A stretch of 64,000 nucleotides of DNA from Variovorax boronicumulans. GTDB lineage: Bacteria; Pseudomonadota; Gammaproteobacteria; Burkholderiales; Burkholderiaceae_C. The notes under the pieces are model-generated. The model was not told the DNA's origin. It made no database searches and saw only the letters and a program-made list of their open reading frames with translations. Numbering within the stretch: position 1 is the stretch's first letter; each line of letters starts with the position of its first letter. Below are positions 1-64,000 of the stretch, in pieces. The position numbers and the translations under genes are program-made. Location of the stretch: positions 496,001 through 560,000 of the forward strand of contig NZ_JAUSSG010000002.1 of the NCBI RefSeq assembly GCF_030812215.1, in the 5' to 3' direction.

Positions 1-160
1 TTTCCACGTCGACCAGGCACATGCGGCAGTTGGCCGCGATGCTGAGTTTCTTGTGATAGCAGAAGTGCGGGATGTACGTGCCTGCCTTGTCGGCCGCATG
101 CATGATCATGCTGCCTTCGGTCACGTCGACCTTCTTGCCGTCGAGTTCGATTTCAACCAT
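1..160 (-). CDS. nuoG: NADH-quinone oxidoreductase subunit G, N-terminal fragment
   Basis: This is the start of the large peripheral-arm subunit of respiratory complex I; only 53 codons lie inside the window, and the gene runs off the left edge. The visible protein begins MVEIELDGKKVDV and contains Cys34, Cys45 and Cys48 in a PHFC-x10-CRMC arrangement, three of the ligands of the N-terminal [2Fe-2S] cluster of the NuoG family. It follows nuoF by 17 bases on the same strand as the last visible gene of the nuoABCDEFG run. The identification is firm from motif and context, but nothing can be said about the molybdopterin-like C-terminal part. Confidence 0.93.
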   Translation of the reverse strand, partial: MVEIELDGKKVDVTEGSMIMHAADKAGTYIPHFCYHKKLSIAANCRMCLVDVE

Positions 161-177
161 ATATGTATTTCTCGGGC

Positions 178-1518
178 TCAGGCCTGAACGGGCGCTTTCG
201 GGACGTAGCCCGGAATCAAGGCCTCGAACTCGTGACGGAAGTGCTTGATCATGGCGCGCACCGGCATTGCCGCTGCATCGCCGAGGGCGCAGATGGTGCG
301 GCCCTGGATGTTGTCTGCCACGGAGTTGAGCAGGTCCATGTCGGTCGCCTTGCCCTGCCCGTTGTGGATGCGGTCCACCACGCGGTAGAGCCAGCCCGTG
401 CCTTCGCGGCACGGTGTGCACTGGCCGCAGGACTCGTGCATGTAGAAGTACGACAGGCGCTTGAGCGACTCGACCATCGAGCGGCTGTCGTCCATGACGA
501 TCACCGCGCCCGAGCCCAGCATGGAGCCGGCCTTGGCGATGGAGTCGTAGTCCATGGTGCAAGCCATCATGATGTCGGCCGGCAGCACCGGCGACGACGA
601 TCCACCGGGGATCACGGCCTTGAGCGTGCGGCCCTTGCGGACACCGCCGCACAGTTCGAGCAGCTTGGAGAACGGCGTACCCATCGGCACTTCGTAGTTG
701 CCCGGCAGCTCGACGTCGCCGCTCACCGAATAGATCTTGGTGCCGCCGTTGTTCGGCTTGCCACATTCGAGATACGCCGGACCACCGTTGTTGATGATCC
801 AGGGCACCGCCGCGAAGGTCTCGGTGTTGTTGATCGTGGTCGGCTTGCCGTACAGGCCGAAGCTCGCCGGGAACGGTGGCTTGAAGCGCGGCTGGCCCTT
901 CTTGCCCTCGAGCGATTCGAGCAACGCGGTTTCTTCGCCGCAGATGTAGGCGCCGAAGCCGTGGGCGGCGTGCAACTGGAAGTTGTACGTGCTGCCCATG
1001 ATCTTGTCGCCGAGGTAGCCGGCGGCGCGCGCTTCTTCGAGGGCTTCCTCGAAGCGATCGTAGCTCTGGAAGATCTCGCCGTGGATGTAGTTGTAGCCCA
1101 CGCTGATGCCCATCGCATACGCGGCGATGGCCATGCCTTCGATCACGATGTGCGGGTTGAACTGCAGGATGTCGCGGTCCTTGCACGTGCCCGGCTCGCC
1201 TTCGTCGGAGTTGCAGACGAGGTACTTCTGGCCCGGAAACTGGCGGGGCATGAAGCTCCACTTCAGGCCCGTCGGAAAACCGGCACCGCCACGGCCGCGC
1301 AGGCCCGAGGCCTTGACTTCGGCGATCACCTGGTCGGGCGTGAGGCCCTCGGTGAGGATCTTGCGCAGCGCCTTGTAGCCGCCACGCGCTTCGTAGTCGG
1401 CCAGGCGCCAGTTGGTGCCGTTCAGGCCCGCGTAGATCTGCGGTTCGATGTGGCGGTCATGGAAACAGGTCTGGACGCCTGTGGCCTGGAACTGCTGGAG
1501 TACTTGTTCGGGCGACAT
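178..1518 (-). CDS. nuoF: NADH-quinone oxidoreductase subunit F (NADH- and FMN-binding)
   Basis: The 446-residue product is the complex I subunit that oxidises NADH through FMN and passes electrons to a [4Fe-4S] cluster. The glycine-rich NADH/FMN motif [10 protein letters not shown] and the cluster motif [13 protein letters not shown] are both present. Length matches the family (about 430-450 residues). The ATG start shares one base with the nuoE stop (TGATG), so translation is probably coupled to nuoE. A much longer in-frame extension upstream is possible but would run through nuoE and is not conserved in character, so the [10 protein letters not shown] start is preferred. Confidence 0.96.
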
Positions 1519-2060
1519 CAGGCAGCCTCCCCTTTGGTCGAAGCACGCAGGCCTTCGATGAGCTGGTCGAGCTTCTCGTTGCTCATGAAGCTGCACATGG
1601 TGCGGTCGTTGACCAGCATCACGGGTGAGTCGGCACAGGCGCCCAGGCACTCGCTTTGCTGCAACGTGAACAGGCCGTCGCCGGTCGTCTCGCCCATCTT
1701 GATGCCGAGCTTCTTCTCGAGGTGGACGAGCGCGGTGACGCCGTCGCGCAGCTGGCACGGCAGGTTGGTGCACACGTTGAGCTTGAACTTGCCCACCGGA
1801 TGCTGGTTGTACATGTTGTAGAAGGTCGTCACTTCGTGCACGGCAATGGGCGCCATGCCGAGGTAGTCGGCAATCTCGCGCTCGCGCTGCATGCTGACGT
1901 AGCCTTCGTCCTGCTGGACGATGGCCAGGCACGCCATCACGGCGGATTGCTTGCCGGCTTCGGGGTATTTGGCGACCTCGCGCGCGAAACGCTCGAGGAT
2001 TTCAGCCTTCAACGGCGCCGAGGGCGCCGTGTCGTGGTGATGGGTCGAGGAAGTCGTCAT
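1518..2060 (-). CDS. nuoE: NADH-quinone oxidoreductase subunit E
   Basis: This 180-residue thioredoxin-fold subunit of complex I binds a [2Fe-2S] cluster next to NuoF. The four cysteine ligands are visible as CTNLPC and, further on, ECLGAC. Its length is slightly above the roughly 165 residues usual in enterobacteria, the extra residues being an N-terminal Ser/Thr/His-rich tail. It lies between nuoD (10-base gap) and nuoF (one-base overlap), the standard order. The ATG at the 2060 end is the first in frame after nuoD. Confidence 0.96.
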
Positions 2061-2070
2061 TCGCTCTTTC

Positions 2071-3324
2071 TCACCTGTCGATTTCGCCGAACACGATGTC
2101 CATCGTGCCGATCACCGCGACAGCGTCGGCGATCATGTGACCGCGCGACATTTCGTCGAGGGCGGCGAGGTGCGGGAAGCCAGGGGCGCGGATCTTCAGG
2201 CGGTAGGGCTTGTTGGCGCCGTCGCTCACGAGATAGATGCCGAACTCGCCCTTCGGATGCTCGACAGCGGCATAGGCCTCGCCTTCGGGCACGTGGAAGC
2301 CTTCGGTGAAGAGCTTGAAATGGTGGATCAACTCCTCCATGTTCGCCTTCATCGATTCGCGCGCGGGCGCAGCGACCTTGTGGTTGTCGGTGATCACCGG
2401 GCCGGGGTTGGCGCGCAGCCATGCCGAGCACTGCTGGATGATCTTGTTGGCCTGGCGCATTTCTTCGACACGCACGAGGTAACGGTCGTAGCAGTCGCCG
2501 GTCTTGCCCACGGGCACGTCGAACTGCATCCGGTCGTAGACGTCGTAGGGCTGCTTCTTGCGCAGGTCCCATTCGATGCCCGAGCCGCGCAGCATAGGGC
2601 CGGTAAAGCCCAGGTTCAGCGCGCGCTCCGGCGTCACGACGCCGATGCCCACGGTGCGCTGCTTCCAGATGCGATTGTCGGTGAGCAGCGTCTCGTACTC
2701 GTCGACCATCTTCGGGAAGCGCTTGCAGAAGTCATCGACGAAGTCGAGCAGCGAACCCTGGCGGTTTTCGTTCAGGCGCTCGATGGCCTTCGCGTTCTTG
2801 ATCTTGCTGACCTTGTACTGCGGCATCGCGTCCGGCAGGTCGCGGTAGACGCCACCCGGACGGAAGTACGCCGCGTGCATGCGCGCGCCGGAGACGGCCT
2901 CGTACATGTCGAACAGGTCTTCACGCTCGCGGAAACAGTAGATGAGCATGTTCATCGCGCCGCAGTCGAGACCGTGCGCACCGAGCCACAACAGGTGGTT
3001 CAGCAGACGCGTGATCTCGGCGAACATCACGCGGATGTACTGCGCGCGGATCGGCACATCGAGGCCCATCATCCGCTCGATGGCGAGGCAATAAGCGTGC
3101 TCATTGGACATCATCGACACGTAGTCGAGGCGGTCCATGTACGGCAGCGACTGGATGAAGGTGCGCGATTCGGCGAGCTTTTCGGTCGCGCGGTGCAGCA
3201 GGCCGATGTGCGGGTCGGCACGCTGGATCACTTCGCCGTCCAGCTCGAGCACCAGGCGCAACACGCCGTGGGCGGCCGGATGCTGCGGGCCGAAGTTGAG
3301 GGTGTAGTTCTTGATTTCGGCCAT
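2071..3324 (-). CDS. nuoD: NADH-quinone oxidoreductase subunit D (49 kDa type)
   Basis: The 417-residue product is the quinone-site subunit of complex I, related to the large subunit of NiFe hydrogenases. The family opening [20 protein letters not shown] and the [12 protein letters not shown] segment are intact, and the protein ends in the usual VFGEIDR. Length is typical. NuoC and NuoD are separate genes here, unlike the nuoCD fusion of enterobacteria, and the two are separated by one base (nuoC stop at 3326), which suggests translational coupling. Confidence 0.97.
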
Positions 3325-3325
3325 A

Positions 3326-3937
3326 TCAGTGCAAACCGCCGCCGTAGTTGTCTTCGCGGATCACGCGTGGCGTGATTTCCCGCGGCTCGATCGAGACCGG
3401 CTGGTACACGACGCGCTTCTGTTCTTCGTCGTAACGCATCTCGACGTGACCCGACACCGGGAAGTCCTTGCGAAACGGGTGGCCGATGAAGCCGTAGTCG
3501 GTCAGAATACGACGCAGGTCGTCGTGGCCATCGAACACGATGCCGTAGAGGTCGAACGCTTCGCGCTCGAACCAGGTCGCGGCATTCCAGACGGGCTGCA
3601 GCGAATCGACCACGGGCAGGTCTTCGTTCGGCGCAAACACCTTCAGGCGCACGCGCTGGTTGAGACTCACAGACAGCAGGTGCGAGACGACGCCGTAGCG
3701 CTCGCCTTGCCACTCGCCTTCGCGATAGTCGGAATAGTCCATGCCGCAGAGGTCGATCAGCTGCTCGAAGCGGCAGCCGGGCGCATCGCGCAACAGCGTG
3801 GCAGCCTCGATGTAGTCGGCTGCACCCACCACGACAGTCACCTCGCCCAGTGCGAGCGTGACGCTCTTGGCCTTGGCGCCGAGCGTCTCGGCGATGGTGG
3901 CGCGCAGCACCTCCGGCGAAATTGCAAAGTCAGTCAT
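3326..3937 (-). CDS. nuoC: NADH-quinone oxidoreductase subunit C (30 kDa type)
   Basis: This 203-residue complex I subunit packs against NuoD. The signature [21 protein letters not shown]-type segment, beginning [13 protein letters not shown], is present, followed by [19 protein letters not shown]. The MTDFAIS start at 3937 has a GAGG about eleven bases upstream. An alternative in-frame start at 3964 would overlap nuoB by 14 bases and adds only nine unconserved residues, so it was not chosen. The gene lies between nuoB and nuoD on the same strand. Confidence 0.95.
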
Positions 3938-3950
3938 CGTCGGCAATCCC

Positions 3951-4430
3951 TCAGGCGCGGGCAATGGTGTTGGTGCGGCGAATCTTCTGCTGCAACTGGA
4001 TCACGCCGTAGAGCAGCGCTTCGGCGGTGGGCGGGCAACCCGGAACGTAGACATCGACCGGCACGATGCGATCGCAGCCACGCACGACCGAATAGCTGTA
4101 GTGGTAGTAGCCACCGCCATTGGCGCACGAGCCCATGGAGAGCACCCAGCGCGGCTCGGGCATCTGGTCGTAGACCTTGCGCAGCGCCGGCGCCATCTTG
4201 TTGCACAGCGTGCCGGCCACGATCATCAGATCGGACTGGCGCGGGCTGGGACGGAACAGCATGCCAAAACGGTCGATGTCGTAGCGGGCGGCGCCCGCAT
4301 GCATCATTTCGACCGCACAGCATGCGAGGCCGAACGTCATCGGCCAGAGAGATCCGGTCTTCGCCCAATTCACCACCGAGTCATAGGTGGTGGTGACGAA
4401 ACCTTCTTTGAGAACGCCTTCAATGGCCAT
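3951..4430 (-). CDS. nuoB: NADH-quinone oxidoreductase subunit B
   Basis: This 159-residue subunit of complex I holds cluster N2, the last iron-sulfur centre before quinone. The tandem-cysteine motif LACCAVEMM, the GSCANGGG motif and the [11 protein letters not shown] motif supply all the expected cluster ligands. Length matches the family. It follows nuoA by 15 bases in the usual nuoABCDEFG order. Confidence 0.97.
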
Positions 4431-4445
4431 CGTGTGCTTTCCTTG

Positions 4446-4805
4446 TCATTCCCAGTCGAGCGCGCCTTTTTTCCACTCGTAGATGAAACCCACGACGAGG
4501 ATGGCGAGAAAGATCATCATGGCCCAGAAGCCGACAGCACCGATCTCCTTGAGCGCAATGGCCCACGGGAAAAGAAAGGCAATTTCGAGATCGAACAGGA
4601 TGAAGAGAATGGCAACGAGGTAATAGCGCACATCGAACTTCATGCGCGCATCCTCGAAGGCTTCGAAGCCGCACTCGTAGGGAGCGTTCTTCGCAGCGTC
4701 AGGCCGATTGGGGCCGAGGATGTATCCGATGACTTGGGGGGCGACGCCTACGCCGACTCCGACCAAAATGAACAAAAGGACGGGAAGGTAGGAATCGAGG
4801 TTCAT
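4446..4805 (-). CDS. nuoA: NADH-quinone oxidoreductase subunit A
   Basis: This 119-residue membrane subunit of complex I has three hydrophobic helices, roughly residues 5-25, 62-85 and 90-110. The conserved loop APYECGFE-like segment reads [21 protein letters not shown], split here across residues 45-65, and includes the Cys used as a marker of the active/deactive transition in other species. Start MNLDSYLPV at 4805 is preferred over a start ten residues upstream because it gives the conserved length. It is the first gene of the nuo run, directly downstream of tRNA-Leu. Confidence 0.95.
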
Positions 4806-4872
4806 CGAGAATTTTTCACCGCTTGCCACCGGCAAGAAGAACCTCTGGATGAGGTTTTCTGCCGATGAGATT

Positions 4873-4957
4873 TGGTGCGGTCGGCGAGACTCGAACTCGC
4901 ACAGCTTTCGCCACTACCCCCTCAAGATAGCGTGTCTACCAATTTCACCACGACCGC
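4873..4957 (-). tRNA. tRNA-Leu (anticodon GAG)
   Basis: Read on the minus strand, the 85-nt sequence folds as a class II tRNA. It has a seven-base acceptor stem GCGGTCG/CGACCGC, discriminator A and an encoded CCA. The anticodon stem CTATC/GGTAG closes the loop TTGAGGG, giving anticodon GAG (codons CUC and CUU). The long variable arm and the T arm with GTTCGAGTC are present. The position between secG and nuoA is the usual one in beta-proteobacteria, and the spacer to nuoA (67 bases) shows only two small inverted repeats. Confidence 0.95.
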
Positions 4958-5076
4958 GGTTTTTGCTGTTCAGATGGCATGAGGTACCGGTTAAGGCATT
5001 TGGCTTTCTGAACAGCTTTAGAGTTTACCCTGAAATACAGCCGTTTCTCGCTGACGACTGCATGAAAACGACTGGA

Positions 5077-5487
5077 TTACTTGTTCGGAATCTGACCGGC
5101 GCCCGAAACGGGTGCGGCAGGTGCCGATGCGGGTGCGCTCGGAGCGCCTGCACCAGGGATCTCGCCTGCTGCGCCAGATGCCGGCTTGGCCGGTGCAGCG
5201 GGCGTGCCCACGGCTGCGCGCTCAAGGAGGCTGCCGCCGCCCGCAGGACGCGCATGGCTGAAGTACGCAAGCAGCAACGTGCATGCGAAGAACACCGCAG
5301 CCAGCACGGCCGTGGTGCGCGAGAGGAAGTTCGCGCTGCCACTGGCACCGAACAGGCTGCCGGCACTGCCGCTGCCGAAGGCGGCGCCCATATCGGCACC
5401 CTTGCCGTGCTGGACCAGGATCAGGCCGATCATCGCCAGGGCCGCCAGCATTTGCACGCCGACCAGAAGGTTGAGGACCACGTTCAT
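5077..5487 (-). CDS. secG: preprotein translocase subunit SecG
   Basis: This 136-residue inner-membrane subunit of the SecYEG translocon stimulates protein export. Two hydrophobic helices are visible (about residues 4-25 and 57-77). They flank the conserved cytoplasmic loop LVQHGKGADMGAAFGSGSAG, followed by SLFGASGS, which is diagnostic of SecG. The last 55 residues are a low-complexity Ala/Pro/Gly tail, common in beta-proteobacterial SecG. It sits 37 bases downstream of tpiA on the same strand, so tpiA-secG is probably one transcript leading into the tRNA. Confidence 0.95.
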   Translation of the reverse strand: MNVVLNLLVGVQMLAALAMIGLILVQHGKGADMGAAFGSGSAGSLFGASGSANFLSRTTAVLAAVFFACTLLLAYFSHARPAGGGSLLERAAVGTPAAPAKPASGAAGEIPGAGAPSAPASAPAAPVSGAGQIPNK

Positions 5488-5524
5488 TCGTTCTTACTCC
5501 TAATTGATAACAGCCGTTGCGCGT

Positions 5525-6310
5525 TCAGCGCGCAGCGGCAGAGATGATCTGCAAAAAGTCGGGGGCCTTGAGCGACGCGCCGCCGATGAGGCCGCCGTCG
5601 ATATCGGCCTGCGCCAGCAGTTCGGCGGCATTGGCCGCGTTCATGCTGCCGCCGTAAAGAATGCTGATCCCAGCAGCGTGCTCGCTCGCGGCGTGATGCA
5701 ACTGCGCACGCAGCACGGCATGCACCGCTTGCGCCTGCTCCGGCGACGCCGTCTTGCCTGTACCGATAGCCCAGACCGGCTCGTAGGCAACGACGATTTC
5801 GCTGATGCAATGGCCGTTCACATGAATCACCGCGGCCAACTGGCGCTTGACGACCTCCTCGGTCTGCCCTGCTTCGCGCTCAGCCAGGGTCTCGCCAACG
5901 CAGACGATCGGCGTGATGCCGTTCGCCAATGCAGCAGCCGCCTTCGCAGCCACCGTCTCATCGGTCTCGCCGTGGTACTGCCGACGCTCGGAGTGCCCGA
6001 CGATGGCATAGCGCACGCCGAAATCCTTCAACATCGCCGCCGATTGCTCGCCGGTGAACGCACCTTGCGGATGCGCCGAAACGTCTTGCGCGCCCAGCGT
6101 CAGCGACGGCGTACCCGCCAGCAACGATTGCAGCTGGGCGAAATACGGTGCCGGCGCGCACAGCACGACATCGCAAGCAGCCGGACTTGCGGCCAGTCCT
6201 TGCTGCAGAGCCTTCACCAGCGCCTCGTTGGCGGCCAGGCCGCCATTCATCTTCCAGTTGCCGGCGATCAGTTTCTTCTTGGTTGTCATCGCGTTGTTCG
6301 TTGTCACCAT
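5525..6310 (-). CDS. tpiA: triose-phosphate isomerase
   Basis: The enzyme interconverts dihydroxyacetone phosphate and glyceraldehyde 3-phosphate in glycolysis and gluconeogenesis. The N-terminal GNWKMNG motif holds the catalytic Lys, VGHSERR carries the electrophilic His, and [12 protein letters not shown] holds the catalytic Glu. The C-terminal phosphate-binding YGGSMN motif is also intact. Two starts are possible: the ATG at 6310, overlapping the upstream oxidoreductase stop (261 residues), or the ATG at 6289 ([10 protein letters not shown], 254 residues, closer to the family length). Neither has a strong ribosome site, so the start is uncertain by seven codons. Confidence 0.96.
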
Positions 6311-7302
6311 GTCAGCACGATCTTGCCGATGTGCTGGTTCGATTCCATCAGCGTGTGAGCCTGGGCTGCGCCGCTGGGTTCACCTGCTGCCGCAAAAGTG
6401 CTGTGGATCACGGGCTTGATCGCGCCGCTTTCCAGCAGTGGCCAGACCTTATCCCGCAGCGCCTTGGCAATGGCACCCTTGAACGCCACCGGCCGTGGCC
6501 GCAGCGTCGAGCCGGTGACCGTGAGCCGCCTGCGCAACACGAGGCCCGCATTGATCTGCGCCTTCACGCCGCCCTGCACCGCGATGATCACGAGCCGGCC
6601 GTCTTCGGCCAGGCACTCGATTTCGCGCGCCACGTAGTCGCCAGCCACCATGTCGAGGATCACGTCCACGCCCTTGCCACCCGTGAGTTCCTTCGCCTTT
6701 TCGACGAAGTCGCTCGTGCGGTAGTTGATGGCATGGTCGGCGCCCAGCTTCTTGCAGGCTTCGCACTTGTCGTCGCTGCCGGCCGTGACGATCACCGTCG
6801 CGCCCAGTGCCTTGGCAATCTGGATCGCCGTGACGCCGATGCCGCTCGAGCCACCTTGGATCAGAAGCGTCTCGCCCTTCTGCAGGCGGCCGCGCTCGAA
6901 GACGTTGCTCCAGACGGTAAAGAAGGTTTCAGGCAGAGAGGCCGCATCGACATCGCTCCAGCCTTTGGGTACCGGCAGGCATTGCGCCACCGGCGCCACA
7001 CACAGCTCGGCGTAGCCGCCACCAGCAATCAGCGCGCAGACGCGGTCGCCGACCTTGAAGCCTGCCTCGGCCAGCGCCGCAGCATCACCCGAAACGATCT
7101 CGCCGGCCACTTCGAGGCCCGGCAGGTCGGATGCACCCGGAGGCACCGGGTAGTGGCCCATGCGCTGCAGCACGTCGGGGCGGTTGACCCCGCTGGCCGC
7201 GACACGAATCAGCAGTTCGCCCGCACCCGCCACCGGATCGGGGCGATCGGCCACGCGCAGCACCTCAGGGGCGCCGTACGAAGTGATTTCAATGGCTTTC
7301 AT
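6304..7302 (-). CDS. NAD(P)H-quinone oxidoreductase, PIG3 type
   Basis: This 332-residue zinc-free member of the medium-chain dehydrogenase family reduces quinones with NADPH. The N-terminal GroES-like part has [16 protein letters not shown], typical of the PIG3/TP53I3 branch, and the Rossmann part has [20 protein letters not shown]. No zinc-ligand set is visible. Its stop overlaps the first possible tpiA start, so it may be cotranscribed with tpiA-secG. The physiological substrate cannot be read from the sequence. Confidence 0.88.
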
Positions 7303-7358
7303 GGTCTTTCGGCCTCCAACGCCCGCAGCTGGGGCGCAGCTAGTTGTTCAAAAGATAG

Positions 7359-7382
7359 CAACGGCAGGAAAACCTGCCATTG
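7359..7382 (-). terminator. probable intrinsic terminator after pnp
   Basis: On the minus strand a ten-pair stem (CAATGGCAGG with CCTGCCGTTG, one G-T wobble) closes a TTTT loop nine bases after the pnp stop. The following T tract is interrupted (CTATCTTTTG), so termination strength is uncertain. Confidence 0.55.
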
Positions 7383-7390
7383 CGCCCTTC

Positions 7391-9700
7391 TTACTCCTGA
7401 GGCTCGCGCGGTGCTTGCGACTGTTGCTCGCCGGCCGGAGCCTGCTGCTGGTCGTTGCGCGGCTGCTGGTCGTTGAAGCGCGGCGCGCGCTCGCCACGAT
7501 CGCCGCCGCGGTCACCACGGTCCGAACGCTCGCGGCGGTCGCCGCCACGGTCGCCGCGATCGCCACGGTCTTCACGCGGCGGACGCTCGCTGTATTCCAT
7601 GCCGGCCGGACGCTCGGTCAAGGCCTTCATGGACAGCTTGACGCGGCCCTTTTCGTCGGTTTCCAGAACCTTGACCTTCACGATCTGGCCTTCGCTCAGA
7701 TAGTCGGTCACCTTCTCGACGCGTTCGTGCGCGATCTGGCTGATGTGCAGCAGGCCGTCCTTGCCGGGCAAGAGGTTGATGAGCGCGCCGAAGTCCAGGA
7801 TCTTGGTGACCGGGCCTTCGTAGACCTTGCCGATTTCGACTTCGGCCGTGATCTGCTCGATGCGCTTCTTGGCGAGCTCCGCCTTTTCCGGATCGGTCGA
7901 GGCGATGGTGATGGTGCCGTCTTCGTCGATGTTGATCGTCGTGCCGGTTTCTTCCTGCAGGCCGCGGATGACCGAGCCGCCCTTGCCGATCACGTCGCGG
8001 ATCTTCTCGGGGTTGATCTTCAGCGTGGTCAGGCGCGGTGCGAAGCTGGAGACTTCGGCCTTGGCCTCGCCCATGGCTTCCTGCATCTTGCCCAGGATGT
8101 GCATGCGCGCTTCCTTGGCCTGTGCCAGTGCGACCTGCATGATTTCCTTGGTGATGCCCTGGATCTTGATGTCCATCTGCAGCGCGGTGATGCCGTTGGT
8201 CGTGCCGGCCACCTTGAAGTCCATGTCGCCCAGGTGATCTTCGTCGCCCAGGATGTCGGTCAGCACCGCGAAGCGGTTGTCTTCCTTGATGAGGCCCATG
8301 GCGATGCCGGCCACGTGCGCCTTCATGGGCACGCCGGCGTCCATCATCGAGAGGCAGCCGCCGCAGACCGAAGCCATCGACGAGGAGCCGTTCGACTCGG
8401 TGATTTCCGACACCACGCGGATGGTGTAGGGGAATTCTTCCTTGGTCGGCAGCACGGCGACGAGCGCGCGCTTGGCCAGGCGGCCGTGGCCGATTTCGCG
8501 GCGCTTGGTCGAACCCATGCGGCCCACTTCACCGGTGGCGAAGGGAGGCATGTTGTAGTGGAACAGGAAGCGGTCTTCGTACTCGCCGGCCAGTGCATCG
8601 ATGCGCTGTGCGTCGCGCTCGGTGCCCAGCGTGGTGATGACCAGGCCCTGCGTCTCGCCGCGCGTGAACAGCGCCGAGCCGTGGGTGCGGGGCAGCACGG
8701 AGTTGCGGATCTCGATGGGGCGCACGGTGCGCGTGTCGCGGCCGTCGATGCGGGGCTCGCCCGACAGGATCTGGCTGCGCACGATCTTCGATTCGATGGC
8801 GAACAGCAGGTCGTTGACCTTGCCGGCATCGAAGGGCTCGCCGCTTTCCTTCAGCGCGCTCATCACGCTGGCATTGGCTTCGCGCAGGGCCTGCGTGCGG
8901 GCTTGCTTGCTGCGAATTTGATAGACGGCGCGCAGCTTTTCTTCGGCCAGGCCCTTGACCTTGGCGACGAAGGCTTCGTCCTCGGCCGGCGCTTGCCAGT
9001 CCCACACCGGCTTGCCGGCGTCGCGCACGAGGTCATGGATCGCGTTGATCGCGATGTTGGCTTGTTCGTGGCCGAACACCACGCCGCCCAACATGATTTC
9101 TTCGCTGAGTTGCAGGGCTTCGGATTCGACCATCAGCACGGCGGCTTGCGTGCCGGCGACCACGAGGTCCATCTGCGAATCCTTGCGGGCGGTCTGGCCC
9201 GGATTCAGCACGTACTGGCCGTTGATGTAGCCCACGCGGGCGGCGCCGATCGGGCCGCTGAACGGGATGCCGGAGATCGACAGGGCGGCGCTCACGCCGA
9301 TCATGGCGGCGATGTCGGCATCGACTTCAGGGTTGAGCGACACGGTGTGGATGACCACGTGCACTTCGTTCAGGAAGCCTTCGGGGAACAGCGGGCGGAT
9401 CGGACGGTCGATCAGGCGGCTGGTCAGCGTTTCGTGTTCGCTGGGCTTGGCTTCGCGCTTGAAGAAGCTGCCGGGGATCTTGCCCGCGGCGTAGGTCTTC
9501 TCGATGTAGTCGACGGTCAGCGGGAAGAAGTCCTGGCCCGGCTTGGCGGTCTTGGAGGCGACCACGGTCGCCAGGATCACGGTGCCGTCGATGTCGACGA
9601 GCACTGCGCCGCTGGCCTGGCGGGCGATTTCGCCCGTTTCCATGACAACGGTCTTGTCGCCCCATTGGAAGGACTTGGTGACTTTGTTGAAGAGGCTCAT
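7391..9700 (-). CDS. pnp: polyribonucleotide nucleotidyltransferase (PNPase)
   Basis: PNPase degrades RNA 3' to 5' by phosphorolysis and is part of the RNA degradosome. The two RNase PH-like domains (about residues 1-230 and 310-540) flank a helical linker. They are followed by a KH domain with the [15 protein letters not shown] motif and an S1 domain near residues 620-690. The 769-residue product is longer than the roughly 710 usual in enterobacteria. The extra C-terminal 75 residues are almost all Arg, Asp, Gly and Gln (repeats of DRGDRGG). The MSLFNKV start has AGGAG seven bases upstream, and longer in-frame extensions lack support. Confidence 0.97.
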
Positions 9701-9720
9701 GTTTGCTCCTGTTTTAGTAG

Positions 9721-9806
9721 CGAACCGCTCAGGGTTCGCAAGGGGCGGAGGCTTCTCAGAACACGATGCCATTCCAGCGAAGCTCGGGGCGAACTTCATT
9801 GGAATG
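9721..9806 (-). promoter_or_regulatory. pnp 5' leader with two inverted repeats
   Basis: The leader ahead of pnp contains a long hairpin, outer arms CATTCCA/TGGAATG at 9770-9806 with an inner GAAG/CTTC pairing. Nearer the start codon is a second inverted repeat CGAACC/GGTTCG (9721-9738). In Escherichia coli the pnp leader forms an RNase III-cleaved stem-loop through which PNPase limits its own synthesis. The similar placement suggests comparable autoregulation here, which is inference. Confidence 0.45.
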
Positions 9807-9852
9807 ACACAGCTTCGCTCTGTTTTGGCACTCCGAAAGTGGATCGCGAAGT

Positions 9853-9892
9853 AAAAAACGCCTGAGCTAGCGGACTAACCCAGGCGTTTTTT
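9853..9892 (-). terminator. intrinsic terminator after rpsO
   Basis: A perfect 12-base inverted repeat (AAAAAACGCCTG with CAGGCGTTTTTT) begins 14 bases after the rpsO stop and ends in a run of six T on either strand. It separates rpsO from pnp, so pnp needs its own promoter in the 150 bases between the terminator and its start. Confidence 0.9.
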
Positions 9893-9905
9893 CATGCGAT
9901 TCGGT

Positions 9906-10172
9906 TTACTTGCGCAGACCCAGCTTGGCGATCAGCGCGGTGTAACGGTCGGCGTCCTTGGACTTGAGGTAGTCCAGGAGCTTGCGGCGGCGGCTCACCA
10001 TGCGCAGCAGACCGCGACGGCCGTGGTGGTCCTTGGCGTGGGTCTTGAAGTGGGGGGTGAGCTCGTTGATACGGGCGGTCAGCAGTGCGACTTGCACTTC
10101 AGGGCTGCCGGTGTCGTTGGCGGCGCGGGCGTTGTCCTTGACAACTTCGGCCTTGATGGAGGCTGCGATCAT
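9906..10172 (-). CDS. rpsO: 30S ribosomal protein S15
   Basis: This 88-residue primary 16S rRNA-binding protein of the small subunit platform has the family signatures [22 protein letters not shown]-like (starting at residue 20) and [21 protein letters not shown]. The length is exactly that expected. It lies upstream of pnp in the conserved rpsO-pnp order but is separated from it by a strong terminator. Its leader carries a hairpin that could serve S15 autoregulation. Confidence 0.97.
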
Positions 10173-10205
10173 GTTGAATTTCCTTGTTCCGGGATGTTTG
10201 ACTTG

Positions 10206-10232
10206 CGGTGAGCACTGGAACTGCCCTCACCG
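10206..10232 (-). promoter_or_regulatory. rpsO leader hairpin
   Basis: A seven-pair stem (CGGTGAG/CTCACCG) with a 13-base loop lies about 35 bases before the rpsO start codon. S15 of several bacteria binds a structured rpsO leader to repress its own translation; the structures differ between phyla. Sequence alone cannot show that this one binds S15. Confidence 0.35.
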
Positions 10233-10260
10233 TGCGCCTTGCGGCATGCAAAGCCTCGGG

Positions 10261-10266
10261 ATTATA
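10261..10266 (-). promoter_or_regulatory. -10 element of the rpsO promoter
   Basis: The minus strand reads TATAAT 89 bases before the rpsO start and overlaps the TAA stop of the EamA-type gene. No good -35 hexamer is visible at 16-18 bases, so assignment rests on the perfect -10 match and position. Confidence 0.5.
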
Positions 10267-11191
10267 GCTCGGCGGGCTCAAGGGGGCTTTCGGGCCGCTT
10301 TCCGCCTCTTCCATCGAGCGACGCCAACCCCACGGCGCCCAGGACACAGGCCGCTCCGCCGACTTGTGCAAGGCTGATACTTTCACCCAGCCAAACGGCC
10401 GCCAGTATCAGTGCCGAGACCGGCAAAAGCGCCGTGAACAGCGCGGCTTCCGCCCCCTTCAGCCGCGCCGATCCGGCAAACCAGAGGACGAAACCCAGCA
10501 CCGTCGGCACCAGCGCGTAGTAGGCAACGCCGGCCAGGGCCGCGGTCGGCAACGGGCGTTCCCAGGCTTTTTCGAGCAGCGCAGGCACCAGCGACAACAG
10601 AAGCCCGAAGACCGTCATCAGCGTAGACAGCGCCAGCGGCCGAACCGGCACCCGCAGGCGCTTGTTGAGCAGGATGAACATCGCTTCGCAGACGACCGCC
10701 CCCAGCACCAGCAGGTTGCCGACCATCGCCGCCGCGGATCTGGCATCCCCCACAGCGCCCTCCCCCGGCCAGCTGATCGCCAGCACCCCCGCCGTCGCCA
10801 GCGCGATGCTGCCGATGAGATAGCGCCCCGGCCGCTCGCGCAGCGCCAGCACCGCCACCAGCGCCGCGACGGCCGGCAGTGTTCCAGCCACCACGCCCGC
10901 GCTGGCCGCCGGCGCCCACCGCACGCCCAGGATCAACAGCACCGTGTAGCCGACGCTGCCCAGCCCGGCCTGCAACAAGAGCAGCGCCAGATCGCGCCGG
11001 TCGGGACGAGGCCAGGGCGTCCGCGTCACCCGCAGCAGCAGGAGAAACACCGGCGGAGCCATCGCAAACCGCAGCGCCGTCGCGGTGAACGGCGGCAACC
11101 CGCCCGCGATCACCTTGCTGGCGACCACCGTGCTGCCCACCGTGACCATCGCCAGTGCACACAGCACCATTCCCTTGATTCGTTCCGACAT
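10262..11191 (-). CDS. EamA/DMT-family transporter
   Basis: This 309-residue inner-membrane protein has ten predicted hydrophobic segments arranged as two EamA repeats of about 140 residues each, as in the drug/metabolite exporters RhaT, RarD and YdcZ. The opening ALAMVTVGSTVVASKVIAGGL matches the first helix of the family. The substrate cannot be told. Its stop codon overlaps the -10 element of the rpsO promoter. The aminotransferase gene upstream on the same strand is 81 bases away and may be cotranscribed, which would fit export of an amino-acid-derived compound, but this is a guess. Confidence 0.85.
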   Translation of the reverse strand: MSERIKGMVLCALAMVTVGSTVVASKVIAGGLPPFTATALRFAMAPPVFLLLLRVTRTPWPRPDRRDLALLLLQAGLGSVGYTVLLILGVRWAPAASAGVVAGTLPAVAALVAVLALRERPGRYLIGSIALATAGVLAISWPGEGAVGDARSAAAMVGNLLVLGAVVCEAMFILLNKRLRVPVRPLALSTLMTVFGLLLSLVPALLEKAWERPLPTAALAGVAYYALVPTVLGFVLWFAGSARLKGAEAALFTALLPVSALILAAVWLGESISLAQVGGAACVLGAVGLASLDGRGGKRPESPLEPAEL

Positions 11192-11272
11192 GCATGACCT
11201 TTCGCTTTCGAAGAAAGGCCGAGCTTCGCGGGCCGCACGCGCCGCGTATTGAACGAAATTGCAGGCGGCGGC

Positions 11273-12445
11273 TCAGCCCTTGCGCTGCGGCTGCTTCGCC
11301 AGCCAGTGGCGCAGGCGCTCCACGCCCTGCACCAGCCGCTGCGGGTCTTTCGAAGCAAAGCACCAGCGCAGCCAGCCCTGCGCCTCGGGCGCGAAGGCGT
11401 TGCCCGGCGCGAGCCCCAGGCCCGCCTCGACCACCAGCCGCTTGGCCACGTCGAGCGAATCGCCGAAACCCGCGAGCCGGAAGAAGGCGTACATGCCGCC
11501 CTTGGCCGGCGCCACCTGCACGCCGGGCACCCCGGCCAAGAGCGGCACCAGCGTGTCGCGACACAGCTTCAGGTGCGCCACCACGCGCGGCGTGATCTGT
11601 GCCGTGTGCTCGATCGCGGCGATGGCCGCGCGCTGTGTGAACACGCTCGCGCAGGAGGTGTTGAACTCGATCAGCTTGCCGATGCCCTCGACCATCGCGG
11701 GCGGCAGCACCAGCCAGCCGAGACGCCATCCGGTCATGAGAAAGCTCTTCGAGAAACTGTGCGTCACGACAAGCCGGTCATCGGGCTTCGAGATGTCGAG
11801 AAAGCTCGGGGCGCAGCCGTTCGGCGTGGGCTCGAAGTAGAGCCGCTCGTACACCTCGTCGGCCAGGATCCAGGTGCCGGTCTGGCGGCAGTGGTCGAGC
11901 ACGGCCTGCTGCTCGTCGCGCGTCATCGTCCATCCGGTGGGATTGTTGGGGGCGTTGACGATCAGCAACTTCGTCTTCGGCGTGACCGCCGCGCGCAGCG
12001 CGGGCAGGTCGAGTGTCCACAGCCCTTCGACCGGCACCAGCGGCACAGAGCGCACATGCGCGCCCATGATCGCCGGCTGCGCCGTGAGGTTCGGCCACAC
12101 CGGCGTCACCGCGACCACGTCGTCGCCCGCCTCGACCAGCGCCTGCACCGCCAGCATCAGTGCGCTGACGCCGCCCGAAGTGACCGCGATGCGCGAGGCG
12201 TCTACCTTGGGATGCAACGCGCTGGTGTAGCGCGCGATCGCCTCGCGCAGCTCGGGCAGGCCGAGGTTGTGGGCATAGAAGGTCTCGCCGCGCTGCAGCG
12301 ACTCGATGGCCGCCTGGCGAATCACCTCGGGCGTGACTTCGTCGCTTTCGCCGAACCAGAAGGCCAGCACGTCGTCGCGGCCGAGGCCTGCATTGGCGAC
12401 TTCGCGGATCTTGGAGGCTTCGAGGTTGTGGATGGCTTCACGCAT
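11273..12445 (-). CDS. pyridoxal-phosphate-dependent class I/II aminotransferase
   Basis: This 390-residue fold-type I aminotransferase carries VNAPNNPTGW, ILADEVYERLYF and the PLP-lysine motif SFSKSFLMTGWRLGW, and ends in a small domain with LRWCFA. These are the hallmarks of the aspartate/aromatic aminotransferase branch. Substrate specificity cannot be settled. The next gene upstream on the same strand encodes an amino-acid-type periplasmic binding protein 21 bases away, so the two are likely coexpressed. Confidence 0.88.
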   Translation of the reverse strand: MREAIHNLEASKIREVANAGLGRDDVLAFWFGESDEVTPEVIRQAAIESLQRGETFYAHNLGLPELREAIARYTSALHPKVDASRIAVTSGGVSALMLAVQALVEAGDDVVAVTPVWPNLTAQPAIMGAHVRSVPLVPVEGLWTLDLPALRAAVTPKTKLLIVNAPNNPTGWTMTRDEQQAVLDHCRQTGTWILADEVYERLYFEPTPNGCAPSFLDISKPDDRLVVTHSFSKSFLMTGWRLGWLVLPPAMVEGIGKLIEFNTSCASVFTQRAAIAAIEHTAQITPRVVAHLKLCRDTLVPLLAGVPGVQVAPAKGGMYAFFRLAGFGDSLDVAKRLVVEAGLGLAPGNAFAPEAQGWLRWCFASKDPQRLVQGVERLRHWLAKQPQRKG

Positions 12446-12466
12446 CGGCTGTCGTCCTGTGGGTCG

Positions 12467-13759
12467 TCATTGGGGGCGCTTCATCTTGCACGAAGTCGGC
12501 AGTTCTGCGCGCTCCGGGGCAATCGTCTTGATCACACGGAAGCCGTAGCCCGAGCCCTCGACATCGAACTGCACGCCGGGCTTGCCCTGCCTGTCCATCA
12601 CGCCGACCACGAGCTGCTGCTGGAACTGATGGTCCGCCGCGCGCATGCGGCCGCGCTGGCCGTACAGACTCACGTCGGCCTGCTCCAGCGCGCGTGCCAA
12701 CGGCACGGCATCGACGCTGCCCGCGCGCTCGACGGCCTGCGCGAGCGACTCGACGAGCAACTGCATCCGCATGTGCACGTAGTCGTCCGCGGGTTTCGGA
12801 AAGCGTGCGCGAAACGCGCGATAGAAGGCCTCCGACTGCACCGTCTGCACGTTGGGCAGCCAGTCGGCCACCGCCACCACGCGGCCGATGCCCGCATCGC
12901 CGATGGCCGCGGGCGCGCCGAGCGCGTTGCCATAGAAGGTATAGAAGCTGCCGTTGAAGCCCGCCTCGCGCGCCGCCTTCACGAGCAGCGTGAGGTCGTT
13001 TCCCCAGTTGCCGGTGAACACCGCCTGCGCGCCGCTCGCGAGGATCTTGGTGGCATAGGGCGCGAAGTCCTTCACCTTGCCCATCGGGTGCAGTTCGTCG
13101 CCGACGATCTCCACGTCGGGCCGCTGCACGCCGAGTTGCCGCCGCACCTCGCGCAGCACCGCCTGGCCGAAGCTGTAGTCCTGCCCGATCAGGTAGGCGC
13201 GCCTGAGCGCGGCGTCGTCCTTCACCACGTCCATCAGTGCGGCCACGCGCATGTCGGCGTGGGCATCGAAGCGGAAGTGCCAGAAGCTGCAGCGCTCGTT
13301 GGTCAGCGCCGGATCGACCGCCGCGTAGTTCAGGAAGATCACGCGCCGCGCGGGATCGCGCTCGTTGTTCTTGTCGATGGCATCGACCAGCGCCGCCGCG
13401 GTGGCCGACGAGTTGCCCTGCAGCACGATGCGCGCGCCGTCGTCCATGGCAGCGCGCAATGCGGAGAGCGCTTCTTCGTTCTGGCCCTTGCTGTCGTAGC
13501 GGTCCAACTGCAGCGGACGCGCACCGCCGGGCAGCTTCACGCCGCCGCGCGCATTGACGCGCTCCACCGCCCACAGCAGGTTGCGGAACACCGCTTCGCC
13601 CGTGTTCGCGAAGGGCCCGCTCATGCTTTCGATCAACGCAAGACGGATGGGCGCGGGCGGCACGGATGCGGTTTGCGCGAGCGCGGCGAAGGGGCTCGCG
13701 CATAGCGCCAGCGCCGCGAATTTCAAGGCCTGGCGGCGCCAAATAAAGGGGGGAGTCAT
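12467..13759 (-). CDS. branched-chain-amino-acid-type ABC substrate-binding protein
   Basis: This 430-residue periplasmic protein belongs to the LivJ-like (type I receptor) family. After an export signal with a twin arginine (residues 8-9, RRQALKFAAL) and an AFAALAQ-type cleavage region, the mature part starts IRLALIESMSGPFANTGEAV, the ligand-fold opening typical of Liv-type proteins. The start at 13759 (MTPPFIWRR) gives a clean signal peptide, whereas a start 16 residues upstream does not. No permease or ATPase genes are nearby, so it must share a transporter encoded elsewhere or have another sensing role. Confidence 0.85.
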   Translation of the reverse strand: MTPPFIWRRQALKFAALALCASPFAALAQTASVPPAPIRLALIESMSGPFANTGEAVFRNLLWAVERVNARGGVKLPGGARPLQLDRYDSKGQNEEALSALRAAMDDGARIVLQGNSSATAAALVDAIDKNNERDPARRVIFLNYAAVDPALTNERCSFWHFRFDAHADMRVAALMDVVKDDAALRRAYLIGQDYSFGQAVLREVRRQLGVQRPDVEIVGDELHPMGKVKDFAPYATKILASGAQAVFTGNWGNDLTLLVKAAREAGFNGSFYTFYGNALGAPAAIGDAGIGRVVAVADWLPNVQTVQSEAFYRAFRARFPKPADDYVHMRMQLLVESLAQAVERAGSVDAVPLARALEQADVSLYGQRGRMRAADHQFQQQLVVGVMDRQGKPGVQFDVEGSGYGFRVIKTIAPERAELPTSCKMKRPQ

Positions 13760-13883
13760 CGTCTTGAAACGCGTGCGGCTGCGCCTAGATGAGGTGTCAA
13801 GCGGCACTCAGGATTGAATGGCCGCGCAGTGTAAGGGACACACATTCCTTGTCCCCATTGTGTTCATTCAGGAGCTTTTCATC

Positions 13884-14255
13884 ATGTTTTTCGCACCCAC
13901 CGTCCGCACCACCCGCTTCGTTCCCCGCTCGTACGACCGCGCCTTCGAGCGCTTCGTGAACGACGCCTTCGCGGCCCCCCGCCGCTCGCCGCTGGTGGAG
14001 CAGGACGACAAGAGCTGGACCCTCTCGCTCGACGTGCCGGGCCTCTCGCGCGAAGACCTCGCGATCAGCCTCGAAGGCGCCGTGGTTCGCATCGACAGCA
14101 AGGCCGAAGCCAAGCGCCAGTTCAAGGCTGCCTACGAGCTGCCGCAGGACATCGACGTGGCAGCGAGCGAAGCCAAGCTGGAGAACGGCGTGCTCACGCT
14201 GAAGCTCGGAAAGCTCACGCCCGTGAGCCAAGCCTCGCAACTGCAGATCAACTAA
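13884..14255 (+). CDS. Hsp20/alpha-crystallin family small heat-shock protein
   Basis: This 123-residue ATP-independent holdase has an alpha-crystallin domain that begins near residue 42 (SWTLSLDVPGLSREDLAISL) and continues to the LENGVLTLKLGKL strand that ends the domain. The N-terminal arm is short and the C-terminal I-x-I-like motif is reduced to LQIN. The ATG at 13884 is preceded by AGGAG (13870-13874); an in-frame start 22 codons upstream lacks such a site. It is transcribed alone, convergent with tsaD. Confidence 0.88.
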   Translation: MFFAPTVRTTRFVPRSYDRAFERFVNDAFAAPRRSPLVEQDDKSWTLSLDVPGLSREDLAISLEGAVVRIDSKAEAKRQFKAAYELPQDIDVAASEAKLENGVLTLKLGKLTPVSQASQLQIN

Positions 14256-14332
14256 GGCGGCCCCGACTGGCCAAGATGGCCAGGCCTTGATGCGACGTGC
14301 TGCCCCGCCTTTGCGGGGCGGCACGCGCCGCT

Positions 14333-15394
14333 TTACATCGCCTCAGGCAGAGGCTGCGCCTCGGCCGCCAGCGAAGCCATGGGCCATCGCGGCCTGACGT
14401 CGAAGGCATAGCGCTCGCTGGCCTGCGACAGGCCCGACTGCAGGCGCATCGCGGCGGCCATGGCGATCATGGCGCCGTTGTCGGTGCACAGATGCAGTTC
14501 GGGGTAATGCACCCGCACCTTGCGCCTGGCGCACGCCGCATTCAACTGCTCACGCAAATTCTTGTTCGCGCCCACCCCGCCAGCCACCACCAGGCGCTTG
14601 AGCCCGGTCTGGTCGAGTGCGCTGAGCGACTTCTTCAGCAGCACTTCGACGATCGCTGCCTGCGTGGATGCCGCCAGATCGGCCTTGTTCGCCTCGAGCT
14701 GGTCGCCAAGCTTCTTGGCCTGCGTGAGCACGGCCGTCTTCAAGCCGGCAAATGAAAAATCGAGATCGCCGCTATGCAAGAGCGGGCGCGGCAGCTTGAA
14801 CGCCGTCGCACTGCCGCCTTCGGCCAGCTTGGCGAGCCACGGGCCGCCGGGATACGGCAGGCCCATGAGCTTGGCGCTCTTGTCGAAGGCTTCGCCGGCT
14901 GCATCGTCGATGGTTTCGCCGAGCAGCTCGTAGCGGCCCACGCCGTCGACCCGCATTAGCTGCGTATGGCCACCCGACACCAGCAGCGCGACGAACGGAA
15001 ATTCCGGCGGATCGGCACTGAGGAACGGCGACAGCAGATGCCCTTCGAGGTGATGCACCCCCAGCACCGGCTTGCCGAGCGCCACGCCCAGTGCGCAAGC
15101 CACACCGGCGCCCACCAGCAGCGCGCCCGCGAGCCCCGGCCCGCGCGTGTAGGCCACCACGTCGATCTCGCCCAGCGAGCGCCCGGCCTCGGCCATCACG
15201 GTTTCGGTGAGCGGCAACACGCGGCGGATGTGGTCGCGGCTGGCCAGTTCGGGCACCACGCCGCCGTAGGCCTGGTGCATGGCGATCTGGCTGTGCAGCG
15301 CGTGCGAAAGCAGCACCGGCAGCGCGTCGCCGTGCGATTCGACCAGCGCCACGCCGGTCTCGTCGCAGGATGATTCGATTCCCAACAAGAGCAT
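14333..15394 (-). CDS. tsaD: tRNA N6-threonylcarbamoyladenosine transferase
   Basis: The enzyme transfers the threonylcarbamoyl group to A37 of tRNAs reading ANN codons, together with TsaB and TsaE. The 353-residue product shows the ASKHA-fold opening [13 protein letters not shown], the metal-binding HHLEGH (His115, His119), VSGGHTQL, and the C-terminal CTDNGAMIA. Length is normal. The MLLLGIESS start at 15394 is the family start; the frame stays open far upstream only because of the high GC content. Confidence 0.97.
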
Positions 15395-15452
15395 CCCGCG
15401 AGTGTAGGTGGCGCCTGCGCGGGGTGCCCGCCAAGGGACAAGCCGCGGGGCA

Positions 15453-15468
15453 AGGCACGGATGTTGCA
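15453..15468 (+). promoter_or_regulatory. sigma-54 promoter of the NIT-ANTAR regulator gene
   Basis: AGGCACG-GATG-TTGCA matches the -24/-12 consensus TGGCACG-N4-TTGCW at every position but the first, with correct spacing between the GG and GC pairs. It lies 31 bases ahead of the regulator start codon. Two further close copies stand before the nitrate transporter genes. Confidence 0.8.
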
Positions 15469-15499
15469 GCAACGGTGTGCGTCCCCTTCCCCACCCACC

Positions 15500-16780
15500 A
15501 TGAAATCCGGCCTGCACTTCCTCATCGCCGCCCGCCAGTGCGAAATCGACGAGCTCGACCAGCTCGCGCGCACCAGCGAGCTGGTCGGCCTGATCGGCCG
15601 GCTGGTGCATGCGCTGCAGCGCGAGCGCGGCATGTCGAACGTGTTCCTCGCCTCGCGCGGCCGGCGCTTCGCCGACCAGCGCGATCCGCAGATCGCCGAA
15701 TGCCGGGCGCTGGAGCAGGCGGTGCGCAACGGATTCGACCAGTTGGAAACCGAAGCCCGCCAGCGCGCCAGCGCCGGCAACAGCGCACGCCTGTTCAGCC
15801 GCATCGCCTGGGTGCTGCCGGGGCTGGACGCCCTGCCCGCACTGCGCGGCCGCGTCGGCGCGCTCGAACTTTCCCCGGCGCAATCGACCGCGGCCTTCGC
15901 CAAGCTCGTCGCCGGCCTGCTGGCCGTGGTGTTCGAGGCGGCCGATGGCGCCACCGATCCCGAGATTTCGCGCCTGCTGGTCGCGATGTTCAACTTCATG
16001 CAGGGCAAGGAGTTCGCGGGCCAGGAGCGCGCCTTCGGCGCCGCCACGCTGGCGCTGGGCCGCAGCAACGAAGCGCAGCGGGTTCAATGGCTGCACCTCA
16101 TCGAATCGCAGGAGCGCTGCTTTCACGTCTTCACCGATTTCTCGAGCGACGAGGTGCTGGCGCTCTGGCGCGAGAGCGAGGCCGATGCCACCATGGCCGA
16201 GCTCGAACGCCTGCGCCGCATCGGCACCACGCCGGCCGCGGCGCCGGACGCGCAGTACAGCCAGTTGAGCCAGGACTGGTTCGACTGCTGCACCCGCCGC
16301 ATCGACGCCATGCGCATGGTCGAAGACCGCCTGGCCGCCGACCTGCGCGCTCTCTGCAACCGCAAGACCGCGCAAGCGCGCACCGACCTCGCGGCCTACC
16401 AGCAACTGCTCGGCACGCTGGCGCCGCAACAGTCCGGCGAGGCCCTGTTCTTCGACGATGCCGGCACGCAGGCCGTGGCCCCCGCCTCGTACGGCCGTGT
16501 GCTGGAGCGCTCGGTGCTGGACATGGTGCAGGAGCAGTCGCAGCGCCTGCAGGCCATGAGCGACGAGCTCCAGACCGTGCGCGCGTCGCTCAACGAGCGC
16601 AAGGTGGTCGAGCGTGCCAAGGGGCTCCTCATGGCGCACCGGCGTCTGAGCGAGGACGAGGCCCACAAGATGCTGCGCCAGACCGCCATGAACCAGAAGC
16701 GCCGGCTGGTCGACGTGGCCGAGTCGATGCTCGCCATGGCCGATTACCTGCCGATGCCCGATGCCCGTGGGCCGCGCTGA
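15500..16780 (+). CDS. nasR: nitrate-sensing NIT-domain ANTAR antitermination regulator
   Basis: This 426-residue protein has the architecture of NasR of Klebsiella: an all-helical NIT sensor domain and a C-terminal RNA-binding ANTAR domain. The NIT region opens with [14 protein letters not shown] (about residues 39-52) and runs to about residue 270. The ANTAR helix bundle at about residues 350-418 contains [20 protein letters not shown] and the conserved C-terminal Leu-rich helix. In Klebsiella, nitrate or nitrite binding lets NasR release attenuation in the nasF leader. Here the gene is followed by a leader with exactly such an attenuator in front of nrtA. Start MKSGLHFL at 15500 follows a sigma-54 site. 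Confidence 0.88.
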
Positions 16781-16910
16781 AAGCGTTTCAACTTGGTGCA
16801 ACGCACAAAAACGTGCTTTCGATGGGCGGCGAGACCCGGGGGGCACTTCCCCCAGCGCGCGCCCTGCGTTCGAGCTACTTTTTCGATAGCACCGCACACC
16901 CCGAAAGCAC

Positions 16911-16926
16911 TGGCACGCAGTTTGCA
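16911..16926 (+). promoter_or_regulatory. sigma-54 promoter of the nitrate ABC transporter operon
   Basis: TGGCACG-CAGT-TTGCA is a perfect match to the sigma-54 consensus. Transcription would start near 16937, just ahead of the first leader hairpin. No NtrC site was looked for systematically. Confidence 0.9.
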
Positions 16927-16939
16927 TAAGTGAGTACAT

Positions 16940-16984
16940 AAGACCTTCGTGGTCTTCAGGCAGGCGGCACCCAACGGCGGGTGT
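16940..16984 (+). ncRNA. ANTAR-recognition double hairpin in the nrtA leader
   Basis: Two adjacent small hairpins lie at the 5' end of the predicted leader RNA. Hairpin 1 (16940-16956) is AAGACC/GGTCTT with a five-base loop TTCGT. Hairpin 2 (16967-16984) is GCACCC/GGGTGT with the six-base loop AACGGC, which has A at position 1 and G at position 4, the residues conserved in ANTAR-bound hexaloops. Position and order match the NasR-responsive leader of Klebsiella nasF. Hairpin 1 is non-canonical in loop size. Confidence 0.7.
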
Positions 16985-17001
16985 CTCCCACCGAACCGGA
17001 C

Positions 17002-17068
17002 AAAGGCGTCCCCATCCCGCAAGGGCTCGTTCGCGAGCAGCCCTTGCGTGGTCGGGACGCCTTTTTTT
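17002..17068 (+). terminator. leader attenuator (intrinsic terminator) before nrtA
   Basis: A long hairpin pairs AAAGGCGTCCC (from 17002) with GGGACGCC (17054-17061), with an inner perfect repeat CGCAAGGGCT/AGCCCTTGCG, and is followed by seven T. It lies 52 bases before the nrtA start codon and after the sigma-54 promoter, so it must stop transcription unless antiterminated. It is the natural target of the NIT-ANTAR regulator encoded just upstream. Confidence 0.92.
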
Positions 17069-17119
17069 GTTTTCGACTTTGCTTTTTTGTTTGTTCGTTC
17101 TTCAACCGGAGCCCGCCCC

Positions 17120-18364
17120 ATGACCGACCTGCTGAAAACCCGCCTCAGCCGCCGCCGCGTACTGCAAGCCGCCGCCATCGGCGCCGTGGGCATCGACCCC
17201 GCGCTGCGCGCCGCCGTCTGGGCCCAGGGCTCCGACAAGCCCGAAAAAGAAGAAGTCAAGATCGGCTTCATCCCGCTGACCGACTGCGCGAGCGTGGTGA
17301 TGGCCTCGGTGCTGGGCATCGACAAGAAATACGGCGTGAAGATCGTTCCCAGCAAGGAAGCCAGCTGGGCCGGCGTGCGCGACAAGCTCTCCAACGGCGA
17401 CCTGGACATGGCGCACGTGCTCTATGGCCTCGTCTACGGCATGCACCTGGGCCTGAGCGGCCCGAAGAAGGACATGGCCGTGCTCATGACCCTCAACAAC
17501 AACGGCCAGGCGATCACGCTCTCGAAGAAGCTCTCCGACAAGGGCGCGGTCGATGCCGCCTCGCTCGCAAAGCTCATCGCCACCGAGAAGCGCGAATACA
17601 CCTTCGCCCAGACCTTCCCCACCGGCACGCATGCCATGTGGCTCTACTACTGGCTCGCCTCGGCCGGCATCGATCCGTTCAAGGACGTGAAGAACATCAC
17701 CGTGCCGCCCCCGCAGATGGTGGCCAACATGCGCGTGGGCAACATGGACGGCTACTGCGTAGGCGAGCCCTGGGGGCAGCGCGCGATCATGGACGGCATC
17801 GGCATCACCGCCATCACCACGCAGGACATCTGGAAGGACCACCCCGAGAAGGTGCTCGGCTGCACCGCCGAGTTCACCAAGAAGTACCCCAACACGGCAC
17901 GCGCCGTGACCGCCGCGATCCTCGAGGCGAGCAAGTGGATCGACACCGGCCTGCAGAACAAGAACAAGATGGCCGAAACCATTGCCGACAAGAGCTACGT
18001 CAACACCAGCGTGGACGCGATCAACCAGCGCATCCTGGGCCGCTATGTCAACGGCCTGGGCAAGAGCTGGGACGACCCGAACCACATGAAGTTCTACAAC
18101 GGCGGCGCGGTGAACTTCCCGTACCTCTCGGACGGCATGTGGTTCCTTACGCAGCACAAGCGCTGGGGCCTGCTGAAAGAGCATCCGGACTACCTGAAGG
18201 TGGCCACCGAGATCAACCGCATCGACATCTACAAGCAGGCCGCCGCCGCCACGCAGACGCCCGTGCCCAAGGACGTGCTGCGCACCAGCAAGCTCTTCGA
18301 CGGCTCCGTGTGGGACGGCAAGGACCCGAAGAAGTACGCCGAGTCCTTCAAGCTCCATGTCTGA
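17120..18364 (+). CDS. nrtA: nitrate ABC transporter substrate-binding protein, CmpA/NrtA family
   Basis: This 414-residue periplasmic nitrate (or nitrite) receptor opens with a twin-arginine export signal (SRRRVLQAAAIGAVG), after which the mature protein begins with VKIGFIPLTDCASVVMAS, the family's ligand-domain opening. The YCVGEPWGQRA segment is also characteristic. The ATG at 17120 has GGAG at 17107-17110 and lies after the leader terminator, so expression depends on antitermination. It is the first gene of a three-gene importer operon with nrtB 13 bases downstream. Bicarbonate-binding CmpA relatives exist, but the nitrate context favours nitrate. Confidence 0.92.
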   Translation: MTDLLKTRLSRRRVLQAAAIGAVGIDPALRAAVWAQGSDKPEKEEVKIGFIPLTDCASVVMASVLGIDKKYGVKIVPSKEASWAGVRDKLSNGDLDMAHVLYGLVYGMHLGLSGPKKDMAVLMTLNNNGQAITLSKKLSDKGAVDAASLAKLIATEKREYTFAQTFPTGTHAMWLYYWLASAGIDPFKDVKNITVPPPQMVANMRVGNMDGYCVGEPWGQRAIMDGIGITAITTQDIWKDHPEKVLGCTAEFTKKYPNTARAVTAAILEASKWIDTGLQNKNKMAETIADKSYVNTSVDAINQRILGRYVNGLGKSWDDPNHMKFYNGGAVNFPYLSDGMWFLTQHKRWGLLKEHPDYLKVATEINRIDIYKQAAAATQTPVPKDVLRTSKLFDGSVWDGKDPKKYAESFKLHV

Positions 18365-18377
18365 GGAGAAACGCACC

Positions 18378-19307
18378 ATGGTCAGCGCTGTTTTTCACTC
18401 CCCGCTCGAAGCGGTCGCCTCGCAGGCCACCGCGCCTGTTGTGCCCAAGCCCGCAGCCGCTGCGCCTGCCGCCGTGGTGGCTTCCGCGGCCCCGGCGCCC
18501 GAGCCCCGCAGCCGCACGCCCATCGACCTGCGCGCCTTCTGGATGCGCGTGCTGCCGCCGCTCGCGGGCTTCGGCCTGCTGCTGCTGGTCTGGGAGCTGG
18601 TGGCCATGAAGAGCACCACCGGCTTTCCCACGCCGCTCGCCACCTGGCAGCAGGCGGTCACCGTGTTCAGCGATCCGTTCTACAGCAAGGGGCCAAACGA
18701 CCAGGGCGTGGGCTGGAACGTGCTCTCGTCGCTGCAGCGCGTGGCACTGGGCTTCGGCCTCGCGGCGCTGGTGGGCATTCCGGCGGGCTTCGCGATCGGA
18801 CGCTTCGAATTCCTTGCGCGCATGTTCAATCCGCTCATCAGCCTCCTGCGCCCGGTGTCGCCGCTCGCGTGGCTGCCCATCGGCCTGCTGGTGTTCAAGG
18901 GCGCGAACCCGGCGGCCATCTGGACCATCTTCATCTGCTCGATCTGGCCGATGGTCATCAACACCGCCGTGGGCGTGCAGCGCGTGCCGAGCGACTACAT
19001 GAACGTGGCGAAGGTGCTCAATCTTTCCGAATGGAAGATCCTCACCAAGATCCTCTTTCCCGCCGTGCTGCCCTACATGCTCACCGGCGTGCGCCTGGCC
19101 GTGGGCACCGCGTGGCTCGTGATCGTCGCGGCCGAGATGCTGACCGGCGGCGTGGGCATCGGCTTCTGGGTATGGGACGAGTGGAACAACCTCAACGTCG
19201 CCAACATCATCATCGCGATCTTCGTGATCGGCATCGTGGGGCTGGTGCTGGAGTTCGCGCTCATCAAGCTGGCTACTGCATTCACGTTCGAAGAGGTGAA
19301 GTCATGA
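18378..19307 (+). CDS. nrtB: nitrate ABC transporter permease
   Basis: This 309-residue inner-membrane permease of the SsuC/NrtB type starts with a roughly 45-residue Ala/Pro-rich cytoplasmic leader, then about six hydrophobic helices. The EAA-type coupling motif lies around residues 205-225 (VPSDYMNVAKVLNLSEWKIL). The ATG at 18378 is preceded by GAGGAG at a proper distance. An ATG 21 bases earlier overlaps the nrtA stop and is less likely. Its stop overlaps the ATPase start (ATGA). Confidence 0.92.
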   Translation: MVSAVFHSPLEAVASQATAPVVPKPAAAAPAAVVASAAPAPEPRSRTPIDLRAFWMRVLPPLAGFGLLLLVWELVAMKSTTGFPTPLATWQQAVTVFSDPFYSKGPNDQGVGWNVLSSLQRVALGFGLAALVGIPAGFAIGRFEFLARMFNPLISLLRPVSPLAWLPIGLLVFKGANPAAIWTIFICSIWPMVINTAVGVQRVPSDYMNVAKVLNLSEWKILTKILFPAVLPYMLTGVRLAVGTAWLVIVAAEMLTGGVGIGFWVWDEWNNLNVANIIIAIFVIGIVGLVLEFALIKLATAFTFEEVKS

Positions 19308-20113
19308 ACGACGATTCGAAGTACATCGAGATCCGCGACGTCGAACAGCGCTTCAAAACCGCCAAGGGCAGCTTCCTGGCATTGCGCGACATCAACCTGA
19401 ACGTCGCCAAGGGCGAGTTCATCACGCTCATCGGGCACTCGGGCTGCGGCAAGTCGACGCTGCTGAACCTGATCGCCGGGCTGACCACGCCGACGCAGGG
19501 CGTGCTGCTGTGCGCGAACCGCGAGATCAAGGGCCCGGGCCCCGAGCGCGCCGTCGTATTCCAGAACCACTCGCTGCTGCCCTGGCTCACCTGCTTCGAG
19601 AACGTGTACCTCGCCGTCGAACGCGTGTTCTCCGCCACCGAGAGCAAGGCGCAACTGCGCCAGCGCACCGATGCGGCACTGGCCCTCGTCGGCCTCACGC
19701 CCGCCGCGCAGAAGCGCCCCGGCGAAATCTCCGGCGGCATGAAGCAGCGCGTGGGCATCGCCCGTGCGCTGTCGATGGAACCCAAGGTGCTGCTGATGGA
19801 CGAGCCCTTCGGCGCGCTCGACGCCCTGACCCGCGCCAAGCTGCAGGACGAGCTGCTCGCCATCGTGCAGAAGACACACAGCACCGTCGTCATGGTCACG
19901 CACGACGTGGACGAAGCCGTGCTGCTGAGCGACCGCATCGTGATGCTCACCAACGGCCCCGCCGCCACCATCGGCGACGTGCTGGCGGTGGACATCGCCA
20001 GCCCGCGCAACCGCGTCGAACTGGCGGAAGACCCGGCGTACGTGCATGCGCGCAAGGCGGTGATCGATTTCCTCTACACGCGCCAGGCGCATGTGGAGAA
20101 GGTCGCGGCCTGA
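19304..20113 (+). CDS. nrtD: nitrate ABC transporter ATP-binding protein
   Basis: This 269-residue ABC ATPase powers the nitrate importer. Walker A is GHSGCGKST, the ABC signature reads ISGGMKQRVGIARALSMEP, Walker B is VLLMDEPFGALD and the switch histidine lies in VMVTHDVDEAVLLSD. It resembles the single-domain NrtD rather than NrtC, since no C-terminal binding-protein domain is attached. The ATG overlaps the nrtB stop by ATGA. It converges with the next gene across a 24-base gap. Confidence 0.93.
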   Translation: MNDDSKYIEIRDVEQRFKTAKGSFLALRDINLNVAKGEFITLIGHSGCGKSTLLNLIAGLTTPTQGVLLCANREIKGPGPERAVVFQNHSLLPWLTCFENVYLAVERVFSATESKAQLRQRTDAALALVGLTPAAQKRPGEISGGMKQRVGIARALSMEPKVLLMDEPFGALDALTRAKLQDELLAIVQKTHSTVVMVTHDVDEAVLLSDRIVMLTNGPAATIGDVLAVDIASPRNRVELAEDPAYVHARKAVIDFLYTRQAHVEKVAA

Positions 20114-20137
20114 CGCAGCAGGCCCGGCACAACCGGC

Positions 20138-21418
20138 TCAGGACATGATGACCTGCAGGCTGTGCTCGTACCACCCGGTGAGGCGCTCGAAGGTGTCGAC
20201 GAGCGCTTCGCTGGAACGCACCAGCGTGGCGCGGCCTTCGGGGCTGTCGAGCGCTTGCACGCCGCCTACGAGGCGCAGCCATTCGTCTCGCGCCGTCATC
20301 AAGCCGGCGCGAATCTCGGGTGAGCTGAGCGGCGCGCGCTCCAGTTCCACGAGCGCGGCTTCGAACTCGTTCATGGTCGGCAGCAACCGGTCGCGCGAGG
20401 CGCTGGCGGCGAGCGTCGAAGCCAGCAGCGCATCCTTGGCCAAGCGCTGCGCCCGCATGCGCTGCCGCCCGCAGATGTTGACGATGCGCAGCGCGCGCCG
20501 TGCGCCCGAAGCTTGCAGCGCCTCCGTCATCGCTTCGGCCGCGAGCAGCAAGGCCTCGCCGCGCGCATCGATCTCCGCAAGCCCCTGCGGTGTGGGTTTC
20601 ACGGGCAGTGCCGCACTCAACCCGTGCCATGCCGCCTGCACCTCGCCAAGCGCACGCACGCCGGCAGCGCCCAAGTCGAGGGCCGACAGGTGATCCAGGT
20701 TCTGCTGCACCCGCTCGGTCGACTGCGTGCGCAGGACCCGCGCGCGCTGCACGTCGATGCCCGCGAGCAGTTGCGCCGCCACCCGCACCAGGCGCTGCGA
20801 CAGCATGCGCAGTTGCCCGGCGCGGTTGATCGCCTCGGCCCACTGCGCGGCCTCGATGACCGAGCGCGACACTTCGCCGAGCCGCAGATTGGCATGCATC
20901 GCGGCGCCGCGCAGCAGGCCAAAGGCCTCGTCCTCGCCGATGCCGCGCGCGGACATCAGGAGGCCCTTGGCGCGATCGATCCATTTGCGCTCGTCCATGC
21001 GGGTGCGCAGGTTGTCGAGTTCGGTGCGCAACGCGGTTTCACGCATCCATCGGGCCTGCGCGCGGGCCAGCAACGCAGGAATCGACAGCGCATCGAGCGG
21101 CGCCCATGCATGCACGCCGAGCGCAACCAGCGCCTCGTGCTGCACACCCTCCAGCGGCGCACCGGCCACGCTCACCGCGCAGGGCGGCACGCCGTTCCAG
21201 TTCTCCAGCGCATCGCGCAACGCCAGCAGTTGCGCCGCGTCGGGCAGGCAGGCCAGCACCTGTTGCGGTGCAAGCGCATCCGCCTGCTGCACCAGCGTGC
21301 GGCAGGTGGCGCGCCCGAGCACCGTGGCGCCGGCACCCGCGAGGCCCTGCCGCAGCGGCTCCGGCAAGGGCCCGGAGGCATCGAATTCATTGGGCAGGAC
21401 GAGAAGAAGGGAAGTCAT
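20138..21418 (-). CDS. ANTAR regulator with tandem NarX P-box-like (PilJ-type) sensor motifs
   Basis: The 426-residue protein has three parts. Residues 1-115 are a receiver-like domain without an obvious phosphorylation pocket, as in NasT (MTSLLLVLPN opening). Residues about 125-192 are an ANTAR RNA-binding domain with DERKWIDRAKGLLMSARGIG. Residues 195-426 are a helical region carrying two copies of a motif resembling the nitrate-binding P-box of NarX/NarQ: INRAGQLRMLSQRL at 197-210 and IVNICGRQRMRAQRL at 312-326. No membrane helix or signal peptide is seen, so sensing would be cytosolic. It is divergent from the MFS nitrate transporter, whose leader has an ANTAR-type hexaloop hairpin. Confidence 0.85.
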   Translation of the reverse strand: MTSLLLVLPNEFDASGPLPEPLRQGLAGAGATVLGRATCRTLVQQADALAPQQVLACLPDAAQLLALRDALENWNGVPPCAVSVAGAPLEGVQHEALVALGVHAWAPLDALSIPALLARAQARWMRETALRTELDNLRTRMDERKWIDRAKGLLMSARGIGEDEAFGLLRGAAMHANLRLGEVSRSVIEAAQWAEAINRAGQLRMLSQRLVRVAAQLLAGIDVQRARVLRTQSTERVQQNLDHLSALDLGAAGVRALGEVQAAWHGLSAALPVKPTPQGLAEIDARGEALLLAAEAMTEALQASGARRALRIVNICGRQRMRAQRLAKDALLASTLAASASRDRLLPTMNEFEAALVELERAPLSSPEIRAGLMTARDEWLRLVGGVQALDSPEGRATLVRSSEALVDTFERLTGWYEHSLQVIMS

Positions 21419-21482
21419 GGCGGGGTGTCGAAAGGCACGGCAAGCATAGGCCAGGCGTGCGCGCGCACCGGCGCAATTTCGC

Positions 21483-21498
21483 GGGCACGCCTCTTGCA
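21483..21498 (+). promoter_or_regulatory. sigma-54 promoter of the MFS nitrate transporter gene
   Basis: GGGCACG-CCTC-TTGCA matches the -24/-12 consensus at all but the first base. Transcription would begin near 21509, at the foot of the leader hairpin. Confidence 0.8.
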
Positions 21499-21509
21499 TC
21501 GAATGGGGC

Positions 21510-21529
21510 GCGGTGTAACGAAGCACCGC
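21510..21529 (+). ncRNA. ANTAR-type hexaloop hairpin in the MFS transporter leader
   Basis: GCGGTGT/GCACCGC (one G-T pair) closes the six-base loop AACGAA, with A1 and G4 as in ANTAR targets. The loop shares its first four bases with the AACGGC loop in the nrtA leader. It starts at the predicted transcription start. The remaining 150 bases of the leader hold further inverted repeats (21593-21614, 21643-21659 region) and a T5 tract, but I could not draw a convincing single terminator there. Confidence 0.6.
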
Positions 21530-21678
21530 TTTGGTGAGGCTGCAGGCTCCTGCAACCGGTTCGGCCATGCACAGGCCGCACGCACCCCCACGCCGACAGC
21601 GTCCGCTGCCGGCACTCCGACCCCAACCCCGTCCGTCGACACGACCTCTCCCAGGTCGCGCCGCGGCTTTTTGCACCT

Positions 21679-22938
21679 TTGAACACCATGTCCGGTTTCA
21701 GGAATTTCTTGCAGTCAGGCCACAGTCCCACGCTGTTCGCGGCGTTCCTGTACTTCTCGTTCTCCTGCTGCATCTGGGTGCTCAACGGCGCCATGGCACC
21801 CTTCATCGGCGAGACCTTCGACCTCTCGCCCGCGCAGAAGGGCCTGATGCTGTCGGTGCCGATCATCGCGGGCGCGCTCATGCGCTTTCCGCTGGGCATC
21901 CTCTCGCAGTACATCGGCCGCAAGAAGGCCACGCTGGTGGAGATGGGCCTCATCGCCGTGGCGATGCTGTTCGGCTTTTTCTTCGTCAAGAGCTTCAACG
22001 ACCTGCTCGCCATGGGCGTCTTGCTGGGCATTGCCGGCGCAAGCTTCGGCGTGGCGCTGTCGCTGGGCTCAGGCTGGTTCCCGCCGCAGCACAAGGGCCT
22101 GGCGATGGGCCTCGTGGGCGCGGGCAACGTGGGCACGGCGGTGTCGGTGCTGGTGGCGCCGCCGCTTGCGCAGTGGCTGGGCTGGCAGGCGGTGTACGGC
22201 GTGGCCGCGGTTGCGATCCTGATCCCGATGGTCGTGATGGTGATCTTCGCCAAGGAGCCGCCTGACGTCGACAGCCACGCGAGCTTTCGCGAGCACATCG
22301 CCTGCCTGTTCGAGAAGGACGGCTGGGTTTTCAGCCTGATCTACGGCGTGACCTTCGGCGGCTTCATCGGCCTCACCACCTTCCTGCCCTCGTACTACTA
22401 CGACCAGTTCGGCGTGAGCAAGGTGCAGGCGGGCCAGCTCACGATGCTCGCGGCCTTCATGGGCGCGGCGGTGCGCATCGTGGGCGGCTGGCTTTCCGAC
22501 CGCTGGGGCGGCGTGAACACCCTCACGGTGGTGCTGCTGGTGGTGGCGGTGGGCCTCGTGCTCATCGGTTTTTCATCGGGCTCGCTGGCGCTCACCACGC
22601 TGCTCCTGATCGTGTGCTTCGCCGCGCTGGGCGCGGGCAACGGTGCGCTCTTTCAACTGGTGCCGCTGCGCTGGCCGCTGAGCACCGCGGTGGCCGGCTC
22701 GATGATCGGCGAGATCGGCGCGCTCGGCGGCGGCCTGGTGCCCAACGCCATGGGCCTGTCGAAGCAGTACCTGGGCAGCTACACCTGGGGCTTCGTCTTC
22801 TTCGGTGCGCTCTCGCTGGCGATGCTGGGCGTGATGCGCGTCATGCAGATCCGCTGGACGCGCACCTGGGCCGAGAAGGGTGGCCGGGCGCGCACTTCAC
22901 CTGCTGCCACCCCGTCCCCCGCGCGGAGAGCCGCATGA
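21679..22938 (+). CDS. MFS nitrate/nitrite transporter, NarK/NasA family
   Basis: This 419-residue twelve-helix inner-membrane transporter carries both nitrate-signature glycine motifs: GLVGAGNVGTAVSVL in the fifth helix region and ALGAGNGALFQLVP in the eleventh. The typical arginine in ALMRFPLGILSQYIGRK is also present. It gives the cell a second nitrate uptake route beside the ABC importer. Starts at 21679 or 21688 are both possible. It sits 260 bases from the divergent ANTAR regulator, behind a sigma-54 promoter and a structured leader. The C-terminal tail is Pro/Ala-rich. Confidence 0.93.
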   Translation: MNTMSGFRNFLQSGHSPTLFAAFLYFSFSCCIWVLNGAMAPFIGETFDLSPAQKGLMLSVPIIAGALMRFPLGILSQYIGRKKATLVEMGLIAVAMLFGFFFVKSFNDLLAMGVLLGIAGASFGVALSLGSGWFPPQHKGLAMGLVGAGNVGTAVSVLVAPPLAQWLGWQAVYGVAAVAILIPMVVMVIFAKEPPDVDSHASFREHIACLFEKDGWVFSLIYGVTFGGFIGLTTFLPSYYYDQFGVSKVQAGQLTMLAAFMGAAVRIVGGWLSDRWGGVNTLTVVLLVVAVGLVLIGFSSGSLALTTLLLIVCFAALGAGNGALFQLVPLRWPLSTAVAGSMIGEIGALGGGLVPNAMGLSKQYLGSYTWGFVFFGALSLAMLGVMRVMQIRWTRTWAEKGGRARTSPAATPSPARRAA

Positions 22939-22946
22939 CCTTCCCC

Positions 22947-23019
22947 CCCGCTCGCCCTGAGCCTGTCGAAGGGCTGTCTCCATCGCGAGCAGGGCTTCGA
23001 CAAGCCCAGCCCGAACGGG
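22947..23019. repeat. REP-like dispersed palindrome
   Basis: Two imperfectly inverted arms, around GCCCTGAGCCTGTCGAAGGGC and GGGCTTCGACAAGCCCAGCCC, flank an 17-base spacer between two convergent genes. The core CTGAGC-TGTCGAAGGG is a very common intergenic repeat in many proteobacteria, recognised from general knowledge. It could act as a bidirectional 3'-end stabiliser or terminator. Copy number cannot be judged from one window. Confidence 0.65.
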
Positions 23020-23039
23020 GATGGGGGTCGCTCTCGTTT

Positions 23040-24746
23040 TCAGCGCGGCAGGAACAGCAGCCACACCACCAGCAGTGCGTTGAACAGCAACGACACGCCG
23101 AGGGCGATCTTGTAGAGCATCACCGGGTCTCGGCGCACGAGCGGCGTGGCCATGGGCGCACCGACGGGGCGCGAAGCACCGCGCTCCAGCGCGAGCAGCA
23201 TCTCCTCGGCGGTTTCGAAGCGCTCGCGCGGATCGCGGGCGACGGCCTTGCGCACAAGGTGGTCGAGCCACACCGGCACATCGGGCCGCAGCCGCGAGAG
23301 CGCGACCGGGTCGCGCCGGTAGCGCGCCACCTGGTAGGGCTCGATCTCGCCGTAGGGCAGGTGGCCGCCGAGCCACTGGTACAGCGTGGCGCCGAGCGCG
23401 AACAGGTCGCTGCCCGCGTCCGCGACACCGCCCTCTTCCCACTGCTCGGGATTGATGTAGCTGGGCGTACCCGCATGCAGTTCGCGCTGAGCCGCCCCTT
23501 CGCGGCCAGACAAGGCCACGCCCAGGTCGAGGATGCGCCAGCGCCCGTCGTCGCCCAGGTGCAGGTTGCCGGGCTTGATGTCCCGGTGCACCACGCCGTG
23601 GCGGTGCAGCCGGCCGAGCGCCTTGCTCACCTCGATGGCCGCGGCGACCACCTCGGCCACCGTGCCGCGCGCCCCGGACTTGCGCATCTGCTCCAGCGTG
23701 CGGCCGCCGTGCCAGTCGAACACGATGTAGAGCGCGCTCGCGTTCTCCGCGCGTTCGTGGACGCGAACGAAGCCGCCGCCCTCGCCGACACGCTGGCCCA
23801 GCCAGGCTTCGTGCGCCAACATCGCGCGTTCCTGCGGATCGCTGGCGCGCGAGGGGTGCAAGGTCTTGAGCGCCACCAGCTCGCGCGTGACCGGATGGCG
23901 CGCCTGGTACAGCAGGTGCACGCCGGTGTCGGCCACCAGGCCGGTGACGACGTAGCCGTCGAGCACGTCGCCCACTTTCAGCAAGGGCGGCGGTGCGAGC
24001 CGGCGTCCGTCGCCGAGTTCGTCGTCGAGCTGCCGCGCATCGAGGCCGACCACGCGGATCACCAGCGCGGTCGCGTTGTCGCGCGTGCCGGCGTCGAGCG
24101 CCGCATGCACCAGCGCCTCGCTCGCGGCTTCGGCATCGCCCTTCAGCGCGATCGCGGCCACCTGCTGCGGCTTGAGCACGCCGTGCACGCCGTCGGAGGT
24201 CAGCACGAAGCAGTCGCCCACGCGAACGTCGCCCTGCGCGTAATCGACGCGCACCTGGTCGTCCAGGCCGATGGCGCGTGTGAGGCGGCTGCGCATGTCG
24301 GGATGTTCGAAGGCGTGGTCGAGCGTGAGCGGCACGGCCGCATCGCCATCGGCGCGCACGCGCCAGGCGCGCGTGTCGCCCACGTGGGCCAGCGTGTAGC
24401 TCTGGCCGTGCAGCACCAGGGCGGTGAGCGTGGTGAGTGCGGTCGCGCCGCCCGCGCGGCGCCGGTTGTGATCGGCGAGCCAGGCGTTCTGTGCGCCGAT
24501 CAGGCGGTCGAGCGCGGCGGTCGGCTCCCAGGTGTCGGGCGTGGCGAAGTAGTCGGCCAGGAGGCCCATCACCGTGGTCTGCGCCGCCTCCAGGCCGCGC
24601 CCGCCGGTGGACACGCCATCGGCAATCGCCGCGATGAGCCCGCGCGCCTCGTCGCCCCGCGGCGCATGCACGGCACCGGCGAAATCCTCGTTCACCTCGC
24701 GGGGTCCGCGAAGGCTGCTGTAGCCGATGTCCACTTCAAAGCTCAT
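23040..24746 (-). CDS. bifunctional PP2C-type phosphatase and Ser/Thr protein kinase, membrane-anchored
   Basis: The 568-residue protein fuses two opposing activities. Residues 1-235 are a PP2C domain with metal-site motifs ADGVSTGG, HVGDTRAW, TSDGVHG and GTRDNATA. Residues about 262-520 are a Hanks-type kinase with ATP-lysine in VALKTL (Lys294), catalytic loop HRDIKPGN (387-394) and DLG in place of DFG (407-409). A single C-terminal hydrophobic helix (about 545-565) would anchor it with both domains in the cytoplasm. It lies inside the nitrate cluster, convergent with the MFS transporter and divergent from nirB. The targets are unknown. The start MSFEVDIGYS at 24746 follows the domain boundary. 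Confidence 0.88.
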   Translation of the reverse strand: MSFEVDIGYSSLRGPREVNEDFAGAVHAPRGDEARGLIAAIADGVSTGGRGLEAAQTTVMGLLADYFATPDTWEPTAALDRLIGAQNAWLADHNRRRAGGATALTTLTALVLHGQSYTLAHVGDTRAWRVRADGDAAVPLTLDHAFEHPDMRSRLTRAIGLDDQVRVDYAQGDVRVGDCFVLTSDGVHGVLKPQQVAAIALKGDAEAASEALVHAALDAGTRDNATALVIRVVGLDARQLDDELGDGRRLAPPPLLKVGDVLDGYVVTGLVADTGVHLLYQARHPVTRELVALKTLHPSRASDPQERAMLAHEAWLGQRVGEGGGFVRVHERAENASALYIVFDWHGGRTLEQMRKSGARGTVAEVVAAAIEVSKALGRLHRHGVVHRDIKPGNLHLGDDGRWRILDLGVALSGREGAAQRELHAGTPSYINPEQWEEGGVADAGSDLFALGATLYQWLGGHLPYGEIEPYQVARYRRDPVALSRLRPDVPVWLDHLVRKAVARDPRERFETAEEMLLALERGASRPVGAPMATPLVRRDPVMLYKIALGVSLLFNALLVVWLLFLPR

Positions 24747-24813
24747 GGGTCGATTCTCCATGGGCACTGCGCTTCTTTGTTGTCCGCTTGATTTCGAGGA
24801 AAGGTCCAGCCCC

Positions 24814-27273
24814 ATGAAGAAAAAAATGAAACTCGTGATGGTCGGCAACGGCATGGCCGGCGTGCGCACGCTCGAAGAGCTCCTGAAGATCGCGCCCGAC
24901 CTCTACGACATCACCGTCTTCGGCGCCGAGCCGCATCCGAACTACAACCGCATCCTGCTGTCGCCGGTGCTCGCGGGCGAGCAGACGGTGGACGAGATCG
25001 TGCTCAACAGCTGGGAGTGGTACAGCGACAACCACATCACGCTGCACGCGGGCAAGAAGGTGGTCGAAGTCGACCGCGTCAAGCGCATCGTGCGTGCCGA
25101 AGACGGTACCGAGGCCGCCTACGACCGCCTGCTGATGTGCACCGGCTCCAACCCCTTCATGCTGCCCGTGCCGGGCAAGGACCTGAAGGGCGTGATCGCC
25201 TACCGCGACATCGCCGACACCGACTACATGATCGAGACCGCGCGCACGCACAAGAACGCGGTGGTCATCGGCGGCGGGCTGCTGGGCCTGGAAGCAGCCA
25301 ACGGCCTGATGCTGCGCGGCATGAACGTGACCGTGGTGCACGTCATGCCCTGGCTCATGGAGCGCCAGCTCGACGACGTGGCGGGCAAGCTGCTGCAGAA
25401 GTCGCTCGAAGACCGGGGCCTCAAGTTCCTGATGGGCGCGCAGACGCAGGACATGGTCGGTGGCGAAGACGGCCGCGTGAAGGCCATCCGCTTCAAGGAC
25501 GGCACCGAGGTCGCGGCCGACCTCGTCGTCATGGCCGTGGGCATTCGCCCCAACGTCGAGCTGGCCGAGAAGATGCGCCTGCACTGCAACCGCGGCATCG
25601 TGGTCACCGACACCATGCAGACCGTGACCGATGCGCGCATCTACTCCGTGGGCGAATGCGCGGCGCACCGTGGCATCGCGTATGGCCTCGTGGCGCCGCT
25701 GTTCGAGCAGGCCAAGGTCGCGGCCAACCATCTGGCCCAGTTCGGCATCGGCCGCTACCTGGGTTCGCTCACTTCCACCAAGCTCAAGGTGACGGGCATC
25801 GACCTCTTCAGCGCCGGCGAATTCATGGGCGGCGAAGGCACCGAGGAAATCGTGATGAGCGACCCCTTCGGCGGCGTCTACAAGAAACTGGTGCTCAAGG
25901 ACGACAAGCTGGTGGGCGCCTGCCTCTACGGCGACACGGTCGATGGCAGCTGGTACTTCAAGCTCCTGCGCGATGGCCGCAGCGTGCACGACATCCGCGA
26001 CAAGCTGATGTTCGGCGAGTCGAACATCGGCGACACCGGCCACGAAGGCCACAGCAAGGCCGCGAGCATGCCCGACGATGCAGAGGTGTGCGGCTGCAAC
26101 GGCGTGAGCAAGGGCACCATCTGCAAGGCCATCAAGGACAAGGGCCTCTTCACGCTCGACGAGGTGAAGAAGCACACGAAGGCAAGTGCCAGTTGCGGCT
26201 CGTGCACCGGTTTGGTCGAGCAGATTCTGATGTTCACCGCCGGCGGCGACTACTCGGCCACGCCGAAGAAAAAAGCGATCTGCGGCTGCACCGACGTGAG
26301 CCACCAGGACGCGCGCGACGCGATCCGGAAGGAACACTACCTCACGCACGACGAGGTGTATCGCAACCTCGGCTGGCGCACGCCCAACGGCTGCGCCACC
26401 TGCCGCCCGGCCATCAACTACTACCTGATCAGCACCTGGCCGAAAGAGGCGAAGGACGATCCGCAGAGCCGCTTCATCAACGAGCGCAGCCACGCGAACA
26501 TCCAGAAGGACGGCACCTACTCGGTCATTCCGCGCATGTGGGGCGGCCACACCACGCCCGACGAGCTGCGGCGCATCGCCGATGCGGCGGACAAGTACAA
26601 GATCCCGACCGTCAAGGTCACCGGCGGCCAGCGCATCGACCTCCTGGGCGTGAAGAAGGAAGACCTCGAAGGCGTGTGGAAGGACATCGGCATGCCTTCG
26701 GGCTTTGCCTATGCCAAATCGCTGCGCACGGTGAAGACCTGCGTGGGCAGCGAGTGGTGCCGCTTCGGCACGCAGGATTCCACGCAGATGGGCAAGGACC
26801 TGGAGCGCGCGCTCTGGGCCATGTATTCGCCGCACAAGGTCAAGCTCGCGGTGTCGGGGTGCCCCCGCAACTGCGCCGAGGCCGGCATCAAGGACGTGGG
26901 CGTGATCGGCGTCGACTCGGGCTGGGAGCTCTACGTGGGCGGCAACGGCGGCATCAAGACCGAGGTGGCGCAGTTCCTCGTGAAGGTGAAGACGGCCGCC
27001 GAGGTGATGGAGTATTCGGGCGCCTTCCTGCAGCTCTACCGCGAGGAGGGCTGGTACCTGGAGCGCACGGTGCACTACATCGGCCGCGTGGGCCTGGACT
27101 ACGTGAAGAAGAAGATCCTCGACGACACGGACGGCCGCAAGGCGCTCTGGGAGCGGCTGCAGTTCGCGCTCGACGGCGAGCCCGATCCGTGGTTCGAGTC
27201 GGTCGAGGCCAACGTGGACGTGCGGCAATTCGCGCCGCTGTCGGTGCCGGCCCATTCCATCCAATCCGCCTGA
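24814..27273 (+). CDS. nirB: assimilatory nitrite reductase [NAD(P)H] large subunit
   Basis: NirB reduces nitrite to ammonium with six electrons from NAD(P)H. The 819-residue protein begins with an FAD/NAD(P) oxidoreductase part (MVGNGMAGVRTLEELL). Two BFD-like [2Fe-2S] modules follow (Cys426/428/461/464 and Cys490/492/527/530). The sulfite/nitrite-reductase repeats bind siroheme and [4Fe-4S] through Cys643, Cys649, Cys683 and Cys687. Start MKKKMKLVM has GAGGAAAGG just upstream. It heads the run nirB-nirD-nitrate reductase-ybiB-cobA, with nirD 13 bases downstream. The 67-base gap upstream shows no convincing sigma-54 site. Confidence 0.96.
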   Translation: MKKKMKLVMVGNGMAGVRTLEELLKIAPDLYDITVFGAEPHPNYNRILLSPVLAGEQTVDEIVLNSWEWYSDNHITLHAGKKVVEVDRVKRIVRAEDGTEAAYDRLLMCTGSNPFMLPVPGKDLKGVIAYRDIADTDYMIETARTHKNAVVIGGGLLGLEAANGLMLRGMNVTVVHVMPWLMERQLDDVAGKLLQKSLEDRGLKFLMGAQTQDMVGGEDGRVKAIRFKDGTEVAADLVVMAVGIRPNVELAEKMRLHCNRGIVVTDTMQTVTDARIYSVGECAAHRGIAYGLVAPLFEQAKVAANHLAQFGIGRYLGSLTSTKLKVTGIDLFSAGEFMGGEGTEEIVMSDPFGGVYKKLVLKDDKLVGACLYGDTVDGSWYFKLLRDGRSVHDIRDKLMFGESNIGDTGHEGHSKAASMPDDAEVCGCNGVSKGTICKAIKDKGLFTLDEVKKHTKASASCGSCTGLVEQILMFTAGGDYSATPKKKAICGCTDVSHQDARDAIRKEHYLTHDEVYRNLGWRTPNGCATCRPAINYYLISTWPKEAKDDPQSRFINERSHANIQKDGTYSVIPRMWGGHTTPDELRRIADAADKYKIPTVKVTGGQRIDLLGVKKEDLEGVWKDIGMPSGFAYAKSLRTVKTCVGSEWCRFGTQDSTQMGKDLERALWAMYSPHKVKLAVSGCPRNCAEAGIKDVGVIGVDSGWELYVGGNGGIKTEVAQFLVKVKTAAEVMEYSGAFLQLYREEGWYLERTVHYIGRVGLDYVKKKILDDTDGRKALWERLQFALDGEPDPWFESVEANVDVRQFAPLSVPAHSIQSA

Positions 27274-27286
27274 AAGGAAACGCGCC

Positions 27287-27691
27287 ATGAGCGAATGGAA
27301 AGCCATCTGCCGCATCGACGACATCCCCGTGCTCGGCGCGCGCCGCGTGGCACGGCCCGCGGGCGTGGACGTCGCCGTGTTCCGCAATGCCGAGGACCAG
27401 GTCTTCGCGCTGCTCGACCGCTGCCCGCACAAGGGCGGCCCGTTGAGCCAGGGCATCGTGTTCGGCACCAGCGTGGCCTGCCCGCTGCACAACTGGACCC
27501 TCGGGCTGGACGACGGCTGCGCCAAGTCGCCCGACGAAGGCTGCACGCCGAAGTTCGCGGTGAAGGTGGAAGGCGGGGTCGTGCACCTCGACGCGGGCGA
27601 ACTTGCGGCGCACGCCATCGACCTGGAGCGTCCGGTCGCCGGGCCGAAGCCCTTCGCCACGATGGCGATCCTGTCCACGGAAGAAAGCTGA
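27287..27691 (+). CDS. nirD: nitrite reductase [NAD(P)H] small subunit
   Basis: This 134-residue Rieske-fold partner of NirB keeps the full set of Rieske ligands (Cys46-x-His48 and Cys65-x2-His68 in RCPHKG and CPLHNW). The enterobacterial NirD has lost such ligands, so this subunit may hold a working [2Fe-2S] centre. AAAGGAAA precedes the start. It is seven bases from the nitrate reductase gene, in one operon. Confidence 0.94.
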   Translation: MSEWKAICRIDDIPVLGARRVARPAGVDVAVFRNAEDQVFALLDRCPHKGGPLSQGIVFGTSVACPLHNWTLGLDDGCAKSPDEGCTPKFAVKVEGGVVHLDAGELAAHAIDLERPVAGPKPFATMAILSTEES

Positions 27692-27698
27692 GCCCTTC

Positions 27699-30506
27699 AT
27701 GGTGCAAGAGACCCGGTCCACCTGTCCGTACTGCGGCGTCGGGTGCGGCGTGATCATCGAATCCGACGGCGCGCAGATCACCGGCGTGCGCGGCGACCCC
27801 GACCACCCGGCCAACTTCGGGCGTCTCTGCACCAAGGGCTCTACGCTGCACCTGACGGCCACGGCGCCGGTCACGCGGCAGGCGCGGCTCCTGCAGCCGC
27901 TGCAGCGCCTGGTGCGGGGCGAGGCGCCCACGGCCGTGTCGTGGGATGCGGCGCTCGGCAACGCCGCGGGCAAGTTCGCACAGGTCATCCAGGACCACGG
28001 CCCCGATGCCATTGGCTTCTACATCTCGGGCCAGCTGCTGACCGAGGACTACTACGTTTTCAACAAGCTCGCCAAGGGCCTCATCGGCACCAACAACGTC
28101 GACACCAACTCGCGCCTGTGCATGAGCAGCGCGGTCGCCGGGTACAAGCAGACGCTGGGCGCCGATGCGCCGCCGGCCTGCTACGACGACCTGAAGCACG
28201 CCGACTGCCTGTTCATCGTGGGCAGCAACACGGCGTGGGCGCACCCGATTCTTTTTCGCCGCATCGAGGATGCAAAGGCGGCCAACCCCGCGATGAAGAT
28301 CGTGGTGGCCGATCCGCGCCGCACCGACACGGTCGAGATCGCCGACCTGTTCCTGCCGATCCAGCCCGGCACCGACGTGATGCTGTTCCACGGCATGCTG
28401 CACCTGATGCTGTGGGAAGGCTGGACCGACGCGAAGTACATCGCCGAGCACACCAACGGCTTCGACGCGCTGAAGGCCACGGTGCGCGAATGCACGCCCG
28501 ACAAGGTGGCGCAGGTCTGCGGCATCTCGAAGGACGACCTGCTCGCGGCCGCGCGGCTGTTCGCCACCTCGCCCGCCACGCTGAGCCTCTATTGCCAGGG
28601 CCTGAACCAGTCTTCGAGCGGCACGGCGAAGAACGCGGCGCTCATCAACCTGCACCTGGCCACCGGCCAGATCGGCAAGCCGGGCGCCGGCCCGTTCTCG
28701 CTCACCGGCCAGCCCAATGCGATGGGCGGACGCGAAGTGGGCGGCCTGGCCAACCTGCTGAGCGCGCACCGCGACCTGGCCAATCCCGCGCACCGCGCCG
28801 AGGTGGCTGCGCTCTGGGGCGTGCCGTCGGTGCCGGAGAAGCCGGGCAAGACCGCGGTCGAGATGTTCCAGGCCGCCGCCGACGGCGAGATCCGCGCGCT
28901 GTGGATCGCCTGCACCAACCCCGCCCAGTCGATGCCCGACCAGGCCACGGTGCGCCGCGCGCTGGAGCGTGCCGAGTTCGTGGTGGTGCAGGAGGCCTTC
29001 TCCACCACCGCCACCTGTGCTTTCGCCGACCTGCTGCTGCCCGCCACCACCTGGGGCGAAAAGGAAGGCAGCGTGACCAACAGCGAGCGCCGCATCTCGC
29101 GCGTGCGCCCGGCCATCGCCGCGCCGGGCGAAACGCGGCACGACTGGTCGATTGCCACCGACTTCGCGCGTCGGCTCGAACAGCGCCTGGGCCGTGCGGG
29201 CACGCTCTTTCCCTACGACACCGCCGAATCGGTCTGGAACGAGCACCGCGAGACCACGCGCGGGCGCGACCTGGACATCACGGGCCTGAGCTACGCGATG
29301 CTCGACGACCTCGGCCCGCAGCAATGGCCGCTGAAGGAAGGCGAAAGCAGCGGCCGGGCACGCCTGTATGAAGACGGGGTGTTCCCCACGGCCGACGGCC
29401 GCGCCCGCTTCGTCGACACGCCCTATGCGCCGGTGGCCGAGGCCCGCGAGGCGCGCTACCCCTTCTCGCTCAACACCGGGCGCCTGCGCGACCAGTGGCA
29501 CGGCATGAGCCGCACCGGCACCGTGGGTCGCCTGTTCGGCCATGTGGCCGAGCCCGTGGTGCAGATGAACCCGCAGGACATGGCGCGGCGCCAGATCAAC
29601 GAAGGCGACCTGGTGCACCTGACCTCGAAGCGCGGCTCGATCATGTTGCCCGCGCGCGCGAGCACCGAGATCGGCCTCAGCCAGGCCTTCGTCGCGATGC
29701 ACTGGGGCGAGGAGTACCTGAGCGGATGCTCGTCGACCGGCACGCGGCTGGCCGGCATCAACGCGCTCACCACGCCCGCCTACTGCCCCACCTCGAAGCA
29801 GCCCGAGCTCAAGCACACGGCGGTGAAGATCCTCAAGGCCGAGCTGCCGTGGTCGCTGCTCACGATGGCCTGGCTCCCGACCGACGAGGTGCTGGCGGTG
29901 CACCGCGCGCTGCAGCCGCTGATGGCGATGTTTCCGTTCGCGACCTGCGTGCCGTTCTCGGGCAGCACCAAGGACGCGGCGGGCGCCGAGCGCAGCGGCC
30001 TCCTGTTCCGCGCGGCGGCTCACGATGCGCCAGCCGATGCGCTGCTCGAACAGATCGAAACCCTGCTCGGCCTGCAAAGCCCCGACACCCTGCGCTACGC
30101 CGACCGCCGGCGCGGCCAGCGCCGTTCGGTGCGGCTGGTGCGCCGCGCCGACCAGAGTGCGGGCCTGGAAGCCTTTTTGCTCGCGGGCGACACCAGCGCC
30201 GAAGCCTGGATCGCCACGCTGCTGCGGGAAGAACTGCCGGCGCAGAGCTACGGTCGCCTGCTGCTCTCGCCCGGCGCCCGTGCGCCGCTGGCAGTGCAGT
30301 CGCGCGGAAAACCGGTCTGCACCTGCTTCAACGTGACCGATCTGGCGATCCAGTCCGAGCTGGGCCGTTGCGGCGGATCGGCCGACGAGCGGCTGGCCGC
30401 ACTGCAAGGAACGCTGAAATGCGGCACGAACTGCGGCTCGTGCATCCCGGAGCTCAAACGCATGATCCGCATGACGCCCGCCGAGGCCGTCCCCGAGGGG
30501 GCATAA
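27699..30506 (+). CDS. assimilatory nitrate reductase catalytic subunit with C-terminal BFD-like [2Fe-2S] domain
   Basis: This 935-residue cytoplasmic molybdenum enzyme reduces nitrate to nitrite. The N-terminal [4Fe-4S] ligands are Cys9, Cys12, Cys16 and Cys44 (CPYCGVGC ... LCTKG). The bis-MGD molybdopterin domains follow, with NTGRLRDQWHGMSRTG in the dinucleotide-binding C-terminal part. A final module has Cys874, Cys876, Cys912 and Cys915 (CTCFNV ... CGTNCGSC), a BFD-like [2Fe-2S] domain as in Klebsiella NasA. No separate electron-transfer subunit gene (NasB/NasC type) is in the cluster. The gene is also called nasA or nasC in different species, so no symbol is assigned. Confidence 0.95.
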   Translation: MVQETRSTCPYCGVGCGVIIESDGAQITGVRGDPDHPANFGRLCTKGSTLHLTATAPVTRQARLLQPLQRLVRGEAPTAVSWDAALGNAAGKFAQVIQDHGPDAIGFYISGQLLTEDYYVFNKLAKGLIGTNNVDTNSRLCMSSAVAGYKQTLGADAPPACYDDLKHADCLFIVGSNTAWAHPILFRRIEDAKAANPAMKIVVADPRRTDTVEIADLFLPIQPGTDVMLFHGMLHLMLWEGWTDAKYIAEHTNGFDALKATVRECTPDKVAQVCGISKDDLLAAARLFATSPATLSLYCQGLNQSSSGTAKNAALINLHLATGQIGKPGAGPFSLTGQPNAMGGREVGGLANLLSAHRDLANPAHRAEVAALWGVPSVPEKPGKTAVEMFQAAADGEIRALWIACTNPAQSMPDQATVRRALERAEFVVVQEAFSTTATCAFADLLLPATTWGEKEGSVTNSERRISRVRPAIAAPGETRHDWSIATDFARRLEQRLGRAGTLFPYDTAESVWNEHRETTRGRDLDITGLSYAMLDDLGPQQWPLKEGESSGRARLYEDGVFPTADGRARFVDTPYAPVAEAREARYPFSLNTGRLRDQWHGMSRTGTVGRLFGHVAEPVVQMNPQDMARRQINEGDLVHLTSKRGSIMLPARASTEIGLSQAFVAMHWGEEYLSGCSSTGTRLAGINALTTPAYCPTSKQPELKHTAVKILKAELPWSLLTMAWLPTDEVLAVHRALQPLMAMFPFATCVPFSGSTKDAAGAERSGLLFRAAAHDAPADALLEQIETLLGLQSPDTLRYADRRRGQRRSVRLVRRADQSAGLEAFLLAGDTSAEAWIATLLREELPAQSYGRLLLSPGARAPLAVQSRGKPVCTCFNVTDLAIQSELGRCGGSADERLAALQGTLKCGTNCGSCIPELKRMIRMTPAEAVPEGA

Positions 30507-30553
30507 GCCGACTCACATTCCGGCATAAGCGTTGCAGGACAATCCGCCTACCC

Positions 30554-31459
30554 ATGGGAATCAGCCAATACATCAAGGAAATCGGCCGCGGCGCGCGAGG
30601 CGCCAAGCCGCTCACGCGCGAACAGGCCACCGACCTGTTCAGCCAGGTGCTGGACGGCACCGTCACCGACCTGGAGATCGGCGGCTTCTGCCTCGCGATG
30701 CGCATCAAGGGCGAGACGCCCGAAGAGATGGCCGGTTTTCTCGACGCCACGCATGCGCGGCTGCAGCACATTCCCACCGGCGACCACCCGCTCATCGTGC
30801 TGCCCAGCTACAACGGCGCACGCAAGCTCCCGGTGCTCACCCCGCTGCTGGCGTTGCTGCTGGCCCGCGAAGGCCTGCCGGTGCTGGTGCACGGCAGCGC
30901 CACCGAGACGGCACGCGTGCTCGCCTCGAACGTGCTCGCCGCACTCGACGTGCCGCCCATGGCCGCCATCGGTCCCGTCGCCAGCGGCACCGTGGGCTTC
31001 GCCGCGACCGAGCTGCTGAACCCCGCGCTCAAGCGCCTGCTCGACGTGCGCCGCGTCGTCGGCCTTCGCAACCCCGGCCACAGCGTGGTCAAGCTGATGC
31101 AGCCAACCGCCGGCCCGGCCGTGGTGGTCGCCAGCTACACGCACCCCGAATACGCCCGCGTCATGGCCGAGACCTTCGAGCTGATGGGCACCACCGCCCT
31201 GCTCTCGCGCGGCCTCGAAGGCGAAGTGGTCTCCGACCCGCGCCGCACCGCGCAGATCGACGGCTTCGTGCGCGGCGTGCGCACTGAACTGCAGGCGCAG
31301 GCCAGCGGCACCGCGGCCGAAGTGCCCGGTCTGCCCAAGGAAATCGACGTCGCCACCACGGCCGACTACACGCGACGCGTATTGAACGGCGAGCTTCCCG
31401 TGCCCGAAGCCATCGCCGCACAGGTCGGGCACATCAAGCAACTGGCATCCCACGCATGA
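30554..31459 (+). CDS. ybiB: YbiB/TrpD2 family DNA-binding protein
   Basis: This 301-residue relative of anthranilate phosphoribosyltransferase (TrpD) has an N-terminal helical domain (TREQATDLFSQVLDG, EEMAGFLDAT) and a C-terminal domain. In place of the phosphoribosyl-binding GTGGD of true TrpD it reads LPSYNGARKLPVLTPLLA, so it should not be an active TrpD. Escherichia coli YbiB is known to bind nucleic acids. It lies 47 bases after the nitrate reductase gene and its stop overlaps the cobA start (ATGA), so it is part of the nitrate operon. Its role there is not established. Confidence 0.88.
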   Translation: MGISQYIKEIGRGARGAKPLTREQATDLFSQVLDGTVTDLEIGGFCLAMRIKGETPEEMAGFLDATHARLQHIPTGDHPLIVLPSYNGARKLPVLTPLLALLLAREGLPVLVHGSATETARVLASNVLAALDVPPMAAIGPVASGTVGFAATELLNPALKRLLDVRRVVGLRNPGHSVVKLMQPTAGPAVVVASYTHPEYARVMAETFELMGTTALLSRGLEGEVVSDPRRTAQIDGFVRGVRTELQAQASGTAAEVPGLPKEIDVATTADYTRRVLNGELPVPEAIAAQVGHIKQLASHA

Positions 31460-32256
31460 ACAACCCATCCACCCTCATCACCGGCCGCTGCACGCTGGTG
31501 GGCGCCGGCCCCGGCGACCCGGAACTGCTGACCATCAAGGCCGTCAAGGCGATCCAGGCCGCCACGGTGCTGCTGGTCGACGACCTCGTGAGCGACGAAG
31601 TCCTGGCCTATGCCCGCCCCGGCGCACGCATCGTGCACGTGGGCAAGCGCGGCGGCTGCAAGAGCACGCCGCAGGCCTTCATCGAGCGGCTGATGATCAC
31701 CGCGGTGCGCGAAGGCGACACCGTGGTGCGCCTGAAAGGCGGCGATCCGTTCATCTTCGGCCGCGGCGGCGAAGAGGTGGAGCACCTGCGCGAAGCCGGC
31801 ATCGAATGCGCGGTGGTCAACGGCATCACCGCGGGCCTCGCGGCGGTGACCTCGTTGGGCGTGCCGCTCACCCACCGCGACCATGCGCAAGGCGTGGTGT
31901 TCGTCACCGGCCACGCGAAGACCGGCGCGGGCGCGCAGGAAGACCCGACCGACTGGCGCGCGCTCGCCGCGATGGCGCACAACGCGCGCCTCACGCTGGT
32001 GATCTACATGGGCGTGTCGGGTGCAGCGCGCATCGAGCGCGAGCTGCTGCAAGGCCTGCCCGGCGACACGCCGGTCGCCGTGGTGCAGCACGCGAGCCTG
32101 CCGCACCAGCGCCACATCGCGACCACGCTCGACGGACTGCAGGCCCGCATCGCCGAAGCCGGGCTCGCGAGCCCCGCGGTGATCGTGGTGGGCGATGTGC
32201 TGCGCGGGTTGGCCGCGGCTGCGCTGCCGGTGGACGCAGACCGCTTCGGCACCTAA
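31456..32256 (+). CDS. cobA: uroporphyrinogen-III C-methyltransferase
   Basis: The enzyme methylates uroporphyrinogen III at C2 and C7 using S-adenosylmethionine to give precorrin-2, the first step toward siroheme, the cofactor of NirB. The 266-residue product has the family motifs LVGAGPGDPELLTIKAV, VRLKGGDPFIFGRGGEE, GITAGLAA and PLTHRDHA. It has only the SUMT domain; the oxidase/ferrochelatase half of CysG must be encoded elsewhere. Start overlaps the ybiB stop. The gene ends three bases from the convergent TolC-like gene. Confidence 0.95.
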   Translation: MNNPSTLITGRCTLVGAGPGDPELLTIKAVKAIQAATVLLVDDLVSDEVLAYARPGARIVHVGKRGGCKSTPQAFIERLMITAVREGDTVVRLKGGDPFIFGRGGEEVEHLREAGIECAVVNGITAGLAAVTSLGVPLTHRDHAQGVVFVTGHAKTGAGAQEDPTDWRALAAMAHNARLTLVIYMGVSGAARIERELLQGLPGDTPVAVVQHASLPHQRHIATTLDGLQARIAEAGLASPAVIVVGDVLRGLAAAALPVDADRFGT

Positions 32257-32259
32257 CCC

Positions 32260-33342
32260 TCAGAAACTCCCGACGAGCCCGGGCCGCGCGCGGAAAGCGG
32301 TGGCCTCCGGCACAGGACTCCCACGCAGCAGCACCGGCGTCCGGCTTCCGAGGCTCGCAACGAGCGCGATCCAGGCGATGGCCAGTTCGCCGTTGGCCGC
32401 GGCCATGCGCTGCTGGTCGAGCATCAGGCCCTGGAAGTCTTCCAGCATCCGGACTTCCGACATTTCCCCGCGGCTCATCTGCGCCTTCGAGCGCTCGAAT
32501 TCGTCTTTCGCCTCGTGCGTCCGCCGGGTCGCGTCGGCCGCCATGTGGTTCGAAGCCTGCAGCCTGCGCAAGGCCTCGGCGACCTCCGCGCGGCCTTGCG
32601 CGACGACCTGCGGAAAGAGCGGCGCGCCGGGCAAGTCCGCATCGGCAGGCGGATCGTTCTCGCCGGCATCTTCGGTGGCATCGATGGTGCCGGCGAGCAA
32701 GGCACGCGGCTCGATGCCGTAGAGCGACGCCGCCAGCTGGATGTCGTCGCGGTTCGCGAGCAGCGCCGTGGGCACGGCTTGCGGCAGCGAGGCCGCGAAG
32801 CGGGGCAGCCTGCGCTGCGCGACCTCGTCGGCGATCGCCTGGTTCAACGCTTCTTCCGACAGGCCGCAGCGCGCCACGAGAAACGCCAAGTTCGTTTGGC
32901 GCTGCGCCTCGACCTTCTTCACCGCTGCCGCCGCGCCGGCTTCGCGGCGCTTCAGCTCCCTGGCGAAGTCGTCGTGCAGCGCCGGGCTGGCCGCGACGAG
33001 TTGCGACTGCCGGCGCACCGCGGTGAGCGCGCTCTCGATGTAGGTCAGCTGCAGCGTCTGCACGACCAGCGCGACGTAGGCGGCCGAGATGCCGATCTCT
33101 GCAGCAGGCGCATCGAGATCGCTGCTGGCAGTCGCGCCGCGGCCCGCGTCGACGATCAACGCGTTCAGCGTCTCGCTGCCGAAGGCCGACCACCACGGGC
33201 GCGCGCCGCTGCGCAATGCAGGTGCCGCCTCGGGCATCGCCTCGTGCCGCGCCATCGCGTGGCTCGCGCTCACGCCCGAGCCGGCGCAGGCGATGCCCAG
33301 CGCACCGACAAGCATCGCCACCATCGATCGACTCACCATCAT
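32260..33342 (-). CDS. short TolC/NodT-like outer-membrane efflux protein
   Basis: The 360-residue protein has a signal peptide (MMVSRSMVAMLVGALGIACA) and then PWWSAFGSETLNALIVDAG, which resembles the N-terminal anchor of NodT/OprM-type outer-membrane factors. Long Ala/Arg/Glu-rich helices and LPQAVPTALLANRDDIQLAASLYG, matching the LPxxLPSxLLxRRPDI family motif, follow. At 360 residues it is about 100 shorter than typical members, so the beta-barrel part may be reduced. It is divergent from a secretin gene across 222 bases and has no RND or MFP partner. GGAG lies eight bases before the start. Function is uncertain. Confidence 0.65.
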   Translation of the reverse strand: MMVSRSMVAMLVGALGIACAGSGVSASHAMARHEAMPEAAPALRSGARPWWSAFGSETLNALIVDAGRGATASSDLDAPAAEIGISAAYVALVVQTLQLTYIESALTAVRRQSQLVAASPALHDDFARELKRREAGAAAAVKKVEAQRQTNLAFLVARCGLSEEALNQAIADEVAQRRLPRFAASLPQAVPTALLANRDDIQLAASLYGIEPRALLAGTIDATEDAGENDPPADADLPGAPLFPQVVAQGRAEVAEALRRLQASNHMAADATRRTHEAKDEFERSKAQMSRGEMSEVRMLEDFQGLMLDQQRMAAANGELAIAWIALVASLGSRTPVLLRGSPVPEATAFRARPGLVGSF

Positions 33343-33564
33343 TCGCTCGCTCCACGGGAATCCGAAAGCCGCGATGGTTCCCTGCAAATTCGGAGAAATC
33401 GGAGAGGCCGCAACAAGCCGCCGTTGCGCGCCATTGCATCCGTGCAACACAAGTTGCGATCCGTCGCGCTTCGGCAAGATTCCTCCCACATTGGGCGAAA
33501 CCATCCATCCGTCACAGGCAGGGCGCGCGTGTCGTTCGCGCCTCGCCCCACACGGAGAGAACCC

Positions 33565-35685
33565 ATGAAGACTTGCCCGCGCTCGCCGAGCGTCCTGCGA
33601 ACGCGACTGCGACCGAAACGATGGATCGGCGCTGCGGTTCTTCTTTCGCTCGCCGCGATGGCCGCGCATGCGCAGAACGCCGTCGAAGCCGTCACGAGCA
33701 CCGCGAGGGGCGACACGGAGCTGGTGCGCATCGACTTCAAGGAGCCGCTCGCCGCGCTGCCCACCGGCTTCGTCGTGCAGGAGCCGGCACGCATCGCGCT
33801 GGACTTTCCGGGCGTGACCAACGCCGTCGGGCGCTCGGCCATCGAATTCAACATCGGCAACCTGCGCACCGCCAACGTCGTGCAGGCCGGCGAGCGCTCG
33901 CGCGTGGTGCTGAACCTGCAGCGCGCGGCGACCTACCAGGCGGAGATCCAGGGGCGGTCGCTGCTGGTCTCGCTGCAGTCCGGCACGGGCCAGCAGCCGA
34001 AGACACCGGCCAACGCGGCGTTCGCCGAAGGCAGGGAGCGCCAGGTGACGCCGCTGCAGGACATCGATTTCCGCCGCGGCGGCGATGGCGCCGGCCGCGT
34101 GCTCATTTCCATGGGCAACAGCCAGCTCGGCGTGGACGTGCGGCGCCAGGGCGCGACGCTGGTGGCCGAGTTCATGCGGGCGTCGCTTCCCGAGGGGCTG
34201 CGGCGGCGCCTGGACGTGACCGACTTCGGCACGGCGGTCGACACGGTGAGCGCGCAGCAGCTCGGGGACCGGGTGCGCCTGTCGATCACCGCGCACGGCG
34301 ACTGGGAGCAGAGCGCCTACCAGACCGACGACCAGTTCGTCATCGAGGTGCGCGCGCGCAAGACCGATCCGGCCAGGCTCACGCAGGGCACCGGCTACAC
34401 CGGAGAGAAGCTCACGCTCAATTTCCAGAACGTCGACGTGCGCGCGCTGCTGCAGGTGATCGCGGACTTCACCGGCTTCAACGTGGTGACCTCCGACTCG
34501 GTCTCCGGCGCCCTCACGCTGCGGCTCAAGGAGGTGCCGTGGGACCAGGCGCTCGAAGTCATCCTGCAGGCGAAGAACCTGGGGCTGCGAAAGAACGGCA
34601 GCGTCCTCTGGATTGCGCCGAAGGACGAGATCAACGCCAAGGAAAAGGTCGAGCTGGAGGCGCAGGCCACGGTAGAGAACCTGGTGGCGCTGCGCACGCA
34701 GTCGTTCCAGCTCAACTATGCCAAGGCGGCGACGGTGGTGCAGAGCCTGACGGGCACGGGCGCCAACTCGGGCGGTGGCGGCAGCGGCGGCGCCACGGCC
34801 ACGCGCCTCTTGAGCACGCGCGGCAGCGCGATCGCGGAGGTGCGCACGAACCAGCTCTTCGTCACCGACACGCCCGCCCGCCTGGCCGAGGTGACGGAGC
34901 TCATCCGCAAGCTGGACGTGCCGGTGCGGCAGGTGCTGATCGAGGCGCGCATCGTGGAGGCCTCGGACACCTTCGGCAAGTCGCTCGGCGTGAAGCTGGG
35001 CGGCGGGGCCACGGGCAAGAACGCCTCCTTCGGCAGCAGCCCGACGGGCACCGACAACGCCTTCACCTCGTTCACCAACAGCAACTTCGTGAACCTGCCG
35101 GCCGGCGACGCGGGCGGCACCGGCAACAGCGCGGGGGCCTTCTCGCTGTCGCTCTTCAACTCGAGCTTCACGCGCATGCTGAACCTGGAAATCTCGGCGC
35201 TGGAGGCCGAGGGCAAGGGCCGGCTGGTGTCGAGCCCGCGGGTGGTGACGGCGGACCAGACCAAGGCGCTGATCGAACAGGGCGAAGAGATTCCGTACCA
35301 GCAGGCCACATCGAGCGGCGCGACCTCCATCTCGTTCCGCAAGGCGGTGCTCAAGCTCGAAGTGACGCCGCAGATCACGCCCGAGGGCAACATCATCCTC
35401 ACGCTCGACGTGAGCAAGGACGCGCGCGGCGTCAACACCTCGGCCGGCCCGGCCATCAACACCAAGCATGTGCAGACCGAGGTGCTGATCGACAACGGCG
35501 GCACCGTGGTGATCGGTGGCATCTTCGAACTGACCGAGACCAACGACGAATCGCGCGTGCCGGTGCTGGGCGAAGTGCCCTACCTGGGTGCGTTGTTTCG
35601 CAAACGCGAGCGAGCGCTCAACAAGACCGAAATGCTGGTGTTCATCACGCCGAAGATGATCGGGCGCACCAACGCGGCGCCCTGA
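33565..35685 (+). CDS. PilQ-like type IV pilus secretin
   Basis: This 706-residue outer-membrane secretin has a signal peptide (about residues 1-36, ending MAAHAQ). Two AMIN-type domains follow (about 40-140 and 165-270), then a secretin/TonB short N-terminal domain (TLNFQNVDVRALLQVIADFTGFN, near 290) and an N1-type domain. The C-terminal secretin ring domain begins at about 500, with LISSPRVVTADQTKALIEQG-like VSSPRVVTADQTKA and VPVLGEVPYLGALFR. This is the full architecture of PilQ. No pilMNOP genes surround it, which is unusual, since PilQ normally ends a pilMNOPQ operon. GGAGAG precedes the ATG. Confidence 0.87.
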   Translation: MKTCPRSPSVLRTRLRPKRWIGAAVLLSLAAMAAHAQNAVEAVTSTARGDTELVRIDFKEPLAALPTGFVVQEPARIALDFPGVTNAVGRSAIEFNIGNLRTANVVQAGERSRVVLNLQRAATYQAEIQGRSLLVSLQSGTGQQPKTPANAAFAEGRERQVTPLQDIDFRRGGDGAGRVLISMGNSQLGVDVRRQGATLVAEFMRASLPEGLRRRLDVTDFGTAVDTVSAQQLGDRVRLSITAHGDWEQSAYQTDDQFVIEVRARKTDPARLTQGTGYTGEKLTLNFQNVDVRALLQVIADFTGFNVVTSDSVSGALTLRLKEVPWDQALEVILQAKNLGLRKNGSVLWIAPKDEINAKEKVELEAQATVENLVALRTQSFQLNYAKAATVVQSLTGTGANSGGGGSGGATATRLLSTRGSAIAEVRTNQLFVTDTPARLAEVTELIRKLDVPVRQVLIEARIVEASDTFGKSLGVKLGGGATGKNASFGSSPTGTDNAFTSFTNSNFVNLPAGDAGGTGNSAGAFSLSLFNSSFTRMLNLEISALEAEGKGRLVSSPRVVTADQTKALIEQGEEIPYQQATSSGATSISFRKAVLKLEVTPQITPEGNIILTLDVSKDARGVNTSAGPAINTKHVQTEVLIDNGGTVVIGGIFELTETNDESRVPVLGEVPYLGALFRKRERALNKTEMLVFITPKMIGRTNAAP

Positions 35686-35710
35686 CAGCCGCCCCGTTCC
35701 GGGGCCCATG

Positions 35711-35726
35711 TGGCATGGAGCGTGCT
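35711..35726 (+). promoter_or_regulatory. putative sigma-54 promoter of the polyamine-type ABC operon
   Basis: TGGCATG-GAGC-GTGCT keeps the essential GG and GC pairs at correct spacing and differs from consensus at two scored positions. It lies 43 bases ahead of the ATPase start codon. Nitrogen control of an amine transporter would make sense. Confidence 0.55.
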
Positions 35727-35768
35727 TAGACCGTGCATGCCCGTCTCCCGCACGTTTTCCGCCCGGCA

Positions 35769-36794
35769 ATGAACGCCACCGCCCCGCTTCCGCCCGCCGC
35801 GGTCGAGATCGTCGCGCTCAGCAAGCGCTACGCCCCCGGTACGCCGGCCGCCGTCGATGCCATCGACCTGCGCATCGCCAGCGGCAGCTACTGCTGCCTG
35901 CTGGGCCCCTCGGGCTGCGGCAAGAGCACCACGCTGCGCATGATTGCGGGGCACGAATCGGTCACCAGCGGCGACATCCTCCTGGACAACCGCAACATCA
36001 CCAACCTGCCCGCGGCCGCGCGCGGCACGGCGATGATGTTCCAGAGCTTCGCGCTGTTCCCGCACCTCTCGGCCACCGACAACGTGGCCTTCAGCCTCAA
36101 GATGAAAGGCGTCGGCAAGGCCGAGCGCCAGAAGCGTGCGCGCGACCTGCTGGCGCGCGTCGCCATGGGCCACCTGGCCGAGCGCAAGCCCGGCGAACTC
36201 TCCGGCGGGCAGCAGCAGCGCGTGGCGCTGGCGCGCGCGCTCATCACCGAGCCGCGGGTGCTGCTGCTGGACGAACCGCTGTCGGCGCTCGATCCGTTCC
36301 TGCGCATCCAGATGCGCGCCGAGCTGCGGCGCTGGCAGAAGGAACTGGGCCTGACCTTCGTGCACGTGACGCACTCGCAGGAAGAAGCCATGGCGCTGGC
36401 CGACACGATGGTCGTCATGAACCACGGCGTGATCGAGCAGGTCGGCTCGCCGCACGAGATCTACAACCACCCCGTCAACGAATTCGTGGCGCGCTTCATG
36501 GGCGGCCACAACGTGATCGACACGCCCGCCGGACCGATCGCGGTGCGCAACGACCACATGCGGATCGCGCCGGGCCCCGACGCCAACGGCCTTGCCGCCG
36601 CGGTCACCGACGTCGAGTACCAGGGCACCTACGTGCTGCTCGGCCTGGCGCTGGAAGCCGCCGCGCCGGAGCGCCGGAACGTGTCGGTGCTGCTGGGCGA
36701 AGCCGCCTTTCTTGCGAGCCCCTATGCGCAGGGCGAGGCGGTTCGCCTGTCGTGGGCCGAGGCCGATGCGCGCGCGCTCGCCGTGGCCCCGTGA
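35769..36794 (+). CDS. polyamine-type ABC transporter ATP-binding protein
   Basis: This 341-residue ATPase is of the PotA/FutC class. Walker A GPSGCGKST, signature [16 protein letters not shown], Walker B VLLLDEPLSALD and switch His in VHVTHSQEEAMALAD are all present, followed by a C-terminal TOBE-like regulatory region (about residues 240-341). The ATG at 35769 is chosen because the putative sigma-54 promoter would start transcription near 35738, just after the alternative start at 35733. It heads an ATPase / binding protein / permease / permease operon. Confidence 0.88.
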   Translation: MNATAPLPPAAVEIVALSKRYAPGTPAAVDAIDLRIASGSYCCLLGPSGCGKSTTLRMIAGHESVTSGDILLDNRNITNLPAAARGTAMMFQSFALFPHLSATDNVAFSLKMKGVGKAERQKRARDLLARVAMGHLAERKPGELSGGQQQRVALARALITEPRVLLLDEPLSALDPFLRIQMRAELRRWQKELGLTFVHVTHSQEEAMALADTMVVMNHGVIEQVGSPHEIYNHPVNEFVARFMGGHNVIDTPAGPIAVRNDHMRIAPGPDANGLAAAVTDVEYQGTYVLLGLALEAAAPERRNVSVLLGEAAFLASPYAQGEAVRLSWAEADARALAVAP

Positions 36795-36852
36795 CCCCTT
36801 CCTTTCTTTTTCCTTTCGTTCGCCACTTCTTCTTTCTACGGAGACCCTTGCC

Positions 36853-38121
36853 ATGACCGAACCCATCGACTCGTCCACCGGCGTCAAGCGCCGCACCCTG
36901 CTGCAGGGCACCGCCGGCATCCTGGCCACGGGCATCGCGCCCTTCGTGCATGCACAGGAAAAGGTCGTGCTGCGCTACCTGGGCACCGCGGTGAACCAGG
37001 ACAAGGCCATCGCCGAGAAGTTCAAGGCCGACACCGGCATCGAGATCCAGTACGTGGCCGTGACCACCGACGACGTGACCAAGCGCGCCGTGACCGCACC
37101 CAACAGCTTCGACCTGATCGACACCGAGTTCTTCTCGCTCAAGAAGATCGTGCCGACCGGCAACCTGAAAGGCATCGACACCAAGCGCGTGAAGAACGCC
37201 GGCAAGATCACCTCGCTCTTCACCAAGGGCGAAGTGGCCGGCAAGAAGGTCGGCGACCAGGGCACGGCGCCCGTGAAGGTGATCTATCTCGAGGGCGAGA
37301 AGAGCAAGGCCTTCGCCAAGTCGGCCACGCAGTTCATGTCGCTGATTCCGACCACCTACAACGCCGACACGCTGGGCATTCGCCCCGACCTCATCAAGCG
37401 CCCGATCGGCTCGTGGGCCGAGTTGCTGAACCCCGAGTTCAAGGGCAAGGCCGCCATCTTGAACATTCCCTCGATCGGCATCATGGACGCCGCGATGGTG
37501 GTTGAAGCCAAGGGCATCCACAAGTACGCCGACAAGGGCAACATGACCAAGGCGGAGATCGACCTCACGATCAAAACGCTGATCGAAGCCAAGAAGGCCG
37601 GCCAGTTCCGCGCGCTGTGGAAGGACTTCAACGAGTCGGTCAACCTCATGGCGTCGGGCGAGGTGGTGATCCAGTCGATGTGGTCGCCTGCCGTCACGGC
37701 CGTGCGCGGCAAGGGCATCGACTGCACCTTCCAGCCGCTCAAGGAAGGCTATCGCGCCTGGGCCTCGGGCTTCGGCCTGCCGGCCACGCTCTCGGGCAAG
37801 AAGCTCGACGGCGCCTACGAGTTCATCAACTGGTTCCTCGACGGCTGGGCCGGCGCGTACCTCAACCGCCAGGGCTACTACAGCGCCGTGCTGGACACCG
37901 CCAAGACCAAGATGGAAGCCTACGAGTGGGCCTACTGGATGGAAGGCAAGCCCGCCGCGCAGGACATCAAGAGTCCCCAGGGCGACGTGATCGCCAAGGC
38001 CGGCGCGGTGCGCGACGGCGGCAGCTACGAGCAGCGCATGGGCGGCATCGCGTGCTGGAACGCGGTGATGGACGAGAACGAATACATGGTCCGCAAGTGG
38101 AACGAGTTCGTCGCCGCCTGA
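36853..38121 (+). CDS. polyamine-type ABC transporter substrate-binding protein
   Basis: The 422-residue periplasmic protein is preceded by GGAGACC and begins with a twin-arginine-type signal (VKRRTLLQGTAGILATG, cleavage near VHAQ). The mature part begins VVLRYLGTAVNQDKAIAEKF, as in the PotD/Fut-like type II receptors, and includes EFINWFLDGWAGAYLNRQGYY. Family membership indicates spermidine/putrescine-like or related cationic ligands, but the actual ligand is not determined. Permease genes follow 16 bases downstream. Confidence 0.85.
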   Translation: MTEPIDSSTGVKRRTLLQGTAGILATGIAPFVHAQEKVVLRYLGTAVNQDKAIAEKFKADTGIEIQYVAVTTDDVTKRAVTAPNSFDLIDTEFFSLKKIVPTGNLKGIDTKRVKNAGKITSLFTKGEVAGKKVGDQGTAPVKVIYLEGEKSKAFAKSATQFMSLIPTTYNADTLGIRPDLIKRPIGSWAELLNPEFKGKAAILNIPSIGIMDAAMVVEAKGIHKYADKGNMTKAEIDLTIKTLIEAKKAGQFRALWKDFNESVNLMASGEVVIQSMWSPAVTAVRGKGIDCTFQPLKEGYRAWASGFGLPATLSGKKLDGAYEFINWFLDGWAGAYLNRQGYYSAVLDTAKTKMEAYEWAYWMEGKPAAQDIKSPQGDVIAKAGAVRDGGSYEQRMGGIACWNAVMDENEYMVRKWNEFVAA

Positions 38122-38137
38122 CCGCCTCGCCGATCCT

Positions 38138-39055
38138 GTGAGCGCTCCCGCCACCCGCGCCTCCGCCGCCGCCGACCCGCTCCACACCGTGAAGGCGTGG
38201 TGGCAGGCGGCGCCGTTCGCGCTGGTGTTCTTGTTGTTCTTTTTGATTCCGCTGGCGCTGGTCGCGATGGTCAGCCTGTGGAATTTCAACGAGTACGAGC
38301 TGATCCCCGCGATCACGCTGCGCAACTACCTGAGCCTGTTCGAGGGCTGCTCGCACCTCACCGACAACGGCGACCTGTGCGTCACGCTCAACACGTACCT
38401 GAGCACCTTCAAGTTCTGCGTGCTGGTGTGGGGCATCACGCTGCTGGTCGGCTTCTCGGTCGCGTACTTCCTCGCGTTCCATGTGCGCTCCTCGACCATG
38501 CAGACGGTGCTGTTCGTGCTGTGCACCGTGCCCTTCTGGACATCGAACGTGATCCGCATGATCTCGTGGGTGCCGCTCCTGGGGCGCAACGGCCTGGTCA
38601 ACCAGGCGCTGATGGGTGCAGGCCTCGTGAACCAGCCGGTCGAGTGGCTGCTGTTCTCCGATTTCTCGGTGGTGCTGGCCTTCGTGCACCTCTACACGAT
38701 GTTCATGATCGTGCCGATCTTCAACAGCATGATGCGCATCGACCGTTCGCTGCTCGAAGCGGCGAACGACGCGGGCGCCTCGGGTTGGCAGACGCTCTGG
38801 AACGTGGTGGTGCCGCTGTCGCGCACCGGCATCCTGATCGGCTCGATCTTCGTCATCACCATCGTGATGGGCGACTTCGTGACCATCGGCGTGATGGGCG
38901 GGCAGCAGATCGCCTCGATCGGCAAGATCATCCAGGTGCAGACCTCGTACCTGCAGTTTCCGCTGGCTGCGGCCAACGCGATGATCCTGCTGGCGGTGGT
39001 GCTGATGATCATCTGGGGATTGACCCGGCTGGTCGACATTCGCAAGGAACTCTAG
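38138..39055 (+). CDS. polyamine-type ABC transporter permease 1
   Basis: This 305-residue PotB-like membrane protein has six hydrophobic helices and the EAA coupling loop at about residues 205-225 (LLEAANDAGASGWQTLWNVV). A large periplasmic loop with the Cys-containing segment EGCSHLTDNGDLCV follows the first helix. The start is a GTG 16 bases after the binding-protein gene; no strong ribosome site is visible, so reinitiation from the upstream gene is likely. Confidence 0.86.
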   Translation: MSAPATRASAAADPLHTVKAWWQAAPFALVFLLFFLIPLALVAMVSLWNFNEYELIPAITLRNYLSLFEGCSHLTDNGDLCVTLNTYLSTFKFCVLVWGITLLVGFSVAYFLAFHVRSSTMQTVLFVLCTVPFWTSNVIRMISWVPLLGRNGLVNQALMGAGLVNQPVEWLLFSDFSVVLAFVHLYTMFMIVPIFNSMMRIDRSLLEAANDAGASGWQTLWNVVVPLSRTGILIGSIFVITIVMGDFVTIGVMGGQQIASIGKIIQVQTSYLQFPLAAANAMILLAVVLMIIWGLTRLVDIRKEL

Positions 39056-39058
39056 AAA

Positions 39059-39142
39059 TGACGCCCCCACGCTCATCGCTTCGCGTATCGCTGCCCCCCA
39101 AGGGGGTGCGTCAGTGCCTTCGGGCGGCCGGGCGGCACTGAC
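39059..39142. repeat. intergenic repeat and hairpin inside the ABC operon
   Basis: The 87-base gap between the two permease genes holds ACGCCCCCACGCTCATCGCT and a C-rich/G-rich box (CCCCCCAAGGGGG). I recall very similar text as a dispersed intergenic element in Comamonadaceae, from memory only. It continues into a perfect nine-pair hairpin GTCAGTGCC/GGCACTGAC (39110-39142) that ends on the base before the next start codon. Confidence 0.5.
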
Positions 39143-40033
39143 ATGCAGACGCCCATCAGCGCGCAGCGCGCCCCCGGCTTCTGGCCCCTGGCCATCGTGT
39201 TCGCCTTGTTCGTGCTGTTCCTCTACGGCCCGATGATCACGATCTTCGTGCTGAGCTTCCAGGGCCCCGAGGGCGGCCTGACCTTTCCGCTGCGCGGCGT
39301 CTCGCTGCACTGGTTCTACAAGCTGGCCGAGGGCCTCGGCACGGTCGACATCGGCGCGGCCTTCAGGCGCTCGCTGGCGTTGGGCGCGGTGGTGATGGCC
39401 TTCACCGTGGCGCTGTCGGTGCTGGCCGGGCTCGCGTTCCGCAAGAAGCTCAAGGGCGGCAACGCGCTCTTCTTCGTGACGGTGGCGAGCCTGATCATGC
39501 CGTCGATCATCATTTCGCTGGGCATCGGCCTGCAGTTCCGGCTGCTCGATACCGGGATCAAGAGCATGCTCACAGCAATGGACGCGACCACGCTGCTCGA
39601 AGGCTACGGCACCGCGCTCGGCCTCTTCAGCTCCGCCCTCGGCGCCCACCTGACGTGGACCCTGCCCTTCGGCCTGCTCATCATGTTCGCGGTGTTCAAC
39701 CGCTTCAACCCGGCGTACGAAGAAGCGGCGCGCGACCTCGGCGCCACGCCCTGGCAGACCTTCCGCTTCGTGGTGCTGCCGCTGATCGGCCCCTCGGTCG
39801 TGGGCATCGGCATGTTCGGCTTCACGCTCTCGTGGGACGAGATCGCCCGCACCTCGCAGGCCATCGGCGACGTCAACACGCTGCCGCTCGAGCTGCAGGG
39901 GCTGACCTCGACGGTCACCACGCCCTCGATCTATGCCCTGGGGACGGTGACCACCGTCGTCTCGCTGCTGGTCATGGCGGTGGCGCTCGGTGCGGCCTCG
40001 CTGCTGCGCCGACGTGCCGTTCGGCCTATGTGA
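39143..40033 (+). CDS. polyamine-type ABC transporter permease 2
   Basis: This 296-residue PotC-like permease has six hydrophobic helices and an EAA loop at about residues 190-210 (YEEAARDLGATPWQTFRFVVL). It completes the importer with the preceding three genes. The ATG follows directly on a nine-pair hairpin and has no recognisable ribosome site, unlike the first genes of the operon, so its translation may be controlled or weak. It is the last gene of the operon. Confidence 0.87.
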   Translation: MQTPISAQRAPGFWPLAIVFALFVLFLYGPMITIFVLSFQGPEGGLTFPLRGVSLHWFYKLAEGLGTVDIGAAFRRSLALGAVVMAFTVALSVLAGLAFRKKLKGGNALFFVTVASLIMPSIIISLGIGLQFRLLDTGIKSMLTAMDATTLLEGYGTALGLFSSALGAHLTWTLPFGLLIMFAVFNRFNPAYEEAARDLGATPWQTFRFVVLPLIGPSVVGIGMFGFTLSWDEIARTSQAIGDVNTLPLELQGLTSTVTTPSIYALGTVTTVVSLLVMAVALGAASLLRRRAVRPM

Positions 40034-40052
40034 GCGTTTTCTTACAGCCGCC

Positions 40053-40058
40053 TAAAAT
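40053..40058 (+). promoter_or_regulatory. -10 element before the sterol desaturase gene
   Basis: TAAAAT lies 39 bases ahead of the start codon in an AT-richer patch between the ABC operon and the desaturase gene. No clear -35 element accompanies it. Confidence 0.35.
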
Positions 40059-40096
40059 CGCGCTCCAACAAAAACGCAAGCGAGAGAGAGGCGGAC

Positions 40097-41221
40097 ATGC
40101 TCGACAAACTGAACGACTTCACGGCGAGCCACGGCGAACTGCAGCGTGGCCGCGGCCTCGTCACGGGAACCATTGCCCTCAGCCTGGCCATCCTGTGCTT
40201 CCTCGGCGTGCTGGCCTTCCATTTTCCGCAGTACCTCACCACGCCCGAGCTGCGCAAGAGCTACAACGTCGACCTGATGCGCTACATCCTGCTCGCGGCG
40301 CTGGTCATCTCGGGCGGGCTCTCGCTGGTCAACATCATCTTCAACCGCTCGCGCTGGCTCTCGTCGGCCGCGTTTCTTCTGGTGGCGGCCTCGGCGCTGC
40401 TCGGCGGGCACAAGGTGCCGGTGCATGACTTCGCGGACAACACGCCGTACATCGGCCTGGACTGGTTCATCCTCGACCTCTTGGGCTCGTCGCTGATCTT
40501 CATCTTCATCGAGAAGCTGTTCGCGCTGCGCAAAGACCAGCCGGTGTTCCGCGAAGAGTGGCAGACCGACTTCCACCACTTCGTGGTGAACCACATGATC
40601 GTGGGCTTCGTGCTGCTGGCCACCAACCTGATGGTGCACAAGCTCTTCGGCTGGGCTGCCAACGACGGCATCCGCGGCTGGGTGGGCAACCTGCCGTTCT
40701 GGGCCGGCATTCTGCTCATCATTCTTGTGGCGGACCTCGTGCAGTACTGGACGCACCGCGCCTACCACGAGGTGCCGGTGCTCTGGCGCCTGCACGCGGT
40801 GCACCACAGCGTCAAAAGCATGGACTGGATGGCCGGCTCGCGCCAGCACATCCTGGAGCTCTTGATCACGCGCACGCTGGTGCTCGCGCCGATCTACGTG
40901 CTGGGCTTCAGCAAGGAAGTGATCGACGCCTACATCGTGGTGGTGGGCTTCCAGGCGGTGTTCAACCACTGCAACGTGAGCGTGCGGCTCGGGCCGCTGC
41001 GCTACCTCATCGTCACGCCCAACTTCCACCACTGGCACCACAGCCAGGACATCGAGGCGCTCGACAAGAACTACGCGGCGCACTATGCCTTTCTCGACTA
41101 CATCTTCGGCACCGCGGTGAAGAGCACCAAGCTCTGGCCCGAAAAATACGGCGTGCTGGGCGACTACGTGCCCAACGGCTTCTTCAAGCAGTTGAAGTTC
41201 CCGTTCGTCTGGAAAGGATGA
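40097..41221 (+). CDS. fatty acid hydroxylase/sterol desaturase superfamily membrane protein
   Basis: This 374-residue integral membrane protein carries the three histidine clusters that bind a di-iron site: HRAYH (HxxxH), LHAVHHS (HxxHH) and FHHWHHSQD. Several hydrophobic helices precede and separate them. The family hydroxylates or desaturates lipids in bacteria; no substrate can be named. GAGAGAGG lies just before the start. The stop overlaps the next gene (ATGA), so the lipoprotein downstream is translationally coupled. Confidence 0.88.
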   Translation: MLDKLNDFTASHGELQRGRGLVTGTIALSLAILCFLGVLAFHFPQYLTTPELRKSYNVDLMRYILLAALVISGGLSLVNIIFNRSRWLSSAAFLLVAASALLGGHKVPVHDFADNTPYIGLDWFILDLLGSSLIFIFIEKLFALRKDQPVFREEWQTDFHHFVVNHMIVGFVLLATNLMVHKLFGWAANDGIRGWVGNLPFWAGILLIILVADLVQYWTHRAYHEVPVLWRLHAVHHSVKSMDWMAGSRQHILELLITRTLVLAPIYVLGFSKEVIDAYIVVVGFQAVFNHCNVSVRLGPLRYLIVTPNFHHWHHSQDIEALDKNYAAHYAFLDYIFGTAVKSTKLWPEKYGVLGDYVPNGFFKQLKFPFVWKG

Positions 41222-42009
41222 TGCGCGCCGCTCTTCGCGCCGCCGCGCTCGTGGCCGCGGCGGGTGCCGCGCTGCTGCTCTCGGCCTGCGCCACCCGGGT
41301 CGACCTGCCCTCCAAGGATTCGGGCCTGCGCCTTCGGGTACAGAGCTCGGTCATCGCGCCGGGCAACGGCGGCGAACTCATCACGGCCAGCGCGCTGGAG
41401 CCCGGCGACATCCTGCTGAGCTCGATCGCCACGGTCAATTCCTTCGGCATCCGGCTGGGCACTTTCTCGCCGGTGAGCCATGCACTGCTGTACCTGGGCG
41501 ACGGGCTGATCGCCGAAGCCGTGGGCACCGGCGTGCGCGCGCGGCCGCTGGCCGACGTGGTGGCCGAGGAACAGATGGTGGTCGCCTTTCGCGTGCCGGG
41601 CCTGGACGACGCGGGGGTCGCGAAGCTGCGCACCTGGGCCAATTCGCAGGTCGGCACGCGCTACAACACCACCGGCGTGTTGCTGAACGCGCCCTTCGTG
41701 CTGAACCGGCGCCTCTGCGAGCTGCCGCTGATTCCTTCGTCGGTGAGCAACTTCTGCATCAGCGGCATGGCCATGGTGCAGTTGGGCGCAAGCCGCGACG
41801 ACCAGTTCTTCTGCTCGCAGTTCGTGCTGGAGGCCTACCGCCAGGCGGGCCTGCCGATCACCGTGGCCGATCCGCGCTGGGTGAGCCCTGCCGACCTCCT
41901 GCACATGCGCGAGGGCGACGTGCCCTCCATTGCCGCGACGCAGCCGCTGCGCTACATCGGGCACCTGAAGTACAACGCGCCGCCGATCCTGGCGGCCGAT
42001 GGGCCTTGA
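41218..42009 (+). CDS. lipoprotein with permuted papain-like (YaeF/YiiX-type) fold
   Basis: The 263-residue protein has a lipoprotein signal with lipobox LLSAC (Cys24 region). The domain shows the circularly permuted NlpC/P60 order: a GDILLSS opening, then the histidine in SPVSHALLYLGDGLIAEA, then the cysteine in DQFFCSQFVLEAYRQAG. Permuted members act as amidases or acyltransferases on lipids or peptidoglycan. Coupling to a fatty-acid hydroxylase-type gene hints at lipid modification in the envelope, which is inference. ATG at 41218 or 41221 is equally possible. Confidence 0.78.
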   Translation: MMRAALRAAALVAAAGAALLLSACATRVDLPSKDSGLRLRVQSSVIAPGNGGELITASALEPGDILLSSIATVNSFGIRLGTFSPVSHALLYLGDGLIAEAVGTGVRARPLADVVAEEQMVVAFRVPGLDDAGVAKLRTWANSQVGTRYNTTGVLLNAPFVLNRRLCELPLIPSSVSNFCISGMAMVQLGASRDDQFFCSQFVLEAYRQAGLPITVADPRWVSPADLLHMREGDVPSIAATQPLRYIGHLKYNAPPILAADGP

Positions 42010-43247
42010 CCGTCTTGAGCACGCCTTTCCAGTTCGATGTCGTCGTGGTCGGCGCCGGTGCGGCCGGGCTGTTCTGTGCCGGGGTGGCGGGCCAGCGCGG
42101 GCTCAAGGTGCTCTTGGTCGACCACAGCGAAAAGGTCGGCGAGAAGATCCGCATCTCGGGCGGCGGGCGGGCCAACTTCACCAACCGCGACCTCGACGTG
42201 CGCGCGCCGCAGCGCCACTTCATCGGAGACAACCCGAATTTCTGCCGCTCGGCCTTGTCGCGCTATGCGCCGCAGCAATTCATCGACCTGGTGCAGAAAC
42301 ACGGCATCGCCTTTCACGAGAAGCACAAGGGGCAGCTCTTTTGCGACGGTTCCTCGCAGCAGATCGTGGACATGCTGCTGGCGGAATGCGCGGCCGGCGG
42401 GGTGACGCGGTGGCAGCCGTGCAAACTGGGGGACATTGCTTTTTCTCCAGCAACCGCTGATGCAGCGGGCGTTGGAAGCTATCGAATTGATAGCGATCGC
42501 GGCGTCATCGAGACACCGAAGCTGGTGATTGCGACCGGCGGCCTGTCGATCCCCCAGATTGGCGCCAGCGACTTCGGCTATCGCATCGCCGAGCAGTTCG
42601 GCCTGCGCGTGGTCACGCCCCGCCCGGCCCTCGTGCCGCTGACTTTCGGCGGTGAAGCCTGGGCGCCATATGCCGAACTGGCCGGGCTCGCGCTGCCGGT
42701 GCGGATCGAAACCGGGGCCAAGAAGGAAAAGATGGCTTTTCTCGAAGATCTGCTGTTCACCCACCGGGGGCTTTCCGGTCCGGCGGTGCTGCAGATTTCG
42801 AGCTACTGGAAGCCCGGCGCCCCGCTCACCATCGATTTCGCGCCCGGCACGGACGTGGCCGAGGCGCTGGGCGAAGCCAAGCTGCGCTCGAAGAAGCGCA
42901 TCGCCAACGAACTGGCCACGCTGGTGCCCTCCCGGCTGGCGGACGCCTGGGTCGGGCAGGATCCGGCGCTGCAGCGGCCCGTCAACGAAGCGGCCGACAA
43001 GGCGCTGGCGGCGCTGTCCGAGCGCATCGCCCGCTGGCAGATCACCCCGAGCGGCACCGAGGGCTACAAGAAGGCCGAGGTCACCGCGGGAGGCGTCGAC
43101 ACCCGCGATCTGTCCTCCCAGACCATGGAATCGAAGCAGCCGGGGCTTTATTTCATCGGCGAAGTGGTCGATGTGACGGGTTGGTTGGGCGGATACAACT
43201 TCCAATGGGCCTGGGCGAGTGCCCATGCCTGCGCAACCGCGCTATAA
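42006..43247 (+). CDS. HI0933/YhiN-type NAD(P)/FAD-dependent oxidoreductase
   Basis: This 413-residue flavoprotein has the dinucleotide motif VVGAGAAGLFCAGVAGQRG, KVGEKIRISGGGRANFTN and the C-terminal VDVTGWLGGYNFQWAWASAHACA, all typical of the YhiN/HI0933 (BaiN-like) family. The biological reaction is unknown for most members. The frame opens with a TTG overlapping the upstream stop; no upstream ATG exists, so the exact start is uncertain. Its stop codon overlaps the -10 element of the rpsU promoter. Confidence 0.85.
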   Translation: MTVLSTPFQFDVVVVGAGAAGLFCAGVAGQRGLKVLLVDHSEKVGEKIRISGGGRANFTNRDLDVRAPQRHFIGDNPNFCRSALSRYAPQQFIDLVQKHGIAFHEKHKGQLFCDGSSQQIVDMLLAECAAGGVTRWQPCKLGDIAFSPATADAAGVGSYRIDSDRGVIETPKLVIATGGLSIPQIGASDFGYRIAEQFGLRVVTPRPALVPLTFGGEAWAPYAELAGLALPVRIETGAKKEKMAFLEDLLFTHRGLSGPAVLQISSYWKPGAPLTIDFAPGTDVAEALGEAKLRSKKRIANELATLVPSRLADAWVGQDPALQRPVNEAADKALAALSERIARWQITPSGTEGYKKAEVTAGGVDTRDLSSQTMESKQPGLYFIGEVVDVTGWLGGYNFQWAWASAHACATAL

Positions 43248-43248
43248 T
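43243..43248 (+). promoter_or_regulatory. -10 element of the rpsU promoter
   Basis: Perfect TATAAT overlapping the TAA stop of the flavoprotein gene, 111 bases ahead of rpsU. A partial -35 (TGCCCA, three of six) sits 17 bases upstream. Confidence 0.55.
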
Positions 43249-43358
43249 CGCGGGCTAACTTTTGGCCTTCCCTCAACGGCCGCAAAAAGATTTCAGTTGA
43301 GGAACCCCGGCTTGGGGCCTCGATCTCCCCAGGCCAAATTCAATTCAACGATTCATCA

Positions 43359-43571
43359 ATGACCACCATCCGCGTTAAAGAAAACGAGCCCTTCGACGTC
43401 GCTCTGCGTCGCTTCAAGCGCACCATCGAAAAGCTCGGCCTGCTGACCGACCTGCGCGCCCGCGAGTTCTACGAAAAGCCGACCGCCGAGCGCAAGCGCA
43501 AGAAGGCAGCCGCCGTCAAGCGCCACTACAAGCGCGTGCGCAGCATGCAGCTCCCCAAGAAGCTGTACTAA
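43359..43571 (+). CDS. rpsU: 30S ribosomal protein S21
   Basis: This 70-residue small-subunit protein is involved in translation initiation. The sequence ([20 protein letters not shown] onward, ending MQLPKKLY) matches the family end to end. It is followed by a strong terminator and then yqeY; the dnaG and rpoD genes that often complete this operon are not present in the next 10 kb. Its leader contains a GGCC/GGCC inverted repeat near 43265. Confidence 0.96.
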
Positions 43572-43629
43572 GCAACACCTGCGGGCAGCCGGCCCTCGAC
43601 GAAAGTCTCGCCAGCGCCCCGTTGCACCA

Positions 43630-43666
43630 GCCGCGCCAGGGAAACCTGCCGCGGCTTTTGTTTTTT
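43630..43666 (+). terminator. intrinsic terminator between rpsU and yqeY
   Basis: GCCGCG-C-CAGG / CCTG-C-CGCGGC with a GAAA loop forms an eleven-layer stem with one C-C mismatch, followed by TTTTGTTTTTT. It sits 58 bases after rpsU and just ahead of the yqeY ribosome site, so rpsU and yqeY may be only partly coexpressed. Confidence 0.88.
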
Positions 43667-43679
43667 CCGAAAGGCTGAC

Positions 43680-44129
43680 ATGACACTCAAAGAACAAATC
43701 ACCGAAGACATGAAGACGGCGATGCGCGCCAAGGACTCCGAGCGCCTGGGCACCATCCGCCTCTTGCTCGCTGCATTGAAGCAGAAGGAAGTCGACGAGC
43801 GCGTGGAGCTGGACGACGCCATGGTCGTGTCCATCGTCGACAAAATGGTCAAGCAGCGCAAGGACTCCATCGCCGCGTTCACCACCGGCGGCCGCGCCGA
43901 CCTCGCCGACAAGGAAGCCGCCGAGATCAAGGTGCTCGAGGTCTACCTGCCCCAGCGCATGAGCGCCGAGGAAACCACCGCCGCCGTGAAAGCCATCGTG
44001 GCCGAACTGGGCGCCAGCGGCCCCGGCGACATGGGCAAGGTGATGGGCGTGGTCAAGACCCGCCTGGCCGGCAAGGCCGACATGGGCCAGGTCAGCGCAG
44101 CGGTCAAGGCCGCACTGACGGGCGCCTGA
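43680..44129 (+). CDS. GatB/YqeY domain-containing protein
   Basis: This 149-residue all-helical protein is related to the tail domain of the amidotransferase subunit GatB. The family pattern LKEQITEDMKTAMRAKDSER, LAALKQKEVDER and ADMGQVSAAVKAAL is complete. Its molecular role is not established; it often follows rpsU, as here. GAAAGG is placed well for the ATG. The stop shares a base with the Nudix start (TGATG). Confidence 0.92.
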   Translation: MTLKEQITEDMKTAMRAKDSERLGTIRLLLAALKQKEVDERVELDDAMVVSIVDKMVKQRKDSIAAFTTGGRADLADKEAAEIKVLEVYLPQRMSAEETTAAVKAIVAELGASGPGDMGKVMGVVKTRLAGKADMGQVSAAVKAALTGA

Positions 44130-44617
44130 TGAGCGACAGCAGCGCCAGCCCCTCCGACCCGATCCTCAAGGCCTGCGCCTGCCTGGTCGACGCACGGGGC
44201 CGGCTGCTGGTGTTCCGCCACCCCGGGGACGGCAACACGCAACTGCCCAAGGGCACCATCGAGCCCGGTGAATCGCCCGAGTTGGCGGTGCGGCGCGAAC
44301 TGCTCGAGGAGTCGGGCATCGACTTCACGGGCGCGCTGCAGCCGCTCGGCACGCTGGACCGCGAATGCGAGGCCGGCGTCGAGGGCAACACGCACCGCCA
44401 TCCGCAGCTGTGGCACCTGTTCCTGATGCGCGCCGACGGGCCGCTGCCCGAGACCTTCGAACACATGGCCACCGGCAGCCCCGAAGAAGAAGGCCTGGTG
44501 TTTTCCTTCCGCTGGCTCGACGCCGACGACGCCCTCGACGATTTCGCGCTGCCCTATCGCCAGACCATCGAGCGCGTGCGCGCCGCCCTGCTGCTGCCCG
44601 CCTCGACCGACGCCTGA
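44129..44617 (+). CDS. Nudix hydrolase
   Basis: This 162-residue hydrolase acts on nucleoside diphosphate-linked compounds. The Nudix box GX5EX7REUXEEXGU is intact (GTIEPGE through RRELLEESGI, about residues 52-74). The substrate is not evident. It overlaps yqeY by one base and ends three bases before the convergent TauE/SafE gene, so no room remains for a separate terminator. Confidence 0.92.
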   Translation: MSDSSASPSDPILKACACLVDARGRLLVFRHPGDGNTQLPKGTIEPGESPELAVRRELLEESGIDFTGALQPLGTLDRECEAGVEGNTHRHPQLWHLFLMRADGPLPETFEHMATGSPEEEGLVFSFRWLDADDALDDFALPYRQTIERVRAALLLPASTDA

Positions 44618-44620
44618 CGG

Positions 44621-45382
44621 TCAGGCGATGGCGCGCAGCGCCATGTAAGCCCCCAGCAGCGCCAGCCCGGCCAGGAAGCAGCGCTTGAACATCGCCACCG
44701 GCAGCTTCTGCCGCAGCCACGTCCCGATCACCATGCCGCCGATCGCCGGCACCAGCATCGCGACCGAACTGCCCACCGCCGCCATCGGATAACCCCCGTT
44801 GCCCGCGAGCCCAATGCCCAGCACCACGGTCGAGGTGGTGAACGAAATCCCCATCGCCTGGATCAGCGAATCGCGCTGGAAACCCAGCGCCTGCAGATAG
44901 GGCACGGCCGGCACCGCGAACACGCCGGTCACCGCCGTCACCAACCCCGTCGCAACACCCACCAGCGGCCCGAGCCACCACTCGTGCGCCTCGGGTGCAT
45001 GCAGCTGTCGCCCCGTGAGCCCCCAGAGCGCATAGGCCACCAGCGCCATGCCGAGCGCCACCGACGCCCAGGCACCGCCCGGCGCGCCGAACCACAACGC
45101 CCCGCCCAGCGTCCCCACCACGACCCCCGCCTGCATGCCGCCGATGCGCCGCAGCACAGCCCCGAAGCTCGCACGCGGCCCGGTCTGCCAGATGTTGGTG
45201 ACGAGCGACGGCACGATCAGCAGCGCGGCCGCCCGCACCGGCGGCATCCACAGCGCGAGCAGCGCCATCGACACGGTCGGCAGACCGAGCCCGATCACGC
45301 CCTTGATCACACCGGCCAGAAGAAATACGGCGGCCGCCGCGGCCCAGTGGCCCGCCGTCAGTTCGTTGGAAAAAATCGTCAT
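44621..45382 (-). CDS. TauE/SafE family sulfite/organosulfur exporter-like permease
   Basis: This 253-residue membrane protein has about seven to eight hydrophobic helices and the twofold family motif (LLAGVIKGVIGLGLPTVSM near the N-terminus and VATGLVTAVTGVFAVPAVPYL in the middle). Family members export small anions such as sulfite, sulfoacetate or related organic acids; the substrate is unknown. The ATG at 45382 is preferred to one 15 codons upstream. It is divergent from a LysR regulator with a strong palindrome between them. Confidence 0.85.
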   Translation of the reverse strand: MTIFSNELTAGHWAAAAAVFLLAGVIKGVIGLGLPTVSMALLALWMPPVRAAALLIVPSLVTNIWQTGPRASFGAVLRRIGGMQAGVVVGTLGGALWFGAPGGAWASVALGMALVAYALWGLTGRQLHAPEAHEWWLGPLVGVATGLVTAVTGVFAVPAVPYLQALGFQRDSLIQAMGISFTTSTVVLGIGLAGNGGYPMAAVGSSVAMLVPAIGGMVIGTWLRQKLPVAMFKRCFLAGLALLGAYMALRAIA

Positions 45383-45436
45383 TGCCGCCGAGTCTGCAGA
45401 CCCGGCGCGCAACTGGAAATGCGGCATTCGCGCACC

Positions 45437-45461
45437 CAGCCTCAGGCACAGACTGAGGCTG
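45437..45461. promoter_or_regulatory. palindromic operator candidate between TauE/SafE and LysR genes
   Basis: Perfect nine-base arms CAGCCTCAG/CTGAGGCTG are separated by seven bases, midway in the 101-base divergent region. Spacing and dyad symmetry fit a LysR-type binding site. Confidence 0.6.
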
Positions 45462-45483
45462 GCGTGCTACCTTGCGGCCCACC

Positions 45484-46389
45484 ATGCGATTCGATCTCAC
45501 CGACCTCAAGCTCTTCATCCACGTCGTCGAGGCCGGCAGCCTCACGGCCGGCGCGGAGCGCTCGCACATGACGCTCGCCTCGGCCAGCCAGCGCGTGCGC
45601 GGCATGGAAGACGCGCTCGGCAGCCCGCTGCTCACCCGCCACGCGCAGGGCGTGCGTCCCACCGAGGCCGGCCGCACGCTGCTGCACCACGCACGCGTCG
45701 TGCTGCAACAGATGGAGCGGCTGCGCGGTGAGCTCGGCGAATACGGCCAGGGCCTGAAGGGCCACGTGCGCTTCATGTGCGGCACCTCGGCGCTGACCGA
45801 ACACCTGCCCGAAGTGCTGAGCCGCTTTCTCGCGGAGCATCCGCGCATCTCGGTCGACCTCGAGGAGCGCCCGAGTCCCGACACCGTCGATGCGTTGCGC
45901 GCGGGCCTGTGCGACATCGGCATCGTCTCGGACGCCATCGACAGCGAGGGCCTCGAATGCCACCCCTTCCGCCGCGACGACCTCGTGCTCGTGATGCCGC
46001 GCAGCCATGCGCTGGCCACGCGCCGGCGTGTGCACCTGGCCGAGGTGGTCGACAACGAGTTCGTGGGCCTGCCCGCGGACACCGCGCTGCAGCAACTGCT
46101 GACCGGCCACGTCCGCGCCCTCGGCAAGCACCTGGCCTACCGCGTGCGCGTGCGCAACTTCGAGGCCGTGTGCCGCATGGTCGAGTACGGCATCGGCGTG
46201 GGCATCGTGCCGCAGACCGCGGCCGAGCGCTGCGCCCGTTCGATGAAGATCGCACGCGCCTCGCTCGCGGACACCTGGGCCGAGCGCACGCTGATGGCCT
46301 GCGTGCGCTCGTCGGAAGACCTGCCGATCAATGCCCGGCGCATGCTCGAGCACCTGATCGCGCCCGTGGAAGAAATCAGGAAGAAGTGA
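45484..46389 (+). CDS. LysR family transcriptional regulator
   Basis: This 301-residue regulator has an N-terminal winged helix (MRFDLTDLKLFIHVVEAGSLTAGAERSHMTLASASQRV) and a C-terminal effector-binding domain from about residue 90. It is divergent from the TauE/SafE exporter gene, the usual arrangement for a regulator and its target, with a palindrome in between. The effector is unknown. ATG 45484 is used; an upstream TTG would add four residues. It overlaps the convergent epimerase gene by 14 bases. Confidence 0.92.
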   Translation: MRFDLTDLKLFIHVVEAGSLTAGAERSHMTLASASQRVRGMEDALGSPLLTRHAQGVRPTEAGRTLLHHARVVLQQMERLRGELGEYGQGLKGHVRFMCGTSALTEHLPEVLSRFLAEHPRISVDLEERPSPDTVDALRAGLCDIGIVSDAIDSEGLECHPFRRDDLVLVMPRSHALATRRRVHLAEVVDNEFVGLPADTALQQLLTGHVRALGKHLAYRVRVRNFEAVCRMVEYGIGVGIVPQTAAERCARSMKIARASLADTWAERTLMACVRSSEDLPINARRMLEHLIAPVEEIRKK

Positions 46390-47353
46390 CCGGCCGCCCC
46401 TGCCGCGCCCGCGCCGCGACGAAGGCATCGAAAGCCTCGCTGCTGGTCTTGCGCGGCACATAGCCGAAGCGCTCCTTCAGCGCCGTGTTGAGCAGCACCG
46501 GCCGATAGCGCAGAAAGTCGAGCTGCTCCGGGCCATAGCGGCTGACACCCAATGCCGAACCCACCGCGAGCGCCGTCTTGAGCACGCCAGCCGGCCAGTC
46601 GGTCGCCTGCTTGCCCAGGCGCGATGCGATCTCGTGGATGGTGAGCGCGCCATCGCCCGCGAGGTTGTAGCAACCGGCTGGCGCGCCGCCGAGCGCATGT
46701 GCGATGGCGCCCGTCACATCCTCGTCCCACACGAACACGAACGGACTCGCGCTGCCACGGATCGCGATGAGCCGCTTCTTCTCGAACAGCGCGGTGATCT
46801 GGTTGTCGACCCGCTCGCCGAGGATGGTGCCGATGCGCAGCACCGTCTGCGCGAGCGCAGGGTGCGCCGTGCGGTACTCCGCGAGCATCTCTTCCGCCTG
46901 CCGCTTGTGGTCGGCATACGCGAACACCGGGTTGCCGCGCAGCGGCTGCGACTCGGTGATCCACGCCGGGTTGTCCGCGTGATAGCCATAGGCCGCGCCG
47001 CTGGACGACACCACGATGTGCCGCACGCCCCGCGCCACGCAGGCTTCGAGCACGTTGCGCGTGCCGCCCACATCGACCGAATGCTCGAAGGCGCGATTCG
47101 AGTCCTTGCCCGGCGTGACGATGGAGGCCAGGTGCACGACCGTGTCGATGGCGTATTCAGCCAGCGTGTCGCCTATGCCCGCATCGCGCACATCCTGCTG
47201 GCGATAGACCACGCCCGGCAATTGCCGCTCCGCCGGCACCTCGCGCACGTCGAGGGCCACGAGAACTTCCAGCGATTTCCCCGCGAGCGCGGCCAGCACG
47301 CCGCGCCCCAGAAACCCATCGCCGCCCGTCACGAGCACGCGGCGCGCGCTCAT
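46376..47353 (-). CDS. NAD-dependent epimerase/dehydratase family protein
   Basis: This 325-residue extended short-chain dehydrogenase has the nucleotide motif VTGGDGFLGRGVLAAL, HLASIVTPG and the downstream extended-SDR sequence VSSSGAAYGYH ... FAYADHKRQAEE. The catalytic Tyr-x3-Lys reads YADHK. Its substrate is unclear; some relatives act on steroids or sugars. The start overlaps the BASS transporter stop (ATGA), placing it last in a four-gene run with SDR, flavin monooxygenase and BASS genes. Confidence 0.82.
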   Translation of the reverse strand: MSARRVLVTGGDGFLGRGVLAALAGKSLEVLVALDVREVPAERQLPGVVYRQQDVRDAGIGDTLAEYAIDTVVHLASIVTPGKDSNRAFEHSVDVGGTRNVLEACVARGVRHIVVSSSGAAYGYHADNPAWITESQPLRGNPVFAYADHKRQAEEMLAEYRTAHPALAQTVLRIGTILGERVDNQITALFEKKRLIAIRGSASPFVFVWDEDVTGAIAHALGGAPAGCYNLAGDGALTIHEIASRLGKQATDWPAGVLKTALAVGSALGVSRYGPEQLDFLRYRPVLLNTALKERFGYVPRKTSSEAFDAFVAARARQGRPVTSS

Positions 47354-48252
47354 GGCGTCGCGGGCTTGCGCCCCCACCAGCTTGCGAGCGCGAGACCCGC
47401 GATGATGTCCCAGAAGCCCCACACGCCAGCCACCACCGCCATGCCGCCGAGCCCGCCGAAGAAGCTGAAGATCAGCACCAGCCCGAGCCCCGCGTTGCGG
47501 ATGCCCACCTCGATCGACACCGCGCGCCTGTCGTAGTCGCCCAGCCCCGAGAGCCGCGCGCACAGGTAGCCCGTGCCGAAGGCCAGCGCGTCGTGGATCA
47601 CCACCGCCATCAGCACCAACCCCACGTAGTCGAGAAAGTAGCGCCAGTTGCCCGCGATCGCGCCGACGATGAATGCGATCAGCGCGAGAAAGCTCAGGAT
47701 GCGCGCCGGCTTCTTGATGCGCGCCGTGAGCCCCGGCAGCTTGTGCGCGCAGGCCACGCCCAGCACGAACGGAATGCCGATGATCATCACGATGTGGCCC
47801 AGCATGTCGAGCGGGTCCAGCGCGATCGTCTTGAGCAGTGCCGAGGCCGTCGGATGCAACCCGCCCCAGAACGCGAAGTTCAGCGGCATGACCACAATGG
47901 AGAGCGCGTTCGAGATCGCCGTCATCGACACCGACAGCGCTACGTTGCCGCCCGCCCGGTGCGTGAGGATCTGCGAGATGTTCCCCGGCGGGCAGCACGC
48001 CACCAGGATCATGCCGAGCGCGATGCTCGGCCCCGGCTTCAGGATGAGCGTGAGCACGAAGGTCACGGCCGGCAGCACGATGAACTGCGCACCGATGCCC
48101 ACCGCCATCGCGCCGGGCATGCGCGCCACGCGCTTGAAGTCGTCGATGCGCGTGTCCAGCGCAATGCCGAACATCAGGAAACCCAGCACCACGTTGAGCA
48201 GCACCAGCGAGGCCGGGTTGAAGTGCAGGCGGATTTCGTCGACGGGCAGCAT
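47350..48252 (-). CDS. bile acid:sodium symporter (BASS) family transporter
   Basis: This 300-residue transporter has nine to ten hydrophobic helices. The family motifs ACCPPGNISQILTHRAGGNVALSV and EVGIRNAGLGLVL cover the sodium- and substrate-binding crossover helices. In bacteria the family moves organic acids as well as bile acids. The gene overlaps the epimerase gene by four bases and follows the flavin monooxygenase by 17 bases. Confidence 0.88.
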   Translation of the reverse strand: MLPVDEIRLHFNPASLVLLNVVLGFLMFGIALDTRIDDFKRVARMPGAMAVGIGAQFIVLPAVTFVLTLILKPGPSIALGMILVACCPPGNISQILTHRAGGNVALSVSMTAISNALSIVVMPLNFAFWGGLHPTASALLKTIALDPLDMLGHIVMIIGIPFVLGVACAHKLPGLTARIKKPARILSFLALIAFIVGAIAGNWRYFLDYVGLVLMAVVIHDALAFGTGYLCARLSGLGDYDRRAVSIEVGIRNAGLGLVLIFSFFGGLGGMAVVAGVWGFWDIIAGLALASWWGRKPATP

Positions 48253-48269
48253 GGGTGTGAAAGCCTCGC

Positions 48270-49598
48270 TCAGAGTGGATCGGCCAGCGCCGCCGAGGCG
48301 CTGCGCACCGCCGCGCGGTAGGTGTCCTTGTGCACGTAGTACGCCATGCGTTCGAGCTGCAGGTACCTGTAGCCGCCCGAAAGATCGGGCGGCGGCCCCT
48401 GCACCGCCGCGCGCAACGCCGCGGCCTTGGGCGATCCGGCCGCCTTCGCGCGGAAGTAGCGCGCCAGCAATTCGGCCTGCTCGTAGCGCCCCTGCCAGCC
48501 GATGCCGCTCGCCTCGATCATCCCGAGCACGGCAATGTTTTCGAAGCGCGGCGAGAAGATGTTGAGGTACAGGCGTGGCGCCATGCCCTGCCAGTTGAGC
48601 AGCTCGCGGTCGATGAACGGGTAGTGCAGCGCGTAGCCGGTCGCAGCCAGGATCAGGTCATAGTCGCGCGCGCTGCCGTCCTTGAAATGCACCGTGTGCC
48701 CGTCGAGCCGCGCGATGTCGCCGCGCACGCCGATGTCGCCGTGGCCCACGTGGTGCAGCACCAGCGAATTCACGATGGGGTGCGACTCGTACATCCGGTA
48801 GTCGGGCTTCGGAAACCCGAAGCGCACCGGGTCGCCGGTGAACCACTTGAGCACCGTCGCATCGACCCGCTGCTTGAGCCACGGCGGCAGCGGCCGCTTG
48901 CCGCCCAGCGTGTCGGCCGGCTTGCCGAACACGTACTTCGGCACGAAGTAGTAGCCGCGCCGCACCGAGATGTCGACGCTCTTCGCGTAGTGCACCGCAT
49001 CGACCGCGATGTCGCAGCCCGAGTTGCCCGCGCCGACGATCAGCACGCGCTTGTCCTTGAAGAGCTCGGGGTGCTTGTAGTCGCTGGTGTGCAGCAACTC
49101 GCCGTCGAAGCGGCCCTCGAACTGCGGGCGCTTGGGTTCGGCGAGCGTGCCGTTGGCGATGACCACGCCCTTGTACTCGGCGGTTTCGGGCTCCCCACTT
49201 CCCGTGTCGATGGTCACGCGCCAGCGCGTGTCCGGCGCATCGCTCACAGGCTCCACGCGCAGCACGCGCGTGTTGAACCGGAAGTGCTCCCGCAGCCCGA
49301 AGCGGTCGGCGAAATCGCTGAAGTAGCGGCGCAGCTCGCGGTGGCTCGGATAGTCGGCCACCGTGTCGGCCATCGGGAACTCCGCGAACTCGGTGGTGCG
49401 CTTGCTGGAGATCAGGTGCGCCGAGTGGTAGACCGTGGAGCGCGGATTGTCGATGTCCCACAGCCCGCCCACATCGCTGTGCGCCTCGAAGCCTTGGAAC
49501 GGAACGCCGTGCTTCTGCAGGTTGCGCGCCCCGGCGAGGCCGGAAGGGCCGGCGCCGATGAGGGCGATCTTCTCGTGGGTGGGTGCGTTGTCTGCCAT
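48270..49598 (-). CDS. flavin-containing monooxygenase (class B)
   Basis: The 442-residue FAD- and NADPH-dependent monooxygenase has two Rossmann motifs (IGAGPSGLAGARNL near the N-terminus and VLIVGAGNSGCDIAVDA in the middle). The fingerprint FDGELLHTSDY fits the FxGxxxHxxxY/W pattern of flavin and Baeyer-Villiger monooxygenases, followed by the ATGY motif (LAATGYAL). The substrate is unknown. The start shares a base with the SDR stop (TGATG), and an SDR, a transporter and an epimerase surround it, a set that suggests uptake and oxidation of a ketone or steroid-like compound. Confidence 0.87.
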   Translation of the reverse strand: MADNAPTHEKIALIGAGPSGLAGARNLQKHGVPFQGFEAHSDVGGLWDIDNPRSTVYHSAHLISSKRTTEFAEFPMADTVADYPSHRELRRYFSDFADRFGLREHFRFNTRVLRVEPVSDAPDTRWRVTIDTGSGEPETAEYKGVVIANGTLAEPKRPQFEGRFDGELLHTSDYKHPELFKDKRVLIVGAGNSGCDIAVDAVHYAKSVDISVRRGYYFVPKYVFGKPADTLGGKRPLPPWLKQRVDATVLKWFTGDPVRFGFPKPDYRMYESHPIVNSLVLHHVGHGDIGVRGDIARLDGHTVHFKDGSARDYDLILAATGYALHYPFIDRELLNWQGMAPRLYLNIFSPRFENIAVLGMIEASGIGWQGRYEQAELLARYFRAKAAGSPKAAALRAAVQGPPPDLSGGYRYLQLERMAYYVHKDTYRAAVRSASAALADPL

Positions 49599-50419
49599 CA
49601 GGTGGGTGGATGTTTTTCAGAGAGGCCCGGAATGGCCGTGGCGCCCGCCTCGCCCACGCGCGGCTTGCGCGGCTGTCCGCGCAGCACGCGGTCGTGCAGT
49701 TTCTCGGGCAGCAGGTTCAGCAACTTCGAGAGCCAGCCGATGCGGCGCGGCAGCACGATCTGCTCGCGTCCGGCCTGCACACCGGCGAGCAGTTGGTGCG
49801 CGGCCTCGTCGGCTTCGAGCAGCCCCGGCATCGCGAAGCGGTTGCCCGCAGTCAGAGCGGTGCGGATGTAGCCCGGGCTGATCGTGTGCACGGTGACACC
49901 CGTCTCGCGCAGCTCGGCGCGCAGGCTTTCGAGATAGCGGATCAACCCCGCCTTGCTCGCGCAGTAGGCGCCATTGCCCGGCATGCCGCGCCAGCCCGCG
50001 ATGCTGGCCACGCCGACCAATGCACCGCGTTGCTGCGCGCGCATCGGCTTCAAGAAAGGCTGGAAGGTGGTCGCCGCGCCGAGGAGGTTGATCTCCAGCA
50101 TGCGGCGCAGCACCTCGAGGTCGTCGGCCTCGGCGGTGTCGAAGCCACCCGCCACGCCTGCATTGGCAATCACGAGGTCGGGCACGCCGGCCTTGGCCAT
50201 CCAGTCGACGGCCATGGACTGCACCGCAGGGCTGTTGGACACATCGGGCGTGTAGACCGCGCATCGCCCCGGTGCCAGCGCAGCAAGCGCCTCGAGCTTC
50301 GCCTTATCGAGCCCGACCAGCGCCACCTGCGCACCGCCACCGATCAGTTCGCGCGCCAGTGCCTGGCCGAGACCACCACAGGCTCCGGTGAGGACGACGT
50401 TGCGAAAGACCAGCGGCAT
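49598..50419 (-). CDS. short-chain dehydrogenase/reductase
   Basis: This 273-residue classical SDR has the cofactor motif TGACGGLGQALA, IANAGVAGG, catalytic Ser in GVASIAGW and Tyr-x3-Lys in YCASK. The C-terminal part has a hydrophobic segment (SKLLNLLPEKL) that may attach it to the membrane. The ATG at 50419 is chosen over a TTG 24 bases upstream. It overlaps the flavin monooxygenase by one base; the polyol operon ends 117 bases upstream on the same strand, so read-through from it is possible. Confidence 0.9.
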   Translation of the reverse strand: MPLVFRNVVLTGACGGLGQALARELIGGGAQVALVGLDKAKLEALAALAPGRCAVYTPDVSNSPAVQSMAVDWMAKAGVPDLVIANAGVAGGFDTAEADDLEVLRRMLEINLLGAATTFQPFLKPMRAQQRGALVGVASIAGWRGMPGNGAYCASKAGLIRYLESLRAELRETGVTVHTISPGYIRTALTAGNRFAMPGLLEADEAAHQLLAGVQAGREQIVLPRRIGWLSKLLNLLPEKLHDRVLRGQPRKPRVGEAGATAIPGLSEKHPPT

Positions 50420-50536
50420 GGGCGACGGATGGGCGAGTGGCAAGGCGCAGCCACTTTAGCCGCGCATCGCCATCGCGCTCCCCGGCGTTTTCCCTTGCGA
50501 AAAGCGCTCGGCCAGCCGGTACGCCGCCCGTCGAAA

Positions 50537-51586
50537 TCAGGCCGGCAAGGTCGTCGGAAACTCGATCTGGATCTTCACGTCGCTCGCCCGGCCCGCGGCC
50601 GCTTCCTCGAAGGCCTGGATGCCGTCCTCGAACGCGAAGGTGCGCGAGATGAAGGGCTTCACGTCCACCTGCCCCGAAGCGATCAGCGCGAGCGCGCGCG
50701 GAAAGATGTTGGCGTAGCGGAACACCGACTCGATGCGCACTTCCTTCGCCTGGATGGCGACGATGTCGAACGCGACCTTGGCGGGTGGAATCCCCACCAG
50801 CACCAGGCAGCCGCCGGGGCAGAGCAGATCGAAGATGCCGTCGAAAGCGCGCGTGCTGCCGCTGGCTTCGAAGACGACGTTCGCGCCCCAGCCGTCGGTC
50901 AGGGTCTTCACGGTTTCGGCGAGGTCGGTGTCGCGCACGTTCACTGTCGTCACGGCCGGGTTGTCGGCGAACAGGGCCAGCTTCTCGGGCACGAGGTCCG
51001 CCAGGATCACGCGGGCCGCGCCGCCGGCCAGCGCCGCCAGCGCGGTCATCGCGCCGATGGTGCCGGCGCCCACCACCACCGCCACGTCGCCCGGCTTCAG
51101 CGCGGCCTTCTTCGCGGCTTGCAGTCCGATGGCCAGCGGCTCGACGATGGCGCCTTCGCCGAAGCTCACGTTGTCGGGCATGCGGAAGGTGAAAGCGGCC
51201 GGGTGCACCACGAAGGGCGTGAGGCAGCCATGGATCGGCGGCGTGGCCCAGAAGCGCACGGCGGGATCGAGGTTGTAGATGCCTTCGCGGGTGGCGCGCG
51301 AATCCATCTCGGGAATGCCGGGCTCCATGCAGACGCGATCGCCGGGCTTCAGGTGCTTGACTTCGGCGCCCACCTCGGCAACCACGCCGGAGGCTTCGTG
51401 GCCGAGGATCATCGGCTCGTTCACCACGAAGGGGCCGATGCCGCCGTGCTGGTAGTAGTGGACGTCGCTGCCGCAGACGCCCACGGTGTGCATGCGGATC
51501 TTGACGTCGCGCGGTCCTACCTGCAGGGGGACGTCGACGTCGCGCAGCGTGAGTTCGTGCGCCTTTTCCAGGACCAGTGCTTTCAT
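50537..51586 (-). CDS. zinc-dependent polyol dehydrogenase (sorbitol dehydrogenase/xylitol dehydrogenase type)
   Basis: This 349-residue medium-chain dehydrogenase oxidises a sugar alcohol to a ketose with NAD. Catalytic zinc ligands lie in [10 protein letters not shown] and GHEASG, with the nearby Glu in EPLA. The structural-zinc lobe is absent ([19 protein letters not shown] replaces the four-Cys loop), as in many sorbitol dehydrogenases. [16 protein letters not shown] is the coenzyme motif. It is the last gene of a five-gene ABC operon, 35 bases after the ATPase, which argues for a polyol substrate of the importer. Confidence 0.9.
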
Positions 51587-51621
51587 TTGCTTTTTCTTTC
51601 GCTCAAGGTGTGTTTCGGGGT

Positions 51622-52769
<1,148 letters not shown>

Positions 52770-52773
<4 letters not shown>

Positions 52774-53606
52774 GCGACCTCCCGCTTGCGCTTGAACGCA
52801 GCATTGAGAAAACCGCTGAGCACGCCGACCATCAGGAGCGGCGGAACCGACAGCAGGATGACCGAGGCATTCAAGATGCCCCAGGGCACGTCGCGCCCCA
52901 ACTGGCTGAGTTCGGAGGCGACGATGGGCAGCGTCTTGGCATCGGAGGTGGTGAGCATCAGCGCGATGAGGAACTCGTTCCACACCAGCACGAAGCCGAA
53001 GGCGATGGCACCGATGAGCGAGCGCGCGGCAATCGGCAGCGACACGCGAAAGAAGATCGCGTAGGGCCCGTAGCCGTCGACCCTGCCGGCCTCCTCCACT
53101 TCCTTGGGCACCGCCTTGAAAGCCGGAATCGCAAGCCAGATCACGGTGGAGAGCGTGAGGAGCGTGTAGGTGACGATGAGTGCGAAGCGCGTGTCGTAGA
53201 GCTCCAGCTGCAGCCAGATGACCATCAAGGGAATGGCCACCGCCACAGGCGGCAGGAAGCGCATCGACAGCACGAAGAACTGGATGTCGTCGGCCCAGCG
53301 CAGCGGATAGCGTGCGAGCGCATACGCGGCCGGCAAGCCGAGCACCGCGCCGATGAGGACGGCCGCGCCGACCACCAGGATCGAGTTGACGAGCCCCTGC
53401 GCCACGGCCTCGCGTCCCAGCACGTAGGCGTAGTTCTCCAGCGTGGGCGTGAAGATGAACTTCGGCACGGCCGAGACGATGTCCACCCGGTTCTTGAACG
53501 AGTTGATGAAGGTCCAGAGCACCGGCACCAGCGCGGAGAGCCCCGCGACGATGAGCACCAGCCGCGCGAGCAGCGTGCCGGCCGAAAGAGACGATTGCTT
53601 TTTCAT
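52770..53606 (-). CDS. sugar/polyol ABC transporter permease (MalG-like)
   Basis: This 278-residue permease has six hydrophobic helices. The EAA loop at about residues 178-200 reads VPKEVEEAGRVDGYGPYAIFFRV. It pairs with the MalF-like permease upstream, whose stop overlaps its start by ATGA. All four ABC genes here share four-base overlaps, so stoichiometric translation is likely. Confidence 0.92.
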
Positions 53607-54487
53607 GACGAGGGCCTCGTCCATTTCCAGATGTAGGTGAAGGCCACGGTCGACGCGACCATCATCAGCACGGCCATGCTCGACGCGTACGAGATGCGGC
53701 CCGACTCGATGAAACCCTGCGAGAACGCGTACATGTCCAGCGTCTCGGTCGAGATGCCGGGGCCGCCGCGCGTCATCACGTAGATGAGGTCGAAGGCCCG
53801 CAGCGACTCGACCATCTTCACGAAGGTGAGGCTGATGAGCGGCGCCTTGAGCATCGGCAGCGCGACGTAGGCGTAGACCTCCCAGGTCTTTGCGTGGTCC
53901 ATGCGCGCGGCCTCGAAGGGCTGGGACGGCAGGGTCTCGAGCAGCTTGAGCACGATGACGGCGAAGAACAGCCCCCACTGCCACACATCGACGAAAGCCA
54001 CCGTGAGCAGCGCGGTGAGCGGATTGGCCAGCAGGTCCAGCGGCTCGCCGGTGATCACCTTGTACGGGTAGGTCAGCAAGCCGAACAGCGGATGGAACGC
54101 GAACTTCCAGACGAAGGCCGCCGACACGCGGGGCAGCAGCACCGGCACGATGAACAGCATGCACAACGCATTGCGCCAGCGCGGCGTGGTGTTCTGGAAC
54201 AGCAGCACGCCCAGCAGCACCGCGACAGCCATCGTCGAGGTGACGGTCAGCACCTCCCAGATGAGCGAGACGCTCACCGAGTTGAGAAAGCGCCGGTCGG
54301 AGAACAGCTGCACGTAGTTCGAGAACCAGACCCAGCCGGCATCGGTGTGGCCGAGTTCCCGGTCCTGCAGCGAGATGACGATCGCGAAGATCGTGGGCAC
54401 CAGCGCGAGGACCGCCAGCACCAGGAGGCCCGGTCCGATGAAGACGACCGGCAGCCGGGTCTTGTTGTTGCTTCGCGTCGGCTTCAC
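53603..54487 (-). CDS. sugar/polyol ABC transporter permease (MalF-like)
   Basis: This 294-residue permease has six hydrophobic helices and a coupling loop at about residues 195-215 (LPSQPFEAARMDHAKTWEVY), followed by the TRGGPG motif typical of carbohydrate permeases. Its start overlaps the binding-protein stop by ATGA. Confidence 0.92.
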   Translation of the reverse strand: MKPTRSNNKTRLPVVFIGPGLLVLAVLALVPTIFAIVISLQDRELGHTDAGWVWFSNYVQLFSDRRFLNSVSVSLIWEVLTVTSTMAVAVLLGVLLFQNTTPRWRNALCMLFIVPVLLPRVSAAFVWKFAFHPLFGLLTYPYKVITGEPLDLLANPLTALLTVAFVDVWQWGLFFAVIVLKLLETLPSQPFEAARMDHAKTWEVYAYVALPMLKAPLISLTFVKMVESLRAFDLIYVMTRGGPGISTETLDMYAFSQGFIESGRISYASSMAVLMMVASTVAFTYIWKWTRPSS

Positions 54488-55764
54488 TTCTTGCGCCGTG
54501 CGATCAACTGCTTCGCGTAGGCGTCGAGTTCATCGAGCCCGCCCTGGATGTCGGTGCGAGAACCGGTGACCAGCTCTTCGAGAATGATCCCCCAGCGGTC
54601 GCCGAGGTCGGGCCATGCCGGGTCCTGCCAGAAGTTCACCGCGGTCACCTTGCCGGTGTCGGCCAGGGCCTTGCCGAGATCGGCGCCGTATCGCTTGGCG
54701 AACTCGGGGCTGCCCAGCACGCTGGTGCGGTTGAGTTCGCTGAACTGGCCTTCGGCAAGGCGGCGCTGCTCCTGCTTCTTGGAGGTGGCCCACGCGACGA
54801 AGAGTCCCGCGCACTTCTTCGCCTCTTCGGTCTTGTTGGCCTTGGCACCGATCGCGAGGCCATGGCCGTAGCCGCCGCCGGTCAGCGGCGTGGGCGGCGG
54901 CAGGTAGGCGACCTTGCCGATCACGGTCGAGGTCTTGGGGTCGAGCGCATTGCCCGCGAGCGGCGTCGACTCGACCAGCAGCGCGACCTTGCCCGCGAGG
55001 AAGGCGCCGGTGGATTCGTCCCAGCTGCCAGTCTTGGTGCCGGGCGCCGAATACTTGAAGAGCTCCAGGTAGGTCTGCGTGGCCTTCAGCGCGGCGGGCG
55101 AGTTGAAGACCGGCTTGTCGCCGTCGAACCATTGGCCCCCATAGCCGCGGAAGAACGGCATCCAGCGCCACACGTTGGCGCCCGAGCCGCGCTGGCCGCG
55201 CAAGGCCACGCCGTAGATGCCGTTGGCCGGGTCGTTGAGCTTCTTGGCGGCGGCGACGAACTCGTCGAGCGTGGTGGGCGGCTTGACGCCGGCTTTCTCG
55301 AGCAAGTCCTTGCGGTACACCAGCAGGTCGCCGCCGCCGGTGAGCGGCGCGAACCATGCCTCGCCCGCGAAGGTCGCGACCTTCTGGCGGCCGGGGTCGA
55401 AATCGGCGTAGTCGTAGTCGGCGGGGTAGTACTTGGCCAGCGGCACGATCCACTTGGACTGCGCGAACAAGGGCACGTTGGCCTCGTCGACGTAATACAC
55501 GTTGTACTTGCCGACCGTCGATGCATCGGCGCGCGTCTTGGTGCGGCGATCGTTCTCGTTGAGGTTGTCGATGGTGAACGAGGCGCCGCTCAGCGCCTTG
55601 AATTCGTCCTTGTACTTTTCGAGCAGGGTCAGACCGTCGCGTGGCTGGGAGAGCACGCGCACGTCGGCCTTGCAGGCCTGCTGGGCCTGAACGTGGCCGG
55701 CTGCGGCCAATGCCGCCAGCAGCAGTGCGCCAGCAGTGATCCGGCGGGTGTTTCGGTGGGTCAT
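54484..55764 (-). CDS. sugar/polyol ABC transporter substrate-binding protein
   Basis: This 426-residue periplasmic protein is of extracellular solute-binding family 1. After a Sec signal peptide (cleavage near VQAQ) the mature protein has KYKDEFKALSGASFTIDNLN and later NGIYGVALRGQRGSGANVW, a segment typical of sorbitol/mannitol receptors (SmoE/MtlE-like). It is the first gene of the operon, with AAGGAG ahead of the start. Together with the dehydrogenase it supports a polyol uptake function, though the exact ligand is not proven. Confidence 0.9.
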   Translation of the reverse strand: MTHRNTRRITAGALLLAALAAAGHVQAQQACKADVRVLSQPRDGLTLLEKYKDEFKALSGASFTIDNLNENDRRTKTRADASTVGKYNVYYVDEANVPLFAQSKWIVPLAKYYPADYDYADFDPGRQKVATFAGEAWFAPLTGGGDLLVYRKDLLEKAGVKPPTTLDEFVAAAKKLNDPANGIYGVALRGQRGSGANVWRWMPFFRGYGGQWFDGDKPVFNSPAALKATQTYLELFKYSAPGTKTGSWDESTGAFLAGKVALLVESTPLAGNALDPKTSTVIGKVAYLPPPTPLTGGGYGHGLAIGAKANKTEEAKKCAGLFVAWATSKKQEQRRLAEGQFSELNRTSVLGSPEFAKRYGADLGKALADTGKVTAVNFWQDPAWPDLGDRWGIILEELVTGSRTDIQGGLDELDAYAKQLIARRKK

Positions 55765-56097
55765 TTGCTCGTCTCCTTGAGTTCCTTGTGAGGGTGACGA
55801 AGCGTATGCAGCGAAGGCCCGGCCCCGCGTACACGCGCGCCGGGGGACTGGTATTTCGATGACCAGCGGACTTGGGGTTTTGCCGGGGGTGCGGGGTGCT
55901 AATTACTTTTCTTTCATTGCAATCCGAAGGTTTGCAGGCCGAAAACGCGTGCGACGAAATAGCGCGGAATCGACTACTTCCCCCGTATCGACGCTGCATG
56001 CGATCCCCGCTGTAATCCACGCGGCCATTCACCGGCGTCACAAGCGCCGGCCGGCCGGTATGTGTCTATCCCTTACATCACCTTTTGTGGAATGCCT
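55765..56097. other. 333-base divergent intergenic region between the polyol operon and the M4 peptidase gene
   Basis: No coding sequence is evident. It holds an AT-rich patch (CTAATTACTTTTCTTTCATT near 55900), unlike the surroundings, and a small dyad CTGGT-N9-ACCAG (55848-55866) that could be an operator of the polyol operon. A CCGGCG/CGCCGG inverted repeat (56032-56050) lies just before the peptidase start. No -35/-10 pair could be assigned with confidence. Confidence 0.5.
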
Positions 56098-57828
56098 ATG
56101 AAAACCAGACTCAAAGTTGTCGTTGTCGCCGTATTGGCATTGGCGGGGCATGGCGCCTTTGCCGCGGATGCGGACCCGGGCAAGCAGGCGGCGATCGACC
56201 GCGCACTGGCGTTGATCCAGAGCAACCCGTCGAGCTTCAGCGTCGCGACGCCTGCTCCCAGCCGCACACGCCGCTCGCTGGACGTCCAGGGCGCGGCAGG
56301 CAGCGCGGCGGCGCCCGCCGAGGGCGACCAGTTCAAGCCGCGCGACGTGACCGTGGACAAGGACGGCACCGAGCATGTGCGCTTCGACCGCTTTCACAAC
56401 GGGCTGCGCGTGATCGGCGGCGACGTGGTCGTGCATTCGGTGCGGGGGCAGCTCACCCAGTCCAGCCTCACGCAAGGCAGCCCGATACGCCTGCCGGAAA
56501 CGCTGGCCAAGGTCGATGGGCGCACCGTGATCCAGAACGCCCCCGACATCGGCGCCGAGCGCGCCAAGCAGATTGCGGGCGAGCGCTTCGCCAGCGCGGT
56601 GATGCGCTACGGCACGCCCGAGCTGGTGGTTTTCGCGCGTGACGAGAAGCCGGTGCTGGCCTACGAGGTCCGCGTCTACGGCAGGGCCACCGCGTCGCAC
56701 GGGAGCGCCGTTGCGTACTACGTCAACGCGGCGGATGGCAAGCTGCTGGACGCGGAAGACCTGGTGCACACCGCGGCCGCCACGGGCACGGGGAAGTCGC
56801 TGTACTACGGCGACCTTCAGATCACCACCGACCAGACCGGCAACAACGCCTATCGCATGGTCGACCCGACGCGCGGCGGCGGCGAGGTGATCGATGGCCG
56901 CGACTCGGTGTACACGGACCTGTTCGATGCACCGGACCTGGTCCCGTTCACCAGCCCCGACAACAAGTGGGGCAACGGTGCCGTCACGGACCGCAAGACC
57001 GTCGCGGTCGACATCAACTACGGCCTGGCCAAGACCTGGGACTACTACAAGACCGTGCACGGCCGCAACGGCATCTTCAACGACGGCCAGGGCGTCCAGA
57101 GCTATGCGCACGTGCTGTTCACCAACCAGGACGGCAGCATCACGGGCGCCAATGCCGCATGGATCGGCGAGTACCGGATGATGGTCTACGGCGACGGGCA
57201 GGCAGGCACCTCGCTGCCCAGGCCGGTGGTGTCCATCGACGTCGCCGGGCACGAGATGAGCCACGGCGTGAACCAGGCCACCGCGAACCTTGCGTATTCG
57301 CGCGACGCGGGCGGGCTGAACGAGGCGAACTCCGACATCTTCGGCACGCTGGTCAAGTACCACGCGAACAACGCGAACGATCCGGGCAACTACGTCATCG
57401 GCGCGCGCATCCTGGCCTCGGGCCTGCGCAAGATGTACAAGCAGGACATCGACGGGCGTTCGTACGTCTGCTATCCGCAGGGCGGCTTCAAGAGCGTGCT
57501 CGTGAATCCCAGGCACGACCCCCACCTCACCTCGGGGGTCGGCAATCGCTTCTTCTATCTGCTGGCCGAAGGCGCCGTGGTGCCGTCGACCGACACCCGG
57601 CTGACAAAGAACGACCTGGTGTGCAACGGCGACACCGGCGTGGCGGGCATCGGGCGCGAGAAGGCCGGCAAGATCTGGTACCGCACCCTCACGCTGTACC
57701 TGAACGGCAACTCGACCTACCCGAACGCCCGCTCCGCATCGATCCGCGCGGCGTCGGATCTCTATGGCGCCAGCTCGGTCGAGAAGGCTGCCGTGGCGCG
57801 CGCGTGGAGCGCGGTCCTGGTCGAATGA
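56098..57828 (+). CDS. M4-family (thermolysin-like) secreted metallopeptidase
   Basis: This 576-residue preproenzyme has a Sec signal peptide (residues 1-22, ending AFAA), an N-terminal propeptide (FTP and PepSY-like, to about residue 240) and a catalytic domain. The zinc site is HEMSH in VAGHEMSHGVNQ, with the third ligand Glu in GGLNEANSDIFG. A downstream PHLTSGVGNRFFYLLAEG carries the region of the transition-state His. Length fits the family without extra C-terminal domains. The start at 56098 gives a clean signal peptide, while an upstream ATG at 56062 would not. Confidence 0.92.
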   Translation: MKTRLKVVVVAVLALAGHGAFAADADPGKQAAIDRALALIQSNPSSFSVATPAPSRTRRSLDVQGAAGSAAAPAEGDQFKPRDVTVDKDGTEHVRFDRFHNGLRVIGGDVVVHSVRGQLTQSSLTQGSPIRLPETLAKVDGRTVIQNAPDIGAERAKQIAGERFASAVMRYGTPELVVFARDEKPVLAYEVRVYGRATASHGSAVAYYVNAADGKLLDAEDLVHTAAATGTGKSLYYGDLQITTDQTGNNAYRMVDPTRGGGEVIDGRDSVYTDLFDAPDLVPFTSPDNKWGNGAVTDRKTVAVDINYGLAKTWDYYKTVHGRNGIFNDGQGVQSYAHVLFTNQDGSITGANAAWIGEYRMMVYGDGQAGTSLPRPVVSIDVAGHEMSHGVNQATANLAYSRDAGGLNEANSDIFGTLVKYHANNANDPGNYVIGARILASGLRKMYKQDIDGRSYVCYPQGGFKSVLVNPRHDPHLTSGVGNRFFYLLAEGAVVPSTDTRLTKNDLVCNGDTGVAGIGREKAGKIWYRTLTLYLNGNSTYPNARSASIRAASDLYGASSVEKAAVARAWSAVLVE

Positions 57829-57933
57829 CCAGTCGGCGGTGAAAGGCCCCTGCCGGCAGGCTCAGATGGCCGCCGGTCGGGCATCATCCGGGCCAGGATC
57901 GGTGCCCACCGATTCATCTCTCTGCGCCCGAAG

Positions 57934-58383
57934 ATGCAAAGTCCGAATCCCGCCTGGCATGTGCTCAGCGCCGCTCTCGCGGCGCTGCTTCTTCCATCCG
58001 CCAGCCATGCGGAAATCTACAAGTGGGTCGATGCCAAGGGGCAGACGCATTACTCGGAGCGCAAGGCCGATGCAGGCGATGCCAGGACGGTGGAAGTGAA
58101 GCCTGCACCGGCGCCGCCGCAAAGCGCCGCACCGAAGGAAGACTGGCGTGCCTGGAGCAGAGCCACGTCACCGACGCAGACGGCGACGGGAGTGCCACCC
58201 TACGGGCCGCCCGTGGCAAGGCCCAGGTCGGTCTCGGGTGGAAGGGAGAACGGCACCGATGCATCGCGCTGCGCGCTCGCACGGGATGTTCTCGCCGGCT
58301 TGCTGCAGCACAGCAACGGCAAGCCCATCGACCAATACGACCGCGACGTGGCGCAGAACGACATCAAGTCCTTCTGCAAGTGA
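57934..58383 (+). CDS. DUF4124 domain-containing exported protein
   Basis: The 149-residue protein has a signal peptide (about residues 1-26, ending SASHA) followed directly by EIYKWVDAKGQTHYSERK, the DUF4124 signature. A Pro/Ala/Thr-rich low-complexity middle and a C-terminal Cys-containing segment follow (CALARDVLAGLLQ ... DIKSFCK). The function of the domain is unknown. It stands alone between the peptidase and the hydrolase genes, 105 bases after the former. Confidence 0.85.
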   Translation: MQSPNPAWHVLSAALAALLLPSASHAEIYKWVDAKGQTHYSERKADAGDARTVEVKPAPAPPQSAAPKEDWRAWSRATSPTQTATGVPPYGPPVARPRSVSGGRENGTDASRCALARDVLAGLLQHSNGKPIDQYDRDVAQNDIKSFCK

Positions 58384-58580
58384 CCGGGTGATTCCGAGCG
58401 CGCCGCAACGCAGGCGCAAATAGCCGATTCCGACTGAAACCGGGTTGTGGAAAAGCCATCGCCCTGGTCTTGGTGCGGCCTCACTGGTTGCAACATAAAA
58501 CCGGAAAGATAGAATTTGCCCGGTCTTCTTTTGAAACCAGAAGCCGCCACCTGCCCTGCCAACCTCTTCCCGGATTCGCC

Positions 58581-59444
58581 ATGACCCACTACCGCACCAC
58601 CACCGTCGACGGCCTGAAGATCTTCTACCGCGAGGCAGGCGACCCCGCGTTGCCGGCCCTGCTCCTGCTGCACGGTTTTCCGGCGTCGTCCTTCATGTAT
58701 CGAGAGCTGATCGAGCGGCTGGCCCATCGCTTCCACGTCATTGCACCGGACTACCCGGGCTTCGGGCACAGCGACGCGCCTTCGGTGGTCGAGTTCAGCT
58801 ATACCTTCGACGGCCTCGCCGACATCGTGGAGAAGTTCACCGAGCAACTCGGCCTCGCGCGCTACGGCCTCTACATGCAGGACTTCGGCGGCCCGGTCGG
58901 GTTTCGCCTCGCCACGCGCCATCCGGAGAAGGTGAGCTTCCTCGTGGTGCAGAACGCCAATGCCTACGAAGAAGGCTTGCCCGACGATTTCTGGAGCCTC
59001 GCGCGTGCGCTGTGGAAAGACCCGTCGCCCGCCAACTACGCAAAGATCCGCGAAGCCGCGATGTCCGATGCGGCGCTGGAGTGGAACTACACCCACGGCG
59101 TGAAGGACCCGTCGCGCATCGACCCGGACAACTGGCTGCTGCAACGCGCCCTGCTCGCCCGGCCCGGCAACAAGGACGCGATGGCCGCCCTGCTGCACGA
59201 CTACGGCAGCAACCTCTCGCGTTACCCGGCCTGGCAGGCCTATTTCCGCCAGCACCAGCCGCCGACGCTGGTGGTCTGGGGCGCCAACGACGTGATCTTT
59301 CCGCCGTCGGGCGCGTACCCCTACCAGCGAGACCTGCGGCAGATCGACTTCAAGCTGCTCGACACCGGCCACTTCGCACTCGAGGAACTGGGAGAGACGA
59401 TCGCCACCCACATCGAGCGCTTCCACGACGCCCTGAAGGTCTGA
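58581..59444 (+). CDS. alpha/beta hydrolase with aspartate nucleophile (epoxide hydrolase/haloalkane dehalogenase type)
   Basis: The 287-residue product has the oxyanion motif HGFPASSFMYR and the nucleophile elbow MQDFGGPVG, in which Asp takes the place of Ser, as in epoxide hydrolases and haloalkane dehalogenases. The catalytic His lies in TGHFALEE near the C-terminus and an acid residue in VWGANDVIFPP. The substrate is not evident. The MFS gene follows after 11 bases on the same strand, probably in the same transcript. ATG 58581 is the family-like start. Confidence 0.87.
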   Translation: MTHYRTTTVDGLKIFYREAGDPALPALLLLHGFPASSFMYRELIERLAHRFHVIAPDYPGFGHSDAPSVVEFSYTFDGLADIVEKFTEQLGLARYGLYMQDFGGPVGFRLATRHPEKVSFLVVQNANAYEEGLPDDFWSLARALWKDPSPANYAKIREAAMSDAALEWNYTHGVKDPSRIDPDNWLLQRALLARPGNKDAMAALLHDYGSNLSRYPAWQAYFRQHQPPTLVVWGANDVIFPPSGAYPYQRDLRQIDFKLLDTGHFALEELGETIATHIERFHDALKV

Positions 59445-59455
59445 GCAGGTCCGCC

Positions 59456-60691
59456 ATGGAATTGAACATCGATGCCGCCGCAGCGCGGCAGGCGGAAACA
59501 CGTCCCGCTGCGCCGCCGATATCCGGCGCGATGGCACTGCTGTTCGCGATCGCATGCGGGCTTGCGGTTGCCAATGTCTACTACGCCCAGCCGCTGCTGG
59601 ACACGCTCGCGGCCACCTTCGGCATCCGCCCCGCGGCGGTGGGCATCGTCATCACCATCACCCAGGTCGGCTACGGCCTCGGGCTGCTGCTGGTCGTGCC
59701 ACTGGGCGACCTGATCGACCGCCGGCGGCTGATCGTGGGGCAATCGCTGCTGTCGGTGATCGCGCTGCTCTGCGTGGCGATAGCGCCCAGTGCGACGATG
59801 CTGCTGCCGGCGATGGCGGCGGTCGGCGTGCTGGCCGTCGTGACGCAGGTGCTGGTCGCCTACGCCGCGATCATGGCGCCGCCGGGCGAGCGCGGCCGCG
59901 TGGTGGGCATCGTCACCAGCGGGATCATCGTCGGCATCCTGCTGGCGCGGGCCGTGTCGGGCACGCTGTCGGATCTCTTCGGCTGGCGCTCGGTGTACCT
60001 GGTGTCGGCCGCGGCCACGCTGGTCGTCGCTGGCCTGCTGTGGAGGGCGCTCCCGCGAAACGTGCGGCCTGCCGTGCGCATTCCGTACCTTCAGCTGATC
60101 CGCTCGGTGTTCACGCTCTTCGTCGAAGAGCCCGTGCTGCGCATCCGCGCGGTGCTCGCGATGCTGATCTTCATGGCCATCACGATGCTGCTGACGCCAA
60201 TGGTGCTGCCGCTCGCGGCGCCGCCCTTTTCGCTCTCGCACACGCAGGTGGGGCTGTTCGGTTTGGCGGGCGCGGCGGGCGCACTGGGCGCTTCGCGCGC
60301 GGGCCGTATGGCGGACCTGGGCCGGGCGCAGCGCACCACCGGCATCGGGCTCGTGGTCATGCTGCTGTCGTGGGCGCTCATCGCGCTGCTGCCATGGTCC
60401 ATCTGGGCGATGGTGATCGGCGTGGTCACGATCGACTTCGGCCTGCAGTCGGTGCACGTCTCGAACCAGAGCCTCATCTACCGCGTGCGCCCGGAAGCGC
60501 AGAGCCGGCTGACCGCCGGCTACATGATCTTCTATTCGATCGGCTCAGCGACGGGATCGATCGCCTCGACGATGCTGTACGCGCACGGCGGCTGGAACAG
60601 TGTCTGCGTGGCGGGTGCCATCACCAGTGGCGTCGCGCTGGCGTTCTGGGCCGCAACCCGGCACCTGACGCCGCAGGATTCACCCCGCTGA
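59456..60691 (+). CDS. MFS transporter, DHA1-type exporter
   Basis: This 411-residue protein has twelve hydrophobic helices with the loop 2-3 motif GDLIDRRRLIV and the opening VANVYYAQPLLDTLAATF, common to a large uncharacterised proteobacterial MFS branch. The substrate is unknown. It is probably cotranscribed with the hydrolase upstream and is convergent with an AraC regulator seven bases away. Confidence 0.88.
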   Translation: MELNIDAAAARQAETRPAAPPISGAMALLFAIACGLAVANVYYAQPLLDTLAATFGIRPAAVGIVITITQVGYGLGLLLVVPLGDLIDRRRLIVGQSLLSVIALLCVAIAPSATMLLPAMAAVGVLAVVTQVLVAYAAIMAPPGERGRVVGIVTSGIIVGILLARAVSGTLSDLFGWRSVYLVSAAATLVVAGLLWRALPRNVRPAVRIPYLQLIRSVFTLFVEEPVLRIRAVLAMLIFMAITMLLTPMVLPLAAPPFSLSHTQVGLFGLAGAAGALGASRAGRMADLGRAQRTTGIGLVVMLLSWALIALLPWSIWAMVIGVVTIDFGLQSVHVSNQSLIYRVRPEAQSRLTAGYMIFYSIGSATGSIASTMLYAHGGWNSVCVAGAITSGVALAFWAATRHLTPQDSPR

Positions 60692-60698
60692 AGAAAGC

Positions 60699-61649
60699 TC
60701 AGGCCGTGGTGGCGAGCGGCGTGTTCTGCGCGGTGCGCAGGCCGAAACGGTCCTGCGCCTGCTGGCGGTAGGCCGAGGGCGTCATGCCCTTGAGTTGAAG
60801 GAAGCGCCGGTTGAAATTCGCAAGGTTCGCGAAACCCACCTCGTAGCAGATGTCGCTCACCAGCCGGTCGGAGGTCTGCAGCATCTCGCAGGCCTTCGTG
60901 ATGCGCAGCCGCGTCACGAAATCGGTGAAGGTGCTGCCCATGTGCTTGTGGAAGTAGCGCGAGAAGCTGCTCTCGGCCATGTTGGCCACCGCGCACACGG
61001 CCGGCAGCGAGAGCTCTTCGGTCAGGTGCGCATCGAGGTAGTCGAGCACGCGGCGCATGCGGGTGTTGGCGCTCGGGTCGTCGTCCAGCGAGCCAGCCGT
61101 GCTGGAGATCTGGCGCCAGTCTTCCCAGTTCGCCAACTCGTGCAGCAACCCGATGAATTCCGAGAGCCGGGCCATGCCCTCCCGGCCCTGCACCCGCACG
61201 AAGCGCTCCCGCATCCGCCCGCTGATGCCGAAGAACTCGATGCCGAGCCGTGCCCGGTCGAGCATCGGCAGCACCGCCTCCAGCTCGGGGAACAGGCCCG
61301 AGGCCTTGCGCAGCGGCTCGTCGTGAAAATGAATGACCATGCTGCGGTCGGCGATGCCTTCGGGCGGCACATCGTGGGAGATCCAGGTGTGCGGCAACCG
61401 TCCGCCGACAAGGGCGACGTACCCCGGCTCGAAACGGCCGATGTGGTTGCCGACATAGGCATCGCCGCTGCTGCGGTTGATGATCTGCAGCTCGTACTCG
61501 TCGTGGTAGTGCCAGCAGTCGAACGGCCAGGGCACGCCGTGCTGCAGGCAGCGTACCGAGCTGCCGCCCGCCGGCTCGAACCCGAGCCGGGGGTCGCGCA
61601 TCAGCTCATGTTCGAGTTCCGGCTTGCGTGCATTGTTGTATTTGCTCAT
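60699..61649 (-). CDS. AraC family transcriptional regulator with N-terminal cupin domain
   Basis: This 316-residue regulator has a sensor cupin (about residues 40-110, CWHYHDEYELQIIN) and a C-terminal double helix-turn-helix (about 205-305, LSLPAVCAVANMAESSFSRYFHKHMG and DICYEVGFANLANFNRRF). Regulators of this build often control sugar or polyol genes; the polyol operon starts 5.9 kb away and has no adjacent regulator, so it is a candidate target. That link is inference. Confidence 0.9.
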   Translation of the reverse strand: MSKYNNARKPELEHELMRDPRLGFEPAGGSSVRCLQHGVPWPFDCWHYHDEYELQIINRSSGDAYVGNHIGRFEPGYVALVGGRLPHTWISHDVPPEGIADRSMVIHFHDEPLRKASGLFPELEAVLPMLDRARLGIEFFGISGRMRERFVRVQGREGMARLSEFIGLLHELANWEDWRQISSTAGSLDDDPSANTRMRRVLDYLDAHLTEELSLPAVCAVANMAESSFSRYFHKHMGSTFTDFVTRLRITKACEMLQTSDRLVSDICYEVGFANLANFNRRFLQLKGMTPSAYRQQAQDRFGLRTAQNTPLATTA

Positions 61650-61721
61650 GGCGTCTCCCTGGATATGACCACGGGTTGCTTTCGAGCATGCGACGTTGCC
61701 GGTGCGGGCAAAAGGCGCCTG

Positions 61722-63092
61722 TCAGGCGCCAGCCACCTTCATGCGGTTGACCAGAATCGACCCCGTGGTCTTGGCGCCGAAAGTGTAGGCATCCGCGCCG
61801 ATGGCTTCAATGCCCATCAGCATGTCCTTGAGGTTGCCGGCGATGGTGATCTCCTGCACCGGGAAAGCGATGCGGCCCTTCTCGACCCAAAAGCCGCTGG
61901 CGCCGCGCGAGTAGTCGCCGGTCACGTAGTTCACGCCCTGCCCCATCAGCTCGATCACGAACAAGCCCGTGCCCAGCTTGGCGAGCATGGCATCGAGGTC
62001 GTCGCCGTGCTTGGTCAGGCGCGAGCTCAGCGTCAGGTTGTGCGAGCCGCCGGCGTTGCCGGTGGTCTTCATGCCCAGCTTGCGGGCCGAATAGGTGGAG
62101 AGGAAGTAACCCTCGAGCCGGCCGGCATCGACCACCTTGCGGGCCCGCGTGGTCACGCCTTCGTCGTCGAAGGGCGAGCTGCCCTTGCCGCGCATCAGGT
62201 GCGGGTCTTCGGCCACGTCGACGTGCTTGGGCAGCACCGGCTTGCCGAGCGAATCGAGCAAGAAGGTGCTCTTGCGGTACAGCGCCCCGCCGCTCACCGC
62301 CTGCACCAGCCCGCCCAGGAGGCCCACGGCCAGCGGCGACTCGAACAGCACCGGGCATTCGGTGGTCTTGATCTTGCGCGACTTCAGGCGGCTCAGGGCC
62401 CGTTCGGCGGCATATCGGCCCACGGCCTGCGGACTGGCGAGCTCGTCGGCCGAACGCATGGAGCTGTACCAGGCGTCGCGCTGCATGTTGTCGCCCTTGC
62501 CGGCGATGGGCGCCACCGAAATCGAGTGCCGCGAACTGGCGTAGCCGCCGCGGAAACCGTGCGTGTGGGCGCTGAAGAAGTGGCTCTGCTGGGCCGAGAC
62601 GCCCGCGCCTTCGCTGTTGGTGATGCGCTTGTCGGTGGAAAGGGCGGCCTCTTCGCACTCCAGCGCCAGCCTGGCGGCTTGCTCGCTGGTCACGTCCCAG
62701 GGGTGGAACAGGTCGAGTTCGGGGTGTTCCTTGGCAATGTCTTCCTCGTCGGGAAGGCCGCTGACCGGGTCTTCGGCGGTGAAGCGGGCGATGTCGTAGG
62801 CGGCCTGCACGGTCTGGGCGATGGCGGCCTCGGAGAAGTCGGAGGTGCTGGCGTTGCCGCGGCGGTGGCCCACGTAGACGGTGATGCCGAGGGACTTGTC
62901 CCGGTTGCGCTCCACATTCTCGAGCTCGCCCTTGCGGACCGAGACGCTGAGGCCGCAGCCCTCGGAGGCCTCGGCGCCGGCATCGGTGGCCCCGAGCTTT
63001 TTGGCGTGGGCCAAGGCCGTGTCGACCAGGTTTTCGAAGAAGGAGCGGCTGTAGGCGAAGCCGGAATCGGCGCGCGAGGAGGATGTCGTCAT
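61722..63092 (-). CDS. pmbA: metalloprotease PmbA/TldE homologue
   Basis: This 456-residue TldE-type subunit of the TldD/PmbA peptidase complex processes modified peptides and antitoxins. Family segments GAEASEGCGLSVSVRKGELENVE and, near the C-terminus, GVNYVTGDYSRGASGFWVEKG are intact. As is normal for TldE, the HExxxH zinc motif of TldD is absent. It is divergent from yjgA with 97 bases between, the standard beta- and gamma-proteobacterial pairing. Confidence 0.95.
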   Translation of the reverse strand: MTTSSSRADSGFAYSRSFFENLVDTALAHAKKLGATDAGAEASEGCGLSVSVRKGELENVERNRDKSLGITVYVGHRRGNASTSDFSEAAIAQTVQAAYDIARFTAEDPVSGLPDEEDIAKEHPELDLFHPWDVTSEQAARLALECEEAALSTDKRITNSEGAGVSAQQSHFFSAHTHGFRGGYASSRHSISVAPIAGKGDNMQRDAWYSSMRSADELASPQAVGRYAAERALSRLKSRKIKTTECPVLFESPLAVGLLGGLVQAVSGGALYRKSTFLLDSLGKPVLPKHVDVAEDPHLMRGKGSSPFDDEGVTTRARKVVDAGRLEGYFLSTYSARKLGMKTTGNAGGSHNLTLSSRLTKHGDDLDAMLAKLGTGLFVIELMGQGVNYVTGDYSRGASGFWVEKGRIAFPVQEITIAGNLKDMLMGIEAIGADAYTFGAKTTGSILVNRMKVAGA

Positions 63093-63189
63093 GTGGTGGC
63101 TATGATACTTGCGCCCCTCTTTCCCGTTTCCCCACTGTCTCTGTTGCACACATTGCAACGCCGCACGGTGCGGCCCAGAATCCACCCAC

Positions 63190-63846
63190 ATGTCCCGCAA
63201 ACCCAAAAAAGGCTATTTCGTCCGTGGCCAGTTCGTTGCCGAAGGCAGCGAACTCGACCTGGAGCTCAAGCGTGAGCTCAAGGGCACCGACGAAGCCAGC
63301 CGCACCGATCTCAAGCGCGAAAGCGACGAACTTCAAAAACTCGGCACCGAGCTGCTCGGCCTGCGTGCCGGCCTGTTCGACGCCCTCCCGCTCGACGAGA
63401 AACTGGTCGACGCCGTCGCCGAGGCCAAGCGCATCACCAACTTCGAGGGCAAGCGCCGCCAGATGCAATTCATTGGCAAGCTGATGCGCAAGCTCGAACC
63501 CGAAGTGCTGGAGGCCGTCAAGCTCGCCCTGACCGAGCAGAACAGCGTGCCGGCCGCCGAAACCGCCGCCCTGCACGAGGCCGAACGCTGGCGCGACCGG
63601 CTGATTGCCGACGACGACGCCCTCGGCGGATGGATCGAGACCCACCCCGCCACCGATTCTCAGCAACTGCGCGCCCTGGTGCGCCAGGCCCGCAAGGACA
63701 TGAAGACCGGCCCGGCCGGCGAGGCGCCCCGCCAGGGCAAGGCCTACCGCGAGATCTTCCAGCTGGTGCGGGAGCAACTGGCCGTGCATGGCGGCGACGA
63801 CCACGCTGCCGCGGCCGCCGCACAGGACCGGGAAGAAGACGCATGA
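63190..63846 (+). CDS. yjgA: ribosome-associated protein YjgA (DarP, DUF615)
   Basis: This 218-residue helical protein is associated with 50S subunit assembly. The family core AKRITNFEGKRRQMQFIGKLMR is present, with a charged N-terminus (SRKPKKGYFVRGQFV) and an Ala-rich tail. It lies divergent from pmbA, with a TATGAT -10-like box at 63101. The stop overlaps the mog start (ATGA). Confidence 0.94.
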   Translation: MSRKPKKGYFVRGQFVAEGSELDLELKRELKGTDEASRTDLKRESDELQKLGTELLGLRAGLFDALPLDEKLVDAVAEAKRITNFEGKRRQMQFIGKLMRKLEPEVLEAVKLALTEQNSVPAAETAALHEAERWRDRLIADDDALGGWIETHPATDSQQLRALVRQARKDMKTGPAGEAPRQGKAYREIFQLVREQLAVHGGDDHAAAAAAQDREEDA

Positions 63847-64000
63847 GTTCGTCGCCATCGTTCGACCCGGTGCGCATCGGCATCGTCTCCGTCAGCGACC
63901 GCGCCTCCAGCGGCACCTACGAAGACAAGGGCCTGCCCGCGCTGAAGGAATGGCTCGGCCGGGCGCTGAAGAACCCCATCGAATTCGAGCCCCGGCTGAT
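63843..64000 (+). CDS. mog: molybdopterin adenylyltransferase, N-terminal fragment
   Basis: Only the first 52 codons are in the window. The visible sequence VRIGIVSVSDRASSGTYEDKG followed by LPALKEWLGRALKNP is the N-terminus of MogA, which adenylylates molybdopterin before molybdenum insertion. The nitrate reductase in this window needs a molybdenum cofactor, but the 33-kb distance means no operon link. The start overlaps the yjgA stop. Confidence 0.92.
   Translation, partial: MSSSPSFDPVRIGIVSVSDRASSGTYEDKGLPALKEWLGRALKNPIEFEPRL

Follow-up and report, generated by a model that had tools for sequence, protein, structure and literature searches.

What does a protein do that joins an ANTAR domain to two copies of a nitrate-receptor-like motif, encoded amid the nitrate-assimilation genes of Variovorax boronicumulans? 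This is the question raised by a gene in the 64,000-nucleotide stretch of DNA analysed here (the window). Our answer, which we consider probable, is that its product, the fusion protein, is a one-component, nitrate- or nitrite-responsive ANTAR regulator of the adjacent assimilatory operon (MFS transporter, nirBD, nasC). The architecture, the invariant arginines, the NasR-like packing in the model, the RNA contacts, the gene neighbourhood and a covarying hairpin are supported by computation; nitrate binding and RNA control are what we infer for the protein.

The open reading frame runs on the minus strand from an ATG at 21418 to a stop codon at 20138-20140 and encodes 426 amino acids. Along the chain follow a pseudo-receiver, the ANTAR domain and two PilJ four-helix bundles, each of which starts with a P-box/N-box-like helix (197-210 and 312-326). 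The gene and its parts are:

20138..21418, minus strand: gene (P0001) for the pseudo-receiver, ANTAR and tandem-PilJ protein (open reading frame, Pfam, models)
21083..21418, minus strand: pseudo-receiver domain, residues 1-112, without a conserved phospho-acceptor Asp (model, EutV match, residue counts)
20855..21013, minus strand: ANTAR RNA-binding domain, residues 136-188 (Pfam, helix limits, RNA-contact residues)
20141..20863, minus strand: putative tandem PilJ sensor, residues 186-426, two four-helix bundles (AlphaFold2, NasR match)
20789..20830, minus strand: motif 1, INRAGQLRMLSQRL, residues 197-210, with Arg204 (sequence)
20441..20485, minus strand: motif 2, IVNICGRQRMRAQRL, residues 312-326, with Arg320 (sequence)

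A first AlphaFold2 model of the whole protein (21 sequences, pLDDT 84, pTM 0.63) shows a long helix at 113-158, a helix at 162-176, a single unbroken helix at 180-219 that carries both the end of the ANTAR domain and motif 1, and then the two bundles. The first-pass annotation, made from the sequence alone, had described a protein without membrane helix or signal, with the two motifs at 197-210 and 312-326. The motifs lie exactly there, and neither a membrane helix nor a signal was found in the 426 residues: the highest 19-residue Kyte-Doolittle mean is 1.32 and the model is folded from residue 1. A membrane or exported protein is ruled out by this hydropathy. For comparison we used a family set of 60 rows including the window, of which 59 were analysed (L063 was left out); by genome labels these span at least 25 genera, and 16 of the 59 are from Variovorax or the window. 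The closest relatives that carry a name are 92% identical, in line with the genus Variovorax.

The N-terminus had been called receiver-like, which is right for the fold but not for a phospho-acceptor. Residues 1-112 alternate strands and helices in the model, as in a receiver-like alpha/beta fold, and EutV aligns with the whole-protein model over residues 1-192 (Z 13.6). Among the 59 family sequences, however, no Asp is common after strand 3 of the receiver (at positions 56-60, wherever Asp ranks among the four most frequent residues, it occurs in no more than 6 of 59 sequences), Lys is absent from the four commonest residues at 104-108, and no other region of the protein is conserved so poorly, which is why we speak of a pseudo-receiver. 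Phosphorylation is therefore an unlikely signal, and we rejected a phosphorylated response regulator, as neither the phospho-acceptor Asp nor the Lys after strand 5 is conserved in these 59 sequences. Up to residue 192 the protein resembles EutV, NasT, AmiR and Rv1626 in having a receiver fold, a coiled coil and an ANTAR domain; unlike them, it is without a conserved phospho-acceptor and carries a putative sensor of its own after the ANTAR domain, in place of a kinase or a ligand-binding partner.

Partner proteins control AmiR (by AmiC) and NasT (by NasS). A receiver without a conserved phospho-acceptor might be controlled in the same manner here, with the tandem PilJ region helping dimerisation or having lost its ligand. 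The best Foldseek matches of the whole model, which are EutV, Rv1626 and AmiR, speak for this idea, as does the tandem domain of Pseudomonas aeruginosa PilJ, which has no conserved N-box and does not bind nitrate, according to the accessible part of the McpN paper (PMC6381276). We nevertheless regard partner control as unlikely, because the pseudo-receiver is the least conserved region while both PilJ arginines are invariant, and because probes made from the window's own proteins revealed no recurring neighbour beyond MFS, kinase, nirBD, nasC and nrtABC.

An ANTAR domain had been claimed and was confirmed by Pfam (PF03861 at 136-188, 66.5 bits against a cut-off of 27.3). The ANTAR residues with which EutV contacts RNA hexaloops are known from the EutV-RNA structure, as described in the accessible part of PMC8934654, and we mapped these contacts onto the family through an alignment. 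Nine of the positions are kept in 51-59 of the 59 sequences, and the remainder are mostly like residues: R144 in 59, K145 in 55, R149 in 56 (plus 3 with K), K151 in 58, E162 in 51 (plus 8 with D), F166 in 57 (plus 2 with Y), R170 in 59, M174 in 59 and R179 in 56. The positions of EutV N173 and R175 deviate in the protein (H175, N177).

The C-terminal part has a two-stretch match to Pfam PilJ (PF13675) that scores 63.1 bits (cut-off 26.6) and is strongest at 194-263. A profile-profile alignment of its halves, 188-306 and 307-426, gives E 2.3e-17, so the repeat is not a chance recurrence of a motif, an explanation that we rejected, and the halves are homologous. Arg204 faces Arg320 in this alignment, as the first-pass annotation had proposed, and both are present in all 59 family sequences; the glycines of the GxxR nitrate-ligand pattern, which occurs twice (G201-R204 and G317-R320), are found in 59 (G201) and 56 (G317). 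Of the doubled NarX P-box-like motif that had been described, the doubling and the two GxxR patterns hold, but motif 2 departs from the P-box and N-box. Measured against the strict N-box, [IVL][ND]xAGxQRML[ST]Q in the accessible part of PMC6381276, motif 1 of the window differs at one place (L203, the NarX/NarQ P-box residue) and motif 2 at three (C316, R322, A323). Strict N-boxes are found in motif 1 of 6 and in motif 2 of 7 of the 59 sequences, so a full motif 2 is present in some relatives. That transcriptional regulators can carry PilJ domains with an N-box had been pointed out before by the McpN authors (PMC6381276, accessible part). Membership in the NIT family by sequence was rejected, with no Pfam match to NIT (PF08376) and an hhalign probability of 0.3, in a test that is weak because the NIT profile is shallow (Neff 1.9).

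Modelled alone, residues 186-426 are predicted with confidence (AlphaFold2, 22 sequences, pLDDT 92.2), and so is the packing of the two bundles (pTM 0.90), which is that of the NasR NIT domain. The superposition on NasR (4akk_B) covers 236 of 241 residues (Z 15.9, rmsd 3.8), and the whole-protein model matches NasR over 249 residues (Z 15.7, rmsd 4.6). Z values in this range are also obtained with single bundles (McpN 15.0, LytS 16.9, NarQ 13.6), so Z by itself says "four-helix bundle" and coverage is the informative part. Among the 50 matches listed, NasR alone aligns over the full length of the tandem domain; the runner-up below 10 A, a talin entry, reaches 158 residues. The periplasmic region of P. 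aeruginosa PilJ (7zjr) likewise has two PilJ bundles in one chain, but superposes over 119 residues, about one bundle's worth. The comparison tells apart two known arrangements in which such bundles are paired. Foldseek found no match for the tandem domain at E 0.001 or better; NasR was 21st (E 0.35, TM 0.57).

Since the model matches NasR, Arg204 and Arg320 would be expected to lie close to each other. It had been suggested that the protein builds in one chain the two-arginine site that NarX makes by dimerising; NasR-like packing makes this a fair reading of the model, but the design is not new in principle, because NasR already forms its site within one chain. In NasR both arginines are kept, one glycine is replaced by glutamine and the site is asymmetric, according to the accessible part of PMC8199190; the counterpart motifs, read from the 4akk alignment, are apparently QCER and GQER. 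NasR of Klebsiella oxytoca (4akk) and the fusion protein thus share two side-by-side four-helix bundles, two arginines from one chain and an ANTAR output, and both are soluble one-component proteins of a nitrate-assimilation operon; by analogy, the fusion protein may share nitrate antitermination as well. They differ in that NasR has its sensor before the ANTAR domain, whereas in the fusion protein the ANTAR domain (136-188) precedes the presumed sensor (186-426); that NasR lacks the added pseudo-receiver; that the sensor region is a tandem PilJ without detected sequence homology to the NasR NIT domain (against the shallow NIT profile); and that the adjacent leader is different. With the kinases NarX and NarQ and the chemoreceptor McpN the protein shares the P-box/N-box helix with GxxR and the four-helix bundle. 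Those, however, are membrane receptors with a periplasmic sensor that holds nitrate between two chains, whereas here two bundles lie in one cytosolic chain.

The gene sits in a complete nitrate-assimilation cluster, in which the order is NIT-ANTAR, nrtABC, the fusion gene (in the opposite direction), the MFS transporter, a kinase/phosphatase gene (other strand), nirB, nirD and a nasC-like gene:

15461..16780, plus strand: NIT-ANTAR protein (NasR type), second nitrate antiterminator of the cluster (Pfam, 4akk match)
17126..20113, plus strand: nrtABC-type nitrate ABC transporter genes (NMT1_2, ntrB TIGR01183 247 bits, ABC_tran)
21688..22938, plus strand: NarK-family MFS nitrate/nitrite transporter, first gene after the leader (TIGR00886, PF07690)
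24814..27273, plus strand: nirB, nitrite reductase large subunit (TIGR02374, 925.9 bits)
27287-27691, plus strand: nirD-like gene (open reading frame)
about 27603-30506, plus strand: nasC-like reductase gene (open reading frame)

The NIT-ANTAR product matches NIT with 186.8 bits, ANTAR with 68.5 bits (Pfam) and 4akk at E 9.9e-48; its gene lies 3.4 kb from the fusion gene and has a dual-hairpin leader of its own. The MFS gene scores 243 bits against TIGR00886, below the cut-off of 311.7, and also matches PF07690. Of 60 loci, 59 have an MFS (nitrate transporter) or nirB gene no more than 3 kb away from the fusion gene; the exception, L020, is truncated at the end of its contig. NIT-ANTAR genes were detected at 18 of these loci, so the fusion does not depend on them; some of the 60 stretches are short, and some have a NasT-like ANTAR gene instead.

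Other genes of the cluster and the genome deserve mention. A PP2C phosphatase/protein kinase fusion gene (23040-24869, minus strand) lies between the MFS transporter and nirB, and is found near the same place in most relatives. Several relatives, though not the window, have a stand-alone tandem-PilJ gene that separates nirB from nirD or, if no nirD was detected (L052, L149), adjoins nirB. Its product has about 250-300 amino acids (the start is uncertain), a signal-peptide-like beginning and, in most cases, near-perfect N-boxes (KAGRQRMLSQR). By its sequence it is apparently an exported candidate for nitrate or nitrite binding, encoded inside a cytosolic nitrite reductase operon. It occurs at:

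L004, 3466-4170: stand-alone tandem-PilJ gene
L005, 3463-4167: the same
L007, 3442-4128: the same
L015, 3050-3754: the same
L059, L061, L063, L077, L085, L087, L088, L091 and L052: the same, further loci
L129, L132, L136 and L149: the same, control loci

The third ANTAR gene of the genome encodes 211 amino acids (L003 1096-1731; G000:C7, ANTAR 138723-138881). It directly follows a gene for what we take to be an AmiC-like ligand-binding protein, which presumably makes the pair resemble AmiC/AmiR.

The proposed RNA target of the fusion protein lies in the divergent leader of the MFS/nirB operon, which contains:

21483..21498, plus strand: sigma54-like promoter element GGGCACGCCTCTTGCA, divergent MFS leader (promoter-element match)
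21510..21529, plus strand: P1 hairpin GCGGTGT-AACGAA-GCACCGC, proposed target of the protein (hairpin search, leader alignment)
21637..21672, plus strand: imperfect terminator-like hairpin and U run, just before the MFS start codon (fold)

The window leader thus has one hexaloop hairpin and an imperfect terminator-like hairpin; no canonical second hairpin (P2) was found in it, and its fold is no better than that of shuffled sequences (z -0.93). The P1 loop is identical across the 16 Variovorax-type leaders aligned, and part of the genus lacks the U run. In Variovorax-like leaders the 3' arm of P1 (CACC) can, as judged by eye, pair with a downstream GGUG (21523-21537 in the window; also L053, L056, L021, L092), possibly forming a competing hairpin.

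When 46 non-redundant regions were scanned by script for a hexaloop hairpin of at least five pairs located 27-40 nt downstream of the promoter GG, 41 had one; 200 rounds of shuffling that spared the promoter-like elements gave 6.6 on average and 11 at most. Three of the 41 picks were misplaced, and after hand correction P1 is present in 43 of the 46. Its stem is paired in 91.8% of cells, which drops to 25-55% in slid controls, and it has 56 double-changed cells, compared with 20.9 in shuffles that leave relatedness in place. These figures lean towards structure, as P1 was picked for pairing, a purine at loop position 1 and a G at position 4; the conservation of these two loop positions is partly by construction, because the finder required them. 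In 19 relatives a second hexaloop hairpin, P2, follows 43-47 nt on and also covaries, and between the two lies a further stem (helix 2) with 73.9% of cells paired; most of these two-hairpin leaders lack a run of five T. EutV targets normally have linkers of 5-12 nt, and a linker of 14 nt impairs induction, according to the accessible part of PMC3369931, so the long spacer between P1 and P2 would need helix 2 to join them.

Given that P1 forms a palindrome whose distance from the promoter hardly varies, the inverted repeat might instead be a DNA operator for a dimeric transcription factor. We consider this very improbable: five of the seven stem positions show paired changes, which leaves no single operator sequence, and a second covarying hairpin of the same kind follows in the 19 leaders. 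Moreover, judged by the sigma54 consensus and the promoter-to-start spacing, the repeat lies downstream of the expected transcription start. Loop conservation was not counted here, since the finder required it.

Several searches linked the RNA element, as we take it to be, to the fusion gene. A strict promoter-plus-P1 scan matched 32 of 46 non-redundant fusion loci, none of the reversed copies and 10 of 30 controls; of these ten matches, seven fell in nrtA-type leaders beside NasT-type genes and three preceded nirB. A covariance model was built from the 19 two-hairpin leaders, with E up to 1e-5 taken as a strong match. Eight of 12 fusion genomes not looked at before gave one strong match each, 120-264 nt from the fusion gene's matched part, compared with 3 of 28 genomes without the fusion, each before nirB (Fisher p 0.0007); the control genomes, 30 in all and 28 in this test, had been picked from the family search for absence of the fusion. 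A strong match was absent in 24 of the 33 fusion genomes outside the model set (20 of 21 and 4 of 12). Among those 21, Variovorax included, only G056 was strong, and most have P1 and no canonical P2. The window's own leader matches the three-hairpin model poorly (14.6 bits, E 0.72), and for the window we therefore claim P1 only. In G056 the leader precedes a nirB operon that is 2.25 Mb away from the fusion gene, which is what action in trans would predict. G139, G293 and G223 have no gene above the ANTAR cut-off other than the fusion, and their leaders carry P1.

Two other leader finders were discarded. Rfam narK gave no match over its cut-off in 44 genomes, where several of the best matches fell on nrtA or NasT-type loci, and it also responded to 3 of 14 control genomes; a dual-hairpin-plus-terminator scan matched only nrtA leaders of Variovorax-type loci, and one reversed copy. 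The MFS leader itself has no Rfam match up to E 5.

The window contains a second leader, that of nrtA:

16911..17068, plus strand: nrtA leader (hairpin/terminator scan, Rfam narK 28.4 bits)
16911-16926: its sigma54-like element
16966-16985: its P1 (loop AACGGC)
16998-17011: its P2 (loop AAAGGC)
17002-17068: its terminator, overlapping P2

The terminator is strong and uses the 3' side of P2 (fold z -5.3). The narK RNA (RF03032) and the P11 RNA (RF00625) have ANTAR-like hexaloop hairpins, and both match the nrtA leader weakly (narK with 28.4 bits, below the gathering threshold of 43.2; P11 also below gathering), whereas the MFS leader differs from them in its second base pair and spacing. The nrtA leader is probably the target of the adjacent NasR-type protein.

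It could be argued that the fusion protein, too, reads the nrtA leader, together with NasR, or yet another target, leaving the MFS hairpin to NasR or a further ANTAR protein. The full design of two hairpins and a terminator is seen in the window at the nrtA leader alone, and three genomes (G091, G103, G276), in which the fusion was not detected, combine a nirB leader with only a NasT-like ANTAR gene, located elsewhere. The leaders in question, which are of the fusion type, lie near 11279 in L133, at G103:C16:1077179-1077259 and at G276:C9:8710-8790; they indicate that other ANTAR proteins may read such a leader. Yet NIT-ANTAR genes accompany the fusion in only the 18 loci counted above, the MFS/nirB hairpin is present in 38 of 41 non-redundant loci without one (some, such as L057, L073, L074 and L078, have a NasT-like gene by nrtA), and the two kinds of leader differ in P1. 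Counted from the loop, the second base pair is G-C throughout the 42 distinct fusion-type rows and C-G in the window nrtA leader and seven nrtA-type leaders of control genomes. In the EutV system changed P1 closing pairs abolished induction (PMC3369931, accessible part), and the sequences hint that this flipped pair might tell the two leaders apart. Another target for the fusion protein is thus a rather doubtful proposition.

Together, our data suggest a model in which the fusion protein acts on the MFS/nirB leader. Each PilJ bundle would contribute one motif, G201xxR204 or G317xxR320, to a site between the bundles that holds nitrate or nitrite, in the manner of the NIT site within a single NasR chain and of the sites that NarQ and McpN form as dimers. 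The predicted helix with Arg204 (180-219) directly continues the last ANTAR helix, so binding could reset the ANTAR pair. The ANTAR domain would then grip the hexaloop hairpin or hairpins near the 5' end of the sigma54-driven leader, and expression of the operon would be allowed, probably by preventing a terminator or a start-blocking hairpin. The ligand, the direction of the response, the reading of the MFS leader by the fusion protein rather than NasR, and antitermination as the output are steps that we infer. The first-pass annotation had proposed a cytosolic nitrate sensor acting on RNA. This is supported in part: a soluble protein, arginines in 59 of 59 sequences, a NasR-like model, ANTAR contacts and a nitrate cluster with an adjacent hairpin leader speak for it, but motif 2 departs from the receptor motif.

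As a probable nitrate antiterminator the fusion protein is of a known kind; what is different is the reversed domain order, the other sensor and, in relatives, a leader class of its own. More tentatively, these proteins may form a separate class of nitrate- or nitrite-gated antiterminators, with a nitrate-binding helix that runs on without a break from the RNA-binding ANTAR helix, and a leader class that would be sigma54-driven and contain P1 and, in many relatives, a spacer stem and P2; in Variovorax-like cells they would provide a second nitrate switch beside NasR, the leaders being told apart by the flipped pair. Within the family, 56 of 299 genomes have a match that covers both ANTAR and PilJ (G116, divided between two contigs, is uncounted). 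At E 1e-20, 300 genomes at order level gave one further match (G510, residues 25-425), and 229 genomes at class level gave none outside the family and one PilJ-only match; fusion-type proteins are rare in the genomes sampled outside the family. A plasmid record names the protein by its PilJ domain only, and among the papers listed in a literature search, which covered text, no description of an ANTAR-PilJ protein was found; PMC3369931 presents 17 ANTAR architectures in a figure.

If the model is correct, the two-arginine nitrate site has been built a second way in one cytosolic chain, from a duplicated NarX/McpN-type domain and not from NIT. The sensor would be wired to RNA through a continuous helix, giving a clean system for ANTAR gating, which was called unresolved in the NasR work (PMC7496416, accessible part). 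Nitrate assimilation in many Burkholderiales would gain a likely regulator and a leader RNA, and with two nitrate antiterminators in one cluster, the specificity of RNA recognition becomes directly testable.
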